Of a stretch of DNA of 64,000 nt, positions 1-64,000 are shown in pieces. Under the pieces are notes generated by a model. It did not search any database and was not told where the DNA came from. It worked only from the letters and a program-made list of their open reading frames with translations. Both the position numbers and the translations under genes were made by a program. Position 1 is the stretch's first letter. Each line of letters opens with the position of its first letter. This DNA comes from Bradyrhizobium sp. (GTDB taxonomy: Bacteria; Pseudomonadota; Alphaproteobacteria; Rhizobiales; Xanthobacteraceae): assembly GCF_030693485.1 (NCBI RefSeq), contig NZ_JAUYAN010000326.1, positions 1 through 64,000 of the forward strand. Direction: 5' to 3'.

Positions 1-720
1 CTGCCGCTGATCGCCCTGATCGCCAGCCGCTATGGCTGGCGGGCGGTGTATGGCGGTATCGGCGCGGTCGGCTGCATCAGTTTCCTGCTGCTGGCGTGGC
101 GCCTGCCGGGCGGACTGACCGGCACACCGGTGGATCTGAAGACATGGGTCGATGTCGGACGTAACCGGTTGATCATGTTGTTGCTGCTGATCACGATGCT
201 GCAAATGTCCGGTCAGTTCGTGGTCTTCACCTTCATGGGGCCGTTGCTGACCAGCTTGACGCAGGCCGATGCGGACGACATCGGGCTGGTGTTCCTGCTC
301 TACGGCGTGTTCGGCTTCATCGGAATCGCGGTCGCCACCCGCATCGTCGATTCCTGGGGGGCCTACAAGTCTTCGCTGCTGTTCGCCGCCCTGATACTGA
401 CGGGGATGACCGGATGGGCGCTCAGCGCCGGCATCTATCCGCTGATGGCCTGCTCGGTCGCGATCTGGGGCCTGGGCTTCGCCTCCACCAACTCGATGCA
501 GCAGGTGCGGCTTGTCAGCGCCGCGCCGACGCTGGCCTCGGCGTCGGTGTCGCTCAATACCTCGGTGCTGTACGTTGGACAGGCGGTCGGTTCTGCGATT
601 GGCGGCGTGCTTTATGCCGGTGGCTGGCTCTGCGGTTCCGGCTATGTGGCGGCGGGCTTTGTCATGCTGGCGCTGGTGACGCTGGTGCTGACCAGGCCAC
701 TAGATGCGAAGAGAAAGTAA
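1..720 (+). CDS. MFS transporter, C-terminal part (5' truncated by window)
   Basis: The frame is open from base 1, so the gene starts before the window; the ORF-track Met at 46 is internal. About 240 residues remain, with roughly six to seven hydrophobic helices separated by short basic or acidic loops, as in the second half of a 12-helix major facilitator. The family exports or imports small solutes across the inner membrane by proton exchange. The substrate cannot be read from this part; the pattern resembles sugar or drug efflux permeases. The next gene begins about 80 bases downstream on the same strand and looks unrelated. Confidence 0.85.
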   Translation: MPLIALIASRYGWRAVYGGIGAVGCISFLLLAWRLPGGLTGTPVDLKTWVDVGRNRLIMLLLLITMLQMSGQFVVFTFMGPLLTSLTQADADDIGLVFLLYGVFGFIGIAVATRIVDSWGAYKSSLLFAALILTGMTGWALSAGIYPLMACSVAIWGLGFASTNSMQQVRLVSAAPTLASASVSLNTSVLYVGQAVGSAIGGVLYAGGWLCGSGYVAAGFVMLALVTLVLTRPLDAKRK

Positions 721-801
721 GCGGCGAGTTCCACGAGCCGGTATCGTGACAAGGCCCCTCCTTCATGCTTTTGTCGCTCCGGGAATTGGGAAGGGGCGAT
801 C

Positions 802-2697
802 GTGGGGAACTGGAAGATCGCGGCGCGTGCCGCGTTGGCATTTCTTGCGTTTGGCGGCATCACCCTGGCGGCGGCCGATCAGGTCACGGCCAAACAGCGC
901 TCCACCGGCTGCAAGGTCGGTACGATCAAGAGCGTCAGCGAACTGGACGACCGGGTCGCGGCCTGCACCCTTGCGATCGATACCAGTCGGTCGCCTGCGC
1001 AACTGGCGCTGGCGCTGTCCTATCGCGCCCAAGCCCTTCTGAACCAGAATAAATGCGACCTCGCGATCGAGGATCTGAATCGGGCGAGGGACGTCTCGCC
1101 GTCGAAAAAGAATTCGGCCTATTACGACCTGCATCTGTGGCTCTCTTTTTACTGGCAGAACTGCAAAGGCGATTTCGACCGCGGCATCGCCGTGCTGAAC
1201 GAGGCCGCCGCGATCCTGCCGCGCGATCCCGCGGTCTACAACCAGCGCGCCAATATGTATCGCGACAAGGGCGACTTCGGCGCGGCCATCGCCGACATCA
1301 ACCGGTCGATCGCGCTGATCAACAACGACCCCTACCGGGCGTCGGCCTACAACAACCGCGCGCTGATCCTGAAATCGATGGGCGAGTACGAGAAGTCGGC
1401 GGCCGATTTCAGCGTCGCGATCAAGCTCGCTCCGAAGAATGCCAAATACCACGCCAATCGCGGCGACGCCTGGCGGCTCACCGGCAATCTGGAACGGGCG
1501 CTGCAGGATCAGAATCGCGCCATCGAGCTCTATGCCGGCGGCCCCGGCGTCGCCCTCGGCCTGACGCTGCGCGGCGAGACGCTGCGCTACATGGGCGACT
1601 ACGACAGCGCGCTGTCCAATTTCAACCAGGCCATCCGTTTCGAGTCCGATTTTGCGCCGGCTTACGCAGGCCTTGGCCTGACGTTCGAGCGCATGGGCGA
1701 TTTCGAGCGCGCCAAGTCCGAGTTCCGCACCGCGCTGTCGGTCAGCGAAAATTCCGGACGCGGCGATATCTCCAAATCAGCCCGGGAGACTGCGGAAGCG
1801 CGGCTCGCAGCGCTGACGTCGGGTGCGCCGCAGCCGAAGATCCTGCCCGTACCCAGCAGGGCATCGTCCGCGACTTCGGTGCCGACGCTTGCGGTCGCAG
1901 CACCCGTGGTCGCGCCCGCCGTGGCGAAGGCGACCGCGGCGAAGCAGGGCCGCCGCGCGGCGCTTATCATCGGCAACTCCGCGTACAAGTCGGTTGCCGT
2001 CCTCGAAAATCCGCGCCGCGACGCGCAAAAAATGGCGGCGGCATTGCGCGCCGTCGGCTTTGACGACGTGACGATGGCGGTCGACGTCTCGCGCGACAAG
2101 ATGATCGAGGCGCTGCGTACCTTCGCCGCCGCGGCCGACAAAGCGGACTGGGCGGTGGTGTATTATGCGGGTCACGGCATCGAGGTGAACGGCGTCAATT
2201 ACCTGATCCCGGTGGACGCCAAACTCGCCTCGGACCGCGACGTGCTGTTCGAAGCCATGCCGCTGGATCAGGTGATGGCGGCGATCGACGGGGCGAAGAA
2301 GCTGAAGCTCGTCGTGCTCGATGCCTGCCGCGACAACCCGTTTGCGAGTGCCATAGCGTCCGCATCGCCGGCGCCTGTTGCGGTCAGCCAATCGGCCGAT
2401 AGCACGAGGAGTACAAGAACGAGGTCGCTCGGCAAGGGCCTTGGCGAGCTGAAAGTGCACGGCGCCTCGCTGGTGGTTTATGCCGCCAAGCATGGCCAGA
2501 CTGCGCTCGATGGCGAGGGTGAAAATTCACCCTTCGCGGTCGCGGTGGTGCAGCGGATCGCAACCCCGGGGGTGGAGATCAACAAGCTGTTTCGCCTGGT
2601 CCGCGACGACGTGATGGAGGCCACGGCCGGGCGGCAGGAGCCGTACACCTACGGCTCGTTGCCCGGGCGCGAGGATTTTTTCTTTGTGAACAAGTGA
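802..2697 (+). CDS. TPR-repeat caspase-family (peptidase C14) protein, secreted
   Basis: 631 aa with a GTG start. An N-terminal hydrophobic segment (about residues 6-24) looks like a signal peptide or anchor. Tetratricopeptide repeats fill roughly residues 60-330, a Pro/Ala-rich linker follows, and a caspase-like domain occupies about 385-630. The catalytic pair is visible: His in YYAGHG (residue 458) and Cys in LDACRDNPF (residue 509). The family cleaves after basic or acidic residues; the target here is unknown. The TPRs probably present a partner. A second caspase protein is encoded at 21293-23506, so this strain has two different architectures in one neighbourhood. No partner gene is adjacent. 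Confidence 0.88.
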   Translation: MGNWKIAARAALAFLAFGGITLAAADQVTAKQRSTGCKVGTIKSVSELDDRVAACTLAIDTSRSPAQLALALSYRAQALLNQNKCDLAIEDLNRARDVSPSKKNSAYYDLHLWLSFYWQNCKGDFDRGIAVLNEAAAILPRDPAVYNQRANMYRDKGDFGAAIADINRSIALINNDPYRASAYNNRALILKSMGEYEKSAADFSVAIKLAPKNAKYHANRGDAWRLTGNLERALQDQNRAIELYAGGPGVALGLTLRGETLRYMGDYDSALSNFNQAIRFESDFAPAYAGLGLTFERMGDFERAKSEFRTALSVSENSGRGDISKSARETAEARLAALTSGAPQPKILPVPSRASSATSVPTLAVAAPVVAPAVAKATAAKQGRRAALIIGNSAYKSVAVLENPRRDAQKMAAALRAVGFDDVTMAVDVSRDKMIEALRTFAAAADKADWAVVYYAGHGIEVNGVNYLIPVDAKLASDRDVLFEAMPLDQVMAAIDGAKKLKLVVLDACRDNPFASAIASASPAPVAVSQSADSTRSTRTRSLGKGLGELKVHGASLVVYAAKHGQTALDGEGENSPFAVAVVQRIATPGVEINKLFRLVRDDVMEATAGRQEPYTYGSLPGREDFFFVNK

Positions 2698-2859
2698 GAA
2701 CAATGTTCGCCAATAAGCCTCAATCCCAACGAAAATCCTGAGGGAAATTCCAAGGAATTTTGCCAAAGGATAATTTGCTGCGGGATATTTTACCGATACC
2801 AGTCTGGACATCGAACCTGGGTATTGCCTATGTCATCAGGGCAAAAGGGGTGAAGTGAC

Positions 2860-3234
2860 ATGAGAAAAGTTTTCGCGCTGGTTCTGGTGCTTTGTTCGCC
2901 CGCAGCCTTTGCGCAAGACAAGCCGCCGCCGACAGTCGGCGGCAAGCCGCTGGTCCAGATCAAGCCGAAGGACGCACCGAAGGAGCCGAAGGCAAAGCCG
3001 CAATCGGTCGCGGTGAGAATGCTGGCTTGTCTCGAAATCGACGATGAAACCAAGGAGCGGCTGAATTGCTTCGATGCCATCTTCCCGCCGAAGCCGAAGG
3101 CCAGGGTGCCTGCTCCCAAAGCCGTCACCGATTGCACGGCCTTCAAGGAAGAGGACGGCCGGCTGAAATGCTTCAACAGCTTCGCAGAGAAGCTTCCCAA
3201 GCCTGCCAAGCCGCCGGAACCGGCGGCGCGCTAG
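2860..3234 (+). CDS. Small secreted protein, unknown function
   Basis: 124 aa. It begins with a clear signal peptide (Lys/Arg then a hydrophobic stretch ending AFAQ), followed by a Pro/Lys-rich segment and four cysteines arranged as two similar halves, each with a Cys, an acidic stretch and a second Cys within L-x-CF or L-x-CL contexts. The repeated CF pattern suggests disulphides in the periplasm. The start ATG at 2860 follows a GGGGTGAAG-like ribosome site. I do not recognise a named family. Confidence 0.75.
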   Translation: MRKVFALVLVLCSPAAFAQDKPPPTVGGKPLVQIKPKDAPKEPKAKPQSVAVRMLACLEIDDETKERLNCFDAIFPPKPKARVPAPKAVTDCTAFKEEDGRLKCFNSFAEKLPKPAKPPEPAAR

Positions 3235-3270
3235 GCGATCCGACGGCGCGGGACGAAAGTCTCGCGCCGA

Positions 3271-4596
3271 TCAGCGCCCTGCTGATGATGGCGCGCCTGC
3301 CGCCACCCGCGTCAGTGCGGGGGTTGCCGCCATCTTGACCAGCACGTCCTTGACCGGGTGGTCGGTCCAGGCGCGGGTGACGTAATCGCGGTGTGTCACG
3401 CCCTCGGGCGTCTCGAGGAACACCACGCTGCCGGGCCGCAGCGGTCCATCCATATTCTCCGATATCGCGATGTCCTTTTCCTTCAACATCGCGATCAGAG
3501 CCTGTTCGTGCCGCCGGGTGGAACGGGTATAGGCGCTGACAAAGAAGCCGGTGCGGTTGTTGACGATCCAGGATGCAAATTTGTCGAGCTCGCCATACAC
3601 CGCATCGAGCAGGAACACGCCGCGCACGCGATTGCCGAGGCCGCCGACCTCGAGGCTCCAGGCCGCCGGCATGAAGCCACCGCTGTAGCCGACGATGATG
3701 ACCGGCATATTGGCGAAGGTCCTGGCGGCACGGGGGTCGCCGTAGAGCCGGGCGAGGTGATCGGCCGACTCCGCGACAAAGCGCTTGAGGCCGCCGGGCT
3801 GCCAGAACTTGCCGGCGCTGGAATCGGCGGCGTCGACGGCGAGCTGCGGCGCCAGCAGGACGGCATTGACACCGGAGTCCGAAATCTGCTGCGGCACCAA
3901 CTGGCGGTCGCGCACGTCGCGTTCCAGCGTCGCGCCGTTGCCGTGGAAGAACACCACGATGACGCCGGGCTTTTTGGCGTCGAATTTCTCCGGCACATGC
4001 ATCAGCACGCGGTTGTCGTTGTAGGTTTCGTCCTGCCAGTAGACCCGGCCGCCATAGCTGCGATGGCCGCGCCGCTCGCCCTTGGAAATGTTCAGGAACG
4101 GCTCGTCGGTGCGCGGATGGTTGCCGAGATAGGGAAAGGCCGAGGATTTCAGGCCGACCAGCATGGTTTGCTCTTCCCGGGCCGGACGCTCAAACGGCAC
4201 CGTGGGCGCCAGCGACGCCACGCGATACGGCGCGGGCGCCGCCTGTACGCTGCGTTCGCGCGGTGCGCCGGACGGTTGCCGCGACGCCAGGTTCTCGCTG
4301 GTCTCCGGGAAGCGATCCCGAAACGTCGGCGCCGGAAACCGGTCTTCGAAAGTATCCGCCGCCGAGGCATGGGCGTTGGCGGCGAGCATGCCGGCGCTCG
4401 GCGCCTTGCCGCACTGGACCAGTACGAATGACAGCGGCACAAAGGCAAGAAGGAGGGCGATCCAGCGCCATCGATACGAACCGGCGCGATGATGTCGAGC
4501 GGGGATCTGCAGATACTGCGACGCATCAGGTGAAATCACGCTATGTGAAATCACTCGGCCTGCGCGATCATGCTGCTTCAGATCCGCCCCGACCAT
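3271..4596 (-). CDS. Membrane-anchored alpha/beta-hydrolase-like protein
   Basis: The ORF track gives 585 aa, but I place the start at the ATG at 4596 (441 aa). The longer version would run into the divergent permease gene and its extra residues are low-complexity. A single transmembrane helix lies near residues 37-55, followed by a periplasmic region. A hydrolase core shows FFHGNG (oxyanion-type turn) and GYSGG, which fits the G-x-S-x-G nucleophile elbow. A conserved-looking C-terminal His is present in a THRDYV context. The substrate is unknown. The gene is divergent from the permease, with about 300 bp of shared upstream DNA. Confidence 0.7.
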   Translation of the reverse strand: MVGADLKQHDRAGRVISHSVISPDASQYLQIPARHHRAGSYRWRWIALLLAFVPLSFVLVQCGKAPSAGMLAANAHASAADTFEDRFPAPTFRDRFPETSENLASRQPSGAPRERSVQAAPAPYRVASLAPTVPFERPAREEQTMLVGLKSSAFPYLGNHPRTDEPFLNISKGERRGHRSYGGRVYWQDETYNDNRVLMHVPEKFDAKKPGVIVVFFHGNGATLERDVRDRQLVPQQISDSGVNAVLLAPQLAVDAADSSAGKFWQPGGLKRFVAESADHLARLYGDPRAARTFANMPVIIVGYSGGFMPAAWSLEVGGLGNRVRGVFLLDAVYGELDKFASWIVNNRTGFFVSAYTRSTRRHEQALIAMLKEKDIAISENMDGPLRPGSVVFLETPEGVTHRDYVTRAWTDHPVKDVLVKMAATPALTRVAAGAPSSAGR

Positions 4597-4903
4597 CCAC
4601 CCACTTGCCCCAATATCCGCCTGTCTTTGACGTATGCCAGCTCGCGTTGAGGTGACGTTAAGCTTCCGGGAAATCTCCCCATCCCCGGATGCCCCAAAGA
4701 ACACGAAATCGTGTCGCGATTGTGGGGCCGCCATCTTCTTTGCGCAATGTCGCGGGCTGCGGAAGCATCGTGAAGCCTTCCGTAGGTATCTTGATACCAA
4801 ATCCAGCCCGTGATTTAAATCATTGTTAACACTGCTTGAATTGACGGGGGGCAGCCTGCACGATGACAAATCAGGGGCGGCTGGGCTGAGGGCGTGGACC
4901 GAG

Positions 4904-6271
4904 ATGGCGGCATCAGAGACGGGAAGCGCGGCATTGACCGGTCGAGTACCCGCTGGCGGTTCGAGCGTTTCGGTCCTTGTGGCGACCGCCATCGTGGTGG
5001 CCGACATGGTCGGCGTCGGGGTATTCACCAGCCTCGGCTTTCAGGTCAAGGACATCCCGTCGGGCTTTTCGATCCTGCTGCTTTGGGTGGTCGGCGGTGT
5101 CGTCGCGCTGTGCGGGGTGTTCGCCTACAGCGAACTCGGCGCGATGTTTCCGCGCTCGAGCGGTGAATACAATTTCCTGACCCGGGCGTACCACCCGGCC
5201 TTTGGATTTGTCGCGGGCTGGGTGTCGGCGACGATCGGTTTCGCGGCCCCCGTGGCGCTGGCCGCGATGGCGTTCGGCGAATACGGCAAATCGGTCCTGC
5301 CGGACGCCCCGCCGCTGGCGCTCGCCCTCGGCGTGGTCTGGCTGGTGTCGCTGGTGCAACTCGCCGGGCTCAGGCACTCCAGCACCTTTCAACTGATCGC
5401 GACCATCCTGAAAGTGCTGCTGATCGTGGCGTTCCTGGTGGCGGGATTTGCCATCGGTACGCCGCAGCCGGTCACGTTCACCCCCTCGGTGTCCGACTTC
5501 GGCTATATCGCCAGCGCGCCGTTCGCGATCGGGCTCGTGTTCGTGATGTATTCGTTCTCGGGCTGGAACGCCGCGACCTACATCATCGGTGAGATGCGCG
5601 ACCCCGAGCGGAACCTGCCGCGGGCGATGCTTGCGGGAACGTTGATCGTGCTCGTGCTGTACGTCGCGCTGAACGCGGTGTTCCTCTACACCGCGCCATC
5701 TGGCGAACTGGCCGGGCAACTCGATGTCGCCCGCATCTCCGGCACCCACATCTTCGGCGAGTTCGGCGGCCGTATCGTCGGCGCCATGATCTGCTTCGGG
5801 CTGATATCCTCGATCAGCGCGATGATGTGGATCGGCCCGCGCGTGATGATGACCATGGGCGAGGACATTCCGTCGCTTCGGGTGTTCGCGCGCAAATCGC
5901 CCCGGGGCGCGCCGGCCTACGCCATCCTGTTGCAACTCGCGATCGCCAGCCTGATGCTGTTCACCCGCAGCTTCGAGAAGGTGCTCGACTTCATCCAGTT
6001 CAGCCTGCTGTTCTGCTCGTTCTTCACCGTGCTCGGCGTCATCAAGCTGCGCATCACCCGGCCCGATTTGCCGCGGCCCTACCGGGCCTGGGGATACCCG
6101 GTCACCCCCTTGGTTTTCCTGCTCGTGACCGGCTTCATGATGTACTATCTCTTGACGGAACGGCCGGTGCAATCGTTCCTGGGTGTCTTGATCATGATTT
6201 CGGGCCTGGTGATTTACGCTGTTTTTCGCAAGCGGGCCGGTCGAGGCGCCGCGTCCCCGAATCGCGAATAG
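4904..6271 (+). CDS. APC-superfamily amino-acid permease
   Basis: About 455 aa from the ATG at 4904; the track start at 4823 adds a polar stretch not typical of the family. Twelve or so hydrophobic helices are visible. The first holds the APC signature G-V-G-V-F-T after an Asp-Met, as in amino acid/polyamine/organocation transporters that use a broken helix 1 to bind substrate. It imports or exchanges amino acids across the inner membrane; specificity is not readable. It is followed two bases later by a secreted protein gene and may share its transcript. Confidence 0.87.
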   Translation: MAASETGSAALTGRVPAGGSSVSVLVATAIVVADMVGVGVFTSLGFQVKDIPSGFSILLLWVVGGVVALCGVFAYSELGAMFPRSSGEYNFLTRAYHPAFGFVAGWVSATIGFAAPVALAAMAFGEYGKSVLPDAPPLALALGVVWLVSLVQLAGLRHSSTFQLIATILKVLLIVAFLVAGFAIGTPQPVTFTPSVSDFGYIASAPFAIGLVFVMYSFSGWNAATYIIGEMRDPERNLPRAMLAGTLIVLVLYVALNAVFLYTAPSGELAGQLDVARISGTHIFGEFGGRIVGAMICFGLISSISAMMWIGPRVMMTMGEDIPSLRVFARKSPRGAPAYAILLQLAIASLMLFTRSFEKVLDFIQFSLLFCSFFTVLGVIKLRITRPDLPRPYRAWGYPVTPLVFLLVTGFMMYYLLTERPVQSFLGVLIMISGLVIYAVFRKRAGRGAASPNRE

Positions 6272-6273
6272 CG

Positions 6274-7494
6274 ATGCTGCAGCCCGTGAAAATGGCGGCG
6301 CTGGCTGCCGTCATGTTGCTCGCCGCAGCGCTGCCGGCGCGCGCCGCCGATACCGTCACCGCCGATGACACCGCGCGTTTCCTCGCGGGCATGGCGCCTT
6401 CAGCGGACTCGCCGCTGACGCCGTTGACGAAGGACCCTTCGTGGCAACGGCACGCCAAATTCTTCGATAACGCGTTCGGGCAGCTCGAGCAGCGCCAGCT
6501 TTCGAAAATCCGCAGCTGGACCGAGACCAATCTGGCGGCGCCGCGGCCGACCATGTTCTACATGTTCAGCGGCCCGGACTTCCTCTACGCCGACGTGTTC
6601 TATTCCAAGGCTTCGACCTATGTGCTGAGCGCGCTGGAGCCGGTCGGCTCGGTGCCTGACCTGACGCGGTTGCCGCCGGGCGGCGTCGGGGCCGCGCTCC
6701 ACAGCGTCGAGCGCTCGCTCGGCTCGATCCTGAGCTTCAGCTTCTTCATCACCAAGCAGATGAAGACCGATTTGCAGGCCGGCAAGCTCAACGGCACCTT
6801 GCCGATCCTCTATGTCTTCCTGGCGCGGTCGGGAAAAACCATTCGCGATGTCAGTCCGATCGCGCTCGACGACAAGGGGGCGGCGTATTTCGCCAACGAG
6901 AATCCGGGCCCCAACGCGACGCGGGGCGTCCGCATCCTGTTCGCCGGCAGCGATGGCGCCGAGAAGACGCTGTATTATTTCTCGACCGACCTTTCCAACA
7001 GCGGCGTCAGGGTCTCGGGCTTTCTGAAATTCTGCGCCACGCTGGCGCCCGGCAACAGCCTGCTCAAGAGCGCGTCCTATCTACTGCATTCCGGCAACTT
7101 CACCACCGTTCGCGACTTCATCATCGCCAACAGCGCCACGATCATTCAGGACGATTCCGGCGTGCCGCTCGCCTTTTACAATCGGAAGCAATGGCGGTTT
7201 TTTCCGTTCGGCCGCTATCTCGGTCCGATCGGCGAATTCCCCGGCCGGGAGCAGCCGGCCTATGCCGAGCTGTTCAGGCGCAGCCAGCCGATCGATTTCG
7301 GCATCGGCTATCGCTGGCGCACCCATGAAACCAACCTGCTGCTGTCGGTCAAGCTGCCTTCGGGCGATACAGGCAGCGCCGACGCCGCGCCATCGGCCGA
7401 GCCGCCGCCGGCGCCGCCACGCGCCCGGCGAGCGCCGCGGCCGCCGGCCGACGTCGGCGAGCAGCCGCGCGGTTTCCGATGGTTCTCGCGCTAG
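6274..7494 (+). CDS. Secreted hypothetical protein downstream of the permease
   Basis: The track ORF starts far upstream inside the permease. The ATG at 6274 opens a classic signal peptide (Lys, hydrophobic core, ending PARAAD) and lies 2 bp after the permease stop, so 406 aa is the better model. The mature part is a mixed alpha/beta sequence with a YMFSGPDFLYADVFY-type segment. The C-terminus is a Pro/Ala/Arg-rich tail. I recall similar unnamed periplasmic proteins in Bradyrhizobium but no functional family. Tight spacing suggests co-transcription with the permease. Confidence 0.75.
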   Translation: MLQPVKMAALAAVMLLAAALPARAADTVTADDTARFLAGMAPSADSPLTPLTKDPSWQRHAKFFDNAFGQLEQRQLSKIRSWTETNLAAPRPTMFYMFSGPDFLYADVFYSKASTYVLSALEPVGSVPDLTRLPPGGVGAALHSVERSLGSILSFSFFITKQMKTDLQAGKLNGTLPILYVFLARSGKTIRDVSPIALDDKGAAYFANENPGPNATRGVRILFAGSDGAEKTLYYFSTDLSNSGVRVSGFLKFCATLAPGNSLLKSASYLLHSGNFTTVRDFIIANSATIIQDDSGVPLAFYNRKQWRFFPFGRYLGPIGEFPGREQPAYAELFRRSQPIDFGIGYRWRTHETNLLLSVKLPSGDTGSADAAPSAEPPPAPPRARRAPRPPADVGEQPRGFRWFSR

Positions 7495-7506
7495 CCGAAG
7501 GGCTTC

Positions 7507-7839
7507 TTAAGGTGCGTTGACGCCGCGCCAGCGTCCATATCGCCACGGCAGGTACCAGCGCGCGCCCGGCGGCGCCGTCGCCGGCACGTTATCAATGCCC
7601 GAGGTTCCCCAGGGTTGGCAGCGCAGCATCCGCGCCAGCGTCATCCAGCCGCCGGCCCACAGCCCGAAACGCTCGATCGCCTCGTCGCCATAGACCGAAC
7701 AGGTCGGCAGATGGCGGCAGTTGAATCCGACCAGCAGCGAGAATGTATGCCGGTAAATCCAGATCAGCGCCCGGCCGAACTGGCGCGGCAGGCGCTGCAC
7801 CCTTGCCGCACAGTCCGAACAATCCGCTGAATGCTTCAT
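7507..7839 (-). CDS. yidD: YidD, membrane protein insertion efficiency factor
   Basis: 110 aa with the family features: an N-terminal amphipathic segment with Arg-rich I-W-I-Y-R, the F-N-C-R-H-L-P-T-C-S-Y-type core (here CRHLPTCSVYGDEAIERFG), and a Cys-x-P-W-G motif after RMLRC. YidD is a small inner-membrane-associated protein that helps YidC-dependent insertion. It is longer than the E. coli protein by a short N-terminal Cys-containing extension (CSDCAARV). It is not next to rnpA or yidC, unlike the arrangement in many bacteria. The upstream leader contains a 10-bp hairpin (see 7871-7897). Confidence 0.92.
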   Translation of the reverse strand: MKHSADCSDCAARVQRLPRQFGRALIWIYRHTFSLLVGFNCRHLPTCSVYGDEAIERFGLWAGGWMTLARMLRCQPWGTSGIDNVPATAPPGARWYLPWRYGRWRGVNAP

Positions 7840-7870
7840 GGGCGATTGGCTTATCGATGAGCGATGTTTT

Positions 7871-7897
7871 GCCCGGTTCCCATGCAGGGAACCGGGC
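7871..7897. repeat. Perfect 10-bp inverted repeat upstream of yidD
   Basis: GCCCGGTTCC and GGAACCGGGC are separated by seven bases, 32 bases before the yidD start. There is no U-run on the yidD side, so it does not look like an ordinary terminator. It could be a leader hairpin or a protein site. The rest of 7840-8093 shows nothing else I can name. Confidence 0.6.
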
Positions 7898-8093
7898 CTG
7901 GATACCTACGGATTGCAATTGAGTCACACCAGGCAAAATACCGCACCTGATCCGTGGCGGCGCAGCAAATGTTAATAGACGCTTATGTGACGCGCGGTTA
8001 ACTTTTTCACAACGCCGATGTGACGGAATCATTGGGCGTTAAAGTGGGGCCGTTACCACCGTCCGACAGTGGGCTTTGGGGGAAGGAACCAAA

Positions 8094-9011
8094 TTGAGGC
8101 TCGTGAAGTCGCTCCGAATAGGCGGCTGGGCGCTCGCCGCCGCCGCCCTGTGTATCGCACTGCCTGCCATCATGGCCGGCAATGGCGGCCGGGCACATGC
8201 CGGAACCAGCCTCGAAGAACGCAAACAGCCGATGAAGTTCAGCTGGGTTGCCTGCGAGCCGAATTGCCGCGGCTGGGTCAGCGCGGTCGGCATCGTCACC
8301 GCGACCAGCCCGAAGGATTTCGACGAGTTTGCGCGCGGGCGCCAGCTCGCCGGCGCCACCATCGTGCTGGATTCCAGCGGCGGGTCGGTCAACGATTCCA
8401 TCGCGCTCGGACGACGCTGGCGCGCGCTCGGTGCGCTGACGACGGTCGGCACCAGCATCCGGACCCGAACCGGGCAGGGCGAGCGCGGCATCGTCATGCC
8501 GGAAGCCTATTGCGAATCCATGTGCGTGTTCCTGCTGCTGGCGGGCAAGACGCGCTACGTGCCTGACGCCGCGCATATCAGGGTGCATCAGATCTGGATG
8601 GGCGACCGCGCCGACGACGCCAGGGCCGCGAGTTATACCGCGCAGGATCTGATGATCGTGGAACGCGATATCGGCCGTCTCGCCAAATATACCTTCGATA
8701 TGGGCGGCACCGGCGACCTGCTGTTGCTGTCGCTGAGCGTGCCGCCGTGGGAAGAACTGCACGAATTATCCCGCGACGAATTGCGGCTGACCAATCTCGT
8801 CACGACCGACGCGGTTGCCGAGGTTCTGCTTCCGGACCCACGCGCAACGCCGGTGGCCGAGGTGGCGGTTAAGCCGGTGCAGGATCGTTTTGCGAGCGAA
8901 ACGGTCAGCGCCGAGAAGCCGCAGGTTCCGGCCGCGCCGTCCAGGTCAACCAAGACGGCGGAAGCGGCGGTGCCGACCGGCGGCGTCGTGGCCCCGGTCC
9001 CGGCGCAGTAG
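8094..9011 (+). CDS. Periplasmic ClpP/crotonase-fold protein (COG3904-like)
   Basis: I choose the TTG at 8094, preceded by GGGGGAAGGA at good spacing, over the TTG at 8076; this gives 305 aa. A signal peptide covers about residues 1-40. The body has a LDSSGGSVNDSIALG segment and an ESMCVFLLLAGKTRYV segment, the arrangement of the oxyanion loop and nucleophile helix of ClpP-like periplasmic proteins, then a histidine in IRVHQIW. The nucleophile appears to be the Ser in ESMC. The C-terminal 80 residues are Ala/Val/Pro-rich and probably disordered. The proteolytic activity of this group is unproven. Confidence 0.75.
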   Translation: MRLVKSLRIGGWALAAAALCIALPAIMAGNGGRAHAGTSLEERKQPMKFSWVACEPNCRGWVSAVGIVTATSPKDFDEFARGRQLAGATIVLDSSGGSVNDSIALGRRWRALGALTTVGTSIRTRTGQGERGIVMPEAYCESMCVFLLLAGKTRYVPDAAHIRVHQIWMGDRADDARAASYTAQDLMIVERDIGRLAKYTFDMGGTGDLLLLSLSVPPWEELHELSRDELRLTNLVTTDAVAEVLLPDPRATPVAEVAVKPVQDRFASETVSAEKPQVPAAPSRSTKTAEAAVPTGGVVAPVPAQ

Positions 9012-9233
9012 CGGCGGGACGTCAGGCCCGGCAGCGGCATCCGCCACAGGGTCTCGCCCCCGGCGAGCCCCGATAATTGGCTCCACATTATCCAGCACGC
9101 CGCTGTCTCGCTTTCGGTCGGCCGCGAAGTCGCGGATGACATCCCCCTTCGCGGAAGTTCCCCCAGTCGTGGACTCCGGCCCGCGAACACGGTTAAGCTG
9201 CAGGAGGTCGCCCTCTCAACTTGGCTGAAAACC

Positions 9234-10277
9234 ATGGATGCATTCGACGAGGAACAGCAGGCGTTCAACAGGAGCCCGCTCGACGACGAGAATCTCCTGA
9301 GCGGCCAGTTCTGGGGCGAACTGCGCGTCTTCCTCGCGGTGGCCAAGACCAAATCGTTCAACCGCGCCGCCGAGCTCACCAACACCAGCCAGCCGAGGGT
9401 GAGCCGTCAGGTCAAGCGCCTGCAGGATATAGTTGGCTCTCAGCTTTTCATCGCTACAGCCCGTGGGGTCAAGTTGACCCGAAAAGGAGAAGCGCTTGCC
9501 CAGGCCCTGTGCCGGCTGGACCACACGCTTTATTCGATCACCAGCGATCTGAAGGCAGAAACCAGCGAGGCGGAAGGCACCGTGAGCGTCAGCATCACGG
9601 ACGGGCTGAATGCGCTGTTTGCGGCACCGGCTCTCGATCAGTTCTCAGCGCAATATCCAAAAATCCAACTGCATCTGAAGAACCCGATCAACATCATGAG
9701 CCTACGGGAAAACCAGACCGACATGATGATCGGGATCAGCCCGGCCGAGTCGTCGGACAGTCGGTGTCGCAAGCTCGGGCAGCTTCATTTCATTCCCGTC
9801 GTCGCCAAGGACTACATCCGGAAGCACGGCCTGCCGACGCGCAACAACCTGGAACAGCATGTCTTCCTGCAGTCGGAATACTACCTTGCCAGAACCGGGC
9901 TGTGGGACGGGTGGCAGCAGGCCGTGGCGCGCGGACGCATCGCGCACTATTGCGACAATTCCTTCGCTTACGGCATGCTGGTCAAGGCGGGGCAGGGAAT
10001 TGGAATGCTGGGCAGCTACACGCTGGTGGAGCCGTGCTTCGTGCCGCTGGAAATCGACTTGAGGATTTCGGTTCCTCTTTACCTGATCGTACTCAACGAT
10101 CGCTTGAACGCCCGGCCGGTTCGACTCGTCTTCGACTGGCTGAGCGAGGTCTTCGGTAACAACAATCCCTGGTTCGGCGACGAGTTCAGATTGAACAATC
10201 CGCCGAGTGCGTACGACGCCGGATTCAGGAAGATGTTCAATCTTGAAGGTAATGATGAGACAAATACGTCGCGTTGA
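9234..10277 (+). CDS. LysR-family transcriptional regulator
   Basis: 347 aa. The N-terminal winged helix-turn-helix (about residues 25-85) has the LysR pattern F-L-A-V-A...SFNRAAELTNTSQPRVSRQVKRLQ. It is followed by a periplasmic-binding-protein-like effector domain to about residue 310. The N-terminus carries an extra ~20 polar residues. The ribosome site before ATG 9234 is weak. The 3' end overlaps the convergent 64-aa ORF by 41 bases. LysR proteins often control a divergent neighbour, but here the upstream neighbour is on the same strand, so the target is unclear. Confidence 0.9.
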   Translation: MDAFDEEQQAFNRSPLDDENLLSGQFWGELRVFLAVAKTKSFNRAAELTNTSQPRVSRQVKRLQDIVGSQLFIATARGVKLTRKGEALAQALCRLDHTLYSITSDLKAETSEAEGTVSVSITDGLNALFAAPALDQFSAQYPKIQLHLKNPINIMSLRENQTDMMIGISPAESSDSRCRKLGQLHFIPVVAKDYIRKHGLPTRNNLEQHVFLQSEYYLARTGLWDGWQQAVARGRIAHYCDNSFAYGMLVKAGQGIGMLGSYTLVEPCFVPLEIDLRISVPLYLIVLNDRLNARPVRLVFDWLSEVFGNNNPWFGDEFRLNNPPSAYDAGFRKMFNLEGNDETNTSR

Positions 10278-10431
10278 TCCGTTCTGAGATTTGTAGATAG
10301 GTCCTGCCGGCGTCTTGGAACAGTTCTGACAGTTCCAGGTTCACTCCCGCTTTCTCGTCGAAAAGGAGTTTTTCGAACATCGCTTGGTGGATCGCGACCA
10401 CCTGCTTCATGTAGGTCCGGGAGAAGTCCAC
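10237..10431 (-). CDS. Small helical protein downstream of the GNAT gene
   Basis: 64 aa from a GTG at 10431, or 57 aa from the ATG at 10410. The sequence is coherent and amphipathic with balanced charge, unlike the shadow ORFs around it, and reads as two to three helices. It lies 99 bases after the GNAT gene on the same strand and may share its transcript. The 3' end overlaps lysR. There is no strong ribosome site at either start, which lowers confidence. The function is unknown. Confidence 0.45.
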   Translation of the reverse strand: MDFSRTYMKQVVAIHQAMFEKLLFDEKAGVNLELSELFQDAGRTYLQISERINATYLSHHYLQD

Positions 10432-10530
10432 GGTGATGCTCGCATTTTACGGGTTCTATGAGGGCTGGTCGTAGCGGGCCAGCAACGAAGGGGCGGGCTC
10501 GCCCGATAGCCTCGCAAACATCAAGTCTGT

Positions 10531-11109
10531 CTAGGCAACCGCCTCGTACTCCGACGGGGCATCCCAGAAGCCCTCGGTCCGGAACAGGACGGCCGTGTCC
10601 GTGCTCGCCGAGATTGCGTTGAGTGGAGGAGTGAGTTCTTTGACGAGTTCGAGGTACGGCTCCGGGTGACCGTCGAAGTAGACCGGTGCTTTGCCTTCTG
10701 CATTCTTGAATCCGAGGATGATTCGCCACAGCCGCGCATATTTGGGCTGCGCATGGGTGATGACCTTGTCGTATCCCTTGCGGGCGACGTGGTCGAACAC
10801 GAAATACGCAAATGCTTTCAGGACATGGGTATTGCGATAGGCCTCGCGAAAGGCCGTGCGCTCAAGTTTGGCGAAGTCCTTGAACCATCGAATGCGCAGG
10901 GTGCCGACGGGTTCGTCGCCGGCGTAGACGATCATGTGGGTGGCCTGGTAGTCGTTGCCGTCGAACTCGTGCCGCGCCGGGACGCCGTGCTCTTCCATGA
11001 AGCAGATGGCGCGGATGGCATAGGCATGCATCAACTGCTCGTATGTCGTCACGACCTCCGTGCGGATTTGATTGTGGCTGGGGACGATGGTCCGCACGTT
11101 ATTCTGCAT
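10531..11109 (-). CDS. GNAT-family N-acyltransferase (YjcF/ElaA-like pattern)
   Basis: 192 aa. The order of motifs fits the GNAT fold: F-M-E-E-H-G-V-P with E-F-D-G-N-D (strand 1/helix 2 region), A-x-H-M-I-V-Y, V-G-T-L-R-I-R (motif D/A), K-L-E-R, and HAQPKYARLW-R-I-I-L-G-F near the acyl-CoA end. This pattern resembles the YjcF/ElaA group and, more distantly, acyl-homoserine-lactone synthases; it lacks the full LuxI signature. It probably transfers an acyl group from acyl-CoA to a small molecule or protein. The start ATG follows GGGAG. A 17-bp palindrome abuts the ribosome site, suggesting repression. Confidence 0.75.
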   Translation of the reverse strand: MQNNVRTIVPSHNQIRTEVVTTYEQLMHAYAIRAICFMEEHGVPARHEFDGNDYQATHMIVYAGDEPVGTLRIRWFKDFAKLERTAFREAYRNTHVLKAFAYFVFDHVARKGYDKVITHAQPKYARLWRIILGFKNAEGKAPVYFDGHPEPYLELVKELTPPLNAISASTDTAVLFRTEGFWDAPSEYEAVA

Positions 11110-11122
11110 AATTCAGACTCCC

Positions 11123-11139
11123 TACTACCTGACGTAGTA
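11123..11139. promoter_or_regulatory. Candidate operator TACTAC-N5-GTAGTA before the GNAT gene
   Basis: A perfect 6-bp inverted repeat with a 5-bp spacer sits 14 bases upstream of the GNAT start codon, next to its ribosome site. The geometry fits a dimeric repressor. The XRE protein encoded divergently at 11420 or the nearby LysR protein could bind here; this is inference. Confidence 0.5.
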
Positions 11140-11377
11140 TGAAGTAGAACTATCCGGCCCGCGTTGCGGAAGAGGGCAAAACGTGCCGCCGTTCTACGCC
11201 AGCGTTGAACCGACCGAGCTTCGCTGTCCCGGAGGCCGCGGCGTATCCGGCGATCGAACCATGGGATTTGTCCCGGAATCCACGATGAAACAGGCGCGGC
11301 CCGGAAATTGTCGAGGTTTCAGGCGCGCTGTTCTATCTACAAAACAGCAGAACGTACTGGGGAGTAACATATCTAGA

Positions 11378-11415
11378 ATTGCACTTGGTGAATCATCCTC
11401 CCAAGGTAGTGCAAT
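11378..11415. promoter_or_regulatory. Inverted repeat just upstream of the XRE gene (candidate autoregulatory operator)
   Basis: ATTGCACT at 11378-11385 and AGTGCAAT at 11408-11415 form perfect arms, with inner TTGG/CCAA pairs. The right arm ends 5 bases before the XRE start codon, so a bound protein or an RNA hairpin would block translation or transcription of that gene. Confidence 0.5.
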
Positions 11416-11419
11416 CGTA

Positions 11420-11824
11420 ATGAAGAGAAAAACCCGGCGGCCGAATTCCGCAGATATCCAGATCGGAGAATCGATCCGCGCCCATCGGCTGATCGTGGGC
11501 ATGTCGCAAAGCGACCTCGGTCGCCGGCTCGGCGTCTCGTTCCAGCAGATACAGAAATATGAGAAAGGCATGAACCGGGTCGGCGCCGGGCGGCTTCCTC
11601 AGATAGCCAAGATCTTCGGCATTCCGGTTGGCGCGCTATTCGACGCCAACGCCGTCACCTCCCCCGGCGAGAGTACGCGTCCCGCTCCGGTCAAGCTCAT
11701 CCCTGACCGCAACACGCTTAAACTGTTGACCGCGTTCGGGGGCATCGCGCACGGCAAGATCCGCCACTCCCTCGTCGACCTGGTCGATGCGATCGCAAAG
11801 GCTGCGCCGAAGACGCCCAGATAG
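11420..11824 (+). CDS. XRE-family helix-turn-helix regulator
   Basis: 134 aa from the ATG at 11420; the longer track ORF begins in non-coding sequence. The HTH (about residues 18-72) has the XRE pattern SQSDLGRRLGVSFQQIQKYEKG, followed by G-A-G-R-L and a LFDA-type end. This short form (single HTH plus a C-terminal helix) is common in rhizobia. The remaining C-terminal region holds a helix that could dimerise. It is divergent from the GNAT gene, with a shared 310-bp region that carries two inverted repeats, so mutual regulation is plausible. Confidence 0.85.
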   Translation: MKRKTRRPNSADIQIGESIRAHRLIVGMSQSDLGRRLGVSFQQIQKYEKGMNRVGAGRLPQIAKIFGIPVGALFDANAVTSPGESTRPAPVKLIPDRNTLKLLTAFGGIAHGKIRHSLVDLVDAIAKAAPKTPR

Positions 11825-11897
11825 CGTGCCAGAGAAGGCGCGGGGCGCCGCCCGGCTGGTCCGTTGGCGGGACTTGACCGACTTCTTCCGGGTCCGC

Positions 11898-12347
11898 TCA
11901 GGCCGAAGCCGGCTGTTTTGCCTTGGCCTCGATCTGGCCGATCGCGTCGACCACGGCATCGAAGGTCAGCATGGTCGAGGCGTGGCGCGCCTTGTACTCG
12001 CGCACCGGCTCGAGCAGGGCCATATCGGCCCACTTGCCTTGCGGGGGCCCGCCGTTTTCCTTCAGCATCTTTCGCACGGTCTCGCGCAATTCGCGCAGTT
12101 CGCCCGCGGTCGAGCCCACCACGTGGCGCGCCATGATCGAGGATGAGGCCTGGCCGAGCGCGCAGGCCTTCACGTCATGGGCAAAGTCGGTGACGACAGG
12201 TCCGTCCATCTTGAGGTCGATCTTGACGGTGGAGCCGCACAGCCTGGAATGCGCCGTGGCGCTGGCGTCGGGGTCGGGAAGGCGGCCGATCCGGGGAATA
12301 TTGCCCGCGAGTTCGATGATCCGCTTGTTGTAAATGTCGTTCAGCAT
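11898..12347 (-). CDS. IscU/SufU-like Fe-S cluster scaffold protein
   Basis: 149 aa with the NifU N-terminal/IscU fold pattern: L-Y-N-K-R-I-I-E-L start, C37 in SRLCGST and C62 in VKACALGQASS. The third cluster-ligand cysteine expected near residue 122 is absent; the place reads RHASTML. The family carries nascent 2Fe-2S clusters for transfer to apoproteins, normally with three Cys and an Asp. With two Cys the protein may be a carrier or have another role. No other isc or suf gene is adjacent. It is divergent from folE. Confidence 0.82.
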   Translation of the reverse strand: MLNDIYNKRIIELAGNIPRIGRLPDPDASATAHSRLCGSTVKIDLKMDGPVVTDFAHDVKACALGQASSSIMARHVVGSTAGELRELRETVRKMLKENGGPPQGKWADMALLEPVREYKARHASTMLTFDAVVDAIGQIEAKAKQPASA

Positions 12348-12393
12348 AGATCTAGGCCCCGGCTTCCCGTGCGACGACCGCCCTTGACTACCC

Positions 12394-12422
12394 TTGGCGT
12401 CAGCACGCTGGGGTCTTATATA
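12394..12422 (+). promoter_or_regulatory. Candidate sigma-70 promoter for folE-hisI
   Basis: TTGGCG, a 17-bp spacer and TATATA lie in the 243-bp region between the divergent Fe-S scaffold gene and folE, pointing at folE. The leader to the folE start would be about 160 bases. Confidence 0.45.
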
Positions 12423-12590
12423 TGGACGCAGACGGCGGAAATACAGCCCGGCCGATGCGTCCCCGGTGTCCGAATCGAAACCTGTTCGGCGGCGGTGGTG
12501 CTAATATAGTGGGATTCAGGCGCCCGGCGGCCAACCGCCCCGTCTGCCCGGTGACACTCCGGTCTTGAGGACCGGTCGAACGGAGTTGAC

Positions 12591-13301
12591 ATGGACGCTT
12601 TGATCAAATCGCTCCGCCCAGGCAAGCCTTCCGATATCAAGGCTTCCGACGTGAAAAACCCGGAAGTACGCCCTGCCGAGCTCGATCCTGCCGAATTTCT
12701 CGCCGCGGCCGTCCGCGCGGACCAGCCGCGTCCGTCGCGCGCCGAAGCCGAAGCGGCGGTGCAGACCCTGCTCGGCTATATCGGCGAAAACACCGGCCGC
12801 GAAGGCCTGATCGATACCCCGCGCCGGGTGGTGGAAGCCTATGACGAACTCTATCAAGGCTATCACCAGTGTCCGGCGGAGGTGCTCGACCGCACCTTCG
12901 GCGAAACCGCGGGCTATGACGACTTCGTGCTGATCCGCGACATCGAATTCACCTCGCAATGCGAGCATCACATGATGCCGTTCTATGGCAGGGCGCATAT
13001 CGCCTATACGCCGGTCGAGCGGGTGGTGGGGTTGTCGAAGCTGGCGCGCCTGACCGATATCTTCGCGCGCCGCCTGCAGACCCAGGAGCATCTGACGGCC
13101 CAGATTGCCGCCGCGATCGACGAAGTCCTGAAACCCCGCGGCGTTGCAGTGGTGATCGAAGCGGAGCATACCTGCATGTCGGTGCGCGGCGTCGCCAAGC
13201 ATGGCGCCATGACGTTCACCAGCCGCTATACCGGCATGTTCCGCGACAATCCGGCGGAGCAGGCGCGTTTCATGTCCATGGTGCGAGGGCCGCAGCGCTG
13301 A
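12591..13301 (+). CDS. folE: GTP cyclohydrolase I
   Basis: 236 aa. It converts GTP to 7,8-dihydroneopterin triphosphate, the first step of tetrahydrofolate synthesis, as a cytosolic decamer. The zinc-binding and active-site motifs are intact: [10 protein letters not shown] (first Cys and His ligands), [10 protein letters not shown], and [12 protein letters not shown] (second Cys ligand, then R-G-V). The C-terminal M-T-F-T-S-R-Y-T-G segment is also typical. A ~45-residue polar N-terminal extension precedes the catalytic domain, as in other alphaproteobacteria. hisI follows after 28 bases. Confidence 0.97.
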
Positions 13302-13329
13302 CCCCGCCAGATCATCGCGAGAGCGGCCC

Positions 13330-13755
13330 GTGTCCACATCCGCAGACAGCAGCGACATCGAGGAAGGGCTGAAGTTTCGGCCCAAATTCGATGCGACAGG
13401 CCTCGTCACCTGCGTCGCCACCGACGCTGGCAGCGGCGAGGTGCTGATGGTCGCGCACATGAACGACGAAGCCCTGCGCAAGACCATCTCAAGCGGCGAA
13501 GCCTGGTACTACAGCCGCTCACGCCAATCGCTGTGGCGAAAGGGCGAAAGCTCCGGTCACACCCAGCGCGTGGTCGAGATGCGGCTGGACTGCGACCAGG
13601 ACGCGATCTGGATCCGGGTCGAGCAGGCAGGGGCGGCCTGCCACACCGGCCGTCGCTCGTGCTTCTACCGCGCGGTCACATCAGACGACGGCGGAGCGCG
13701 ATTGTCGTTTGTGGACGCTGACAGGCTGTTCGATCCGGCCAAGGTCTATCGTTAG
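13330..13755 (+). CDS. hisI: Phosphoribosyl-AMP cyclohydrolase
   Basis: 141 aa from a GTG start. It opens the purine ring of phosphoribosyl-AMP in the third step of histidine synthesis. It is the stand-alone HisI form, without a HisE pyrophosphohydrolase domain. The zinc cysteines are present: C88 in RLDCDQDA, then C104 and C111 in ACHTGRRSCFYR. The SLWRKGESSGH segment of the active site is also intact. It lies 28 bases after folE on the same strand and is likely co-transcribed, although the pathways differ. Confidence 0.96.
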   Translation: MSTSADSSDIEEGLKFRPKFDATGLVTCVATDAGSGEVLMVAHMNDEALRKTISSGEAWYYSRSRQSLWRKGESSGHTQRVVEMRLDCDQDAIWIRVEQAGAACHTGRRSCFYRAVTSDDGGARLSFVDADRLFDPAKVYR

Positions 13756-13927
13756 CTCCCAACAGTCCATTCGACGACATCGAAGATGCCGTCGATGTGA
13801 GCGGTTAGCGGCTTTCCGGTTAACCCGCCATTAACCATAACCGCCGCAGGGTTGTATGAGGCCTGAGCGCCGCCTGTCGTGACGAGAGGTCCGGGCGGTC
13901 GTTTCGCGAGGAGCGGGGCACCTACAG

Positions 13928-15019
13928 ATGGCGGTCGACACGTCAAGCGCCACGGCAACGGCAGGTGTCGAGCCCTCGCGCGCCCGGATTGCCGGCGCGA
14001 TCAGGCAGGCCGCCGATACCACCGGCACCAGCTTCGAATACATGCTCGCCACCGCGAAGATGGAATCCAATTTCAATCCGAAGGCCGCCGCCACCACCTC
14101 GTCGGCGCGCGGGCTTTACCAGTTCATCGACCAGACCTGGCTCGGCACCGTAAAGGAAGCCGGCAGCCAGCTCGGCTACGGCAAATATGCCGACGCCATC
14201 ACCCGAAATCCCTCCGGCGGCTATTCCGTCAGCGATCCCGCGGCCCGCACCGCCATCATGAAGTTGCGCAACGATCCCGAGGCCGCCTCGGCAATGGCGG
14301 CGGTATTTGCCCAGTCCAACAGCTTCAAGCTCACCGGCAAGATCGGCCGCCGCCCGACCGACGGCGAACTCTATATGGCGCATTTCATGGGCGCCAACGG
14401 CGCCGGCAAGCTGATCTCGAACGCCGAAAACAATCCGAACGCCTCCGGCGCGGCGTTGTTTCCCAATGCCGCCGCGGCCAATCGCCCGATCTTCTACGAC
14501 AAGACAGGCCGCGCGCGCAGCGTCTCCGAAGTCTATTCGGTGCTGAACGCGCGCTATGCCAGCGCCGCCAATTCGCAGGCGACGCGCACCGCGATGGCGT
14601 CGGCCGGTGGCGACGCGCCGCGGCGCGTGACGCTGGCCAGCGCCACGCCGGCCACGGCACCGGTGGATAACGCCGCCTATCTCTCCAGTTTTCCGGATTC
14701 CCGCGCCGTGACGCCGGCGACCCTGTCGTTCGCATCGGCGCAGACCCATTCGCAGCCGACCGATCCGATCTTTCGCTCCCTGTTCCAGGCCGGCGAGCGC
14801 GCGCAACCGCTCTCGCCGGCGGTGCAGGAATTGTGGGGCAATTCCTCGTCGCTGACTTCCGTTGCGTCAGCAACGTCGGTCGCGTCAGCAACGTCGGTCG
14901 CGAGCGTGACCGAGATTTCCTCCGCGAGCGCCGCGCAATCTCTATCGGCACGCAAACCGGAAGTCCGGCCGCCCGGTCGGCTCGATCTCTTCAGTGATCG
15001 CCTCGGCACCTTCAGCTAG
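13928..15019 (+). CDS. Lytic transglycosylase (SLT-like) domain protein
   Basis: 363 aa. The lysozyme-like domain (about residues 20-200) shows the catalytic Glu in AKMESNFNP (E46) and the GLYQFIDQTWL segment that follows in SLT enzymes, which cleave peptidoglycan to anhydromuropeptides. No signal peptide is visible; the N-terminus is polar, as in Bradyrhizobium proteins exported by flagellar or other non-Sec systems (inference). The C-terminal third is Ser/Ala-rich with tandem S-V-A-S-A-T repeats and is probably disordered. Confidence 0.8.
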   Translation: MAVDTSSATATAGVEPSRARIAGAIRQAADTTGTSFEYMLATAKMESNFNPKAAATTSSARGLYQFIDQTWLGTVKEAGSQLGYGKYADAITRNPSGGYSVSDPAARTAIMKLRNDPEAASAMAAVFAQSNSFKLTGKIGRRPTDGELYMAHFMGANGAGKLISNAENNPNASGAALFPNAAAANRPIFYDKTGRARSVSEVYSVLNARYASAANSQATRTAMASAGGDAPRRVTLASATPATAPVDNAAYLSSFPDSRAVTPATLSFASAQTHSQPTDPIFRSLFQAGERAQPLSPAVQELWGNSSSLTSVASATSVASATSVASVTEISSASAAQSLSARKPEVRPPGRLDLFSDRLGTFS

Positions 15020-15035
15020 TTTTTCCGTTTCGTGG

Positions 15036-15182
15036 CCCGGGCGCGATGCAGTGCGCGGCGCTGCTTCGCAGATCCGGGACCTATACTTTTCCTTGATCAA
15101 TGGACGCCGGATCTGCAGCGCTCCGCCATGACGCGTCGCAGACGCGCGTGAACGTGCTTATGGCGCTGCGCAGCGTCCGGGT
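15036..15182. repeat. Intergenic repeat-like region with imperfect palindromes
   Basis: Within the 316-bp gap 15020-15335, GC-rich blocks recur in direct and inverted form: CCCGGGCGCGATGCAGTGCG, GCAGATCCGGGACC, GCCGGATCTGCAGCGCTCC and GCGCTGCGCAGCGTCCGGG. This resembles dispersed intergenic elements of Bradyrhizobium and Rhodopseudomonas genomes. No ORF is supported here. Confidence 0.45.
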
Positions 15183-15335
15183 AACGATGCCGCCGCAGCA
15201 GCCGTCGCTCCCTTAACAAAACGTCAATAATACCAGCCGTTTATGGTGAACCCTTTGTTAAGCGGCGTGGTTTATTTTCTCTTGCAGTGGCATCGCGTCA
15301 CGGTGTCGTCAAAGGTTGCGTAGGCCTCCAGGGTC

Positions 15336-16511
15336 ATGATCGTTCGGCAGTTCATCAGTTGGATACGTACCGCTCCGGCAGGCGAGCGGGCAGAGGCAAC
15401 GCGGTCGCTGGCGCGGGCCTGGCTGATTTCGGATTTGTCCGAGGAGGATCGCGCCGCCGCCGAAGGCGCGCTCTTGATGTTGCTCGACGACGCCTCCCCG
15501 CTGGTGCGCCAGGCCATGGCCGAGGTGTTTGCGCGCAGCTCCGAGGCGCCCGCCGGCATCGTGCAGGCGCTGTCGCTCGACCAGCCGTCGGTGGCCCTTC
15601 CGGTGCTGGAACATTCCCCGCTTCTGATCGACGCCGATCTCGTCGACATCATCGCGACCGGCAATTGCGCCATGCAATGCGCGGTCGCCCGCCGCATCAA
15701 TCTGCCGCCCTCGGTTTGCGCCGCGATCGCCGAAGTCGGCTCGGCCGCAGCGGCACTCGAACTGATCGAGAACGCCCATGCCGAGCTTGCGGCGTTCTCC
15801 TGGGACCGCATCGTCGAACGCCACGGCCATCTCGCCGCGATCCGGGAATCGATGCTGGTGCTGGAGGATTTGCCGGCCGCGACGCGGGTGGCCCTCGTCG
15901 CCAAGTTGTCGGACACGCTGGCGCGGTTCGTGGTCGCCCGCAACTGGCTGAGCGCCGACCGGGCAGGGCGGATCGCAAGCGAGGCGCGCGATCGTTCCAC
16001 CGTCAATATCGCGGCGCGTTCGCGCGGCGACGACATGTGCGGCCTGGTGCGGCATCTGCGCGCCACCGGCCAATTGACCGCAGGACTGATCCTGCGCGCG
16101 CTGCTGTCGGGCAATCTCGAACTGTTCGATGCCGCACTGGCGGAATTGTCCGAGCTGCCGCTGGCGCGGGTTTCCGCGCTGCTGCACGACCGCGGTGGCG
16201 CCAGCCTGCAGGCGCTGTTGCGCCGCGCCGGCCTGCCGCCATCGACCTTCGCGGCATTCCAGATGGCGCTCGAAGTCTGCCAGGAGACCGGATTCGTCGA
16301 CAGCATCGGCGGCGCGGCCAGATTGCGGCGCCGCATGGTCGAGCGCGTGCTGACGCATTGCGAAACCGATCCGCAGGCCGCCGAACCGCTGTTGATCCTG
16401 CTGCGCCGCTTCGCGACGGAGTCGGCGCGGGAAGAAGCCCGCATGTTCTGCGATGAACTGGTCGCCGACGAGGCGATCGCGCCGCTGCAGCACGAGCTGA
16501 TCGCGGCGTAG
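15336..16511 (+). CDS. DUF2336 domain-containing protein
   Basis: 391 aa, entirely alpha-helical in character, with HEAT-like repeats: an early LMLLDDASPLVRQAMAEVFA unit, then repeated L-x-x-R-G/D blocks. This matches DUF2336 proteins of alphaproteobacteria. These are cytosolic, often near two-component genes, with no proven activity. The Hpt and receiver genes that follow (opposite strand) fit that context. The start ATG at 15336 overlaps no other gene. Confidence 0.82.
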   Translation: MIVRQFISWIRTAPAGERAEATRSLARAWLISDLSEEDRAAAEGALLMLLDDASPLVRQAMAEVFARSSEAPAGIVQALSLDQPSVALPVLEHSPLLIDADLVDIIATGNCAMQCAVARRINLPPSVCAAIAEVGSAAAALELIENAHAELAAFSWDRIVERHGHLAAIRESMLVLEDLPAATRVALVAKLSDTLARFVVARNWLSADRAGRIASEARDRSTVNIAARSRGDDMCGLVRHLRATGQLTAGLILRALLSGNLELFDAALAELSELPLARVSALLHDRGGASLQALLRRAGLPPSTFAAFQMALEVCQETGFVDSIGGAARLRRRMVERVLTHCETDPQAAEPLLILLRRFATESAREEARMFCDELVADEAIAPLQHELIAA

Positions 16512-16527
16512 TCGCATCCCCGTCGCT

Positions 16528-16648
16528 GTCGTCCCTGCGAACGCAGGGATCCATAGCCACCGTTGTTGATTGTTGCAGAAGATATCTCAACTCCGCGCGT
16601 TAACTGAGAGTGCGCGGCGTATGGGTCCCTGCGTTCGCAGGGACGACG
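16528..16648. repeat. Paired palindromic element (REP-like)
   Basis: Two arms of about 27 bases, each containing the perfect palindrome CCCTGCGAACGCAGGG or its reverse form, stand in inverted orientation 66 bases apart. They lie between the convergent DUF2336 and Hpt genes. This sequence is a familiar dispersed element in Bradyrhizobiaceae; it could also act as a bidirectional terminator. Confidence 0.7.
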
Positions 16649-16669
16649 AGTTGAGAAAGTGCGTTTACC

Positions 16670-17248
16670 TCACTCCGCCGGAACAATGCTCGGGGCCAGC
16701 ACCGCTTCGAGATGTTCGGGGCGGTCGCGATTGGCATGCGTGAGAAATACGTCCGCGATGCCGCGCAGCTGCTTGCTCAATTCGCCGGCGGTGGCGGCGG
16801 TGTCGAGCCTGGTGCGCTCGCGCACGATGGCCTGGATGGCGTTGATGTGATGTGCGATCAGGTTGGACGGCACCTCGTCGAGATCGGGCGCGTGCTCGAT
16901 GATACGGCACAGGCTTTCGGCGGCGGCGCCGGCGGAGGGAAATCCGAACGTGGCGGCGTCGCCCTTGATGTCGTGGGCGGCGCGAAACAGCTCTTCGCGC
17001 GTGACGTCGGTAAAGCCGTCGCGCAGGATGGCGGCGTGGGCGTCCGACAGCCGGTCGGCTTCGATTACCATCCAGCTCTTGAACTCGCCCGACAGGCCGG
17101 CGAGCGCCTTTTCGGCGCGCGCCACCGGATCGTCGAGGTCGCGTTCGGCGACGCGCCGCAGCACGTTTCGCAGGGGATTGGGCTGGGTGATGATGTGGTG
17201 GTCGGCGAAGGTCGAGATCTGCACCGTCGCGGACTTGCTTTTCGCCAT
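16670..17248 (-). CDS. Hpt-domain phosphotransfer protein
   Basis: 192 aa. The helical Hpt domain (about residues 85-170) holds the phospho-accepting His at residue 92 in RAAHDIKGDAATFGFP. Such proteins shuttle phosphate between a hybrid kinase and a receiver. There is no kinase domain and no membrane segment. The receiver gene lies immediately upstream (24 bases) in the same operon, so the two are probably partners in one phosphorelay. The kinase is not in the window. Confidence 0.86.
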   Translation of the reverse strand: MAKSKSATVQISTFADHHIITQPNPLRNVLRRVAERDLDDPVARAEKALAGLSGEFKSWMVIEADRLSDAHAAILRDGFTDVTREELFRAAHDIKGDAATFGFPSAGAAAESLCRIIEHAPDLDEVPSNLIAHHINAIQAIVRERTRLDTAATAGELSKQLRGIADVFLTHANRDRPEHLEAVLAPSIVPAE

Positions 17249-17271
17249 GATGAATTCCTCGGGCTCTCGCG

Positions 17272-17817
17272 CTAGACGGTGGACCGCGCCTTGTCGAGCA
17301 GCGACGGCTGCTGCATCACTTCGACCTCGCCGCCGACGCGGCGCTCGGGGCCGATATAGGCGTTGGCGGTATTGCGGCGGCGGTCCGGGCCGAAATAGGT
17401 CTTGGTCTTGATAAATGGGCGCGGATTGGCGACGACGTTCAGGATGCGCTGGTAGAGGCCCTTGGCCGAGATCGGTTTGGCGAGGAATTCGGTGACGCCG
17501 GCGTCGCGCGCCACGGTGACGCGGCGTTTCTCGGAGTGCCCGGTCAGCATGATGATGGGGGCATAGGGGTTGCCCTTGGATTCCGGCTGCCGGATCATCT
17601 GCGCCAGTTCGAGGCCGTCGAAAATCGGCATCGACCAGTCGGTGATGACGATGTCGGGAACGTAATGGCTGTACATTTCCAGCGCGGTCGCGCCGTCCTC
17701 GGCCTCATAGACTTCGCGGGCGCCGAATGAATGCAGCAGCGTCCGCAGGATGCGGCGCATGTGCGGATTGTCGTCGCAGACGAGAAAGCGCAGCTTGTTG
17801 AAGTCGATGCGGAACAT
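17272..17817 (-). CDS. Response-regulator receiver protein (CheY-like)
   Basis: 181 aa from the ATG at 17817; the track start at 17844 adds nine residues without support. The receiver domain (residues 8-130) has acidic D15/D16, phospho-acceptor D60 in VITDWSMPIFDG and a Lys in FLAKPIS. The C-terminal 50 residues carry two FGPDRRR/IGPERR repeats instead of a DNA-binding domain, a pattern common in rhizobial stand-alone receivers. It is co-transcribed with the Hpt gene. Confidence 0.88.
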   Translation of the reverse strand: MFRIDFNKLRFLVCDDNPHMRRILRTLLHSFGAREVYEAEDGATALEMYSHYVPDIVITDWSMPIFDGLELAQMIRQPESKGNPYAPIIMLTGHSEKRRVTVARDAGVTEFLAKPISAKGLYQRILNVVANPRPFIKTKTYFGPDRRRNTANAYIGPERRVGGEVEVMQQPSLLDKARSTV

Positions 17818-17920
17818 GGCGCGGCCCTGAGGGCAGACCGGCAACGGTATACCCGGCGTTAACCATATCGCGGCGCCGGTTAACGAATGGTTGCGATGCC
17901 CGCCGGTATCTGCCTCGAGC

Positions 17921-18700
17921 TCAATAGTTGAACTGCTCGCTCAAAATGCGCTCTTCCAGGCCGTGGCCGGGGTCGAACAGCATCCGCATCGAGATGGTCC
18001 TGTCGGACAGCACTTCGACCCGGCGGACGTCGCGCGCCTCGTCGTGGTCGGCCACCGCGGCGACCGGGCGCTTGTCGCCCTCCAGCACCTCGATGACGAC
18101 ATAGGCGGTGTTGGGGAGCAGGGCGCCGCGCCAGCGCCGCGGCCGGAAGGCGCTGATCGGGGTCAGCGCCAGCAGTGCCGCGTTGATCGGCAGGATCGGG
18201 CCCTGCGCCGACAGGTTGTAGGCGGTGGATCCGGCCGGCGTCGCCACCATGATGCCGTCGGCGATCAGCTCGGCCATGCGCGGGTGCTCGTCGATCAGGA
18301 TCCGCAGGCGCGCCGCCTGATGGGTCTGGCGAAACAGCGACACCTCGTTGATGGCGTGATGCAGGTGCACCACGCCGTGCACGTCGGTGGCGCGCATCAG
18401 CAGCGGATGGATCACGGTTTCCTTCGCCGCGGCGAGGCGAGCGTGAAGGTCGGCGGTGCTGAATTCGTTCATGAGAAAACCGACGGTGCCGCGATGCATG
18501 CCGTAGATCGGTTTGTCCGAGCGCATGTGCCGGTGCAGCGTCTGCAGCATCAAGCCGTCGCCGCCGAGCGCCACCACGATGTCGGCGTCATCGGGGGCGT
18601 GATTGCCGTACAGCGCCGTCAGTTGCGCCAGCGCCGCCTGTGCCTCCGCGCCTGGGCTCGCGACGAAGGCGATCCGGTCATATCGCTTGGGGCTGGTCAT
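17921..18700 (-). CDS. nadK: NAD kinase
   Basis: 259 aa. It phosphorylates NAD to NADP with ATP or polyphosphate in the cytosol. Diagnostic motifs are intact: [13 protein letters not shown] (GGDG, catalytic Asp), [10 protein letters not shown], and the nucleotide-binding [18 protein letters not shown]-type turn. Length fits short alphaproteobacterial NadK. It lies upstream of, and on the same strand as, the receiver/Hpt pair with a 103-base gap. Confidence 0.96.
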
Positions 18701-18888
18701 GGGATTGTCTGGCTCATTTCGGCGCGCCGGTGGGAGCGGGTGCGCTCAGGGTCGTCTATACGACCTTGACCTGACTTGTCGAGACGAGCAGGGGGTGGCG
18801 GCGCCACAAATACCGGCAGGCGGCCGCTTGGCGCGACCGCCTGATGTGACTTCCCTTCAACGAGTGCGCCGGGCGAACTCGAAAGCGA

Positions 18889-20931
18889 TCAGAATTTGGC
18901 GACGACGGGGCCGGCATTGAAACGGTAGTTCAGACCGATCTTGGTGAGTTGCACGTCGGTGCGCGAGGTCAGCTGCGTGGTGCCATCGCTGGCCAGACTT
19001 GTCCGCGTTCCAAAGCCCATGTAATCGTATTCGGCCTTGGCCGACCAATTGGCGTTCAGCGCGAATTCGGCGCCGATGCCGATGGTCCAGCCCACGCGGG
19101 TGTTTTCGCTCGAAATGCTGTTGATCAGGGCGCCGGCCTGATTGTTACACGTCCGCGCATTGCCCGGCACGTTGAACGGTCCCACGATGCAATTCGCCGA
19201 CACGGTCTCGTTGACGAATGCGGCACCACCCTTCACGTAGTAAAGGGTGCGGTCCCAGGCATAGCCCACTCTGGCGGTTGCCGATGCAAGCCAGTTCAGC
19301 CGCGTGTTGCAGGTCAGGAAGAACGGGCTGAAGCCGCCGGGGACGCCATTCGCGTCAAGTCCGGTATCGGTGCCGCAGGTCCGGCCGCCCTTGAGATCGG
19401 CCCAGCTGGCATCGGCTTCGACGCCGAGCACGAACTTGTTGGCCATCTGGTAATTGTAGCCGATCTGGCCGCCGCCGAGGACGCCGGCAGAACGCGTACC
19501 AGCCGTCTGGCCGTAGCCGACGAAGCCGATGTCATCACGCCCATAGCCCGCGCCGCCATGGGCACCGAGATAGAAGCCGGTCCAGTTCACATAGGCGATG
19601 GCCGGCGGCAGGGCCTTGACCCGCGTCTTGGTCGGCATGACCGATGCAAGCAATTCGGGGCTGAATTGATAGCGAACGCCGGCGGTGCCCGACCAGCTCT
19701 CGATGGTCTCGCCGTTGCGGTAGTCGACACGGGCAAATCCCAGCCAGCCCGTGTTGACGACCTGCCCGGCGATGCCGAGCGAGTATTGGCCATAGGTTCC
19801 GACCCTCGACGTCGTGGTCGCCGCGCTAAAGGTGGCGGGGGAGAACCCGCCCGGCACCGGCACACCCGGTCCGAAGAAATTGCAGTTCGCACAGGTCGCG
19901 AAGTTCGAGGTGATGTTGCCTCCGAATTCGCGGAACACGCTTGCCGTGAAGAAAGGCGTGAGCGCCAGGTTTCCGGACTGCACGGAAGTCCCGACGCGCA
20001 CGCTGGCGCGACCGATCTGGCTGGTGACGTCGTTGATCTTCAGGGTGCCGGAGATGTTGGCTCCCTGTCCGACGCCCGGCTGGCCGACCGACGAGAATGA
20101 ATCAAAACTGGTCCTGGCATAGGTGAAGCCGGCCGAGGGCTCGATGAACCAGTTGTTGGCGATCGCGAAGTTGTAACCGGCGTTGATCGCAAACGACGTG
20201 CCGCGGCCGGAGATCGGCTGCGAGAAGAAGCCGGCGCCGGCATTGCTCAGGGCAATATTGTAGAAGTCCTGTTTGAGCAGCGCATCCGCGAAGAACCGGC
20301 CGTAGGTGGCAACACCGTAGGTGCCGACAAACGGAATCTGGATGTTGCTGGAAAATCCATTGTTGAGGGAAGTCGAGTTCGACTCCAGATAGCCGGCGGT
20401 GGTGCCGAGGTGCAGGTTCCAGCCGTTCCAGTTCAGCCGCGCGGTGTCGGCGCCGATCTGGAAGCCGGCATAGTTTTCACGGATCTGGTTGTTGCAGTTG
20501 ACCGTCGTGGTTTGATCGAGCGTGGCGGGCGGCGACTGGTTGAGGGTCTGCGTGGTCGAGGTGCTCGAAACGGTGGCCTGGCCACCGGTGGCGCGTCCCC
20601 AGATTCCGCCACCCGGGGAATTCGGCGGAGGATTGCCGGGAGCGGACACGAAGGCGCTGCCCTGTCCCGCCTGGAAAACCGTATTGGCGTTGCTGGTCGC
20701 CGCCGAAATCTGCGCGGACAAGGAGCTGGCGAACTGACCGAGGATGCCGGCTCCGGGTCCCGTCGTTCCGGGCGGGACGCCGATTCCGGCCGGCCCCGCG
20801 ATATTGGTCACGTTGCAGTTCTGCGCCTGCGCGGCCGTCGACGACAGCATGATGGCAAATGCGACACCGGCAAAAAACCTGATCGTGTTGCCGGGACGCA
20901 TGCGCAATTTTGCAATGCGAGAAGCAGACAT
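18889..20931 (-). CDS. Double beta-barrel outer-membrane protein (autotransporter-like plus Omp31-like)
   Basis: 680 aa. The signal peptide ends in STAAQAQ. About residues 105-430 show alternating hydrophobic strands, Tyr/Phe girdles and a GIWGRATGGQ start, like an autotransporter barrel. From about residue 440 a second barrel begins with the Omp25/Omp31 signature NWTGFYLGAHGGAGYG and ends LTKIGLNYRFNAGPVVAKF, the typical C-terminal Phe. Each half could form a complete barrel, so this is a fusion of two outer-membrane domains; most relatives have one. A frameshift artefact is unlikely because the whole is one frame. The function is unknown. Confidence 0.8.
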   Translation of the reverse strand: MSASRIAKLRMRPGNTIRFFAGVAFAIMLSSTAAQAQNCNVTNIAGPAGIGVPPGTTGPGAGILGQFASSLSAQISAATSNANTVFQAGQGSAFVSAPGNPPPNSPGGGIWGRATGGQATVSSTSTTQTLNQSPPATLDQTTTVNCNNQIRENYAGFQIGADTARLNWNGWNLHLGTTAGYLESNSTSLNNGFSSNIQIPFVGTYGVATYGRFFADALLKQDFYNIALSNAGAGFFSQPISGRGTSFAINAGYNFAIANNWFIEPSAGFTYARTSFDSFSSVGQPGVGQGANISGTLKINDVTSQIGRASVRVGTSVQSGNLALTPFFTASVFREFGGNITSNFATCANCNFFGPGVPVPGGFSPATFSAATTTSRVGTYGQYSLGIAGQVVNTGWLGFARVDYRNGETIESWSGTAGVRYQFSPELLASVMPTKTRVKALPPAIAYVNWTGFYLGAHGGAGYGRDDIGFVGYGQTAGTRSAGVLGGGQIGYNYQMANKFVLGVEADASWADLKGGRTCGTDTGLDANGVPGGFSPFFLTCNTRLNWLASATARVGYAWDRTLYYVKGGAAFVNETVSANCIVGPFNVPGNARTCNNQAGALINSISSENTRVGWTIGIGAEFALNANWSAKAEYDYMGFGTRTSLASDGTTQLTSRTDVQLTKIGLNYRFNAGPVVAKF

Positions 20932-21172
20932 TCGAATCCCCAGTCCGGAAAAAAGATGGAATCAACGCAAAATACGCGACCGTAGATCAAAATCTAGAAC
21001 AGCAATTTGCGGTCCGAAAGCGCAACAAGGCGACGGTGAGGGAGTTGGGCTGTGAATTTCGTGCCATGTAACATTGCGGCCACAGGCGCAGACCCCGCTA
21101 CCTGCAAACCACCCGTCATATGAATAGGGTTGATGGCCAATGGGTGCTCCGCCGGTTTCCGGAAGCCCTGGA

Positions 21173-21188
21173 AGTGACGCTCGTCACA
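21173..21188. promoter_or_regulatory. CRP-like site upstream of the caspase gene
   Basis: AGTGACGCTCGTCACA matches the CRP/FNR-family half-site pattern TGTGA-N6-TCACA at all but one position. It is centred about 113 bases before the caspase start at 21293, within a 361-bp non-coding gap (20932-21292) in which I see nothing else. The best partner sites are at 26569 and 26685. Confidence 0.45.
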
Positions 21189-21292
21189 TCAGGAAAGGGC
21201 AGACCGTTGATCGGGGAGGAGGGAGAAGATATTGCTTTGGTGGATCAATGGATTTCGGGCCAGCCGCCCGCCATGCTTGTCTCGACAGGAAA

Positions 21293-23506
21293 ATGATAAA
21301 GCGCCTCGTCACATTGGCGGCACTGATCGGAGGGGCCATGCTTGCGATGGCTTCCGAGGCCGCTTGGGCGGAGAAGCGCGTCGCGTTGATCGTCGGCAAT
21401 TCGCGCTACCAGACCGTTCCGCAGTTGGCCAATCCCTCGCGGGATGCGAACGCCGTGGCCAGGATGTTCAAGGACGCGGGCTTCGATTCGGTCGAGGTCC
21501 AGATCAACGTCGGCAATCTCGAATTCAAGCGCGCGATCAGGAAATTCGAGACGACAGCCGATCAGGCCGACATCGCCGTGGTCTACTATGCCGGTCATGG
21601 CCTCGAGCTTGCCGGAACCAATTACCTCATCCCGATCGACGCGAAGCTCGCCAGCGACCGCGACGCGGAGGACGAAGCTATACTGCTGGAGCGGCTGGTG
21701 TCGTCGGCGGACGGCGCCAAGCGGCTGCGTCTCGTCATCCTGGACGCCTGCCGGGATAATCCTTTCGTCCCCGCCATGCGCCGCGAACGCAAACTCGCCA
21801 ATCGCGCGGTAACCTCGGGTCTCGGCAGGGTCGAGCCGACCAGCACCGACACGCTGATCGCCTACGCCGCGAAGGCGGGCTCGACCGCTGACGATGGCGA
21901 TGGCCAGCACAGCCCCTTCACCGCAGCGGTGCTGAAAAACCTGACCGTGCCCGGTCTCGACGTCCGGCTCGCCTTCGGCCGCGTCAGGGACGAGGTCTTG
22001 AAGACCACGGCCAACCGGCAGGAGCCGTTCGTTTACGGCTCGCTCGGCGGCGGTAATATCTCGCTGGTGCCGGCCCCCGCGGGTGCGCGGGACGCGCCGG
22101 CCAGCGACGTCAAGGCCGACTACGAACTGGTGCAGAAAATCGGATCGCGCCGGGCCTGGGAGGTGTTTCTGGGCACCCATCCGACCGGCTTCTATGCGGA
22201 TCTCGCGCGCGCGCAGATGGACAGTCAGGCGCCGTCCGCCAACACCGTTGTTGCCGCTCTCCCGCCGCAGGCGGCTCCCTCCACCCGCGAATCCTCCTCG
22301 AAGGAAGCGCTGGAGTGGGACAGGCTGAAGGACTCGACCGACCCGGCGGTGCTGCAGCGATTCATCAAGCGTTATCCGGATTCACCGTTGTCGATCATGG
22401 CCCAGCAACGGATGGATCTGCTCAGGAAGGCCGCCCAGGAGCGCGAGGACCAGGCCCGTGCGGCGCGCGACGCCGCGCGCAAGGCCGCGGAGGAAGCGCT
22501 TCGGCAGGCCGAGCAACGCAAGGCCGAACTGGCGGCTGTCAGGAAGCGCGAAGACGACGAACGCCGCGCGCGCGAGGCGGAGGCGGCCGAGAAAGCGAGG
22601 GCTGCCGCGGCGGAACTGGCAGCGGCGAAAAAACGCGAGGAGGAGGAACGCCGCGCCAAAGCCGCAGAAGCCGAACAGAAGGCCAAGGCTGCGGAAGCCG
22701 AGCGCAAGGCTGCCGAGGCCAAGCAGAAAGCCGAACAGGCCGAGCGAGAGAAGGCAGCCGCGGAAGTCGCGGCTTTGCGCGCCGCCAGCGAAAGGCAGGC
22801 CCGAGAGGCTGAGGCCGCGCGCAAGAAGGCGGAGATGGCGGCCGCCCGCGAAGCTTCCTGCAAGAGCGAACAAACCAAACTCGAGGAACTGATTGCCAAG
22901 GGCAGCGAGGGCTCGGGCCTCGACGACCTCAAATCCTTCTCCAGGACCGTCAGCTGTGACCGGCTTGGACCGCTGGTTGTCGCCAGCCTCGACAGGTTCA
23001 ACGCCGCGGCGGCCAGGCGCGCCGCGGCGCTGCCCAATTCGCCCGAATTGCTCCGTGCGGCGCAAACCCAGCTGATCCGCCTTGGCTGCCTGACCGGCTC
23101 GGTCGACGGCACGCTCAATCCCCCGACCCGGACTGCGCTCGGCCGCTACCTCTCGATCGGAGGTCAGCCGACCGAGAACGCCAGCGTCACCGAGGGTCTG
23201 GTTGCGGAATTGAACAGACATACCACCCGGGTCTGCCCGATCGAGTGCCGCGCCGGCGAGACCTTGAGGGGCGAAACCTGCGTCGCCGACGAGAAGCCGA
23301 AAGCGCCGCCCGCCATCGCGGCGCGCCCCAAGGATGACGACGACGTGCAGTCGCGCCGGAAGCAGGGTGGCCGCCAGTCGGATCGCGAAACGCGGTCAAA
23401 GCCGGCGCAGGACGCCCCGCGCGCGCGCCAGCAGGCCGTGGCCCGGCCGAGCATTGTCAGTGGCGGCCGCAGCGGCGGCAGCGCGATGATCGGCGTCGGA
23501 TTTTGA
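21293..23506 (+). CDS. Secreted caspase-family protein with coiled coil and C-terminal peptidoglycan-binding-like domain
   Basis: 737 aa from the ATG at 21293, which has a CAGGA ribosome site and opens a signal peptide; the track start is 51 codons upstream. The caspase domain (about residues 27-260) has His102 in YYAGHGLE and Cys153 in LDACRDNPF. Residues about 380-530 are a long Ala/Glu/Lys coiled coil. About residues 580-630 resemble a peptidoglycan-binding repeat (QLIRLGCLTGSVDGTLNP). A basic, Arg/Gln-rich tail follows. It converges on the CHASE2 cyclase gene 57 bases away. It is likely a periplasmic protease of unknown target. Confidence 0.87.
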   Translation: MIKRLVTLAALIGGAMLAMASEAAWAEKRVALIVGNSRYQTVPQLANPSRDANAVARMFKDAGFDSVEVQINVGNLEFKRAIRKFETTADQADIAVVYYAGHGLELAGTNYLIPIDAKLASDRDAEDEAILLERLVSSADGAKRLRLVILDACRDNPFVPAMRRERKLANRAVTSGLGRVEPTSTDTLIAYAAKAGSTADDGDGQHSPFTAAVLKNLTVPGLDVRLAFGRVRDEVLKTTANRQEPFVYGSLGGGNISLVPAPAGARDAPASDVKADYELVQKIGSRRAWEVFLGTHPTGFYADLARAQMDSQAPSANTVVAALPPQAAPSTRESSSKEALEWDRLKDSTDPAVLQRFIKRYPDSPLSIMAQQRMDLLRKAAQEREDQARAARDAARKAAEEALRQAEQRKAELAAVRKREDDERRAREAEAAEKARAAAAELAAAKKREEEERRAKAAEAEQKAKAAEAERKAAEAKQKAEQAEREKAAAEVAALRAASERQAREAEAARKKAEMAAAREASCKSEQTKLEELIAKGSEGSGLDDLKSFSRTVSCDRLGPLVVASLDRFNAAAARRAAALPNSPELLRAAQTQLIRLGCLTGSVDGTLNPPTRTALGRYLSIGGQPTENASVTEGLVAELNRHTTRVCPIECRAGETLRGETCVADEKPKAPPAIAARPKDDDDVQSRRKQGGRQSDRETRSKPAQDAPRARQQAVARPSIVSGGRSGGSAMIGVGF

Positions 23507-23562
23507 CGCAAGGGGGCGCGTTGATCGGGCGGTACCGTCCGGTGCCGATTGCGAAAGCCCGC

Positions 23563-25722
23563 TTACTTTTCCTGCAGGGTCCGGACCGGGTCCCATTCAC
23601 CTGAAGGCGCTTGCTGCGCCTGGATCCTTGCCCGCTCGAGAAACATCCGGGAGGGCCGGTCCGTTTCGGCGGCCTGCCCGAAGCATTTTTCGGCGAGCGC
23701 AAACTCACCGGCGCGCCAATGCGCGAGGCCGCTGGCGTAAACAGCCGTGACCGCGGCCTGCGCAGGCGTCAACTCCGCCGCCAGCGCCAGCAACTGGTAG
23801 ATCTTCAGCTGATTGGTGCGCCCCTTGACGCGGATGGTGTCGAGCTCACGCCAGGCGAACGTCTCGCCCGTCAGGGCGACCGTCGTCTCGGAAGCGATCA
23901 CGGTGGTGCCGTAGAATTTATTGGCACCCTCCAGCCGCGAGGCGAGGTTTACTGCATCGCTCATGACCGAATAGTTGAAGCGCCGCCGCGATCCGAAATT
24001 GCCGACCAGTGCGTCCCCGGAATTGATCCCGATGCGTTGCGCCACCTTGTTGCCGCCAAACGCAGCCGCGCTGCGATTGAGTTCTTCGAGGCGGACGCAG
24101 CAGTCCAGCGCGGCACGCAGCGCATTGCCGGCATGGTCGTGATCGTCGGCCGGTGCGCCGAATACCGCGACGATCGAATCGCCGATATATTTGTCGACAT
24201 AGCCGCTATGGCCTTCGATGATGTCGGTCATTTCGGACAGATACTCGTTCATCAGCGCCATCAGCGCTTCCGGCGACATCGTTTCCGCGATCAGCGAAAA
24301 ACCCTCGAGGTCGGAAAAAAATACCGTCACGTGGCGGGTTTCGCCGCCCAGCACCGGCGGCTTGTTCGACGCCAGCATGCGGTCGATCACGTCGGGGGCG
24401 AGGTACAGCGCGAAGCTCTTCTGCAGCAGCCGGCGGTCCTTGTCGGTGATCATGAAGCGATAGCCGACCATGGCCGCCAGCGCGGCGAAGCCGGCAATGA
24501 GCGGTTCGCTGAGCGGCAGCACCAGCGCGTGGTTGAAGGCCACCGTGGCGCCGACCACGTAGATCGTCATCGCCCCGAGAAACGCCAGCACCGCGGCGGC
24601 CGGCTTCAGGGTTCGTGCCAGGATCGCCGCAAAAGCGGCGACCAGTGCGGCGATCAGGGCAACCGGAAAGCGGCGGAGTTCGACGGCCACATTGCGGGCG
24701 ATCAGGTTGTTGACGGCGGTGGCATGAATATAGACGCCGGCGATGTCCCGGCGCTGAAAGCGGCCGCTGACCGGCTGCTCCGCCAACGCGCAACGTGGCG
24801 CGCGCGCGCCCTCGATCCCGGTGGCAAAACGCTTCGACGTCCGCTGGCGATCCTCCGAACCTAGCACCGTACCGACGACGACGACCTTGCCTTCGAACTG
24901 ACGCCGAAAGAAATCCTTGTCGCTTTTCGCGGCGCAGGCGGTCAGGTCGGCCAGCGAATAGGTCGGGATGTCGTCCGCGCCGCCCTCGAAATTGAGCGTC
25001 ATCGTATTGCGCACCGTGCCCGGAATCCGGTAGCCGGCGAGTGCAGCCGTTCCGTCGGCCTGCAATTCCGCCTTGGCATCGAGCGCGCGCGACGCCAGTT
25101 CCAGCGCCATCGAGGGCACCGGCTTGCCGTCCACCGTAAACGTCAGCGGCAGCCGGCGGACGACATCGTCGCTGTCGGTGTAGACGTTGAGCGCCCGCAC
25201 GTTCTGTTGCTGGCGAACGGCGATGCGCTGTCCCGGCGAGGGCCGGATCGGCTGGTCGCCGCGCAGCACTTCCCCCAGCACCACCTTGCCGCCAGCGGCA
25301 GCCACCGCGAGCGCGCGAAGAAAATCGCGGTCGAAACCGCGGACCTTTTCACCGAACTGGCCGCCGCCGAACGGGATCTCGGACTGCTCGATCGACTTCT
25401 CGAACACGATGTCGAAGCCGACGACCTTGGCGCCGCCTTCGACGATCGCGCCGAGAACGCGGCCGATCTCACCGGTCCATGTCAGCAGCGGCGAGCCCTT
25501 GAACGGCGGCGCCTGGTAGGTTTCCTCGTCGACCGCGACCACGACGGCCGGCGAGGCGGCGGGATCCTGCCTGCTGCCGAACATCTCCCAGCGCAGCGCC
25601 GTGAGAATGTCGATCGACAGACCGTGGGCGATGTTGAACGCGGGCGCGACGGAGACCGCGGCGCAAACCAACACGATGGCAGCGAAGGCAATGACGTCCC
25701 GCGTCCTGCGCCCGATATTCAA
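23563..25722 (-). CDS. CHASE2-domain adenylate/guanylate cyclase (class III)
   Basis: 719 aa. An N-terminal membrane helix is followed by a periplasmic CHASE2 sensor (about 30-330), then two to three transmembrane helices (about 345-430) and a cytosolic class III catalytic domain (about 460-640). The metal site is visible in FFSDLEGFS and VDKYIGDSIVAVFG; the Lys in that second motif favours ATP over GTP. A TPR-like tail ends the protein. It would make cAMP in response to a periplasmic signal. The FecR-like gene upstream is 20 bases away in the same operon and may be its periplasmic partner. Confidence 0.92.
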   Translation of the reverse strand: MNIGRRTRDVIAFAAIVLVCAAVSVAPAFNIAHGLSIDILTALRWEMFGSRQDPAASPAVVVAVDEETYQAPPFKGSPLLTWTGEIGRVLGAIVEGGAKVVGFDIVFEKSIEQSEIPFGGGQFGEKVRGFDRDFLRALAVAAAGGKVVLGEVLRGDQPIRPSPGQRIAVRQQQNVRALNVYTDSDDVVRRLPLTFTVDGKPVPSMALELASRALDAKAELQADGTAALAGYRIPGTVRNTMTLNFEGGADDIPTYSLADLTACAAKSDKDFFRRQFEGKVVVVGTVLGSEDRQRTSKRFATGIEGARAPRCALAEQPVSGRFQRRDIAGVYIHATAVNNLIARNVAVELRRFPVALIAALVAAFAAILARTLKPAAAVLAFLGAMTIYVVGATVAFNHALVLPLSEPLIAGFAALAAMVGYRFMITDKDRRLLQKSFALYLAPDVIDRMLASNKPPVLGGETRHVTVFFSDLEGFSLIAETMSPEALMALMNEYLSEMTDIIEGHSGYVDKYIGDSIVAVFGAPADDHDHAGNALRAALDCCVRLEELNRSAAAFGGNKVAQRIGINSGDALVGNFGSRRRFNYSVMSDAVNLASRLEGANKFYGTTVIASETTVALTGETFAWRELDTIRVKGRTNQLKIYQLLALAAELTPAQAAVTAVYASGLAHWRAGEFALAEKCFGQAAETDRPSRMFLERARIQAQQAPSGEWDPVRTLQEK

Positions 25723-25742
25723 GGTCTGATGCCCGGCAAAAC

Positions 25743-26408
25743 CTATTCCAACCGCAGCAGGCGGCCGACGATCGGCGTCGGACCGGGTTTGGCCTGGGGA
25801 TCGACCCGGAACACGACCTTGCGGGATGCGAATGTTGCCGCATAGGTGGCGCCGGGCGTGAGCGACTTGCTGGTGCCGGCGAGATCGTAGAACCTGCCCT
25901 TCAGCTGGTTGCCGGTGAGATCGAACTGCTGGCGCTCGCCCTTCTGGTCGAGGCGTTCGAACACCAGCGTGCCGCGCCCCTTGGCTTCGACGAGGGGCGA
26001 GGTGCCATAAAGCGTCAACGGCGGGCCGGCTGGCGCGGCGCCTTTCCCCACGCTGCGGACGACGCTGGCGGCGACGTCGCTGGTTGCCCGCGTCGTCGCG
26101 TGGACCTGCGCGGGGTCGCAGTTCGTCCTGGCGGCTTCGACCTCGGCGAGGTGGACCTTGCTCTCATCCTCGCCGACGATGATCGTGCCGACGCCGCTGA
26201 TGGTTTCGCGGCGGCAGGATTTCATGTAGCCGACCACGATCGAAGCACCCTGTCCGAGCCTGATGACCTTTCCCGGCACGATATAGTCCATGAACTCGGC
26301 GCCGGAGACATTGCCCTGAACCTCTTCCACGACTGCTACCGGCGCCTGGGCGGTCGCGGACCCCGAGAACCCCATCACGGCGATAACCACAACAATCGCT
26401 TTCTTCAT
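25743..26408 (-). CDS. FecR-like secreted protein in operon with the cyclase
   Basis: 221 aa. The signal peptide ends SATAQ. Residues about 25-100 follow the FecR-domain pattern (VQGNVSGAE..., PGKVIRLGQGASIVVGY), then a segment with two Cys (SCRRET and TNCDP). FecR domains are periplasmic beta-rich modules often placed before CHASE2 cyclases, where they may relay signals. It overlaps nothing and lies 20 bases before the cyclase. Its promoter region has two CRP-like sites. Confidence 0.78.
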   Translation of the reverse strand: MKKAIVVVIAVMGFSGSATAQAPVAVVEEVQGNVSGAEFMDYIVPGKVIRLGQGASIVVGYMKSCRRETISGVGTIIVGEDESKVHLAEVEAARTNCDPAQVHATTRATSDVAASVVRSVGKGAAPAGPPLTLYGTSPLVEAKGRGTLVFERLDQKGERQQFDLTGNQLKGRFYDLAGTSKSLTPGATYAATFASRKVVFRVDPQAKPGPTPIVGRLLRLE

Positions 26409-26568
26409 CGCAAAACCTCATTCCAAGAGGCGAAGCCGGGCTCAACGGTGAAGTGAGCCGATCGCTACGCAAGCCGGACATCGAGAATCGACAATCCCGT
26501 TATTTCGCTTCGCCGCATCGGGACGAAGGAAGTATCTCACACGGGTAGCTTGATCGCCCTCAGGAAAG

Positions 26569-26584
26569 TGTGATCCATGTCACA
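26569..26584. promoter_or_regulatory. CRP-like site 1, perfect TGTGA-N6-TCACA
   Basis: TGTGATCCATGTCACA is an exact match to the CRP palindrome. It lies about 160 bases upstream of the FecR/cyclase operon start (26408, leftward) and 180 bases before the small rightward gene at 26766. The 357-bp region 26409-26765 holds this and a second site. Confidence 0.6.
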
Positions 26585-26684
26585 TAACCGCGAACCGCGC
26601 GGCGGCGGGATCGAACTCTTAATACATCGGCGGATTCAAATCGAGCTTGGCCCGGGCGTAAGCGGGGCGCCGCAACGCAGAATG

Positions 26685-26700
26685 TGTGAGCTGGATCACG
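26685..26700. promoter_or_regulatory. CRP-like site 2
   Basis: TGTGAGCTGGATCACG differs from the palindrome at one terminal base. It is 116 bp from site 1, about eleven helical turns, so both face the same side of the DNA. It ends 65 bases before the small gene at 26766, close to a typical activation distance. Confidence 0.5.
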
Positions 26701-26765
26701 ATGATGCCGGCCAATCCGGCGTAACCTCCCATCATTCACAGGCAATTGATGTATCGGAGATGGCG

Positions 26766-26897
26766 ATGAGCAAGATCTTTACGGTGGTCAAACCCGCGCT
26801 GCTGGCGATCGACGCCGTCATCACGCGCACGATTTTGTGGTTCTGGATGTCCACGCTGCAGGCGCAGCTCGGGCATGAGCGCGAGCCGCAGCATTGA
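26766..26897 (+). CDS. Small protein with a hydrophobic helix, 43 aa
   Basis: The track ORF begins upstream, but the ATG at 26766 has a GGAG ribosome site 7-8 bases before it and gives a clean 43-aa product: a basic start, one hydrophobic helix with two Trp, then a polar, charged tail. It is probably a small membrane-associated protein. Its promoter region contains the CRP-like pair shared with the cyclase operon, so it may be cAMP-controlled. The function is unknown. Confidence 0.5.
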   Translation: MSKIFTVVKPALLAIDAVITRTILWFWMSTLQAQLGHEREPQH

Positions 26898-27001
26898 TTC
26901 GGTCGCCGGGCGCCTTCATGGCGTTAGCGGAATCGTGATTGTCATCGCCCTGCCTTTGTTGCGATCAGTATCCTGATCGCGGGGGCAGGAGAGCAACGGA
27001 C

Positions 27002-28582
27002 ATGGCCATTTGCCTCGACGCGCCGCGTTATCTGCGCTTCGCGCTTGTGTTCCTCACATTGTCGGTGGTGACCGGCGCGCGCGCCCAGGATGCGCCGCAG
27101 CCTCAGCATCAGGCGGCTACGCCGTCGGAGCCGAAGCCGGGCGCCACCGGTGCGCGCGGCAACGCTTCGAATCCGCCGGCCGCCGAGCAAGGCCGGCTGC
27201 CGCCGGATTCGACCACCCAACATACGCTCGCGCTTCCCGGGCGGACGCTCGACTTCACCGCCACCGCCGGTTTCATTCCGCTGTTCAACGACAAGCGCGA
27301 GCCTCAGGCCGAGATCGCCTTCACGGCCTACCAGCTCAACGGCGCCGATGCGCGGACCCGGCCGGTCACCTTTCTGTTCAATGGCGGGCCGGGCGCCTCC
27401 TCGGCCTGGCTGCAATTCGGCGCGGCCGGACCGTGGCGGCTCGCCATCAATGCCGATGCGGTGACGTCCTCCGCCGCGCCTGATCTGTTGCCGAACGCCG
27501 AGACCTGGCTCGACTTTACCGATCTGGTCTTTATCGATCCGGTCGGCACCGGCTACAGCCGCTTCGTCGTGACCGGCGATGAGGTGCGCAAGCGGTTCTA
27601 TTCGGTCGATGGCGACGTCGACACGATCGCGCTGGTGATCCGCCGTTGGCTGGAGAAATCCGATCGGCTGCCGTCGCCGAAATTCGTCGCCGGTGAAAGT
27701 TATGGCGGGATTCGCGGGCCGAAGATCGTACGCAATCTGCAGGTCGACCAGGGCGTCGGGGTGAGGGGGCTCATCCTGGTGTCGCCGCTGTTCGACTACC
27801 GCGAATTCACCGGCTCCAGCCTGCTGCAATATGTCTGGAGCCTGCCCTCGATGACGGCGGTGGCGCGGGAGTCCAGGGCAGGCGAAGGTGGCGTTACCCG
27901 GGCCGACCTTGCCGACGTCGAAAGCTATGCGCGAGGCGAATTCCTGGCCGACCTGCTCAAGGGATCGGCCGACGCCGAGGCGACGACGCGGCTCGCCGAC
28001 AGAGTGGCTGCGTTGACCGGGATCGACCCGGCGGTGAGCCGCAGGCTGGCCGGGCGGCTTGGCGTCGGCGAGTTTCGCCGCGAATTCGACCGCCGTAACG
28101 GCAGGGTGACCGGCCGTTACGACGCCTCGGTGTCCGGCTTCGATCCCTATCCGGATTCGAGCTCCCATCGTTTCGGCGATCCCTCGGGCGAGCCTTTGGC
28201 CGCGCCGCTGACCAGCGCGGCGGTCGATCTTACCAGGCGCAAGCTCAACTGGCGGCCGGACGGCTCCTACCAACTGCTCAATGGCGCGGTGCACGGCGCC
28301 TGGGATTTCGGCCGCGGCATCAATCCGCCGGAGTCGCTGTCGCAGCTGCGGCAGGTCCTGGCGCTCGATCCAAAGCTGAAACTGCTGGTGGCGCACGGAC
28401 TGTTCGATCTGGCGACGCCGTACTTTGGTTCGAAGATCCTGCTCGACCAATTGCCGGCCTACGCCTCGCCCGAACGCGTCAGGCTGGTGGTCTATCCGGG
28501 CGGCCACATGTTCTATTCGCGCGACGGCGCGCGTCAGGCGTTCCGGAGCGAGGTCGAGGCGCTGACGAAGTTAACGCCCTGA
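27002..28582 (+). CDS. Serine carboxypeptidase (S10 family), secreted
   Basis: 526 aa from the ATG at 27002, with GGAG upstream. The signal peptide ends in GARAQ. The S10 hydrolase core shows FLFNGGPGASS (oxyanion region), the nucleophile Ser233 in GESYGG, Asp in HGLFDLATPY and His in YPGGHMFY. The family releases C-terminal residues from peptides in acidic conditions; here it acts in the periplasm. A long Pro/Ala/Gly segment separates signal and domain. A strong hairpin after the stop ends the gene. Confidence 0.9.
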   Translation: MAICLDAPRYLRFALVFLTLSVVTGARAQDAPQPQHQAATPSEPKPGATGARGNASNPPAAEQGRLPPDSTTQHTLALPGRTLDFTATAGFIPLFNDKREPQAEIAFTAYQLNGADARTRPVTFLFNGGPGASSAWLQFGAAGPWRLAINADAVTSSAAPDLLPNAETWLDFTDLVFIDPVGTGYSRFVVTGDEVRKRFYSVDGDVDTIALVIRRWLEKSDRLPSPKFVAGESYGGIRGPKIVRNLQVDQGVGVRGLILVSPLFDYREFTGSSLLQYVWSLPSMTAVARESRAGEGGVTRADLADVESYARGEFLADLLKGSADAEATTRLADRVAALTGIDPAVSRRLAGRLGVGEFRREFDRRNGRVTGRYDASVSGFDPYPDSSSHRFGDPSGEPLAAPLTSAAVDLTRRKLNWRPDGSYQLLNGAVHGAWDFGRGINPPESLSQLRQVLALDPKLKLLVAHGLFDLATPYFGSKILLDQLPAYASPERVRLVVYPGGHMFYSRDGARQAFRSEVEALTKLTP

Positions 28583-28590
28583 CACCAAAC

Positions 28591-28621
28591 AGCCGGCGCA
28601 ACCTCTGGGATTGCGCCGGCT
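28591..28621. terminator. Bidirectional hairpin between convergent genes
   Basis: AGCCGGCGCAA and TTGCGCCGGCT form a perfect 11-bp stem with a 9-base loop in the 57-base gap between the carboxypeptidase and TPR genes. There is no U-run, so it may work as a weak or factor-dependent terminator for both directions. Confidence 0.65.
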
Positions 28622-28639
28622 GACAGGGAAGTTGCGTGG

Positions 28640-29182
28640 TCAGTAAGCGGGCCCGCTGCCGGGCGCCTGTTCGAGTGCCGCGGCCAGCGAGCGATATTCC
28701 TCGCTGCCGGTGCCGCTCAGGGCCGCGATCCGGTTCAGGTGATACTGCGCGGATTCGCGGTTGCCCTGTTCGACCTGCCACAGGCCGTAATACTGCCAGG
28801 TCTTGACGTGGTTCGGATCCGTCTTCAGCGCGCGCTCGTACCAGATCTGCGCGACCTTGTAGTCGCCGAGCTTGCGATAGGAGTAGCCGATCAAATTGGC
28901 GACGGCGGCGCTGTCGTCGCGGCCGAGCGCCTTCAACTGCGGGATCGCGGCGGCATAGTCGCCGCGATCAAAGATCGTGGCATAGGCTGCGCGATAACCC
29001 GTGGCGAATGTCGTGTCCTCGACGCCGGGTTTGACTTCGCTGGACTTCTTCTTCTTGCCCTTGTCCGACGACGGAGGCGGCGATTCGTCGGGCGCGGCGT
29101 AAGCTGTGGTGACGACGGGCGCCGTGACCAGCGCCATCGCGAGTATTGCCAGCGTCAAAAGCCTGGCCGCAAATTTGCTCAT
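28640..29182 (-). CDS. Secreted TPR-repeat protein
   Basis: 180 aa from the ATG at 29182, which has a GGGAGAG ribosome site; the track start at 29239 is less likely. The signal peptide ends in TAYA. A Lys-rich linker (KGKKKKSSE) is followed by about three TPR units, including the pattern YSYRKLGDYKVAQIWYERAL. TPRs bind partner proteins; the partner is unknown. It is a monocistronic gene convergent with the carboxypeptidase. Confidence 0.82.
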   Translation of the reverse strand: MSKFAARLLTLAILAMALVTAPVVTTAYAAPDESPPPSSDKGKKKKSSEVKPGVEDTTFATGYRAAYATIFDRGDYAAAIPQLKALGRDDSAAVANLIGYSYRKLGDYKVAQIWYERALKTDPNHVKTWQYYGLWQVEQGNRESAQYHLNRIAALSGTGSEEYRSLAAALEQAPGSGPAY

Positions 29183-29479
29183 GCATCTCTCCCGATTTCC
29201 AATAGGCAATCCTACACCGGCGTCTGTTGATTTGAACACCTGCCTCGCCGGTACATTCCCGCCGAGCGCGCCATAATTTCAGCGGCTTCCCCTGAAGCAA
29301 GCGCGCACACGCCGGAATCCGTCCGCCACGGTAGAACATGACGAACATGTCATCGAGATGAACGAAGTCCGCAGGTGCGCTTCAGATTGGGTTCAGCGCG
29401 CGGCCATTAGGTTCAATGGCATGATCGACGGGCCCGGCCATCCGACCGGCCACCTCACGATCCCAAGAGGGACACGACC

Positions 29480-29710
29480 ATGCTGAAGATCATTTCTGCC
29501 GCGCTGCTTGCGGCTTCCGTGCTGGTGGCGGCGCCCGCGATGGCCCACGATCCGGGCCGGACCGCGCATGGCGCAGGGATCGGAACCGTCTACGTGCAGC
29601 CGGGTGTGTTCGACGCCAACGCCCGGATGGGACGTCACCATTACCGCCATCATCACCGGCATCACCGCAAGCATTTCCGTCATCACCATCGCTTCCACAA
29701 GCATCGCTGA
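29480..29710 (+). CDS. Histidine-rich secreted peptide
   Basis: 76 aa. A typical signal peptide ends in AMAHD. The mature ~54 residues end in a His/Arg/Tyr-rich tail in which about fifteen of the last twenty-six residues are His. The start has GAGGG upstream. Such tails bind Ni, Zn or Cu, so metal buffering in the periplasm is plausible but not shown. The region 29183-29479 upstream contains no recognised gene. Confidence 0.75.
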   Translation: MLKIISAALLAASVLVAAPAMAHDPGRTAHGAGIGTVYVQPGVFDANARMGRHHYRHHHRHHRKHFRHHHRFHKHR

Positions 29711-29885
29711 AACTGATCCGCGGGGAGCGGCTTCATTCACATTGCCCCCGCTGCGCTTCGCGGATATCAGCCCCGGCCTGCGCGTCATTGCTTCCCCAAT
29801 GGCGGGCGGGCCGGTACGCTTTGCGGCAATTCCATTTCGCGGTGGGAAGGGATAGAACGGCCCGTCAAAGCCGGGGAATGACGGG

Positions 29886-30314
29886 TTGTATCTGGTTATA
29901 TCAGCAAAGCACGCGGCGATCCTGCTGTTGCCGCTCGCGCTCGCGGCCTGTGCGGGCGGCGACGAGAGCAGGAGCATCACCTATACGGACGATCGCGGCG
30001 TCGCCAACCAGCCATACCCCGCCAACTACCGCGCCGAAATCCTGGCGTTCCTGAAGACCTGGCTCAACAATCCCGTCGGCGTGCGCGACGCGGTCCTGGC
30101 GGAGCCGGTGCAGCGCACCGTCGGCGGCCGGCTGCGCTATGTCAGCTGCCTGCGCTTCGCCGCACGGGATTCCGGTGGTGCCTATCAGGAGGCGCGCGAA
30201 CGCGCCGTGCTGTTTGTCGACGGCCGGCTCGACCGCGTCATCGAGAACGCCGCAGAGCCCTGCGCCGGCGTGGTTTATGCGCCGTTTCCGGACCTCGGGA
30301 AGATGACGCGGTAG
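29886..30314 (+). CDS. Lipoprotein, unknown function
   Basis: 142 aa from a TTG at 29886; no ATG is in frame near the signal peptide. The lipobox LAAC ends a hydrophobic stretch (PLALAACAGG), so the protein should be lipid-anchored. The mature part is mixed alpha/beta with two further Cys (VSCLRF and EPCAGV) that could pair. No family recognised. A hairpin with a short U-run follows the stop at once. Confidence 0.72.
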   Translation: MYLVISAKHAAILLLPLALAACAGGDESRSITYTDDRGVANQPYPANYRAEILAFLKTWLNNPVGVRDAVLAEPVQRTVGGRLRYVSCLRFAARDSGGAYQEARERAVLFVDGRLDRVIENAAEPCAGVVYAPFPDLGKMTR

Positions 30315-30318
30315 CGTC

Positions 30319-30340
30319 AGCCGGCAGGCTTGCCGGCTTT
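30319..30340 (+). terminator. Terminator after the lipoprotein gene
   Basis: AGCCGGCA and TGCCGGCT form an 8-bp stem with a 4-base loop, followed by TTT, five bases after the stop codon. A second hairpin follows (CCCGGGATTT...TCCCGGG). Confidence 0.65.
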
Positions 30341-30595
30341 GCCCGGGATTTCGCTCCCGGGACTTTCGATCACATTTCAGCGAGCATTGAACCTGAACCT
30401 GACTTCGGGAGACGCAGCCTATAGCTGCGGAGCGGGGCGGTGCGCGAATAAACTGGAATTGCCCTGGAACCAAAGGGACTTGTTGCCGTGCCGTCACAGT
30501 TAAGAACCATCGCGGCTCCGGCATTGCCGCGAAGCAACCTAATTGAGGCCACGTTGTTTGATTGTTGTCGATCGCGACAATAACGGGGAACAGTC

Positions 30596-31315
30596 ATGAA
30601 GAAGTTCTTGCTCGGCGCAGCCACCTTGATCGCCTTTGCCGCTCCCGCGGCGGCGGCTGACATCCCGGCGCGCACCTATTCCAAGGCTCCGGCCTACACC
30701 GCCCCCGCGGTGGTCTACAACTGGACCGGCTTCTACATCGGCGGCCATGTCGGCGGCGCCTTTGCGGGCGACAACAGCCTGCAGAGCAGCGACGTCCGCT
30801 TCATGGGCGGCGTTCAGGGCGGCTTCGACTACCAGTTCCACCCGAGCTGGGTGCTCGGCGCCGAAGCCCAGTACAGCTGGCTCGGCGGCGGCAACAACAA
30901 CAATGGCGTGCTGTTCCCGGCCGGCACGCTGGTCACCGGCAGCGCCAATGACCAGCTCGGCTCGGTCACCGGCCGGCTCGGTTATGCCTGGGGTCCGGCC
31001 CTGCTCTACGGCAAGGGCGGTTACGCCTGGCGCGACACCAACAATATCGGCGTCAGCATTGGCGGCGTACCGCAGCCCTTCGCCACCAGCGGCAACCGCA
31101 AGGACGGCTACACCGTCGGGGCCGGCCTGGAATACATGTTCGCGCCGAACTGGTCCGCCAAGGCCGAGTACCAGTATTACAACTTCGGCAACACGACGAT
31201 CACCGCCGGCCCGGCCGACGTCGTCGGCGCCCGGTTTCGCAACGACGACCACACCGTCAAGGTCGGCCTGAACTATCGTTTCGGCTGGGGTGGCCCGGTC
31301 GTCGCCAAATACTGA
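30596..31315 (+). CDS. Omp25/Omp31-family outer-membrane beta-barrel protein
   Basis: 239 aa. The signal peptide ends in PAAAAD. It then has the family's NWTGFYIGGHVGGAF start, eight or so alternating strands, and the C-terminal HTVKVGLNYRFGWGGPVVAKY end with the terminal aromatic residue. These small barrels are abundant outer-membrane proteins in rhizobia. The C-terminal motif matches that of the second barrel of the 18889-20931 protein, so the two share ancestry. A strong terminator follows. Confidence 0.93.
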   Translation: MKKFLLGAATLIAFAAPAAAADIPARTYSKAPAYTAPAVVYNWTGFYIGGHVGGAFAGDNSLQSSDVRFMGGVQGGFDYQFHPSWVLGAEAQYSWLGGGNNNNGVLFPAGTLVTGSANDQLGSVTGRLGYAWGPALLYGKGGYAWRDTNNIGVSIGGVPQPFATSGNRKDGYTVGAGLEYMFAPNWSAKAEYQYYNFGNTTITAGPADVVGARFRNDDHTVKVGLNYRFGWGGPVVAKY

Positions 31316-31337
31316 GCAGGTTTCGCACTGAAACGAG

Positions 31338-31366
31338 AAGGGCCGGCCTTGCGCCGGCCTTTTTGT
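31338..31366 (+). terminator. Rho-independent terminator after the Omp31-like gene
   Basis: GGCCGGC and GCCGGCC flank a 5-base loop, extended by A-T and G-T pairs, and are followed by TTTTTG. Confidence 0.88.
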
Positions 31367-31502
31367 TTAGAAATCTCATCTAGAACTCCCGGCGATGCAG
31401 CGATGGCGTTGGCGCCGTCAGCCCAAAAAATAAATATTGCCGGCGGCAGAACTTGGCCGCGCGATAGGCTATTATGGTTTAGCCGGTTGGTGGACAACGA
31501 AC

Positions 31503-31766
31503 ATGCGTGCTTTCCTGTTAGGACTTGCTTTATCGACCGTTTCGGCGCCTTGCGTCGCCCAAACCGTCCTGAAATCCGAACCCCTTGTGCTTGCTCCCTA
31601 TGAGGTCGCCTACGTGCAGGCCCCTTCCTGCGCGGCGGGTACGGTCCTCAAGGTGACCGGCGCCATCAGGGGCCTGCACCGCAAGAAGGTTTGCGTGGCA
31701 TGGACCGGTGACCAGGCCTCGCTGACGGTGGCTACGCCATCGGTCGAGGCCCTTTCAGGCCTGTAA
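31503..31766 (+). CDS. Small secreted protein (DUF6719-like)
   Basis: 87 aa from the ATG at 31503, which opens a signal peptide ending PCVAQ; the track start upstream is not supported. The mature ~67 residues have two Cys (APSCAAGT and KKVCVAW) that probably form a disulphide, and the pattern GTVLKVTGAIRGLHRKK. I recall a similar uncharacterised rhizobial family (DUF6719), with moderate certainty. Confidence 0.7.
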   Translation: MRAFLLGLALSTVSAPCVAQTVLKSEPLVLAPYEVAYVQAPSCAAGTVLKVTGAIRGLHRKKVCVAWTGDQASLTVATPSVEALSGL

Positions 31767-32014
31767 ATGGCGCGCCGCCCCGCGGCGGACGATGAACCCA
31801 TGAATCCTGGTCGGGTAGTCGACCCTTCGCACACCGGGGGTAAGGCAGGGCTTTGGCGTGGCCTTGGGGGCACCCGCGACCGGGAAGCCGCGGCCCGGTT
31901 CGGGGTGAATCGGCCATTTCGGGCGGGAGTCCCTGAGTCGTAAACGAGTCCTGAATCCCTGCGAAAATATCGGGCGAGACTCCCAGGGTAGAATCGCCGG
32001 ATGTGTTGCGGGCC

Positions 32015-32122
32015 ATGAAGATGACCCTGCAAACCTCCTGCGAACGCGTGCATGTCACGCTCACCGTCGCGCTGCTGGCGGCCTCCGCGGCCAATTTGGT
32101 GCTGGTATGTGCCTGGCTGTAA
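32015..32122 (+). CDS. Possible 35-aa single-helix membrane peptide
   Basis: A short ORF below the track cut-off, within the 450-bp gap 31767-32216. It reads as a basic/polar start, then about 20 hydrophobic residues with Leu/Ala/Val and a final Cys-Ala-Trp-Leu. There is no clear ribosome site, so support is only composition. Nothing else in this gap looks coding; the long minus-strand ORF here is a GC-rich shadow. Confidence 0.3.
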   Translation: MKMTLQTSCERVHVTLTVALLAASAANLVLVCAWL

Positions 32123-32216
32123 CCGATTGACGGCGCGGCCAATTTCCTGATCAAACGAGGCAATCGGCCGGGCGCGGCAGCGCGCCGGATGTCGCGGGAT
32201 TGGGAGAGGCTTGGGG

Positions 32217-32585
32217 ATGATCGAGACGCTCAAGGCGCGGGTCAATGAGGATGAAGCGCTGGTCCGGCGCGGGCGGTTTCTCACCACCAGCTTCCTCCTG
32301 GAAGTCGGCCCGACCGCCTGGCTGATCCAGATCTTCGAGGGCAGGGTGGTGTCCGTTATGCGAGGCCCCTTCGTGATGCCGTCGTCGTCCTTTGCGCTGC
32401 GCGCGGCGGAAGAAGAGTGGCAAAAATTCTGGTCGAGCCGGCCGCCGCCCGGCTCCAACGATTTGATGGCGCTGATCAAGCGGCGGGCCCTGAAGGCCGA
32501 AGGCAACGTTCAGATCTTCATGGCCAATCTTCGCTACTTCAAGGAAGCGCTGGCGAAACTGCGCAGCGGCGGAGCGGCGGCATGA
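32217..32585 (+). CDS. Small protein, possible SCP2-like fold, upstream partner of a hydrolase
   Basis: 122 aa from the ATG at 32217, after GAGAGGCTTGGGG. It has an alternating pattern (FLLEVGPTAWLIQIFEGRVVSVMRGPFVMPSSSFALRA) followed by helices, compatible with a sterol-carrier-protein-2-like lipid-binding fold. That assignment is by pattern only. Its stop overlaps the start of the alpha/beta hydrolase by 4 bases (ATGA), so the two are translationally coupled and probably act on one substrate. Confidence 0.7.
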   Translation: MIETLKARVNEDEALVRRGRFLTTSFLLEVGPTAWLIQIFEGRVVSVMRGPFVMPSSSFALRAAEEEWQKFWSSRPPPGSNDLMALIKRRALKAEGNVQIFMANLRYFKEALAKLRSGGAAA

Positions 32586-33430
32586 GCGCGACCTTCGAGC
32601 CAGTCATCGGCCGCTACATGCATCTCGAACTGTTCGGACGGCCGCATCGCATCTATGTCGAGGAGGCCGGCGAGGGCACGCCGCTGTTGTGCCTGCACAC
32701 CGCGGGCTCCGACGGAAGGCAATACCGCGCCCTGATGAACGACGAACGCGTCACGGCCCGCCACCGCGTCATCGCCTTCGACATGCCCTGGCACGGCAAG
32801 TCGTCGCCGCCGGCGGGCTGGCACAACGAGGAATACCAGCTGACCTCGGCGCAATACACCACCATGATTCTCGAGATCATGACCGCGCTCGAACTCGATC
32901 GTCCGATCGCGATCGGATGCTCGATCGGCGGCCGCATCGCGCTGCATCTGGCACTCGAACACCCCGAACGCTTCCGCGCGATCATCGGTTTGCAGGCCGG
33001 CGCACATGTCGATCCCTATTACGACCTGAACTTCCTGCACCGGCCCGACGTCCATGGCGGCGAAGTCGCCGCCGCCATCGTCTCCGGCCTGGTGGGCCCC
33101 GACGCGCCCGACAGCGAACGCTGGGAAACGCTCTGGCATTACATGCAGGGCGGCCCTGGCGTGTTCAAGGGCGATCTCTATTTCTACAAGCTCGACGGCG
33201 ATATCCGCGGCCGGGTCGCGCAGATCGACACGCGAAAATGCCCGCTGTTCCTGCTGTCGGGCGAATATGACTATTCCTGCACGCCGGAGGAAACGCTTGC
33301 CGTCGCCGGCAGCATTCCAGGCTGCGAGGTCAGCATCATGAAGGGCCTCGGCCATTTCCCGATGAGCGAGAACCCGGCGGAGTTTTTGAAGCACCTGCTG
33401 CCGGTGCTGGAGAAGATCGGAAGCCGCTGA
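32582..33430 (+). CDS. Alpha/beta hydrolase
   Basis: 282 aa from the ATG at 32582, overlapping the previous stop. It has the hydrolase order: HTAGSDGRQY (oxyanion), DMPWHGKS, nucleophile in GCSIGG (Ser), a cap of about 80 residues, Asp in GEYDYSC, and His in GLGHFPMSENP. This arrangement matches meta-cleavage-type or ester hydrolases. The following dehydrogenase gene is 93 bases away and may share a pathway. The substrate is unknown. Confidence 0.9.
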   Translation: MSATFEPVIGRYMHLELFGRPHRIYVEEAGEGTPLLCLHTAGSDGRQYRALMNDERVTARHRVIAFDMPWHGKSSPPAGWHNEEYQLTSAQYTTMILEIMTALELDRPIAIGCSIGGRIALHLALEHPERFRAIIGLQAGAHVDPYYDLNFLHRPDVHGGEVAAAIVSGLVGPDAPDSERWETLWHYMQGGPGVFKGDLYFYKLDGDIRGRVAQIDTRKCPLFLLSGEYDYSCTPEETLAVAGSIPGCEVSIMKGLGHFPMSENPAEFLKHLLPVLEKIGSR

Positions 33431-33523
33431 TCGTTCGTTGCAATTGCCCATTCCACCGCAAACCCCTGCCTCACGCGACAAGCCGAGCTTCCAACATCGG
33501 CGCGTCACAAAACGGAGTGAAAC

Positions 33524-34573
33524 ATGATTATCGATCACGTGAAGCTGCTCAAGCTTGCCAACCGCATCGTCACGTTTGGTGGCAGTTCGCCGGCAGAGGC
33601 CACCATCGTTGCCGAGCATCTGGTCGAGGCCAACCTGCGCGGTCACGACAGCCATGGCGTCGGCATGCTGGTCGCCTATGTGCGCGACCTGGACAATGGC
33701 ACGCTGAAGGTCAACCAGACACCCGAGATCGTGTCGGACACCGGCACCATCTCGGTATGGGATGCCCGTGCCGGCTACGGCCAGGTGGTCGCCCGTCAGG
33801 CGGTCGAATGGGCGATCGGGGCGGCGCGGCAACATGGCGTGGCGGTGAACGGGTTGCGCAATGCGCACCATATCGGGCGCGTCGGGACCTATGGCGAGAT
33901 CGCCGCCCGCGCGGGAATGGTGGGGCTGCACTTCGTCAACGTCGCTTCGGGTAACCCGGGGGTCGCCCCGTTCCGCGGCCGGGAGGGCAGGTTCCTGACC
34001 AATCCGGTCTGCGTCGCCATCCCCGGCACTGACACCAACGAGCCGATCCTGCTCGATTTCGCCACCAGCCGCGTGGCGCTGGGAAAGGTCAGGGTCGCGC
34101 ACAATGCCGGCAAGCCGATGCTGGATGGCGCGTTGCTCGACCATGCCGGCCAGCCCACCACCGATCCCTCCGTCATGTACACCGAGCCGCGCGGCGTGGT
34201 GTTACCGTTCGGTGAGCACAAGGGGTCCGGCCTGGCGCTGGTGTGCGAACTTCTGGCCGGGGCCATTGTGGGTTCGCCCAGTGTCACCACGGCGACGCCG
34301 CCGGAGCGCGGCATCATCAACGGCATGCTGAGCGTCGTGATCGATCCGGCGAGGCTTTCCACACGCGACAGCATGCTCGCCGAGATCGACGCCATGATTG
34401 CCTGGGTGAAATCGGCCGAACCTGCCGATCGCGATCTGCCGGTCCTGATCGCCGGTGAGCCCGAGCAAATCGCCAAGGCCGAGCGCATCGCCAATGGTAT
34501 CAAAATCGACGACGCCACCTGGGGCCAGTTGATGGCGATCGCGGAGCGCTATCAGATTCGTCTCGATAGCTGA
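33524..34573 (+). CDS. Malate/L-lactate dehydrogenase-family oxidoreductase
   Basis: 349 aa. The Ldh_2 family signature is clear: N-L-R-G-H-D-S-H-G-V near residue 45, the GYGQVVARQAVEWAI segment, the NAH-H-I-G-R-V-G-Y-type loop and the GEHKGSGLALVCELLAGA segment near residue 225. These enzymes reduce or oxidise 2-oxo/2-hydroxy acids with NAD(P), and include malate, ureidoglycolate and sulpholactate dehydrogenases. The exact substrate cannot be read. It lies downstream of the hydrolase pair on the same strand. Confidence 0.9.
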   Translation: MIIDHVKLLKLANRIVTFGGSSPAEATIVAEHLVEANLRGHDSHGVGMLVAYVRDLDNGTLKVNQTPEIVSDTGTISVWDARAGYGQVVARQAVEWAIGAARQHGVAVNGLRNAHHIGRVGTYGEIAARAGMVGLHFVNVASGNPGVAPFRGREGRFLTNPVCVAIPGTDTNEPILLDFATSRVALGKVRVAHNAGKPMLDGALLDHAGQPTTDPSVMYTEPRGVVLPFGEHKGSGLALVCELLAGAIVGSPSVTTATPPERGIINGMLSVVIDPARLSTRDSMLAEIDAMIAWVKSAEPADRDLPVLIAGEPEQIAKAERIANGIKIDDATWGQLMAIAERYQIRLDS

Positions 34574-34608
34574 CGGGCCGGCATGGCGTGAGTTACCAAC
34601 GTTGCCGC

Positions 34609-34767
34609 TCAGGCGGCTTCGGTCCGGTTGTCGTCGAGCGTCTTTGCCTGCATCCGGCATTCGGCGGCAAATGACTGAAGGCGTTCGACCGTCAGTTTGT
34701 CCAGCACGTCCTTCGCCAGCCGTTCGGCGCGGGCGGCTTGCTGTTGCAGGTAATCAATCTTGCGCAT
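34609..34767 (-). CDS. 52-aa protein, not in the ORF track
   Basis: Starts at ATG 34767 behind a strong ribosome site (GGAGGGTGAGG) and ends at TGA 34609. It is a charged helical peptide rich in Gln, Ala, Arg and Glu, beginning MRKIDYLQQQAARAERLA. A CRP-like site lies 84 bases upstream. The shape suggests a small cytosolic helical protein. No family recognised. Confidence 0.7.
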   Translation of the reverse strand: MRKIDYLQQQAARAERLAKDVLDKLTVERLQSFAAECRMQAKTLDDNRTEAA

Positions 34768-34850
34768 GACCTCACCCTCCGGCGAGATAATTTGAAGCTA
34801 ATTGCTTCGTTCCCGACGTGCTGCAGTCTAGGTCAACGGATGGTAAAAGC

Positions 34851-34866
34851 TGTGAGCCAGGTCACG
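34851..34866. promoter_or_regulatory. CRP-like site 3, upstream of the 52-aa gene
   Basis: TGTGAGCCAGGTCACG has the same half-sites as the site at 26685, differing only in the middle. It is 84 bases upstream of the leftward start at 34767, the right distance for class I activation. Confidence 0.45.
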
Positions 34867-34959
34867 TTTCAGGTCACGTTGGTGTGTTTATTCTGATGCC
34901 GCGCGCAGCCAAGCGACGCTGCGGCCATGCCGACGCGGTAAAATTCTTGCTCGCGGCGG

Positions 34960-35124
34960 TCAGGCCTTGATGTCGACGATCGCGTCGCGCTCGGCCTGGT
35001 TCTTGGCGGCGAAGACGTCCAGCACGGCGTCGTTGATGATCCGCGGCGGCGCTTTTGCGGCTTGTTCGGCGAGCAGCTGAACTCTGGCCTGGGTGACGGC
35101 AACGGGCACGGGGTAGATTTGCAT
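34960..35124 (-). CDS. 54-aa protein, not in the ORF track
   Basis: Starts at ATG 35124 behind CGGAGG and ends at TGA 34960. It is an amphipathic, Ala-rich peptide beginning MQIYPVPVAVTQARVQLLAE and ending in an acidic stretch. Spacing and ribosome site support translation. No family recognised. The region 35125-35313 upstream shows nothing I can name. Confidence 0.65.
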   Translation of the reverse strand: MQIYPVPVAVTQARVQLLAEQAAKAPPRIINDAVLDVFAAKNQAERDAIVDIKA

Positions 35125-35313
35125 GGCAACCTCCGCCCCAAGGCTGTCACCGGCTTGTTTACGCTTTGTAAACGGATTCGGTTAACGGGCGCGATGCAAA
35201 ATCAGCGCAATGCGACCATTGAAAGGGGTTGCCGGTCGAATGCGTCACGCGCCGACTGGAACGCCGCCGGGTCATCCCGACGGCGTCCTGTTCGATCGGC
35301 AAGCCAGTGTGAC

Positions 35314-35592
35314 TTAGCGGCCGCCGCCGCCGCCACCACCGCCGCCGCCGCCACCACCGCCGGCATCCAGCATCGATTGGTTGAAGCGCGGATCGAGGCG
35401 GTTCATGTAATTGATCGTCGAGTCGGCCTTGCGCGAAAGCGTTGCCACATACGCCATGTGATCACCACACGCCTGGCGCGATACCGATTGATCGCAGATC
35501 CGGGGGCCAGCGGAAGCCGGCACCGTCGCCAGCGCGCTCAGCGCAACGAGCGTGCCCAAAGCAGCCGCAGATAATCTTGATTGCATCGACAT
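35314..35592 (-). CDS. Small secreted protein with a poly-glycine tail
   Basis: 92 aa from ATG 35592 with GGAG upstream; the track start is 56 codons further out. The signal peptide ends in PASAG. The mature part has two Cys (RICDQSVSRQACGDH) and ends in about fourteen consecutive Gly before a final Arg, encoded by a run of mixed Gly codons. Poly-Gly tails form flexible linkers or surface films. It is the last chromosomal gene before the attachment site. Confidence 0.7.
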   Translation of the reverse strand: MSMQSRLSAAALGTLVALSALATVPASAGPRICDQSVSRQACGDHMAYVATLSRKADSTINYMNRLDPRFNQSMLDAGGGGGGGGGGGGGGR

Positions 35593-35804
35593 TTGAATTC
35601 TCCATTCCATGGGTTCGGCGAAACCGGAATGGCTCGCACGGAAGTTCGACGGTGTCAGATCGAAACCGGTTCGAACGCGTCGCTGAGAAAATCCGGACCC
35701 GGTCGAACACGTCGACGTGAACCGGACGTGATGCGGGCGCCGGGACACCATCAGATGCATGCTTCAGATGATAGCGCCGTGGCGGTTGGCTGGTCACTGC
35801 GGGC

Positions 35805-35852
35805 TGGTGCCGGTTGAGAGGATTGAACTCCCGACCTTCGGTTTACAAAACC
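35805..35852 (-). other. Attachment site: orphan 3' half of tRNA-Thr(TGT)
   Basis: Read on the minus strand, 48 bases give anticodon loop TTTGTAA, the 3' anticodon strand, variable loop, T-arm (GGGAG TTCAATC CTCTC), AACCGGC acceptor strand and ACCA. The 5' half (acceptor GCCGGTT, D-arm) is missing; the bases upstream do not fold as a tRNA. This is the usual scar of phage integration inside a tRNA gene. The rebuilt tRNA should stand at the other end of the element, outside the window. Confidence 0.82.
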
Positions 35853-35912
35853 ACCATGCGGTGGCGTGATGCGAGTCCGTTCAAGGGCTTAGCTGAACCG
35901 GGCAACACACCA

Positions 35913-35966
35913 AAGGGCACTAAAGGGCATTGGAATTCACAAGGTCCGAGCCAGTTGCGAGCCAGT
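35913..35966. repeat. Short direct repeats next to the attachment site (candidate integrase arm sites)
   Basis: AAAGGGCA occurs at 35913 and 35923 (10-bp period) and CGAGCCAGT at 35947 and 35958 (11-bp period). Repeats at one helical turn beside an att core are typical of recombinase or excisionase arm sites. The rest of 35853-36117 shows no gene. Confidence 0.45.
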
Positions 35967-36117
35967 ACCTGCGAATTAGAGAATTCCATTCTCCTCGGCT
36001 ATTTGGGGATGGTGTAGGCGCCCGTCCCACAATCTCTCCGCAAGCCCGTGTCTGTCCGCGCACCCCTTTAACGCCCCCAGGGCGGTGGGGGTGGGGATAG
36101 CGCCGAAGGCGGGGCGT

Positions 36118-36291
36118 TTAGTAAAACCTGGGCCTCCGCTGCTCGTGCAGCACCATCAGGAGGACCATGGCCACCAAGAAGAGGGCCGTACCAATAACCA
36201 GCACCGGCCAACGAGGTGGGCTGTAGGTAAGCTCCCAGGCATTCCCGACGATCGGGATGGTGAGGCAGATGAGGGCGATTGCGAGCTTCAT
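36118..36291 (-). CDS. 57-aa membrane protein, not in the ORF track
   Basis: Starts at ATG 36291 and ends at TAA 36118. Two hydrophobic helices (about residues 3-16 and 28-48) flank a short polar loop with Pro/Arg, and the tail is basic (EQRRPRFY). It could be a small prophage membrane protein such as an exclusion factor or holin-like peptide, but it is far from the usual lysis position. There is no strong ribosome site. Confidence 0.5.
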   Translation of the reverse strand: MKLAIALICLTIPIVGNAWELTYSPPRWPVLVIGTALFLVAMVLLMVLHEQRRPRFY

Positions 36292-36349
36292 GGCCGGAGT
36301 CTAGTTTGCTCTGCGCTGTTTACAAGGGAAACTGCGAGTGGGGACTGGC

Positions 36350-36907
36350 ATGGCAAATGAAGATCTGTCTGCGCTTGGAGAAGCCTTTCGAGGCCTGCAC
36401 CCAACGCTTGTTCAGCAGGAGCAGATTTTTCGCGAGGCGGGGCGAACGGTAATCAGCTTCTCGAATATCGAATCCGACCTGACTTTCCTCTTCGGCGTTC
36501 TGGTGGGAGCAGACCTCTACACCAAGGCTGTGGCGACTTTTGAGGAAGTGAAGAACAACTTCGCACTAAAGCTCAAGCTCATTGACCTTATGGTTGAAAA
36601 GGAATGCACAGAGGCGGAGAAGACCGTGTGGCGCCCCATCTCCGGCACCATCAGCACCCACAAGGGTATCCGCAATCTCATTGCGCACCAAAGAATGAGC
36701 TTCCAGATACCGTCCGATTCAGACCAGCCGGCCGCCTCGCTTGTGGTACTGGAGCCCGCCCTGTTCTCGGGCCGCAAGGGCAGAAAGCTTGAGGGTCACG
36801 AAATAAAGGCAACGGCAGACGCATTAGAGCCGATTGCCGATCGAGTTTACGAGTTTGCCCGGGACCTCATGCTGCGCCGCGCGCCTGCTGCTGTACCTGG
36901 CGGCTAG
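36350..36907 (+). CDS. HEPN-motif protein, prophage accessory gene
   Basis: 185 aa from the ATG at 36350 (GGGGA upstream). It is all-helical, with a R-N-L-I-A-H sequence at residues 108-113, which fits the HEPN catalytic R-x4-H motif of metal-independent RNases in toxin, abortive-infection and tRNA-cleaving systems. The first helix bundle (ISFSNIESDLTFLFGVLVG) also fits. There is no partner nucleotidyltransferase gene adjacent. The motif alone is weak evidence, so the nuclease role is inference. It converges on the methyltransferase gene, with a 4-base overlap. Confidence 0.6.
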   Translation: MANEDLSALGEAFRGLHPTLVQQEQIFREAGRTVISFSNIESDLTFLFGVLVGADLYTKAVATFEEVKNNFALKLKLIDLMVEKECTEAEKTVWRPISGTISTHKGIRNLIAHQRMSFQIPSDSDQPAASLVVLEPALFSGRKGRKLEGHEIKATADALEPIADRVYEFARDLMLRRAPAAVPGG

Positions 36908-38403
36908 TCTTCTTGCCCAAATTTCCGTCCGCCGTTCCACCTTTGCTCGCGGCCGTCTTTCCAGACCTGCATTGCAATGGTGTTGACGTATGTGCCAACC
37001 GAAGAGAACGAGCCGGCGGGGAGGTCGCGATAGGTCGCGTGCATTTGCTGCATCATCGTCCGGAATGCTTGGGCCTTCTTCGTACCGCGGAAATCTGTGC
37101 CGGCGGACATAATGGCGATCAAGAAGCCATCCGGCTTCAAGAATTTGAGCGCGTGCATGACGTGGTCAATATCCCGCTCGCGGTCAAAGGGCGGGTTCAT
37201 CACCACGCGATCATAAAGCCCGGTGTTGTCTGGTGAGAGGGTCAAGAAGTCTTGGCAGTAAACCCTCTTGAAAACTCCAAGTCGGTCCAAGCCCTTTGCC
37301 AAGTCGGGCTGAATCTCCACACAGTCCACCAAACCAGCCAGGCATCGGCCTGCCAAATGGCCCGTGCCCGCAGATGGCTCCAGCACGCGCATGCCTGATG
37401 CGATGTGCAGGTCCTTCAGGGCAAAGTCGCAGGCCTCGGGAGGGGTGGGGTAGAACCCGAAGTTCTTGGCAGGCGTAAGTTTGAAGACGCCCAGTGGGTC
37501 TTCTTCGGTCGGCTGTTTGTCGCCGATGACTTCGCCGTAGTACTCAGCAAGGAGGCGGTTGACCTTCTCCACCAAATCATCCCGCAAAAACCAAAGGTGT
37601 GCGTTGCCGTTTTTGAAGCCCCTTATCCGAAAATAGGAGGTTTCGGTCTCAGACTGGTGGGGTTGGTAACCGCGCCGGGACTGTTCAATGGCGCCGATTG
37701 CCGAGGTGTAGGAGCCGGTCAGATTTCCGTCGAGCATCGAAAAAGTACGTTCAATGTCAATTAGCGTATCCCGGTGATGCGACGTGTAAGACCAACCTCC
37801 ATATGCGCTGAAAGCATTGGTGAGGATAATACGGCCGCCCACCTTGAAGCCGTCGTGGCTCTTGAAGCGCCGGTCCAGCTTCGAAAAAGCATTGGCGATT
37901 CCACGACGGAAAATCATGTTGGATTCCGCGATAAACATTTGCAGCGTGGAGTGGATATTCTCAACGGTTGCCGGCGGCAGACCCTTTGCCATTTCGTCTT
38001 CGTTGATGATCTCGCCGGAATGGCGGTCAACCTGCTCCGGGATGTAGGCCATCTGTTGCCGGAGCTGGTCCTTGGCTTCCTTGTCCATCAGCCTTTCGAG
38101 GTCGGTGCGCTCGACCATGTAAGCCCACACCTGAGTGTCGATGAGGCGGCGGGCGACGCGGGAATAGCGCTCGCGATCGGGCAGGCAAACCGCAGCGTAG
38201 AAGTCCTTGATTTCTTGGTGATGGGAGCTTGTGAAGTGCCGCTCTGAGGGGTTGCAGCGGGCGGCCATCAATGCGGCGGCTTTTATCTTCTGGTCCGCAG
38301 TTTCAATCGCTCCCCAAGCCTCCTCATACAAAGAAAGGGCTTGGTTGCGGTAACCTACGATTTCCTCAACGGTAGCGCGGGAGACGAGGGCAAAAGTTTC
38401 CAC
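36904..38403 (-). CDS. DUF4942-domain DNA methyltransferase
   Basis: 499 aa. The N-terminal ~300 residues match the DUF4942 pattern; the C-terminal ~200 form a class I SAM-dependent methyltransferase with LEPSAGTGHLA (SAM motif I) and NPPF (catalytic motif IV), typical of adenine-N6 or cytosine-N4 enzymes. Just before it, FYPTPPE marks the usual entry to that domain. It probably modifies phage or host DNA to evade restriction. No cognate nuclease is adjacent. The last gene of a leftward cluster. Confidence 0.85.
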   Translation of the reverse strand: METFALVSRATVEEIVGYRNQALSLYEEAWGAIETADQKIKAAALMAARCNPSERHFTSSHHQEIKDFYAAVCLPDRERYSRVARRLIDTQVWAYMVERTDLERLMDKEAKDQLRQQMAYIPEQVDRHSGEIINEDEMAKGLPPATVENIHSTLQMFIAESNMIFRRGIANAFSKLDRRFKSHDGFKVGGRIILTNAFSAYGGWSYTSHHRDTLIDIERTFSMLDGNLTGSYTSAIGAIEQSRRGYQPHQSETETSYFRIRGFKNGNAHLWFLRDDLVEKVNRLLAEYYGEVIGDKQPTEEDPLGVFKLTPAKNFGFYPTPPEACDFALKDLHIASGMRVLEPSAGTGHLAGRCLAGLVDCVEIQPDLAKGLDRLGVFKRVYCQDFLTLSPDNTGLYDRVVMNPPFDRERDIDHVMHALKFLKPDGFLIAIMSAGTDFRGTKKAQAFRTMMQQMHATYRDLPAGSFSSVGTYVNTIAMQVWKDGREQRWNGGRKFGQED

Positions 38404-38417
38404 ATCCTTGCCTCCCC

Positions 38418-38708
38418 TTAGTTCATATACCGCGAATGGTCTTCATCCCACTCCGCTGCGAGAATGCACACTTCATCGTCGGTGCGCACGTCAACTTCCC
38501 GCACACAAAGGTCAGCGCCATAGTGGGTTTCGGTGTTGCCAACGAAGGCGATTGCTTGGTCTTCTTCATCGAAGCTAATAATGCACTCGTCGAAGCGCTG
38601 GCCATCAAAGCCGGTACGCTTGCGGTAAACATCAAAGCGGAGGATGCGGTCATCGCACTGTGGGGCGACGCGGGCCAATTCGGAGTAGTTGTAACCAATA
38701 TTGCTCAT
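38418..38708 (-). CDS. Small prophage protein, unknown function
   Basis: 96 aa from the ATG at 38708; the upstream part of the track ORF is not supported. It is acidic with a mixed alpha/beta pattern (RILRFDVYRKRTGFDGQRFDE). It is 15 bases before the methyltransferase in the same leftward unit. The GTATAC motif lies 38 bases before its start. Confidence 0.65.
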   Translation of the reverse strand: MSNIGYNYSELARVAPQCDDRILRFDVYRKRTGFDGQRFDECIISFDEEDQAIAFVGNTETHYGADLCVREVDVRTDDEVCILAAEWDEDHSRYMN

Positions 38709-38745
38709 GTGATGATCTTTCGTTGCCAGATCATCCTGAGTCTTA

Positions 38746-38761
38746 AAGTTGTATACCGCAA
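38746..38761. promoter_or_regulatory. GTATAC-centred motif, copy 1
   Basis: AAGTTGTATACCGCAA, differing from the copy at 47239 (AAGTCGTATACAGCAA) at two positions. It lies 38 bases upstream of the leftward gene at 38708, the same distance as copy 3 to its gene. Confidence 0.55.
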
Positions 38762-38896
38762 CAATAATCGCAAAAATACGGGGGCTCAAAAATCTGCAAC
38801 GAAAGAAGAGCGCCCCGTAATGCATCGAAATGCACGGTGCGAGTCTCACTCAAACCCGCTACGGCTGTCCAGCACAATCACGCTGAGGCAAACCTC

Positions 38897-39220
38897 ATGG
38901 CAAAACCGCAAAGCTCTATAAACGCGGAATGGGCTGCTGCTTTTTCAAGCATGAATCTTATTGAGCAGGATCTGCTGCTTGATGAGCTGACCGCGATTCA
39001 CAACACAGGGAAGGAACGGCGGCGGCAGGAGCTTCGATCTGAACTCGGCTCACTCACAGATAGGCCGATGAAGACGAAGCCTAAACCTGCCGGTAAGCCA
39101 AAATACAGATCGTTGACCAATCCGAATCTCGTCTGGGGAGGCCGTGGGGCGTTGGCATCCTGGCTAAAGGCTGAGATGGCAGAGACCGGCAAACCGCTTG
39201 AAGCCTTCAAGGTCACTTAG
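38897..39220 (+). CDS. H-NS-family nucleoid protein, phage-encoded
   Basis: 107 aa from the ATG at 38897 (GAGG 8 bases upstream). An N-terminal helical dimerisation region is followed by a basic linker (KTKPKPAGKPKYRS) and the H-NS DNA-binding loop, here LVWGGRGALASWL, where the family has W-S/T-G-R-G. These proteins bind AT-rich DNA and silence it. In a prophage it could silence phage genes or help them evade the host silencer. It is flanked by leftward genes on both sides and lies against them. Confidence 0.75.
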   Translation: MAKPQSSINAEWAAAFSSMNLIEQDLLLDELTAIHNTGKERRRQELRSELGSLTDRPMKTKPKPAGKPKYRSLTNPNLVWGGRGALASWLKAEMAETGKPLEAFKVT

Positions 39221-39512
39221 GCTGGGGCTCGGTCAGTTCGCGTTCAAGACACTTCAGCGCCATGAGAGGGCTGTCCAAAACACGCGCCGCGCCGCCACTC
39301 AGCGAAAGGCCCCTGTAGCCTTTAACCAGTTTATAGAGAGCGAGTATCTGCCAGTGGTCGGCCTCTAGCCCTGGCGCCTCTACTTCAATACTGACCGGCA
39401 CCATGGTGGGCTTGTGGCGCACAACCTTCCCGCCTTTTTTAATCGTGATGTCCGGCCCACCCCCCGGTAGTCGTACACTGATTTCGTGAGCGAGCATGAT
39501 GCTGTAGCGCAT
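39213..39512 (-). CDS. Small prophage protein, unknown function
   Basis: 99 aa from ATG 39512 with GGAGG upstream. It has a Gly-rich turn (RLPGGGPDITIKKGGK) and a helical C-terminus. Its 3' end overlaps the H-NS-like gene by 8 bases. No family recognised. Confidence 0.65.
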   Translation of the reverse strand: MRYSIMLAHEISVRLPGGGPDITIKKGGKVVRHKPTMVPVSIEVEAPGLEADHWQILALYKLVKGYRGLSLSGGAARVLDSPLMALKCLERELTEPQPK

Positions 39513-39565
39513 TGGGGCCTCCGCCGAAAAGATTCGGACGGGATTGCGCCGCAACAAAGGCAAAG

Positions 39566-39590
39566 AAAAAGCCGCCCACGTGTGGACGGC
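39566..39590 (-). terminator. Leftward terminator inside the accessory cluster
   Basis: On the minus strand an 8-bp stem with one mismatch and a 4-base loop is followed by five U. It lies between the genes at 39607 and 39512, so it may divide the cluster. Confidence 0.6.
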
Positions 39591-39606
39591 CATCATAATT
39601 CGATGT

Positions 39607-39900
39607 TCACGATGTGCAGTACTCAGCGAACGGATGGTTCGCCGGGATTGCACCGGGAAAAGGCGAAGTGCCTTCGCTGAAGACAATCTCAACTGTGGGG
39701 TCGATGCCCGTTGCGAGGTTTGCGAGGTGAGCGATAGCCTGGCGCTGGTCGTCGGTCGGGAATTCCTGGCCGAAGACAACGCCTACTTTGGTCTCTCGTC
39801 CGATGTGGATCGACTGAAGGGCAATGATTGTCCCGTCCGCCTCCACAAAGTGAGTGTAGCTCGCGCGGTCGGTTATCCGCGCAAAAGTGATGCGGTTCAT
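39607..39900 (-). CDS. Small prophage protein, unknown function
   Basis: 97 aa from ATG 39900 with GGAG upstream. It has a compact pattern with alternating strands at the start (RITFARITDRASYTHFVEADGTIIALQSIHIG). A leftward terminator follows 17 bases after its stop. No family recognised. Confidence 0.65.
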   Translation of the reverse strand: MNRITFARITDRASYTHFVEADGTIIALQSIHIGRETKVGVVFGQEFPTDDQRQAIAHLANLATGIDPTVEIVFSEGTSPFPGAIPANHPFAEYCTS

Positions 39901-39901
39901 T

Positions 39902-40153
39902 CTAATCTCCAAACAATGAGAGCTGATTGTCGTCTGCCGTGGGCTTTCGCGCACGGGACACATCGGGGCTTTGCGGGGCATTAGGATCTATGCCGTTGTC
40001 CGCCATGAATTTAGCGGTCGTCATGTCCTCGCTTGCCCAGGGGAAGTAGAGCAACCCGCACAGAGTGCAGGGCGTATTGACGGGCTCGGGGCCTTCAGTT
40101 CGCCACTGATTGTGCTGGTGGCCTACGTCGCAGCGATACCAATGTCTGAACAT
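39902..40153 (-). CDS. Small Cys-containing (zinc-binding-like) prophage protein
   Basis: 83 aa. The first third contains Cys-Asp-Val-Gly-His and CTLCG, a zinc-knuckle arrangement, then a Pro/Ser-rich tail ending DNQLSLFGD. It lies two bases upstream of the next leftward gene, so it is part of one transcript. No family recognised. Confidence 0.6.
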   Translation of the reverse strand: MFRHWYRCDVGHQHNQWRTEGPEPVNTPCTLCGLLYFPWASEDMTTAKFMADNGIDPNAPQSPDVSRARKPTADDNQLSLFGD

Positions 40154-40155
40154 CG

Positions 40156-40338
40156 TCAGTCATCGATAGGTTCGTCGGCGTCGTAATTGCCGTCCGTCAG
40201 CACCTCAGGCCGGTAGCCTGAGAGCTTCTGCTCTTCGCACTTGGGGCACACTCTCGCGAGCGGGATTCCGCGTGCGTCGTTTCTCCAGCGTGAAGTGAGA
40301 CCACTACCGCAAGGGCAGGGCCTGGCATCGTCTGGCAT
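40156..40338 (-). CDS. Zinc-ribbon phage protein, 60 aa
   Basis: The ATG at 40338 has a strong CGGAGG site; the longer track start at 40443 lacks one. The protein has RPCPCGSGLTSRWRNDARGIPL and CPKC, a four-Cys zinc ribbon with a conserved central segment that recurs in phage proteins. It is the first gene of the leftward cluster. The function is unknown. Confidence 0.7.
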   Translation of the reverse strand: MPDDARPCPCGSGLTSRWRNDARGIPLARVCPKCEEQKLSGYRPEVLTDGNYDADEPIDD

Positions 40339-40528
40339 AAGCGCCTCCGTGAAATTTTCACCATCGCAACATTGCAAGTCATCAAGATACGGCGCGTTTC
40401 TTTGAGCCCATTCACGCGCAGATCCCTCTCGTCGCTGCTCCATGGGTGGAATCGCTACGATGGTGAAAAGGTGAAGATGAATTTAGGTGAGGCGGAATCG
40501 TGCGGGATGAAATTGTATTCATCAAATG

Positions 40529-40550
40529 AAAAAGCCCGCCTAAGCGGGTT
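40529..40550 (-). terminator. Leftward terminator upstream of the zinc-ribbon gene
   Basis: On the minus strand CCCGC-TTAG-GCGGG is followed by a U-run (five U). It would stop transcripts entering from the right. The rest of 40339-40582 contains no other feature I can support. Confidence 0.6.
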
Positions 40551-40582
40551 GAACCAAACCGACCTCGGTCCCGACCAAGGGT

Positions 40583-40897
40583 ATGTCGGATGCTCCTTGG
40601 AGTTCTGTTGTGATGCCCAAAGCGTCTCAGTCCATCAAGACAAGTTTCGTCATCGCACTCGTGATCGGGCTTATCATCTCGGGGATATTCATTGTCCTTG
40701 ACCCGTACACTGGGTTCTACTTTTTGAATTGGCAGCTTCCCGGTAACGCCGCCGCATTTGTTTTCTGGGGAATGTTAGGCGGCTCTACTACCGCTGGCTT
40801 GGTAATTAGTTGGCTGGTGAATGGCCTCATGTACAGCGTGCCTGCCTTAGGCGTGATCCGCGGCATCGTTGCTCTGAGACGAGCAGCGACAAAATAA
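40583..40897 (+). CDS. Small membrane protein of the prophage
   Basis: 104 aa, with three hydrophobic helices (about residues 21-40, 55-70, 72-88) separated by short loops. The ATG at 40583 follows AAGGGT. It may be a superinfection-exclusion or holin-like protein, but neither can be shown. Another Met at 40613 could be the true start. Confidence 0.6.
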   Translation: MSDAPWSSVVMPKASQSIKTSFVIALVIGLIISGIFIVLDPYTGFYFLNWQLPGNAAAFVFWGMLGGSTTAGLVISWLVNGLMYSVPALGVIRGIVALRRAATK

Positions 40898-40906
40898 ACA
40901 AGCCGC

Positions 40907-40922
40907 TTGCTGTATACGACTT
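40907..40922. promoter_or_regulatory. GTATAC-centred motif, copy 2 (inverted)
   Basis: CTTGCTGTATACGACTT (40906-40922) is the exact reverse complement of the 17-mer at 47239. It lies between the membrane-protein gene and the 41015 gene. Confidence 0.6.
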
Positions 40923-41014
40923 CCCTCCGCATGATTCATTCAAGGCGGTGAGCATGCACCCTTGCCGCCCGACGTTTTCTGCCGGTGCATCGTCAAACAA
41001 CAGAAAGCAGGTGC

Positions 41015-41479
41015 ATGGATGCCCTTAAGTTTTACACCGGACTCGCGGAGAAGGTGGTTCCCGGAAAATACTTTCAATCGATCAGAAAAGTAGACAATCC
41101 GATCAAGCTCGGGGATGAGCTGAGATTCATTGAAATCGATGAAGATGATTTTCCGGTCCATCAGCTTGGAACCGGTCGCTGCATCGGGATTTCCGATATC
41201 GAAATCCAAGATAAATCAGTTTCGGTCCTATGCCGGCAGGGCAGTTGGAAGGCTGAACTTCTGCATGGTCATAAACAGCCTCTCTGGTATTTGCCTATAG
41301 ATACCAGGTATGGCGACGGAAGCTGGGGTATCTGCTCGTTCACAGCCGACGCAGAAGCCTTAGACCTCTTCGCGAAAGCGGAAGGCTTCTTCAGTTGGTC
41401 CGTATTCGTCTGTTGGGTTGCAGACCAGTACGGGCTTCCATTCAAGGGCAAGATGCTCATTTGCGAGGTGGACGCCTGA
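41015..41479 (+). CDS. Prophage protein, unknown function
   Basis: 154 aa from ATG 41015 (AGAAAG-type site upstream). It has mixed alpha/beta composition with an acidic centre (RFIEIDEDDFPVHQLG) and one Trp-rich segment. Its stop overlaps the start of the replication protein (TGATG), so the two are coupled. No family recognised. Confidence 0.65.
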   Translation: MDALKFYTGLAEKVVPGKYFQSIRKVDNPIKLGDELRFIEIDEDDFPVHQLGTGRCIGISDIEIQDKSVSVLCRQGSWKAELLHGHKQPLWYLPIDTRYGDGSWGICSFTADAEALDLFAKAEGFFSWSVFVCWVADQYGLPFKGKMLICEVDA

Positions 41480-42207
41480 TGGAGCGCCCTACATTCTACG
41501 CGGTTATCCCCGCCTTCGTCCGCTACGCGCCGATCTCTGCCCAAGCAAAGCTCTTCTACGGCGAAGTGACGGCTCTCTGCGAGAAAGAAGGGTACTGCTG
41601 GGCTTCCAACGGGTACTTCGGCCAGCTCTATGATGCTGATGAGCGAACTGTGCGCCGCTGGCTGAAGGAGCTGGTGGTCGCGGGGTTCGTCACTGTCGAT
41701 CTCGCCTGCAATCAGCACGGTCAGCGCCGTATCTTTCTTGCCCGGACAAATCTGGCCGGACAAATCTGCCCGGACAAAAATGTCCTCCATAACGATACAA
41801 GGGTAGATATCGATACAAGAAAACATACCCCCCCAACCCCCAAGGGGGAGCCGGACGGGTTTGAAGAAATCTGGAAAGCGAAGTGGAGCAGGGGCACTGC
41901 ACCGAACCCTCGGCAACCAGCACTCAAGGCTTATACGGCTGCGCTCAAGCGCGGATCTTCGCCGGCCGATATCCTGGCTGGGGTCAAAGCCCGCGTCGGT
42001 GTCGAGAAGGAAGACACGCCATACGCACCCCAGCTCGTGACCTGGCTGAATCAGGACCGCTGGAAGGACGGGACCGGCGCCGCGGTGATGAAGTCGGAGG
42101 ATATGGCAGCAGCCCAGCGCCGTATTGACGAGATGCGCAGACAGAGTGAGCGGCGCGCTGCTATGGCGCTGGCGGAACGGCGCAAGCAAATGGGGCTCTC
42201 GGCGTGA
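41479..42207 (+). CDS. Phage replication protein with N-terminal helix-turn-helix
   Basis: 242 aa from the ATG at 41479, which overlaps the previous stop. The first ~80 residues fit a winged HTH of the kind found in phage replication initiators (F-Y-A-V-I-P-A-F-V-R-Y, then WASNGYFGQLYDADERTVRRWLKEL). The C-terminal part is charged and helical and resembles the DnaC/helicase-loading partners of such proteins. It probably binds the phage origin. The origin itself is not located. Confidence 0.7.
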   Translation: MERPTFYAVIPAFVRYAPISAQAKLFYGEVTALCEKEGYCWASNGYFGQLYDADERTVRRWLKELVVAGFVTVDLACNQHGQRRIFLARTNLAGQICPDKNVLHNDTRVDIDTRKHTPPTPKGEPDGFEEIWKAKWSRGTAPNPRQPALKAYTAALKRGSSPADILAGVKARVGVEKEDTPYAPQLVTWLNQDRWKDGTGAAVMKSEDMAAAQRRIDEMRRQSERRAAMALAERRKQMGLSA

Positions 42208-42288
42208 CCGATACCCAACTCCTCAAAAAGCTCCTTGCTGAATACGGGCAATCATCGGAGCATATCAAACAACTCGTGAGGGAATCGC

Positions 42289-43035
42289 GTGGGGCAGGCC
42301 AAGGTAAAACAGCTGAGGGCGAAGACTTGTTACCTCTGCGGCAAACCGCTCCAAGGTCCGACCTCGGCTGACCATGTACCACCGAAGCTATTCTTCCCCG
42401 AGACGAAGGGTTTGGACCTGCTGACCATTCCGGCGCACCCCGGATGCAACTTATCCTACCAATTGGATGAGGAATACTTCGTCCACACGTTGCTGCCTAT
42501 GACGAAGGGAAGCGCAGCCGGCGACGCCCAGCACGTTCGGGTGCGGAGAAAGATGGATGCCGGAAAAAATGTAGCCCTAGTCAACATGGTGATGGATGAG
42601 TTCAAACACGTCGTGAAAGGCGTCCACCTTCCCGCAACCCGGGTCGCCAAGCTGATTGACCACGCCAGGTTCTTTCGGGTGCTTTGGAAGATTATCCGCG
42701 GACTGCACTACCACCATTCGGGAGTGATACTGCCGGAGGAGTGGGGGATGCGTTACTGGATAACAGCCCGGTATGAACCACCGGAGGAGTTCTTTAAAAT
42801 GTACGCGGAGAGCGGACGGGAAGTCATCCACGGTGCCTATCCCAAGGTGTTCTCTTACTTCTTCGACCGATTCAAGCCCGAGAACTTGAACATGCAGTAC
42901 TGGGGCTTTCACCTGTGGGATAGCATCATCATCACGGCAATGTTCCACGACCCGACTTGCGGCTGTGAGGACTGCCAGTTTGTCGGACCGCAGTTCCCGG
43001 AAGCGATGGCTGGGACCATTAAAATTCCCCGTTGA
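42289..43035 (+). CDS. HNH-like endonuclease domain protein
   Basis: 248 aa from a GTG (GAGGGA upstream). It starts CYLCGKPLQGPTSADHVPPKLFF: a Cys pair followed by a D-H-V-P-P motif, as in HNH nucleases. A second Cys pair near the C-terminus (CGCEDC) completes a zinc site. Such proteins can cut DNA for packaging, recombination or mobility. It lies between the replication protein and small genes. A 55-aa frame overlaps its start (see rejected list). Confidence 0.7.
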   Translation: MGQAKVKQLRAKTCYLCGKPLQGPTSADHVPPKLFFPETKGLDLLTIPAHPGCNLSYQLDEEYFVHTLLPMTKGSAAGDAQHVRVRRKMDAGKNVALVNMVMDEFKHVVKGVHLPATRVAKLIDHARFFRVLWKIIRGLHYHHSGVILPEEWGMRYWITARYEPPEEFFKMYAESGREVIHGAYPKVFSYFFDRFKPENLNMQYWGFHLWDSIIITAMFHDPTCGCEDCQFVGPQFPEAMAGTIKIPR

Positions 43036-43086
43036 CTCGCTGTTCCTGTTTCGTTCTGATGGGGTCTCCTTTCGCAGAGCGGAACT

Positions 43087-43320
43087 ATGCCCGACCTAGA
43101 TCATCTCAGAGCTGAAATTGAAGGTATGCGCGTGCAGGTAAACCGGCAGCGCAAGGAAATCCTCCAGCTTCAGCGGGCCGGCATATCCACGGCCTCGGCC
43201 GAACTGCTGCTGCAGCGGATGCACGCGAAAATCGACGGGATGTGTGAGCAGCGGGACAAGCTGAAGAAGGCTGAGCCGGGTCCGGTAAAGGGCAAAGTCC
43301 TGGGTGGTCGGCGGTGGTAG
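43087..43320 (+). CDS. Small coiled-coil prophage protein
   Basis: 77 aa, highly charged, with a heptad-like pattern (EIEGMRVQVNRQRKEILQL) over most of its length. Its last codons overlap the next gene by 7 bases. The function is unknown; probably a DNA- or protein-binding accessory. Confidence 0.6.
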   Translation: MPDLDHLRAEIEGMRVQVNRQRKEILQLQRAGISTASAELLLQRMHAKIDGMCEQRDKLKKAEPGPVKGKVLGGRRW

Positions 43321-43517
43321 AGTTGAAATGGTACGACCCCAACGCCAAGGATAACCCGCCCTGGATAACCGCCCTCGCAGAAGTGCGTCATCGGGCCTGC
43401 CTGGAAGGGTGGTGCTACCAGCACGTCCAGGCGATCATTGTCTCGATCGATCAGTATGCGGAATCGGCCTTGGGCAACCGAAATTATTTTCTTAACAAGC
43501 CTCAAAGTATCGGTTGA
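43314..43517 (+). CDS. Small prophage protein, rhizobial-type
   Basis: 67 aa from a GTG overlapping the previous stop. It has Trp/His-rich segments (RACLEGWCYQHVQAI) and ends GNRNYFLNKPQSIG, a C-terminal motif I recall from small uncharacterised proteins in Bradyrhizobium phages. No function known. Confidence 0.6.
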   Translation: MVELKWYDPNAKDNPPWITALAEVRHRACLEGWCYQHVQAIIVSIDQYAESALGNRNYFLNKPQSIG

Positions 43518-43584
43518 AAAAGACGACCGCGCCGCCATTGAGTAGCGACGCGGCCTGGTAAGCCGAGAGTTGGGGCAATGCGGC

Positions 43585-43866
43585 CTACTTAGAGGTCCCG
43601 CCCTTGTTCTGCTGACCCATGCCGTCTTTCGACGCGCCGCCCTGGTTCATGTTGTCCCTCTGCATGCCATCCTTGGACATGCCGTCCTTCTGCATGCCGG
43701 CCCCGGTGGTGCCGGAGTTCATTCCCGAGTTCGTGCCGCTGTTCGTGGAATTGTTCATGCCGGGCTTGTTCATGTCCGACTGAGCCGCTGCGGGCGCTCC
43801 GGTGTTCTGGGCAAAGGCAGAGCCGCACATCAGGGTCATGGCAGTCGCGATAAGAATTTTCTTCAC
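43585..43866 (-). CDS. Secreted Met/Gly/Asn-rich repeat protein (host-like; possible lysogenic conversion gene)
   Basis: 93 aa from a GTG with GGAGG upstream. A signal peptide ends in GSAFAQ. The mature part is a set of tandem Asn/Gly/Met repeats (K-D-G-M, N-S-G), like a family of small secreted proteins I recall from Bradyrhizobium chromosomes. It is isolated on the opposite strand within the prophage, so it may be a moron expressed in the lysogen. The function is unknown. Confidence 0.7.
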   Translation of the reverse strand: MKKILIATAMTLMCGSAFAQNTGAPAAAQSDMNKPGMNNSTNSGTNSGMNSGTTGAGMQKDGMSKDGMQRDNMNQGGASKDGMGQQNKGGTSK

Positions 43867-44120
43867 TGGAATCCTCCGTTGGGTTTGTTGATGCTTCGAC
43901 AACGGTGGGTGGGGAAACTTCGTTCCTTGGAAGTCTTTGGAAAGATGTAGAAATTCTGCGGAAATTTTGAAACCGACGCCGGTTCTGATCGTAGACGGCA
44001 TTATGGAACCGCGACTTTCTTCCAGCGTTAGAGACTCGTAACTCCCGAGTGGTTACCTTGCCCTGTCGGTCCGCTTTCCCCTAAGCGGGCGCGGCGGGGT
44101 GTTTTTTGTGAGTAGCGTTT

Positions 44121-45023
44121 GTGCGTAAGAAGTTAGAGATGCCGGGGTTCATTAAACCCCAGCTCGCCACCTTGAAGAGCAAGGCTCCCAAGGGTGAGCA
44201 ATGGCTTCACGAAATCAAATACGACGGGTACCGAATTCAGATCCACGTCAACGCCGGGAAGAAGAAGGTCTACACCCGCAACGGTCTGGACTGGACCAAA
44301 CGCTTTTCTGTCATTGCCGGCGCCCTCGACCTCCCCGGACAGGCCATCATCGACGGCGAAGTGGTCGTCATCCATGAAGGCCGGACCAACTTCTCCGAAC
44401 TCCAGGCCGAGCTCGCCGCGGGCAAACAGGATCGGCTCGTCTATTACGCCTTCGATCTCCTGTGGCGAGACGGGGACCTCCGCAAGCTCCCCCAGATTGA
44501 GCGCAAGCAAGCTCTGTCTGATCTGATCGGCGAGAACGACATTGATCTACCAGTGCTCTACTCCGAGCATCTGACCGGCGACGGGCAGGAGATGTTTGAG
44601 CATGCCGCCAAGTTGGGATGGGAAGGCATCATCTCCAAGAACGCCCAAGCGCCGTATCGATCGGACCGCAACGAAGGCTGGCTCAAGATCAAGTCGGTAC
44701 AGAAGGGGAAATTCCCGGTCATTGGGTTCGTCAAAGATCCCACGGGGGTCGCCGCGCTCTACCTCGGGAAGAGGGAAGGCAAAGACCTGGTCTACATGGG
44801 CAAGGTCGGTACCGGCTGGTCCCGGACTGTCTCCAGCCAAATCAGGAAACAGCTCGATACTGTGGTCAGCCCGAAATCGAAGCTCACCAAACAGGTCAAG
44901 AAGCCCAAGGCCACCTGGGTGGACCCGGTGTTCGTCGCAGATATAGAATACCGGGATATCACCTCGGAAGGTTTACTCCGGCAAAGCTCATTCAAGGGGC
45001 TAACGCCTGGCAAGAAGTCATAA
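44121..45023 (+). CDS. ATP-dependent DNA ligase (LigD/LigC-type, ligase domain only)
   Basis: 300 aa from a GTG. The nucleotidyltransferase motifs are intact: EIKYDGYR with the adenylated Lys33 (motif I), IDGEVVV (motif III), GIISKN (motif IV) and WLKIKS (motif V), followed by an OB-fold with VGTGWS. It seals nicks with ATP through an enzyme-AMP intermediate. The lack of polymerase and nuclease domains makes it a LigC-like phage enzyme, probably for replication or end repair. It is followed within 10 bases by the 85-aa gene. Confidence 0.9.
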   Translation: MRKKLEMPGFIKPQLATLKSKAPKGEQWLHEIKYDGYRIQIHVNAGKKKVYTRNGLDWTKRFSVIAGALDLPGQAIIDGEVVVIHEGRTNFSELQAELAAGKQDRLVYYAFDLLWRDGDLRKLPQIERKQALSDLIGENDIDLPVLYSEHLTGDGQEMFEHAAKLGWEGIISKNAQAPYRSDRNEGWLKIKSVQKGKFPVIGFVKDPTGVAALYLGKREGKDLVYMGKVGTGWSRTVSSQIRKQLDTVVSPKSKLTKQVKKPKATWVDPVFVADIEYRDITSEGLLRQSSFKGLTPGKKS

Positions 45024-45033
45024 GGAGCCTTGT

Positions 45034-45291
45034 ATGGATAATGAGACCACCGCTAAGGAAATGGCTTACGAAGTGCTCATTTTCTTCATGGCCGAACGAA
45101 TGAAGGCGGCCGCTATCTTGTCAGGCGAAGATATTTCTCAGCTCGAAGCCGAAGCTACACTGGCTGTGAAAGGTGCCGAATTCTCAGCTGGGGCGCCGGA
45201 ACAGTTTCAAGTCAAGACTGTCGAAGACACATTGGCGCAGTTGCCGAATGGGCTTGCAATTATACGAAGGGCCGCAAGTAAGACGACTTGA
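45034..45291 (+). CDS. Small prophage protein, unknown function
   Basis: 85 aa, acidic and helical, with a strong AAGGAG site. It lies 10 bases after the ligase and probably shares its transcript. No family recognised. Confidence 0.65.
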   Translation: MDNETTAKEMAYEVLIFFMAERMKAAAILSGEDISQLEAEATLAVKGAEFSAGAPEQFQVKTVEDTLAQLPNGLAIIRRAASKTT

Positions 45292-45322
45292 CGGCCTGCG
45301 GCCACCGGCTCACGATTCTAGG

Positions 45323-45631
45323 ATGCAAAACATTCAAGCTCGTTACCTGGCAAGGCGCGGCGGAGCCCGTGAAGGTGCTGGTCGTCCGGTGGGTACGGGG
45401 AAGTATGGGGAAGTTACCGCTGTTGTGCGAGTGCCCGCGAGCCTGAAAGATGAGTTACTGGCCTTCGTCGCGCTGAAGATGCGGAAACTCCCGCTCTACG
45501 TTATGCGAACCAAGGAAGGCCAAGCAGACGGCGGGTCTTCCGCAGAAGCTGCAGGTGATGCTCTAGTCGTTCCTCCCAGCTCCTCTCCATTTTGTGGTAC
45601 TTCAGGTGGCAGGGACGGCAATGAGGGATAG
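45323..45631 (+). CDS. Small protein with a GAGRP motif (phage DNA-binding-like)
   Basis: 102 aa from the ATG at 45323. It opens MQNIQARYLARRGGAREGAGRP, where the GAGRP motif recurs in phage DNA-binding or terminase-like small proteins. A short strand-helix part follows. The last third overlaps the convergent HNH gene by 131 bases and is low-complexity, so the end of the real protein is uncertain. Confidence 0.5.
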   Translation: MQNIQARYLARRGGAREGAGRPVGTGKYGEVTAVVRVPASLKDELLAFVALKMRKLPLYVMRTKEGQADGGSSAEAAGDALVVPPSSSPFCGTSGGRDGNEG

Positions 45632-45824
45632 CGGTTTCGTCCGGCGCCTTGAGTTGTCCGCCAGACCCCCAGATTGCGCCAAGGGGATGTGAAGCCTCTG
45701 AAGGTTTCCAGCGGCTGCACTCAATGCAGCTCATATCCCGGATGCGGGCGAGGTATTTCTCATTGAACCTGGGCAAGCTGACGCCCAAGGCGCGGACGTG
45801 AGTGAGAATGTTACGCCTTACCAC
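45501..45824 (-). CDS. HNH-type endonuclease (DUF968-like), phage
   Basis: 107 aa from a GTG. It has DMSCIECSRW, a Gly/Ser-rich HP-L segment and PHCRPCHLKYHKME, two Cys pairs and the His residues of a zinc-HNH nuclease, ending in a helix. In lambdoid phages such small nucleases lie in the nin-type region with NinB-like genes, as here. It could resolve recombination intermediates. Confidence 0.72.
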   Translation of the reverse strand: MVRRNILTHVRALGVSLPRFNEKYLARIRDMSCIECSRWKPSEASHPLGAIWGSGGQLKAPDETAIPHCRPCHLKYHKMERSWEERLEHHLQLLRKTRRLLGLPWFA

Positions 45825-46005
45825 GCTTGCGACGTTTCGCTGATTTTAGTCTCTCGGCCATATCCCACCAGTGAGCCGCCCGGTCGCGTAGCTCCTTGGT
45901 GAAGCTACGATCGGCGCCGTTGCTCTCCAGCTGGTCAGCCGTTGCAATGTTGGATGCGGCCAGCCGCTCCAATTCTTCCACCATTGCAGCTTTGCTACGC
46001 GGCAC
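45811..46005 (-). CDS. Small basic prophage protein in the NinB region
   Basis: 64 aa from the GTG at 46005, overlapping the end of NinB by 11 bases; an ATG at 45984 is an alternative. It is helical with a strongly basic tail (KSAKRRKRGKA), likely a nucleic-acid contact. It overlaps the HNH gene start by 14 bases, so the three genes form one tight leftward unit. Confidence 0.6.
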   Translation of the reverse strand: MPRSKAAMVEELERLAASNIATADQLESNGADRSFTKELRDRAAHWWDMAERLKSAKRRKRGKA

Positions 46006-46402
46006 GTTTAATTCCCAACGCTGTGTCGTAGTCGTCAGGAATGGGGAGGGCGACACCCAGCTCCATGGCCAGGGCCTCGATCGCTTCGAGGAACCTTGTA
46101 AATTCCGTGGTGTTGAGCTTGGTCGTGCTTTTCGGGATGATGAGGTGAGTGCCGGCAACCTCGATATGCTGGACCCCCAGGAACCGAACCTTCATCTCCT
46201 CGTGTAACTCGTCGGCAGTATTGCCGTTGAAGTCACCGATGACGTTAAGCCACATCCAATAAAGCCGGTTCTGGCTCGTGCTTCGGCTCTTCTTGTATTC
46301 CTTGATCTCAACCTGCATCACCTTGGCAGACGTGCACTGAGCGACGGCTTGCATAGCCTCCCGTCGCTTATGCTCGTTGCTGATGATGTAGAAGCCAATC
46401 AC
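45995..46402 (-). CDS. NinB-like recombination protein
   Basis: 135 aa. It has the NinB pattern: KKSRSTSQNRLYWMWLNVIGDF (basic helix that contacts single-stranded DNA), HEEMKVRFLG, then a C-terminal STTKLNTTEFTRFLEAIEALAMELG segment. NinB binds ssDNA and can replace host RecFOR in phage recombination. It lies between ERF and the HNH gene and is co-transcribed. Confidence 0.78.
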   Translation of the reverse strand: MIGFYIISNEHKRREAMQAVAQCTSAKVMQVEIKEYKKSRSTSQNRLYWMWLNVIGDFNGNTADELHEEMKVRFLGVQHIEVAGTHLIIPKSTTKLNTTEFTRFLEAIEALAMELGVALPIPDDYDTALGIKRAA

Positions 46403-46623
46403 TCGCTCTTCTTCCGCTTACGTTCGATCTTCGCCTCAGCTTGGCGACGGATAGAGGCATCTGTGATGGAGTGATCAACCGACTTACGGCAGATTGCGCC
46501 CATGTAGTGGACAGCGAACTCCAGCATCTCCGAAGGTTTGGTGAAGTTGAGCATGCGCATGAGGCGCTTCATCTCCCACTCGGTCTCTGGTTGAAGGGAG
46601 AAGTTGGTCTTGATACGAGCCAC
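46399..46623 (-). CDS. Small ribbon-helix-helix-like protein
   Basis: 74 aa from a GTG that overlaps the ERF stop by one base (TAGTG). A short strand (KTNFSLQP) is followed by two helices and a basic tail with KRKKSE. It could be a small transcription factor or annealing accessory. Overlaps NinB by 4 bases. Confidence 0.55.
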   Translation of the reverse strand: MARIKTNFSLQPETEWEMKRLMRMLNFTKPSEMLEFAVHYMGAICRKSVDHSITDASIRRQAEAKIERKRKKSE

Positions 46624-47201
46624 TAGGCTGCTTTCTCTTGGTTCATATTTTCAAGAGCGCGGTACTTCATCTCGAAGATGACGTTGTACGTGCGGTTCCA
46701 GAATTTGTCGGTGAGGAGCCCTTTGTCAAAATGCTCGCCTTTGATCTTGTTTAGCTCCTCGATGTTTACAGTGGCCGACATTTCACGGAGAAGCTTTTCC
46801 AGGCTTATCGAAGCGGAAGCTGCATCGTCGTCCTCTGTCACCATTGCAAACATGCAGAGTAGGGCGTAGCGACGGGCATAGGTCATGGCAGCGCCATAAG
46901 CCTGCGGGTCGTTTGCCCGTTGCATCGGAATTGTAATGGTGCTGGTGATCTCGCTCTTATCCGCGTGGATGATGCGGGTAAGGACAGTGCAAGATCCGCT
47001 CGCACTGCTGGCCGGCACTTGAACCACGGCGAGCCTATTGGCTGTGAGGTGAGGCTGGAGGGTCTGCATCACCTGGTGAAGGTTTGCAAAGCCGCCGTGG
47101 TGGCTCTTGGCGTTGGCGCGAAGAGGCTCAAGCTTCTCCTGCACCTTAATAAGGGCTGCGATTACGCCGCCGTCTTCTCCTGTGGTTTTGAGTTCTTGCA
47201 C
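46623..47201 (-). CDS. ERF-family single-strand annealing protein
   Basis: 192 aa from the GTG at 47201 (GGAG 12 bases before it); the longer track start includes part of the intergenic region. The ERF signature GAAMTYARRYALLCMFAMVTEDDDA is intact. These proteins anneal complementary single strands and replace RecA in phage recombination. First gene of the leftward recombination unit ERF-RHH-NinB-basic protein-HNH. Confidence 0.88.
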   Translation of the reverse strand: MQELKTTGEDGGVIAALIKVQEKLEPLRANAKSHHGGFANLHQVMQTLQPHLTANRLAVVQVPASSASGSCTVLTRIIHADKSEITSTITIPMQRANDPQAYGAAMTYARRYALLCMFAMVTEDDDAASASISLEKLLREMSATVNIEELNKIKGEHFDKGLLTDKFWNRTYNVIFEMKYRALENMNQEKAA

Positions 47202-47204
47202 ATT

Positions 47205-47335
47205 GGTTTCTCCTGTTGTCGGAGAACGATGATTCAGAAAGTCGTATACAGCAAGAAAAATGTAGGAAAATATTCTTACAAAGTTCTTGACGAGATTCTT
47301 TTGGCTGTGAGACGATTCACTCACAACAGGAGAAA
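47205..47335. promoter_or_regulatory. Divergent promoter region between ERF and the rightward genes, with mirrored leaders and the GTATAC motif
   Basis: The leader ACAACAGGAGAAAC occurs on both strands, at 47322-47335 for the rightward genes and as its reverse complement at 47206-47219 for ERF. Between them lies AAGTCGTATACAGCAAG (47239-47255), copy 3 of the motif, 38 bases from the ERF start. No perfect sigma-70 promoter is visible. Confidence 0.65.
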
Positions 47336-47341
47336 CAACCC

Positions 47342-47434
47342 ATGACGATAAAACAAATTCTATTCGTAGGCGCCTGCGGCCAAGTTGGCTGGATGGCTTT
47401 CAGTGCAATCTGCGCCGTTGCGGTCGCAGGCTAA
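47342..47434 (+). CDS. 30-aa leader or membrane peptide, not in the ORF track
   Basis: ATG 47342 has a perfect GGAG site in the repeated leader. The peptide is hydrophobic with Gly and one Lys near the start (MTIKQILFVGACGQVGW). It precedes the 203-aa gene by 13 bases and may be a leader peptide or a small membrane protein. Confidence 0.5.
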   Translation: MTIKQILFVGACGQVGWMAFSAICAVAVAG

Positions 47435-47447
47435 GGGAGAGAAAAAT

Positions 47448-48059
47448 GTGGGAAACAAAACCATCATCGCTAACGCTGAACCGGCTGTAGCAAATATTGC
47501 CCAAGTCCAAACCAACAAAGTTGCCGAGGAAGCCACCCAGCGTGTCTTTGAGGAAGTTGTAGGCCTCGAACGCTTTAAGGACATCACAGAAGACATCGCC
47601 GCGCTGATGAAGCAGGAGATGGTCAACCAGTCGTTCATGACTGTGCAGCTGGAGCTGACAGAAGCGCAAGCCAACGCGCTACAGGAGTTCATCCATCGCG
47701 CCGTATCGTCTGCCCGGGATCGCTACCTTGGTAAGCTTGAAAAAGACAAGCGCACCAAAAACATCGTGGGGATCGTAGAAGCCAGTATGCGGGGGGTGAT
47801 CGAGGAAGCCCTGTCTGGCATTGGGCAAGAGATTAATCGCGGCGCTGCAATCAACGCGACCGCAGTTTCCGCAAACGCCAAAAAGGACGATTACAACTCC
47901 ATTGAGCTGAATTACTCCAAGGCGGCCGGGGACATCACTATTCCCACTCGCGGGGTCTTCATATCCACCAACTGCATCCAGGTTATTCAGGATAGCTGCA
48001 AGGTGACACTGGACGACGGAACGGTCGCCGACAAAGCAACCGGTGAAATCGAGGGCTAG
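47448..48059 (+). CDS. Prophage protein, unknown function
   Basis: 203 aa from the GTG at 47448 with GGGAGAG upstream. It is helical in the first 150 residues (TQRVFEEVVGLERFKDITE, LTEAQANALQEFIHRAV), then has beta-rich C-terminal sequence. It could be a single-strand DNA binding or structural accessory. No family recognised. Confidence 0.6.
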   Translation: MGNKTIIANAEPAVANIAQVQTNKVAEEATQRVFEEVVGLERFKDITEDIAALMKQEMVNQSFMTVQLELTEAQANALQEFIHRAVSSARDRYLGKLEKDKRTKNIVGIVEASMRGVIEEALSGIGQEINRGAAINATAVSANAKKDDYNSIELNYSKAAGDITIPTRGVFISTNCIQVIQDSCKVTLDDGTVADKATGEIEG

Positions 48060-48061
48060 TC

Positions 48062-48433
48062 TTGGCCCCACTCCAACCCGCGCTTGACTGGCCTCAGCTA
48101 CCCTTAGGTCCGACTGATGTTCATCTGCGTGTCCATCGCAACACAGGCTCTCGCAAAGCCAAGGAGCCTGTGTCTGTCGCTGGACCACGTTGGGTGGAGA
48201 GCCATCCTCAGGTCTACGCCGAATTCAAACGTGTCGCCCTCAAGCTGATCGGGCAGGGGCGCAAGCACTATGGCGCAAAGGGCATCGCCGAATACCTCCG
48301 CCTGCACACCGATGTTGAAGGGGGTTTGGAGTTCAAGATTGCTAATTTCGCAGTCACCTATCTGGCCATCAAGTTCGTCACAGAGTTTCCGCAGCACGCG
48401 AAATTCTTTAAAATCAATAAGAAAGAAAGCTAA
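48062..48433 (+). CDS. Prophage protein, unknown function
   Basis: 123 aa from a TTG directly after the previous stop. It has a Pro-rich start, then a helical region (VYAEFKRVALKLIGQGRKHYGAKGIAEYLR) similar to a small phage family I recall only loosely. The function is unknown. Confidence 0.55.
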   Translation: MAPLQPALDWPQLPLGPTDVHLRVHRNTGSRKAKEPVSVAGPRWVESHPQVYAEFKRVALKLIGQGRKHYGAKGIAEYLRLHTDVEGGLEFKIANFAVTYLAIKFVTEFPQHAKFFKINKKES

Positions 48434-48437
48434 GGGG

Positions 48438-48674
48438 ATGAAGTATGCAGTAGCCAGTTACACCAACCGTTGGGACCACGAGCACCTCTATGTGGTTAGG
48501 AAGCGCAAGGTTGGCATCTGGCCGTTCTGCTTCACCATTCATGAGATTCACAGCCACCGATGGAAGAATGTCTGGCCGTGGGAAATCGACATCTGGACCG
48601 AGTTCAAGAGTTCGCGTGCTGAGGTACGGGAGCGCCGGGCGAATCTCGCTGAAATTTACGGGATGCAGCGATAA
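48438..48674 (+). CDS. Small prophage protein, unknown function
   Basis: 78 aa from ATG 48438, preceded by GAAAGCTAAGGGG. It has many Trp, His and Arg residues (SYTNRWDHEHLYVVRKRKVGIWPF), suggesting a nucleic-acid or protein-contact surface. Its stop overlaps the next start. Confidence 0.6.
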   Translation: MKYAVASYTNRWDHEHLYVVRKRKVGIWPFCFTIHEIHSHRWKNVWPWEIDIWTEFKSSRAEVRERRANLAEIYGMQR

Positions 48675-49090
48675 TGGGCGTCGTTGTGTCTCATCGGGTG
48701 GAAGCTGATCCAAGGGCTAAGCTTCCGCCCGGCGCCACTGAAGCGTGGTTTGCTTACCATATGTCGAAGACGATCCGTGCCGGATTGGGTGGAGACTTCG
48801 ATGCCCCTCAGGTTGCCTTCGGTGTCCGGACGCCAGTTCGGATAAAGCCCGGAGATCCTGAGTTTGAGCACATGCTCGAATTTGAGGGGAAGGTCTACGT
48901 TACCGCAGCTCGCATTCAGGAGCTGACTGGTTGGACGTACATAAATGTAATGACTTATGCGAGCCGAGATATGTGGCCGCGCATCAATCATCCCAAGGGT
49001 GGCCGGTTCAAGATGTACGCATTGGATGCCGCGATGGCGACCCACCATAGCGTCAAGCTTCACTTGAAAACGGTGCAAAGAGCGGCCTGA
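48674..49090 (+). CDS. Prophage protein, unknown function
   Basis: 138 aa, start overlapping the previous stop (TAATG). It has alternating strands (GVRTPVRIKPGDPEFEHMLEFEGKVYVTAARIQEL), possibly a small beta domain. It overlaps the next gene by one base, so the genes 48438-49428 are coupled. Confidence 0.6.
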   Translation: MGVVVSHRVEADPRAKLPPGATEAWFAYHMSKTIRAGLGGDFDAPQVAFGVRTPVRIKPGDPEFEHMLEFEGKVYVTAARIQELTGWTYINVMTYASRDMWPRINHPKGGRFKMYALDAAMATHHSVKLHLKTVQRAA

Positions 49091-49428
49091 TGCGCCTCAT
49101 CCTCGCCGCTCTCCTGCTCGCCGGCCCAGTTTTTGCAGATCCGCCGGCGGCACTGGTTCGCATAAATCGGGAGGTCAATGACCGCGCCTTTTATGAGTTC
49201 TATGAGGCGAAGGATTTCCGGTACCTAAAGGAAGGCGACAGCGGTAACTGCGCCGCGTTCACCTGGACCAAGTTTGTCGAGCTGGTGAAGGCTGGAGAGA
49301 AGCCGGTCATCCGCAGCTGCACCCTGAAGAGCGGGGTAGGGCACGCCTTTGTCGAGGTGGACGGCTGGGTGGGGGATAACCGCTGGGATGAGCCGGTACC
49401 GATCGCCGATGTCGGATGCAGGGATTAA
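49090..49428 (+). CDS. Secreted transglutaminase-like cysteine protease (BTLCP-like), phage
   Basis: 112 aa. A signal peptide ends in PVFAD. The mature part has GDSGNCAAFTWTKFVELV (Cys54), VGHAFVEVDGW (His85) and an Asp-Asn pair at 96-97, the order of the Cys-His-Asp triad of bacterial transglutaminase-like cysteine proteases. It sits just before the packaging genes. It might act in the periplasm of an infected cell, for example on cell-wall peptides; this is inference. Confidence 0.65.
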   Translation: MRLILAALLLAGPVFADPPAALVRINREVNDRAFYEFYEAKDFRYLKEGDSGNCAAFTWTKFVELVKAGEKPVIRSCTLKSGVGHAFVEVDGWVGDNRWDEPVPIADVGCRD

Positions 49429-49449
49429 GAGGTTTGGAGCGTTTAACCT

Positions 49450-50346
49450 CTACTCGTTCTTCGTGATATATTTGGAATCTCCCAGACTCGCGAGGGTGGG
49501 CGCGGGCAACTCTTTGTCCGGCTTCGTGAAAGCTGCGATTTCCTTCTCCAACTGCTTTTGTCGTTCGAGGTCTTCCTTCTTTTTCTTGTCCTCCTCTAGG
49601 ATAACGACGAGCGATTGCCTGAGCACGTTGAAGAAGGCCAGACATTGGTCCTCCCGCAGCTCATGTATGCCCAGGCTGAGGATTGAATAGATTCTGGCAT
49701 TCCTGACCAGGAACGGAGGCAGGTGGTCCTTAAGCAAGCTGACCTTGTCATCCATCCGCACGCCGTAAAAGTCACCATCGCTCCAACCCTCGGCTGCTTT
49801 GAATTCTTCGAAGCGGTTGACGATCAAACGTTCAAAGATGCGCCGCAAATAGACGTAGGAGCCAATTCCGACATTGTGAGCAGCAAGGCCAATGGCTCGG
49901 TGAAATTCCGCCTCGTCCTCCGACGATAGAAGCTTTGAGTAGTTTTTACTCTCGTCCAGCGCGATATCGGCGAAGGAAGGATACTGGCCCACTTTCTGAA
50001 GCAATCCACTGGCCATTCGGCAGTGGAAGACGATGATATGCGCAAGTTCACTACGTGCACAGGCCAACGCAACCTGACCTGTAAAGTGGGGCTTCTCATC
50101 GGTGGAGGGCAGGCTATCTTGACTTGTTGGCCGGTGGACAAACGTACTTTGCTGACGGCAATAGGGGCAATACCCGTCAACCCTGAAAGACTTCCTGAAG
50201 ACCTTCATCGCGGCATTGTAGTCAATCTGCTGCACACTATAGAGCGGCGTCTTAAAGAAAAAATCTTCAGTAGACGTGAAGGCGGGTACTGGTTTGGCCA
50301 CTGGAGGCTCCAAATCACTTGCCGAAACAGAAGTAGCTGTGTGCAT
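49450..50346 (-). CDS. Inverted accessory gene upstream of the terminase (possible moron)
   Basis: 298 aa, on the opposite strand to the rest of the module. It has a CPYC zinc knuckle near residue 60, a helical central part (IGSYVYLRRIFERLIVNRFEE) and a charged coiled coil near the end (LEEDKKKKEDLERQKQLEKEI). Isolated inversion suggests a gene with its own promoter that is expressed in the lysogen, such as a defence or exclusion factor. No family recognised. Confidence 0.65.
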   Translation of the reverse strand: MHTATSVSASDLEPPVAKPVPAFTSTEDFFFKTPLYSVQQIDYNAAMKVFRKSFRVDGYCPYCRQQSTFVHRPTSQDSLPSTDEKPHFTGQVALACARSELAHIIVFHCRMASGLLQKVGQYPSFADIALDESKNYSKLLSSEDEAEFHRAIGLAAHNVGIGSYVYLRRIFERLIVNRFEEFKAAEGWSDGDFYGVRMDDKVSLLKDHLPPFLVRNARIYSILSLGIHELREDQCLAFFNVLRQSLVVILEEDKKKKEDLERQKQLEKEIAAFTKPDKELPAPTLASLGDSKYITKNE

Positions 50347-50377
50347 AATTGCGAACTCAACAGAAAGCTATCAGAAG

Positions 50378-50785
50378 TTGACGTTCAAGAAAGGAGAAAC
50401 GCCGAAGGGGGCTAAGCCGTTTACGAAGGGGAAGTCGGGGAATCCAGACGGTCGTCCGCCTGGCTCCCGTTCGCTGCGAACGATCCTCAAGGAGGCGATC
50501 GAGATCAAGCGGAAGAGCAGGACCGACCCGCTTAATCCCGATGCCGCGCCGCGGGATATGACAATCGGTGAGGAACTGGTGGCAAAATGGGTGTCGCTGG
50601 GCCTGGACGGGAGTGAGCGCTCCCTTGAGAGGATGTTCGAGCAGCTGGAAGGGAAGGCGGTTCAACCTATCAGCGGACCGGAAGGCGGTCCCGTCCAAAC
50701 CGAGACTGTCTTCAAGCTCGATGAGGCGTCCAATGAGATGGTCAAGGCCATCGGGCAAACACTGGCCAAGGTGAAAGTGGGGTAG
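50378..50785 (+). CDS. Terminase small subunit (DUF5681-like)
   Basis: 135 aa from a TTG; the track start lies upstream. It begins LTFKKGETPKGAKPFTKGKS and continues into a GNPDGRPPGSRS-type DNA-binding segment, then helices, like DUF5681 proteins next to TerL. TerS recognises phage DNA and loads TerL. It ends with an amber codon (TAG) and the TerL frame continues directly after it in the same frame. Confidence 0.75.
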   Translation: MTFKKGETPKGAKPFTKGKSGNPDGRPPGSRSLRTILKEAIEIKRKSRTDPLNPDAAPRDMTIGEELVAKWVSLGLDGSERSLERMFEQLEGKAVQPISGPEGGPVQTETVFKLDEASNEMVKAIGQTLAKVKVG

Positions 50786-50854
50786 GTCGATTATTCTGCA
50801 CGCGGGATTGCGGAGAACGCTGAGGAATGGCTGGCTGAGTTCAAACGCCGGCTC

Positions 50855-52189
50855 TTGTTCTACGACGGCCACGATAAGCAACTCGAATTCCACCGCCTCG
50901 GCGCCGTCAGCCGCGAACGCCTCTTCCTCGCCGGCAACCGCGTAGGCAAAACCCTTTGTGGTGCAGCTGAGGTCACCTTCCATCTGACGGGCTATTATCC
51001 GGACTGGTGGGAGGGGGTGCGGTTCAATCACCCCGTCCAGGCATGGGCGGCGTCGGACACCTCTGAATCCACCCGCGACATTCTCCAGAAGACCTACATC
51101 GGCGATCGGCACTCGCTCGAAGGTGGCCTGATCCACTCCAGCCTGATTCAACGGGTCACATCCCGATCCGGGGTTGCTGATGCAGTTGATACCGTGTTTG
51201 TCCGTTACCGCTTGGGTGGTGTGTCTGAGCTGGGGTTGAAGAGCTACGACCAGGGTCGGAAGAAATTCCAGGGGACGCACAAGGACGTTGTCCACCTCGA
51301 TGAAGAGCCACCGCTGGATGTTTACAGCGAGTGCATGCTCCGCACCACTGCCGTGGGAGATAAGTCGCCCGGCATTGTGCTAATCACCATGACGCCACTC
51401 TCCGGCGTTACCCAGGTCGTACAGCTGTTCATCAACGAAGGGGCAAAGCCCGGCCTCGTCCGACCCGACGGCCGGGTGTTTGTCCAGGCGGGATGGGAAG
51501 ACAACCCGCACCTTTCCGACGAAGAGCGAGAGCTGCTGATTAAGCGGACGCCGGCACATGAGCTGGAAGCCCGCCGATTGGGTAAGCCATCACTGGGCAG
51601 CGGGATGGTGTATCCTGTTGCGGAGAGCCGCTTCGTCATCGACCCGATCAAGATTCCCGATCACTGGCCGCGCGTGTTCGGGATGGACTTTGGGTGGACC
51701 AAGCCGACCGCCGCCGCCTTCCTCGCCCACGACACCGATAACGACGTGGTGTACGTCACCGGCGAATACTACCAGGCGCAGGCCACTCCCAAATCTCACA
51801 CGGTCAACCTCTTTGCCCTGGGCGCTGACTGGATACCAGGGGTCTGTGATCCGTCCGGGCAATCCGCAAACATCAAGGATGGTGAAAGCCTGCTTGAGGA
51901 ATACGACCGGCAAGGCCTGAACCTCACGAAGGCGGACAACAGCCGGGAAGCAGGCATCCAGGTCATGCTCGATCGGATGCAGTCGGGGAAGTTCAAGGTG
52001 TTCAACACGTGTAGTAACTGGCTCTATGAATTCCGCATGTACGCCCGTGATGAAAAGGGCGTGCCGAAAAAGGAGAATGACCACTTGATGGACGCCACGC
52101 GGTACGGCGTTGTCAGTGGTCTCGGCATCGCCACCACGAAGCTTCGCTCCTCAGTCATCCCATCGCGTCGCGGCGTCGCCGCTGCATGA
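50855..52189 (+). CDS. Terminase large subunit (start uncertain)
   Basis: 444 aa from the first canonical start (TTG). ATPase motifs: GNRVGKT (Walker A) and VVHLDEEP (Walker B with the catalytic Glu). The RNase-H-like nuclease follows, with acidic residues in FGMDFGWTKP and NDHLMDATRYG. It cuts and pumps DNA into the head. The frame is open without ATG/GTG/TTG back to the TerS stop, and the translated upstream part (EEWLAEFKRRL) looks like TerL, so a CTG at 50831 or readthrough are alternatives. Confidence 0.88.
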   Translation: MFYDGHDKQLEFHRLGAVSRERLFLAGNRVGKTLCGAAEVTFHLTGYYPDWWEGVRFNHPVQAWAASDTSESTRDILQKTYIGDRHSLEGGLIHSSLIQRVTSRSGVADAVDTVFVRYRLGGVSELGLKSYDQGRKKFQGTHKDVVHLDEEPPLDVYSECMLRTTAVGDKSPGIVLITMTPLSGVTQVVQLFINEGAKPGLVRPDGRVFVQAGWEDNPHLSDEERELLIKRTPAHELEARRLGKPSLGSGMVYPVAESRFVIDPIKIPDHWPRVFGMDFGWTKPTAAAFLAHDTDNDVVYVTGEYYQAQATPKSHTVNLFALGADWIPGVCDPSGQSANIKDGESLLEEYDRQGLNLTKADNSREAGIQVMLDRMQSGKFKVFNTCSNWLYEFRMYARDEKGVPKKENDHLMDATRYGVVSGLGIATTKLRSSVIPSRRGVAAA

Positions 52190-52248
52190 TGTTGCTTGCC
52201 AAGCAAAAACTTTCGGCCTTATGATTCGGCACAACGAAAGCTAAAACA

Positions 52249-52494
52249 ATGCCTAAGGCAACAAAGAAGGTCGCCACACCGGCGAGTGAAGCCGCCAAGG
52301 ATGTGAACCAAGGCGAAGATAATCAAGAAGATAGCGCAGAGGATGTGATCTTCGCCCAAGCCGAACTCGGCCAGGGTGGTCTCTCTCTCGTCCCGACCAA
52401 GAAGGTGAAGAAGAACCACACTGTCGAAGTGCTGACCCTCAAGGGCAAGAGCATCGAGCGCGATGGCTTCACCGTCGTGAAGGCGAAGAAGTAA
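52249..52494 (+). CDS. Small protein between TerL and portal
   Basis: 81 aa from ATG 52249 with GAAAGCTAAAACA upstream. The first half is acidic and Lys/Ala-rich (probably disordered); the second half has beta strands (NHTVEVLTLKGKSIERDGF). It may be a small head or completion protein. It ends with TAA, and the portal frame continues after it in the same frame. Confidence 0.6.
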   Translation: MPKATKKVATPASEAAKDVNQGEDNQEDSAEDVIFAQAELGQGGLSLVPTKKVKKNHTVEVLTLKGKSIERDGFTVVKAKK

Positions 52495-52602
52495 CGGGCG
52501 CTGGACGAACCAAACGACCCGAAGCAGGAAATCCTCGAAACGGCGATAGCCCAGTTTGAGGCCGCGGTTAAGCACCCGGTCTTCCAACAGTTCTACGCAA
52601 AC

Positions 52603-54363
52603 ATGGTCGAGGATTTCCGTTTCGTTGACGGGTACCAATTCACTGACGAAGAAGAAAAGAAAATTCGGGATGAGTACGGGGTTGAGCCCATGGTCATCAA
52701 CCGGCTCTTCGCGCGGCTGAACAACCTGCAAGGTCAGGAAGTCCAAACCCGCACCAAAGTTAACTACCGCGCCCGGTCCCACGACAAGCAAGAAAAGCAA
52801 ACGGCTGAAGCGCTTTCCGCGCTCGCCATGTTTATCCAGGACAAGAACAACTCCACCCATATTCTGTCCGCGGTCGCCGATGATTCACGCAAGTGTGGTC
52901 TCGGGTGGCACCGTTTCGATGTGGTCGATGGTGTGATTGGGGAGGAGGCGGAAAACCCGCTCTTCGTCGTTCCCGACTTCCGCGACATGAGCAAGGGGAT
53001 GACCAACCAGCGTCAGGTCTCCCGCTTCTACTGGATGCCACGCGATGAAGCGAAAGAGGATTTCCCCGACGCCACGGACATCATCGACAACGCTTCGCCA
53101 CAGTGGACGGTCTCTGGATTGACCGAAGCCCACAAGGCCGGCGCATTCCGCCTCACTCAATCGGGTTGCTACTACGACCAGCAAACCGACGAAATTTGCA
53201 TCGTTGAGCACTTCATGCGGACGCCCGCCGAATACTACGAGGTGGTCACCAAGGACAACCGGCTCGTCACCACTTTCAGTAAAACTGAAGCGGACGGGAT
53301 GGCGCGGTCCAAGGAGGATGTGACCAAAAGGCAGGGTTTCAAGGTCTCTGTGGTGTACTTCACCGGCGACCAGCTACTCTCCCACTTGGACGAAGAGGAA
53401 ACTTACCAGCTCAACCCGGCTAAGGGTCTCATCAGCCTCACTCCTACGGTCTGCTTCCGTGAGCGCGTCAGCGGCTGCCCTTATGGCCTCGTCCGCCATG
53501 CCAAAGATTCTCAGCGCTCCTTCAACAAGACGAAGACCCGTCTCGGGTGGTTGCGCACTGCCCACCAGGTCATCATGGAGGCCGACGCCGCCGACGCCGA
53601 CAAGGTGCGGAGTGAGGCTGCCCGCCCGGACGGGGTGTTGATCGTCAAGGCGGGCAAGAAGCTAGAAATCAATCGGCACGAACAAGCCATTGCTCAACAC
53701 CAAGCGGGATTGGTTGCTGACGACCAGGATATTCAGGCCACGCTTGGCGTGTTCGACGAATCCATGGGGATGGAGACCAACGCGGACAGCGGGATTGCGA
53801 TCCAGCGCCGGCAGGTTGGAACCTCCCGCAACACCGCTTCCATCATCGACAACGCCCTAGCTGCGAAAAAGCGGTGGGCGGAGAAGCTGCTCTATTTGAT
53901 CCAGTCGGTCTTCACCGATCAAGTCGCCTTCTGGGTGCTCGATGACAAGAACGAGATGAAGGACTTGGTGCTGAACCAGCCCGTGATCGGTGCTGACGGC
54001 AAACCGGAGATCGACAAGAAAACCGGTAAGCCGGTGATGAAGTACGACATCAAGACCGGCGCGTTCGACGTGTTTGTTGAGGAGGTGCCGGACGTGGCCT
54101 CCATGCGTGAAATCGGTCAGGAGCGCTTCATGAAGGCCGTCCAGGCCGCTGGAGGGTTCCAGAACATAACCCCCGGTTACGCCATGTTCTTCGACGTTCC
54201 AGAGAATTCCAAGCTTATGCAGGAAATTGAGGCCGGGCTGCCACAGCAGCTCGCTGCGGCGAATACGACCGCGGCTGAGGCCGGGAAAGGATTGGCGAGC
54301 GCGCTGACACCAGCGCCCACACCGATGGCAGGCGGGGCCACACCCGTGCAACAACCGAAATAG
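52603..54363 (+). CDS. P22-like portal protein (start uncertain)
   Basis: 586 aa from ATG 52603. It has VEDFRFVDGYQFTDEEE and DEYGVEPMVINRL near the N-terminus, the pattern of P22-type portals, which form the dodecameric ring for DNA entry. The frame runs open back to TAA 52492 and the extra 36 codons (with KQEILETAIAQFEAA) look conserved, while the only possible start there is CTG 52501. The C-terminus is Ala/Pro-rich. Confidence 0.85.
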   Translation: MVEDFRFVDGYQFTDEEEKKIRDEYGVEPMVINRLFARLNNLQGQEVQTRTKVNYRARSHDKQEKQTAEALSALAMFIQDKNNSTHILSAVADDSRKCGLGWHRFDVVDGVIGEEAENPLFVVPDFRDMSKGMTNQRQVSRFYWMPRDEAKEDFPDATDIIDNASPQWTVSGLTEAHKAGAFRLTQSGCYYDQQTDEICIVEHFMRTPAEYYEVVTKDNRLVTTFSKTEADGMARSKEDVTKRQGFKVSVVYFTGDQLLSHLDEEETYQLNPAKGLISLTPTVCFRERVSGCPYGLVRHAKDSQRSFNKTKTRLGWLRTAHQVIMEADAADADKVRSEAARPDGVLIVKAGKKLEINRHEQAIAQHQAGLVADDQDIQATLGVFDESMGMETNADSGIAIQRRQVGTSRNTASIIDNALAAKKRWAEKLLYLIQSVFTDQVAFWVLDDKNEMKDLVLNQPVIGADGKPEIDKKTGKPVMKYDIKTGAFDVFVEEVPDVASMREIGQERFMKAVQAAGGFQNITPGYAMFFDVPENSKLMQEIEAGLPQQLAAANTTAAEAGKGLASALTPAPTPMAGGATPVQQPK

Positions 54364-54374
54364 GATCTTGCGAG

Positions 54375-55202
54375 ATGATGATGGCTGATGAAGTGAACGA
54401 AAACGCCGAGGAACTCCTCGAAGAAGAACCCGAAGCTGGTGCTGAGGTCGAAGAGACCGAAGAGGAAGCAGAGGGCCAGGAGGAAGAAACCGAAGGCGAG
54501 ACTGAAGGTGAAGAAGGCGAGGGCGAAGAAGAGGCCGAAGTTGACCCCAAAGACGCACAGATTGCGGAGCTGAAGACAAGGCTTGCAACTACTGAAGGTC
54601 GGGTGGGTACGGAAGTCGGTACTCGGAAGATGCTCTCGAAGGTTATCAAGCAGTTGGAAGAGAAAGAGGGTGTTGTTGACCGGGACGCTCTGGCCGAGGC
54701 CGTTGGCATCGACCGCAGCCGGTTGGACGGATACCTCGACGCTCCCGACACTGATGACCAGGGCGAATTCCAACGCCGTGCCGGAACTGCTGACAAGCAG
54801 CTCAAGTCGGTGGCGAAGGTGTTGAAGGCAAACGGTAAGGACGCTGATCAAATCAGCGCTTCCTACGTGGCTCTTTTGAACCACGACCCGGAAGAGCGTC
54901 ACCGCTTCATGGAAACGCCAGAAGATGAACTCGGTGCCTACGTTATCGACCGAGTGACCGAGGCAGGCGACAAGGTGAAAGACCTTGTTGAGGCCAAGGG
55001 GGACATCTTCGCCGTTCTCACCAACAAGGACACGCGCATTGCTGAGCTGGAGGCCGAAAACAAGGCACTCCGCGAAGGTACTGAAGTCAAAAAGCCCATC
55101 GTCAAAAAAACACGTGTACCGATCCAATCGGGCAGTGCCAAACCGGCAGCTAGCATAAGCGCGGCAGCCGAAGGCAGTGCCATCAGGACGGTGCTTGGCT
55201 AA
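54375..55202 (+). CDS. Scaffolding protein
   Basis: 275 aa. The N-terminal ~60 residues are extremely acidic (long Glu runs), followed by a helical coiled coil and a basic C-terminus. This charge split and the position between portal and capsid are typical of phage scaffolds, which shape the procapsid then leave. Assigned by position and composition; sequences of scaffolds are poorly conserved. Confidence 0.7.
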   Translation: MMMADEVNENAEELLEEEPEAGAEVEETEEEAEGQEEETEGETEGEEGEGEEEAEVDPKDAQIAELKTRLATTEGRVGTEVGTRKMLSKVIKQLEEKEGVVDRDALAEAVGIDRSRLDGYLDAPDTDDQGEFQRRAGTADKQLKSVAKVLKANGKDADQISASYVALLNHDPEERHRFMETPEDELGAYVIDRVTEAGDKVKDLVEAKGDIFAVLTNKDTRIAELEAENKALREGTEVKKPIVKKTRVPIQSGSAKPAASISAAAEGSAIRTVLG

Positions 55203-55222
55203 AACAATAGAAAGCTAAGAGG

Positions 55223-56371
55223 ATGGGAAATCCCACTACTTCCTCCAGCCACGTGCTCGCAAAAACCAAATTTGCGAACAGCGTGATGGAGGGACACCTC
55301 ATCAATAACCCGTTGATGCCGATCATGCGGCCCAACGGTTCTAACTCGATCATCATCACCGAGAAGGTTTCGGCTGGTGAAGGCATGACCTTCCAGGTCG
55401 GCTTCACTGACGAAATGAGCATGGACAGCTGGAAGAGTGGAAACACTCGCGTTTCTGGCAGTGGTGAAGATCTTCGTCTGACCAAGGACGATGTGACACT
55501 GGAACGGGATCGCGCGGCAATTCAGGTGACCAACATCACCGAATCCGCCCTGCGCACCGGCGTCAACCTGCCTGATACCGCCAAGCGCCGCCTCCAGCGC
55601 GCTGCCGCGTCTCGGGTGGCCTATAAGATGCTGACCGCTCTGTGTCTCACCACCGCTGGCCGGACCCGTCCGCGCTACCTCTACGGCGCCACGGATGACA
55701 ACTGGAACGCCACTCACGCCACCGCTTTGGCGAACGTGGATGCGACTGACGACAAGATGTCACTCGCGATGATCGACGAGGCTCTCTACAAGGCCAAGAA
55801 CGAGGCCACCGGCCGCACGTTCATGAGCCCGGCCTCGTTTGAGATCGCCAAGGACAGCATCGTGCAGAAGTACGTCCTTCTGCTGACTCCGATCGCTCGT
55901 CGCGACCTGAAGCGTGACCCGGAGTTCAAGAACCTGGTCAACTACAAGGACAAACCGCCCTTTGACATCATCAAAGGCGGGACCTACGTGGGCGAATATG
56001 AAGGCGTGTACATGTACGAAGTACCGTCCTTCTACAAGCCCACCACCGACAACCCGAACCCGATGATTGCGACCGCTGGCGGCGCAAGCTCCATCGACGT
56101 TTCCCACTGCTTGCTGCTCGGCGCCAACGCCGGCTGCCTGGCTTATGGCAACGTGGTTCTGGAGGATGACGGCACTCTCAATGCGATGCGGACCACGGTT
56201 GACACCGATGGCTCCGTCCGCATGGCGGTCACAACCGAAGTAGGCGACCACGGTGGTAACAGCGAAATGGCTGTGACCATGGTCCCCGGCTACCGGAAGC
56301 TGGTCGATAACTCTAGCGGCACTGCCGAAGACGTGGGTGTTATCCACGTGTTCTGCTCTGGCCGGAAATAA
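55223..56371 (+). CDS. Major capsid protein (N4-gp56/DUF4043-like)
   Basis: 382 aa from ATG 55223 (GAAAGCTAAGAGG). It has features of the N4-gp56-type capsid family: N-terminal LAKTKFANSVMEGHLINNPLMPIMRPN, then a long region with GTYVGEYEGVYMYEVP, and a C-terminal VTMVPGYRKLVDN segment. It forms the icosahedral shell with an HK97-like fold. It follows the scaffold, as in P22-like gene order. Confidence 0.83.
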   Translation: MGNPTTSSSHVLAKTKFANSVMEGHLINNPLMPIMRPNGSNSIIITEKVSAGEGMTFQVGFTDEMSMDSWKSGNTRVSGSGEDLRLTKDDVTLERDRAAIQVTNITESALRTGVNLPDTAKRRLQRAAASRVAYKMLTALCLTTAGRTRPRYLYGATDDNWNATHATALANVDATDDKMSLAMIDEALYKAKNEATGRTFMSPASFEIAKDSIVQKYVLLLTPIARRDLKRDPEFKNLVNYKDKPPFDIIKGGTYVGEYEGVYMYEVPSFYKPTTDNPNPMIATAGGASSIDVSHCLLLGANAGCLAYGNVVLEDDGTLNAMRTTVDTDGSVRMAVTTEVGDHGGNSEMAVTMVPGYRKLVDNSSGTAEDVGVIHVFCSGRK

Positions 56372-56385
56372 GGAAGGGCTGAACC

Positions 56386-56685
56386 ATGACTAAAGCAGTG
56401 GGTTCTTACCAAAAAGGTACGGCAGTTGATCGTGACGTGATGGTCAAAGCCGTGGATCACGTGGTGACCGCTGGGCAGGACTCTGCCAATGCGGCCGCCA
56501 TCACAGTAACTGACATCGGTACCGTTAAGGCCGTCATCAGCGCGCTCATCGAAAGCACCACTGGTGTCTTTCGTGTACCGCAGGGTGTCGTCTCGAAGTC
56601 TGGCGCCGTTGTAACCGTAAACGACACCGGCCTGGCCGTGGATGAGATTATCCACCTTCAGGTAGTCGCTTACGAAGCGGTCTAA
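56386..56685 (+). CDS. Small head-associated protein (possible decoration protein)
   Basis: 99 aa, all beta-type sequence rich in Val, Thr and Ala with no charged stretches. Its place directly after the capsid gene and its composition suggest a decoration or head-stabilising protein. This is positional inference; no motif supports it. Confidence 0.55.
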   Translation: MTKAVGSYQKGTAVDRDVMVKAVDHVVTAGQDSANAAAITVTDIGTVKAVISALIESTTGVFRVPQGVVSKSGAVVTVNDTGLAVDEIIHLQVVAYEAV

Positions 56686-56700
56686 GGGGAGGGCAAGGAA

Positions 56701-57084
56701 ATGAACATCAAATCCTTGCTCGCCTCCGTTGTATTGGTCGGCGCCTTCATTGGCGCCGTCCAGGCACTGGATACGAGCTCCACAGTCGGTGTGCGCAAAG
56801 CAATCACCCCGGTGGGCGTGTCACCTCAAGTGACCTATACCGAAGCTACTGCGACCGCCGCCGCTGCTTCTGCCGACCGCTTTACCTTCGATGTTCCGGC
56901 GCCTCGTGGCTCCGGAAACATTGTCGGGTGTGTTGTGCGTACAGAGAACATCAGCGGTACTGCTAAGCCGTTGAATGTCTCGCGCAGCGGTAACACCATC
57001 ACCGTGTCTGATGATCCTGCTACTCTAAGTGGGACCATTGTGACCGGTGACAAAGCGATAGCGCTTTGCACGCAGAATACCTAA
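56701..57084 (+). CDS. Small protein with a signal-peptide-like N-terminus in the head module
   Basis: 127 aa. The N-terminus (MNIKSLLASVVLVGAFIGAV) looks like a Sec signal peptide, followed by beta-rich sequence with two Cys (VGCVVRTE and ALCTQ). Export would be unusual for a virion component. A hairpin-like region with GGGGC/GCCCC follows the stop. Confidence 0.55.
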   Translation: MNIKSLLASVVLVGAFIGAVQALDTSSTVGVRKAITPVGVSPQVTYTEATATAAAASADRFTFDVPAPRGSGNIVGCVVRTENISGTAKPLNVSRSGNTITVSDDPATLSGTIVTGDKAIALCTQNT

Positions 57085-57129
57085 GCCAATGGGGCGGCTA
57101 TATGCCCCTAACTAATTGAAAGACGAAGA

Positions 57130-57771
57130 ATGACACCGGCAACACTGGTTTCGATGGTCAAGCAGTTGGCGCTCCTGGGCGCCACCGGCGCCGCCACCGA
57201 TGACACCAAGGTCTACGGCTACCTCAACGTCGGTGTCCTGAAGGTCTACGAGAAGGTGTCGGCGAAATACCCGTGGGCGACCCAGACGACGCAGGAGGTG
57301 ACAATCACGGCAGGCGAGGGAGAATTGGACCCTGAACCTCTTCATATCCTCCGGGTCCAGGATGCCAACAACGGCTACCTTAAGCTCGATCCGACCGATG
57401 TGGATGCCGTCGAAGACGAAGATCCAGGCCTCGAAGCGGAAGGTGCGCCGGATAAGTTCTGGCAGGAAGGCAAGCTCACCCTCAAATCCCATCCCGCCAA
57501 CGACACCGTGCTTAAGGTGCGCTTTACACCGCTGCCGGATGACCTGGACGAAACCAGCACTGAAGACGACCTGTTTCTGCCGAAGGTCTTCCACGAGATT
57601 TATCTCTGGGAGACGCTGAAGTTCATGGCCTACGACGAGCGGGATAAGATCGTCGGAGCTGAACTGGCCTTCAATGAGAAGGAATACAACGACTTATACG
57701 ACCTCATCTGGCGGCACTACGACGCCAAGGCGCCGCAGAAATCCAGACAGGTGAAAGCTTACATCGGTTGA
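57130..57771 (+). CDS. Head-to-tail adaptor (P22 gp4 / T7 gp11-like)
   Basis: 213 aa with a TPATLVSMVKQLALLGATG start and a helical-plus-strand fold of the kind found in adaptor proteins that seal the portal and join the tail hub. It is the only small gene between capsid and hub, the usual adaptor position. Its last codons overlap the hub gene by 4 bases. Confidence 0.6.
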   Translation: MTPATLVSMVKQLALLGATGAATDDTKVYGYLNVGVLKVYEKVSAKYPWATQTTQEVTITAGEGELDPEPLHILRVQDANNGYLKLDPTDVDAVEDEDPGLEAEGAPDKFWQEGKLTLKSHPANDTVLKVRFTPLPDDLDETSTEDDLFLPKVFHEIYLWETLKFMAYDERDKIVGAELAFNEKEYNDLYDLIWRHYDAKAPQKSRQVKAYIG

Positions 57772-59594
57772 GCGCGACACGACTCGGATTGTTTGATGGG
57801 CGTCTGTTGACGCTTTTCCCGCGCCGGCTCCAGAACACCGCGATCTCCCCGACTCTACTCCCCAAGGATGACTACGCGCGGGAGATCATCAACATCATTC
57901 CCAACACCAATAAGGCCGGCAGTGGGGCGAAGCGCTTCGGGGTGGGGGCGAAGGGGAGTGAGGTGGCGGGGACCACGATCAAGGATGGTCCGTTTGAGTT
58001 CCGGAAGAGTGACGGGACCATCCAGCTTCTGGTCTACTGCGCCAACGGTGCCCTGAAGGCCTTTGATGAGGATGCGGGGACCTACAGCGACGTGAAGACC
58101 GGGCTCACTACTACCGGCACCATCGGCAGCCTCCCATTCAACAATAAACTCATTTTCTGGAACGGAATCGATCGCTGCTTCAGCTGGGACGGTGCAACCG
58201 CCACAGACCTCGGCGAGTGGGTCGAGGATGTGCTCATGGCCAATCCCACCCAGGTGGACACCAACACCATCACGCTGGAGCCGGAACCCGGCCGTGCGGA
58301 TTATGCGAACGGCACTCAAGTGCGCGTCACTTTCGAGACGGCGGGCGCGGTGACGGGAACGGTTGCCTCCACAAGCGGGACCACCACACTCACCATCAAC
58401 GTTGGCGGCACTCCGTTCCCGAATCCAAACCAGACGATCACCAAGGTGGAGTATTTCGGGTACCCGCCTGCTTTCAGCTTCATGTTTGCTGAACACGACA
58501 TGCTTTGGGGGCTCACCCCAGGCGAGCTGCGGGCACGGCGGTTCCGCGGGAACGACGGGATGAAGGTGTATTTTCAGGCCGCGCTCAACAACGAAAATTC
58601 ATGGTTTGACTACGCCGGTGATGAGCCGACGCAAGATGTGCCCTTCATCAACCTGTCCAATAAAATCAAGAAGTTCGATGAACTGGTGGCGATCTCCTCC
58701 CTGGATGGCAACCTCTGTTTCCACGGACGAAGTCACCTCATCATCTACACCGGCAACAATCCCCTGGCGGCGGGGGAATTTGTGTGGGTGAAAACAATGC
58801 CGGTGGGGACGCTCCATCAAAAGCTCGTCCAGCCTTTCCCGGGCGATGTACTCTTCGTCACCCCCTACGGCGCGCGGTCGCTGCGCAAGGTATTTCAGAC
58901 GGAGGCGGCGGAGGTGGTCGCTGATCTTGGATCAGATATCGACCCGACCATCCAGGCGAAGGTCGCCACGCTGCTGGCTGGGGATGATGAATACAAGAAG
59001 GCCCGCAGTTTCTATTACGACCGGGATGGGCTGTACGGGTTCAAGCTCGATGATGAAGGGTTGCTGATCTATCTGCTTTCCGAGGAGAGCAAGGGTTGGG
59101 TCACTTTCACCGGCCACTTTGCGGATGCCTCTGGGTTCTGCGGGACGACCGATGGGCGTCTTTTGCTCACCCGTGGAGCTCAACTGCATGCTTACGCCAA
59201 CGGCACGGACGCCGATGCTGGCGAGGCCTTCAGCGACGATGACGAGGCAATCGCCTGCAGCTGGTGGATGCCGTGGTTACAGGCCGCCGGAGGACGTTGG
59301 GGTAACCGGATGTTTGAGATTCTGGTCGAGCAAACTGCAAGTGGGATCATCACCATCGAGCGATTCATCAACTACAACGAACGCAATGTCGTCACCACGC
59401 AGGTAGAAATCGAAGCCATGGGTGCGGAGTGGGACGAGAGCATGTTTGATGAACCGGAAGATCCATGGGATGGCGCTGTCACTAATCCTGTTGTCGAAGA
59501 TAAGTTTTTGGCGGACAATTTTGCATGTCGTTTGAGCCACGCGGATACAGAGGGTCCACGTAGCATTCTAGGAATAAGACCAATAGGAAGGTAG
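57768..59594 (+). CDS. Tail hub / packaged-DNA stabilisation protein (P22 gp10-like)
   Basis: 608 aa from a TTG overlapping the adaptor stop. It has repeated Gly/Asp/Trp-rich beta segments (for example FNNKLIFWNGIDRCFSWDG, LGEWVEDVLMA) typical of a beta-propeller-like hub. P22 gp10 forms the hexameric hub that holds DNA in the head. The assignment is by size, position and fold pattern. Confidence 0.68.
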   Translation: MSATRLGLFDGRLLTLFPRRLQNTAISPTLLPKDDYAREIINIIPNTNKAGSGAKRFGVGAKGSEVAGTTIKDGPFEFRKSDGTIQLLVYCANGALKAFDEDAGTYSDVKTGLTTTGTIGSLPFNNKLIFWNGIDRCFSWDGATATDLGEWVEDVLMANPTQVDTNTITLEPEPGRADYANGTQVRVTFETAGAVTGTVASTSGTTTLTINVGGTPFPNPNQTITKVEYFGYPPAFSFMFAEHDMLWGLTPGELRARRFRGNDGMKVYFQAALNNENSWFDYAGDEPTQDVPFINLSNKIKKFDELVAISSLDGNLCFHGRSHLIIYTGNNPLAAGEFVWVKTMPVGTLHQKLVQPFPGDVLFVTPYGARSLRKVFQTEAAEVVADLGSDIDPTIQAKVATLLAGDDEYKKARSFYYDRDGLYGFKLDDEGLLIYLLSEESKGWVTFTGHFADASGFCGTTDGRLLLTRGAQLHAYANGTDADAGEAFSDDDEAIACSWWMPWLQAAGGRWGNRMFEILVEQTASGIITIERFINYNERNVVTTQVEIEAMGAEWDESMFDEPEDPWDGAVTNPVVEDKFLADNFACRLSHADTEGPRSILGIRPIGR

Positions 59595-59598
59595 GTTT

Positions 59599-60498
59599 TT
59601 GAAACGCTTAGTTCTTTTCTTTCTTGCACTTGCATCATTTTCTTATGCAGCAGCTTGTGATCGACCTGCGGGCGCTTATAGCCCCACCAATCACTCAGCC
59701 AACGTCACCAAGTACCAGACTGACAGCGCGAACCACGTGGCGATTTCGTCCGCGAAGGTCGATGGTGACTTCAACAAAGCCTTCCAGTGCGTCAACGATA
59801 TCGAAGTCCGGACGCCGCCGAGTGTCATCGGCAACACCGGAGAATTCCTCACCAACAACGGCACATCGGCAACCTGGGCCTTCGTCACCGCAGCGGGCAT
59901 CTCTAGCACCGCCGCCGACGCCGGGACCGTCCTCACCGCAGACGGGACGGGTGGCACTAGCTGGCTCGAAGCGGTCCCGGCCGGGACAATCCTGCCTTAC
60001 GCAGGCTCTGTCGCGCCTTCTGGATTCCTTTTCGCCTATGGGCAATCGCTGGCCCGGGATGATTATCCGGCACTGTTCACGGCGATTGGTACGGCCTACG
60101 GCGCCGCTGACGGTAGCCACTTCAGCCTCCCGGATCTGCGCGGCCGGACCATCGCAGGCCTCGACAACATGGGCGGAGTGGCGGCGAGCCGGGTAAGCCT
60201 GACGACCGCTGGAATCTCCGGGACTATCCTCGGCGCCGCCGGCGGGGACCAGCGCACCCAGGCGCACACCCACACCGCCGCGGTGACCGATCCGGGACAC
60301 TTCCATGAGGTGGACACCTTCGCCACCGCCACCGGCGCCGGCGCGGGTATCCCTCAGTCGGCAGCGTCTCCGGCCGGGACCGACTCGGTGACGAAATCCG
60401 CCACCACCGGCATCACGGTCAGCAATTCCACGGCCGGGCTTGGCTCGTCTGAAAACATGCAACCGACGATGATGCTCAACTGGATGATCCGGTACTGA
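59599..60498 (+). CDS. Tail-collar-domain protein with signal-like N-terminus
   Basis: 299 aa from a TTG. The N-terminus is a hydrophobic, signal-like segment followed by Cys (LASFSYAAAC). The phage tail-collar pattern lies near residues 130-195: GTILPYAGSVAPSGFLFAYGQSL, ending FSLPDLRGRTIAGLDNMGG. A glycine-rich C-terminal domain follows. It is probably a tail fibre or needle-type protein. Confidence 0.72.
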   Translation: MKRLVLFFLALASFSYAAACDRPAGAYSPTNHSANVTKYQTDSANHVAISSAKVDGDFNKAFQCVNDIEVRTPPSVIGNTGEFLTNNGTSATWAFVTAAGISSTAADAGTVLTADGTGGTSWLEAVPAGTILPYAGSVAPSGFLFAYGQSLARDDYPALFTAIGTAYGAADGSHFSLPDLRGRTIAGLDNMGGVAASRVSLTTAGISGTILGAAGGDQRTQAHTHTAAVTDPGHFHEVDTFATATGAGAGIPQSAASPAGTDSVTKSATTGITVSNSTAGLGSSENMQPTMMLNWMIRY

Positions 60499-60929
60499 TG
60501 AAGCTCGTCCCGGTCACTCCCAAACAAACGGTCGCTCTGATGGGGCGGTGGTTTTACGAGGCGATGATTTGCCCGCAGGATCCATCCTTACTCGAAGCGA
60601 GTCTCCAAGGGGTGGAGAATTTTGTTATCGACTGCGAGGGCCTGGCGGTTGGCTGGCTTGGTCTCCGGGCTGCTGAACTCGACGCGGTCACGTTGGACTT
60701 GGCCGTGGCGAAAAGTTACCGCGGGAAATGGGCAACACGGGATCTTCTGCGGCAGGCCGCGCAAGTGCTGTTCAAGGATCGTGAGTTCGTCCTTCTTCAC
60801 GCAAAGAAGCCAAGTGCAGTAAAATTGGCTTTGTCAGTCGGGGCAAACCCGCTTTATAGTAACGACATGGTTCGTGGTGGAGTCTTCGTTCTCAGTCGTG
60901 CAAGCTTCATGAAGGGGAGGCTTCATTGA
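60498..60929 (+). CDS. GNAT-like protein in the tail module
   Basis: 143 aa. It has the GNAT order: VTLDLAVAKSYRGKWATRDLLRQAA (acetyl-CoA binding R-G-K-W-A-T) and a C-terminal ALSVGANPLYSNDMVRGGVFVLSR. GNAT domains occur among internal virion proteins of T7-like phages. Its start overlaps the collar gene stop by one base. The role is unknown. Confidence 0.62.
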   Translation: MKLVPVTPKQTVALMGRWFYEAMICPQDPSLLEASLQGVENFVIDCEGLAVGWLGLRAAELDAVTLDLAVAKSYRGKWATRDLLRQAAQVLFKDREFVLLHAKKPSAVKLALSVGANPLYSNDMVRGGVFVLSRASFMKGRLH

Positions 60930-61931
60930 GTGGGAAGTGTCTTCTCTCCAAAAACTCCTCCAGCCCCGCCACCGCCGCCTCCGGTTGAATACATCAACTG
61001 GAAGGATGAGGTAAGCCGCACCCAGGGCAACTACGTCACCGGTCCGGATGGTGTTCGCACGCTGGTCACCTCGCGCCTCCCTCTTACGCCCGAAGAGCAA
61101 GCCTACGAAGCGAAGCTCGATGATATTAAAAACAAGAGCTTGGGATGGATCGATAAGCTCTCCACCAACTACAACCGCTCGGATATTCCCTGGCTTGATA
61201 AGTACCTGACGGATTGGGAAGAGACCCAGCGCGCGGCCTCCACCGACAGCAACACGATCCGCACGGAGCAGGAAGAGCGCGCGTTGGGCCGTTATGGGCA
61301 AGCCGACAGCACCGCAGGGATCAAGGCCCGCTCCCAGCGCCGCACCGATTACCGTGAATCGCAGGATGCAATCTCTCGTGATCTCAGCTCGATCGAGCAG
61401 GGGGTCCGGCAGAATGAACTCACCAACGCCCAAAATCTCTACGGCATTGCCACCGGCCGTCAGGATATGCAGCTCTCCCAGCTCGCGGATTCTCTCGGCC
61501 GCGGTTCGCAGATGCAGATGGCGGACGCAAATCTCCAGCAAAACCGCAACCTCGCCATGTACAGCGGGGCACTTCAGCAACAGCAAATGAAGCAACAGGC
61601 GTCGCAGGCGGGGATGTCGAACATCGCAGGCCTCGCAACCCTCGCAACGCTGGCCGCCGGGCCGATGGGCTTTGGGCTCTACGGCGCCTCAGCCGCCGGC
61701 GCCGGTCTCCCCGCCGGTGCTCGAATGGTCGCCTCCGACCGCCGCCTGAAAACCGACATCAAGAAGGTCGGCAAAACCGATAGCGGTCTGAACATCTACC
61801 GGTACCGCTACAAGGGCACGCCGCTCCCCACCCTGGGCGTAATGGCGCAAGAGGTTGAAGTGTGGAATCCGTCTGCAGTCCACACTCTCCCCAACGGCAT
61901 CAAACTCGTTGATTTGGCGAAGGTGGCCTAA
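60930..61931 (+). CDS. Virion protein with C-terminal S74 intramolecular chaperone
   Basis: 333 aa from a GTG right after the previous TGA. The N-terminal part (Pro-rich start, then coiled coil and Gln-rich helices) resembles ejection proteins, not a tail-fibre shaft. The C-terminal ~70 residues carry ASDRRLKTDIKKV, the S74 catalytic Ser-Asp pattern of endosialidase-type chaperones, which cut themselves off after trimer folding. The combination is unusual. Confidence 0.65.
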   Translation: MGSVFSPKTPPAPPPPPPVEYINWKDEVSRTQGNYVTGPDGVRTLVTSRLPLTPEEQAYEAKLDDIKNKSLGWIDKLSTNYNRSDIPWLDKYLTDWEETQRAASTDSNTIRTEQEERALGRYGQADSTAGIKARSQRRTDYRESQDAISRDLSSIEQGVRQNELTNAQNLYGIATGRQDMQLSQLADSLGRGSQMQMADANLQQNRNLAMYSGALQQQQMKQQASQAGMSNIAGLATLATLAAGPMGFGLYGASAAGAGLPAGARMVASDRRLKTDIKKVGKTDSGLNIYRYRYKGTPLPTLGVMAQEVEVWNPSAVHTLPNGIKLVDLAKVA

Positions 61932-63223
61932 TGGCGAACGACAATCTCTCAATGGTCGATCCCAGCGCCATGCTGAAGCTATTCGGTGGCGGCGGTAAGT
62001 TGCCGTATTCGACTCTTGCCAGCCTCGCCGGCGCCCAGTCTCGGGAGGACGTGCAGGCCGACAGCCTCGCTGGGGTAGCAGGCAACATGGCAGGCGGGAC
62101 GGTTCTTTCTGAAATCGCCAAGGGCGTGACAAGCGGTATCTCTGCCAGCAAGAAGGATACCGCGCAGCAGCGCCGTGACGCGATGAACGCCCATATGCAA
62201 CAGCTGATGGAGTGGGAGGTGGGACAAGCCCAACACGAGGCGGAGCTGGAGGAACTGCTCCAGGCCGAGAGCTATGCCAAGGTCGGTCAGGGCCACCTTG
62301 TCAATGCCCTTACCGTCGCCGACGAGTTTGGCGACACGACGGAGCTAAACCGCTTTGTTCGCGCCAACCCAGCCATGCAACAGGTGATCGCGAAACAACT
62401 CCCTGAAGGCGCCACTTTCACCGGTATTAACATGCAACAAGGCGAGGGCGGGGTTAAGTACCTAGTCCCCGTGGGGCAGATGGCCGATGGCAGCACCGTC
62501 AACGGTAGCAAGCCGATCAACCTCGATTCCGTGCTTACCGCGTTCGCTCCCGACGTTATGGCGGTGAGGGCGGCGGCGCGGGGGGAACAGCTCAAGGCGA
62601 CGGCGGAACTGAATAAAACTGTGGCTGAGACAGACAAGGCCTCGGCGGAAGCCGATAAAGCCCGGGGAGAGGGCGGTCGCACAGATTGGAAGGAATTCGA
62701 GACCACAAGCGGGACTTACGCCACCCGGATTGAAGACGGCCGCGATCAAATGGCAGCCCTCATTAACGGAGGTTACTCTCCGCCGGAAGCGGTGAAGCTG
62801 GAGTGGGTCAACAACCCCTACGCCTACTCCTTCCTGGGCGATCAGGATCGGCAATACCTCCAGTCGATCCGAAACACCATCAACGCCACACTCCGCCGAG
62901 AATCCGGGGCGGTCATCAACCCCGACGAATTCACCAACGCGCGCCAGCAATACATCGTCACCGCCGAAGATGATGAGAAGCTGGCAAACCAGAAATTCCA
63001 GAACATCTCGACCGTGTTTGAGGGCTTCAAGCAGGGAAGCAACGGCTTCTACGATACCCTTCGCAAGAAGATGACCGAGACGCCATCCGCCGTGGCGCCT
63101 GAACCGACCGCACCCGCCTTGGAAGAAAATCCCCAGGCCGTGCAGATTCGCGCTCAATTCAAGGCAGGTAAGATTTCGCGGGAGGATGCAAGGGCGCAGC
63201 TTCAGGCGCTGGGTGTCAAATAG
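61931..63223 (+). CDS. DNA-ejection-type virion protein
   Basis: 430 aa, overlapping the previous stop by one base (TAATG). It is helical and Ala/Gln/Glu-rich with a glycine-rich early part (TVLSEIAKGVTSGISASKK) and a C-terminal helical domain. Size, order and composition fit P22 gp20/gp16-like ejection proteins injected ahead of DNA. No diagnostic motif. Confidence 0.55.
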   Translation: MANDNLSMVDPSAMLKLFGGGGKLPYSTLASLAGAQSREDVQADSLAGVAGNMAGGTVLSEIAKGVTSGISASKKDTAQQRRDAMNAHMQQLMEWEVGQAQHEAELEELLQAESYAKVGQGHLVNALTVADEFGDTTELNRFVRANPAMQQVIAKQLPEGATFTGINMQQGEGGVKYLVPVGQMADGSTVNGSKPINLDSVLTAFAPDVMAVRAAARGEQLKATAELNKTVAETDKASAEADKARGEGGRTDWKEFETTSGTYATRIEDGRDQMAALINGGYSPPEAVKLEWVNNPYAYSFLGDQDRQYLQSIRNTINATLRRESGAVINPDEFTNARQQYIVTAEDDEKLANQKFQNISTVFEGFKQGSNGFYDTLRKKMTETPSAVAPEPTAPALEENPQAVQIRAQFKAGKISREDARAQLQALGVK

Positions 63224-64000
63224 GTGGACCCGCTCGACGCCTTCCTCGACTCCTCGCCACAAGCAGCGGTCCCGGTGGACTTTGATGCGTTTCTCGATGC
63301 AGAAGTGCCACAGGCGCCAGAGGGAAATGGTGCCGTCCAAACCTTCATCAAGAACGCCGCCCAAGGGGCGCTCGCGAACTTCGGAGACGAAATCGACGCC
63401 GGCATCACCGCCGCCAAGCGAACGGTGGTTGATGGCAAGGACTTCAAGACCGAGTACGGCAACAAGCTCGCATACAACCGCACTTCCGACCGCCGGGACG
63501 CTGCTCAAAATCCGAAGTCAGCAATTGCCGGTCAGGTCGCGGGCGGAATCGCGGGCGCCGTTGCAATGCCCGCCTCCCGGGCTGCTACAACCCTCGGCCG
63601 AGTTGCTCAAGCCACCACTGGCGGAGCCGCTTTCGGCGCGACATCGGGAGCTGGCGCGGCTGATGGCGATCTGGTGGACCGCGGCCTCGGCGCCGTCGAA
63701 GGTGGGGCGCTGGGGGCAGCCGGGGGGCTGGTGGGCGGCACGCTGGGGGAAGTGGCGCGCAAGGGCATCGCCGCCGTTAAGGGCGCGAAGACCGTCGTTA
63801 AATCGTCCGACGATCTGCTGCAGGAGTACGTCGCCGGTCGCGAAGCATTGAAGGCTGTCGATCTGCCAGCGGAGGCTGTGCAGAAAGAGTTGGTCGATAA
63901 GGCGATGAGCGCGCTGAAGTATGAAAACGCCTCCCGGTTCGGGCCGGAGGTGAAGGAAATGCTCTCCGAGCTGAGGATGTTCGGTAAGAACGGTGTCAAC
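63224..64000 (+). CDS. DNA-ejection-type virion protein, 5' part (cut by window end)
   Basis: A GTG immediately after the previous TAG opens a frame that is still open at the window edge (259 codons); the ORF track shows only shadows here. It has a glycine/alanine-rich, possibly membrane-active region (IAGQVAGGIAGAVAMPASRA; GALGAAGGLVGGTLGE) and then a helical part. The amphipathic Gly-rich segment resembles pore-forming injection proteins of podoviruses. Confidence 0.6.
   Translation, partial: MDPLDAFLDSSPQAAVPVDFDAFLDAEVPQAPEGNGAVQTFIKNAAQGALANFGDEIDAGITAAKRTVVDGKDFKTEYGNKLAYNRTSDRRDAAQNPKSAIAGQVAGGIAGAVAMPASRAATTLGRVAQATTGGAAFGATSGAGAADGDLVDRGLGAVEGGALGAAGGLVGGTLGEVARKGIAAVKGAKTVVKSSDDLLQEYVAGREALKAVDLPAEAVQKELVDKAMSALKYENASRFGPEVKEMLSELRMFGKNGVN

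Follow-up and report, generated by a model that had tools for sequence, protein, structure and literature searches.

Among the described systems, the one closest to the locus considered here is the Clr cascade of S. meliloti, in which the CHASE2 cyclases CyaD1, CyaD2 and CyaK feed the Crp-like protein Clr (PMC5498481, PMC10127613, PMC13001267). These cyclases respond to a plant protein, and a Clr box is located 5' of smc02177, i.e., of a gene for a FecR-domain protein that adjoins cyaD1 (PMC5498481). We compared this cascade with a caspase/cyclase locus in a window of 64,000 nucleotides from Bradyrhizobium sp. (the whole stretch of DNA that was analysed). Both are alike in that CHASE2 adenylate cyclases adjoin the gene of a FecR-type periplasmic protein (the adjacency of FecR and cyaK is seen as well), that the box of the Crp-like receptor precedes the FecR gene as well as a gene for a secreted protein, and that an outer-membrane barrel (NsrA in S. 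meliloti) stands upstream in the pathway. On the other hand, the Clr box HGTYHCNNNNGRWACA differs from the (T)GTGA-N6-TCAC(A) boxes of our locus, which do not fit it. Furthermore, clr adjoins cyaD1 while the Bradyrhizobium candidate regulators are encoded on other contigs, and the S. meliloti partner has a FecR domain while the 221 aa protein of the window gives no match to PF04773. Caspases are not mentioned in the transcriptome paper on Clr.

With regard to the palindrome itself, the site of the M. tuberculosis CRP is TGTGA-N6-TCACA, and we know of no caspase regulon for this protein. It has an RE(T/S)(V/I)NK recognition helix in common with one of the candidate regulators discussed below, namely the one on contig C29 (PDB 3d0s, 3i54), while the phylum and the targets are different. 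Bacterial orthocaspases and metacaspases resemble the caspase of the locus in their C14 p20 domain with a His-Cys dyad and are abundant in Alphaproteobacteria (PMC3501461). The same survey describes one Trichodesmium metacaspase that is fused to a CHASE2 domain, mentions no cyclase, and names no Crp control in its passages on regulation considered here. Clusters of FecR and CHASE2 cyclase genes are known from Campylobacterota (PMC9239204); they share with the CHASE2-ShlB clusters of Azospirillum, and with our locus, a CHASE2 cyclase at the centre of a trans-envelope sensor arrangement. The cAMP loop around such a cyclase is thus a variant of a known design, since the S. meliloti loop and the Campylobacterota clusters have already been described. 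A preliminary description of the window knew of no description of such wiring. This no longer applies to the cyclase loop, which is found in S. meliloti (PMC5498481), but it holds, as far as searched, for the caspase branch of the Crp regulon: among open-licence papers we found none that ties cAMP-CRP control to caspases in bacteria, and one that names both a metacaspase and a cAMP receptor protein treats them separately (PMC3546692).

The features of the locus and the candidate regulators are compiled in Table 1.

Table 1. Coordinates of boxes, genes and candidate regulators (window positions unless a contig of the window's genome, G000, is given).
Feature	Position	Strand	Remarks
Outer-membrane beta-barrel / autotransporter-type protein	18889..20931	-	PF03797 E 7e-23, PF13505 E 3e-14
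Crp-type box AGTGACGCTCGTCACA	21173-21188	.	1 mismatch; centre ~112 bp 5' of caspase ATG
Caspase-family protein, 737 aa	21293..23506	+	PF00656 E 1.3e-32
CHASE2 - class III adenylate/guanylate cyclase, 719 aa	23563..25722	-	TTG start as listed; PF05226 E 5e-31, PF00211 (Guanylate_cyc) E 5e-25
Secreted-type protein, 221 aa, no recognised family	25743..26408	-	at the place taken by FecR proteins ahead of CHASE2 cyclases
Crp-type box TGTGATCCATGTCACA	26569-26584	.	0 mismatch; 168 bp 5' of 26408 start
Crp-type box TGTGAGCTGGATCACG	26685-26700	.	1 mismatch; probably for + strand unit
Putative small ORF, 43 codons from ATG 26766	26766..26897	+	same frame and stop codon in five genomes
Serine carboxypeptidase-like (S10) secreted protein	27002..28582	+	PF00450 E 2.7e-15; synteny in relatives
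Crp-type regulator, candidate (C29)	G000:C29:4437-5183		best structural relative M. tuberculosis CRP, E 2e-36
Crp-type regulator, candidate (C54)	G000:C54:6006-6677		best solved relative 7pza

Profile matches bear out the caspase and the CHASE2 cyclase gene as they had been named before. The caspase shows a C14 p20 domain whose His-Cys dyad (YYAGHG, LDACRD) was aligned to MALT1 structures, a long charged region of coiled character rich in Ala, Glu and Lys, and an N-terminal hydrophobic stretch that ends near AWA-E and was assigned by eye only as a putative signal peptide. The alignment of the cyclase to adenylate cyclases of solved structure covers the positions of the metal Asp and of the Lys. 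The label 'FecR-like' is not supported for the 221 aa protein: no Pfam model, FecR (PF04773) included, matched at E-values up to 5, NCBIfam gave no FecR match either, and the predicted fold is of low confidence, i.e., too poor to judge a FecR fold. The barrel gene is divergent from the caspase gene with a common intergenic region, and the two stay paired in seven related loci (L061, L062, L064, L069, L147, L148, L149). For the small ORF, no clear excess of silent changes is seen among five genomes, i.e., the ratio of silent to replacement changes does not decide on it and we do not take it as a proven gene. The S10 gene is possibly co-transcribed with it.

Sequences and coordinates of the three palindromes turned out to be exact, as did the reported distance of 116 bp (centre to centre) between the boxes at 26569 and 26685. 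We assessed their significance at different mismatch levels. With up to 2 mismatches to TGTGA-N6-TCACA, the window holds 15 matches while 16.4 are expected from shuffles; since this is no excess, we discard the looser reading as noise. The same count would also fit palindromes that are non-functional and merely reflect chance matches and shared ancestry. Stricter matching gives a different picture: three sites with 0-1 mismatch within 5.5 kb correspond to a Poisson P of ~2e-5, and for the core GTGA-N6-TCAC the window gives 6 occurrences compared to 0.63 in Markov shuffles. Within the window's genome (G000, 5.28 Mb), 12 perfect sites stand against none in the reversed control, and allowing up to one mismatch yields 49 vs. 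12. Each of the 25 Bradyrhizobium genomes (25/25) shows this excess, with 11-27 perfect sites vs. 0-2 in the control, while mostly 0-5 (10 in two cases) are found in genomes from other families of the order. That is, the palindrome at 0-1 mismatch is real and non-random.

Conservation among relatives had been proposed as a check, and it supports the boxes: they are found in the same places with invariant half-sites and diverged spacers. In detail, the closest relatives (L061, L062, L063, L069, L071) have the same box positions while the six-base spacers differ. For both cyclase-side boxes, the half-sites are invariant in a five-genome alignment and the mutual spacing is 115-117 bp. The caspase-side box shows one mismatch in the orthologs from L061, L062, L069, G007 and G020 (AGTGACCCACGTCACA, AGTGACCCAAATCACA, AGTGACTCACGTCACA, TGTGACGTGCATCACG and CGTGATGTCCATCACA) and two mismatches in those from L064 and G034. 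Such a pattern, together with the genome- and genus-wide excess over near-zero controls and the restriction of mismatches in caspase boxes to the outer bases (see below), makes chance and mere ancestry an extremely improbable account.

The strongest result is found outside the coordinates of the preliminary description, i.e., the genus-wide presence of a Crp-type box on caspase promoters. G000 encodes 16 C14 genes in total, 6 of which have a box with at most 1 mismatch shortly 5' (contigs C90, C99, C103, C152, C272 and C346) while about 0.04 are expected (P ~1e-11); the remaining 10/16 are without box. Among caspases from other Bradyrhizobium members with a domain identity of at least about 51%, 37 of 49 are preceded by GTGA-N6-TCAC, where reversed and swapped motif controls gave no match. 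These counts are not independent where genomes are related. A more distant subfamily of low identity shows no box (0/20), and caspases from other families of the order are at chance level (1/29). An extension beyond the genus was thus rejected, given this single chance-level match and the Azospirillum cyclase operons, which show no TGTGA box upstream. Near the Azospirillum cyclases, no caspase is annotated. The exact core is present in all 47 collected caspase boxes (47/47) such that mismatches are confined to the outer bases. The boxes are usually located ~75-80 bp 5' of the start codon (76-81 bp as aligned), and many cluster ~157-161 bp 5' of the start of the conserved domain. In the caspase tree, one clade is boxed in 27/28 cases, with the 28th showing, at an equal distance, a box with 2 mismatches. 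Over all 90 rows, the box label changes at least 12 times; judged from these sequences, caspase boxes are therefore repeatedly gained or lost. The window itself encodes a second caspase-domain gene (1900-2667, +), which is from the box-free subfamily.

All three boxes of the locus sit between divergent genes, which raises the question of which transcription unit each of them serves. Two boxes had been assigned to the cyclase operon. This stands for the box at 26569, while the one at 26685 is better given to the divergent + strand unit (the small ORF and probably also the S10 peptidase), since in five close relatives 68-71 bp lie between this box and the small ORF's first codon, compared to 274-288 bp between it and the cyclase operon. 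Taken further, the boxes might mainly serve the divergent partners (outer-membrane protein, small ORF, S10 peptidase), with caspase and cyclase as bystanders; both the divergent arrangement of all three and the fixed distance of the 26685 box to the + strand unit would agree with this. However, other caspases of the genome and genus are boxed at about -76 without an outer-membrane partner, and lineages without the small ORF still have a single box 71-145 bp 5' of the 25743-26408 homolog. We thus consider such a bystander role of caspase and cyclase quite improbable and retain both as likely targets.

Homologs of the 221 aa protein are encoded ahead of CHASE2 cyclases throughout the genus as well as in Azospirillum. 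On Azospirillum plasmids (L293, L294, L295), the 221-residue homolog forms an apparent operon with a CHASE2 cyclase and an outer-membrane transporter of ShlB/FhaC type. We screened the upstream regions of homologous operons, i.e., those with a gene at the FecR position followed by the cyclase, and found the core box in 16 out of 38 regions while Markov shuffles yield 0.1. A paralogous operon lineage shows the box ~71-88 bp upstream. No box is present for 22/38 operons, which comprise most of one clade as well as a G000 paralog on contig C75. Given these 16 and 22 cases, the box is, at the level of sequence, a recurrent but not a universal feature of FecR-position/CHASE2 cyclase operons. G000 encodes 17 class III cyclases and has a box directly upstream only at the window's operon. 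Being one of 17, the cyclase of the locus need not be the source of cAMP, and its link to these boxes is not unique.

We also searched relatives for the same gene set, as had been suggested, and found both genes together in some and each alone in others. The chromosomal slot flanked by the NAD kinase gene and the S10 gene contains both caspase and cyclase in the window and in L061, L062, L064 and L069, the pair of outer-membrane protein and caspase without cyclase in L147 and L149, and the cyclase without caspase in L063, L071 and most others. Since either gene occurs without the other, they are separable, and one obligatory module of caspase and cyclase is ruled out. Beyond this slot, caspases are located beside other FecR-cyclase operons in varied arrangements (L072, L091, L094) or at a distance (L063, L085). 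In total, 12 caspases (not all independent) were found near FecR-cyclase loci compared to about 1 expected at a density of ~13 per 8 Mb. One of these loci (L091, G000:C75, 1-5299) consists of a paralogous FecR-position gene, a CHASE2 cyclase and then two caspases on the same strand, with no box.

To name candidate readers of the boxes, we used the PF13545 profile, which reports about a dozen clear Crp-family proteins in G000, all encoded on contigs other than the window's C272. Only the factors on C29 and C54 have an Arg-Glu recognition helix. The C29 product aligns with the cAMP contacts of what we take to be the E. coli CRP reference sequence, i.e., Gly-Glu (GE), Arg-Ser (RS) and Thr-Ser (TS), and its helix TRESINK contains RESINK, which resembles RETVNK of the M. 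tuberculosis CRP. No box was found before its own gene. The best solved relative of the C54 factor is presumably S. meliloti Clr, which fits the entry description of 7pza. Here, TGTGACTTATGACACA or a close variant is located 64-126 bp 5' of the gene in 18/18 genomes. G006 has no C54 factor, yet its boxes remain. This weakens C54 as sole reader, and the C29 factor alone may suffice.

Given about a dozen Crp-family factors in the genome, the boxes might instead be read by a Crp/Fnr factor that responds to redox state, oxygen or nitric oxide rather than cAMP, such that the adjoining cyclase would be incidental. The C54 factor, with the box before its own gene, indeed has Gln-Ser in place of Thr-Ser at the C-helix adenine contacts. 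The half-sites, however, show an invariant G at position 2, which is CRP-like and not FixK/Fnr-like (TTGAT). Moreover, the only two factors with an Arg-Glu helix both retain the GE/R motif by which the cAMP pocket binds phosphate, and for either of their genes a class III cyclase gene is found no more than a few kb away. A reader other than a cAMP-dependent one is therefore unlikely.

We thus favour cAMP-responsive control and consider it likely, from motif and conservation data, that the palindromes are Crp-type operators of a Bradyrhizobium-wide regulon which includes secreted caspases, some CHASE2 operons and one Crp gene. Secreted caspase-family genes are its largest recognisable target class in G000. 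In the proposed mechanism, class III cyclases would raise cAMP, and a Crp-like protein (C29, C54 or both) would read the GTGA-N6-TCAC boxes and act as an activator, such that caspases and the divergent outer-membrane and secreted genes would be made together. The CHASE2 cyclase of the locus, one of 17, could be both source of cAMP and target. We infer in this way the binding, its cAMP dependence, the direction of control, the local cyclase feedback and substrates for the caspases; the locus may likewise act in stress sensing and protein cutting. Of the original interpretation, the Crp-type boxes and their link to the caspase persist, while the second cyclase box and the tie between caspase and cyclase do not.

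From the genus-wide caspase boxes we predict that much of the Bradyrhizobium caspase set is under the control of a cAMP-receptor protein. Caspases are found in bacteria in great number and are much debated in relation to cell death; as to what switches them on, a conserved operator and two named candidate regulators make caspase control directly testable in a genus for which standard laboratory strains exist. The target set of the predicted cAMP-CRP regulon would differ from the published ones of E. coli, M. tuberculosis and S. meliloti. By analogy to S. meliloti, cAMP-CRP could even be a dedicated switch of periplasmic caspases, with cyclase, barrel and caspase of the locus as a self-reinforcing circuit from sensor to protease for envelope or host signals, but this is a tentative and rather doubtful extension.

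Some further observations relate to boxes elsewhere. Within 2.1 kb of G000 (L156, C263, 15553-17680), three Crp-type boxes are each located 5' of a small ORF, and two of the three ORFs have secreted-looking N-termini. Two ECF sigma factor-like genes (L157 on C39 and L176 on C314) show a 1-mismatch box without exact core 165-170 bp 5'. In the window, further 1-mismatch core boxes are found at 34851-34866, 92 bp 5' of a 52-residue ORF (- strand), and at 47306-47321, 134 bp 5' of a 203-residue ORF at 47448. Finally, over window positions 32001-64000, the G+C content drops from ~64% to 58% and the AT skew climbs to 0.10 within the final 16 kb; this compositional shift suggests an island or other foreign stretch.
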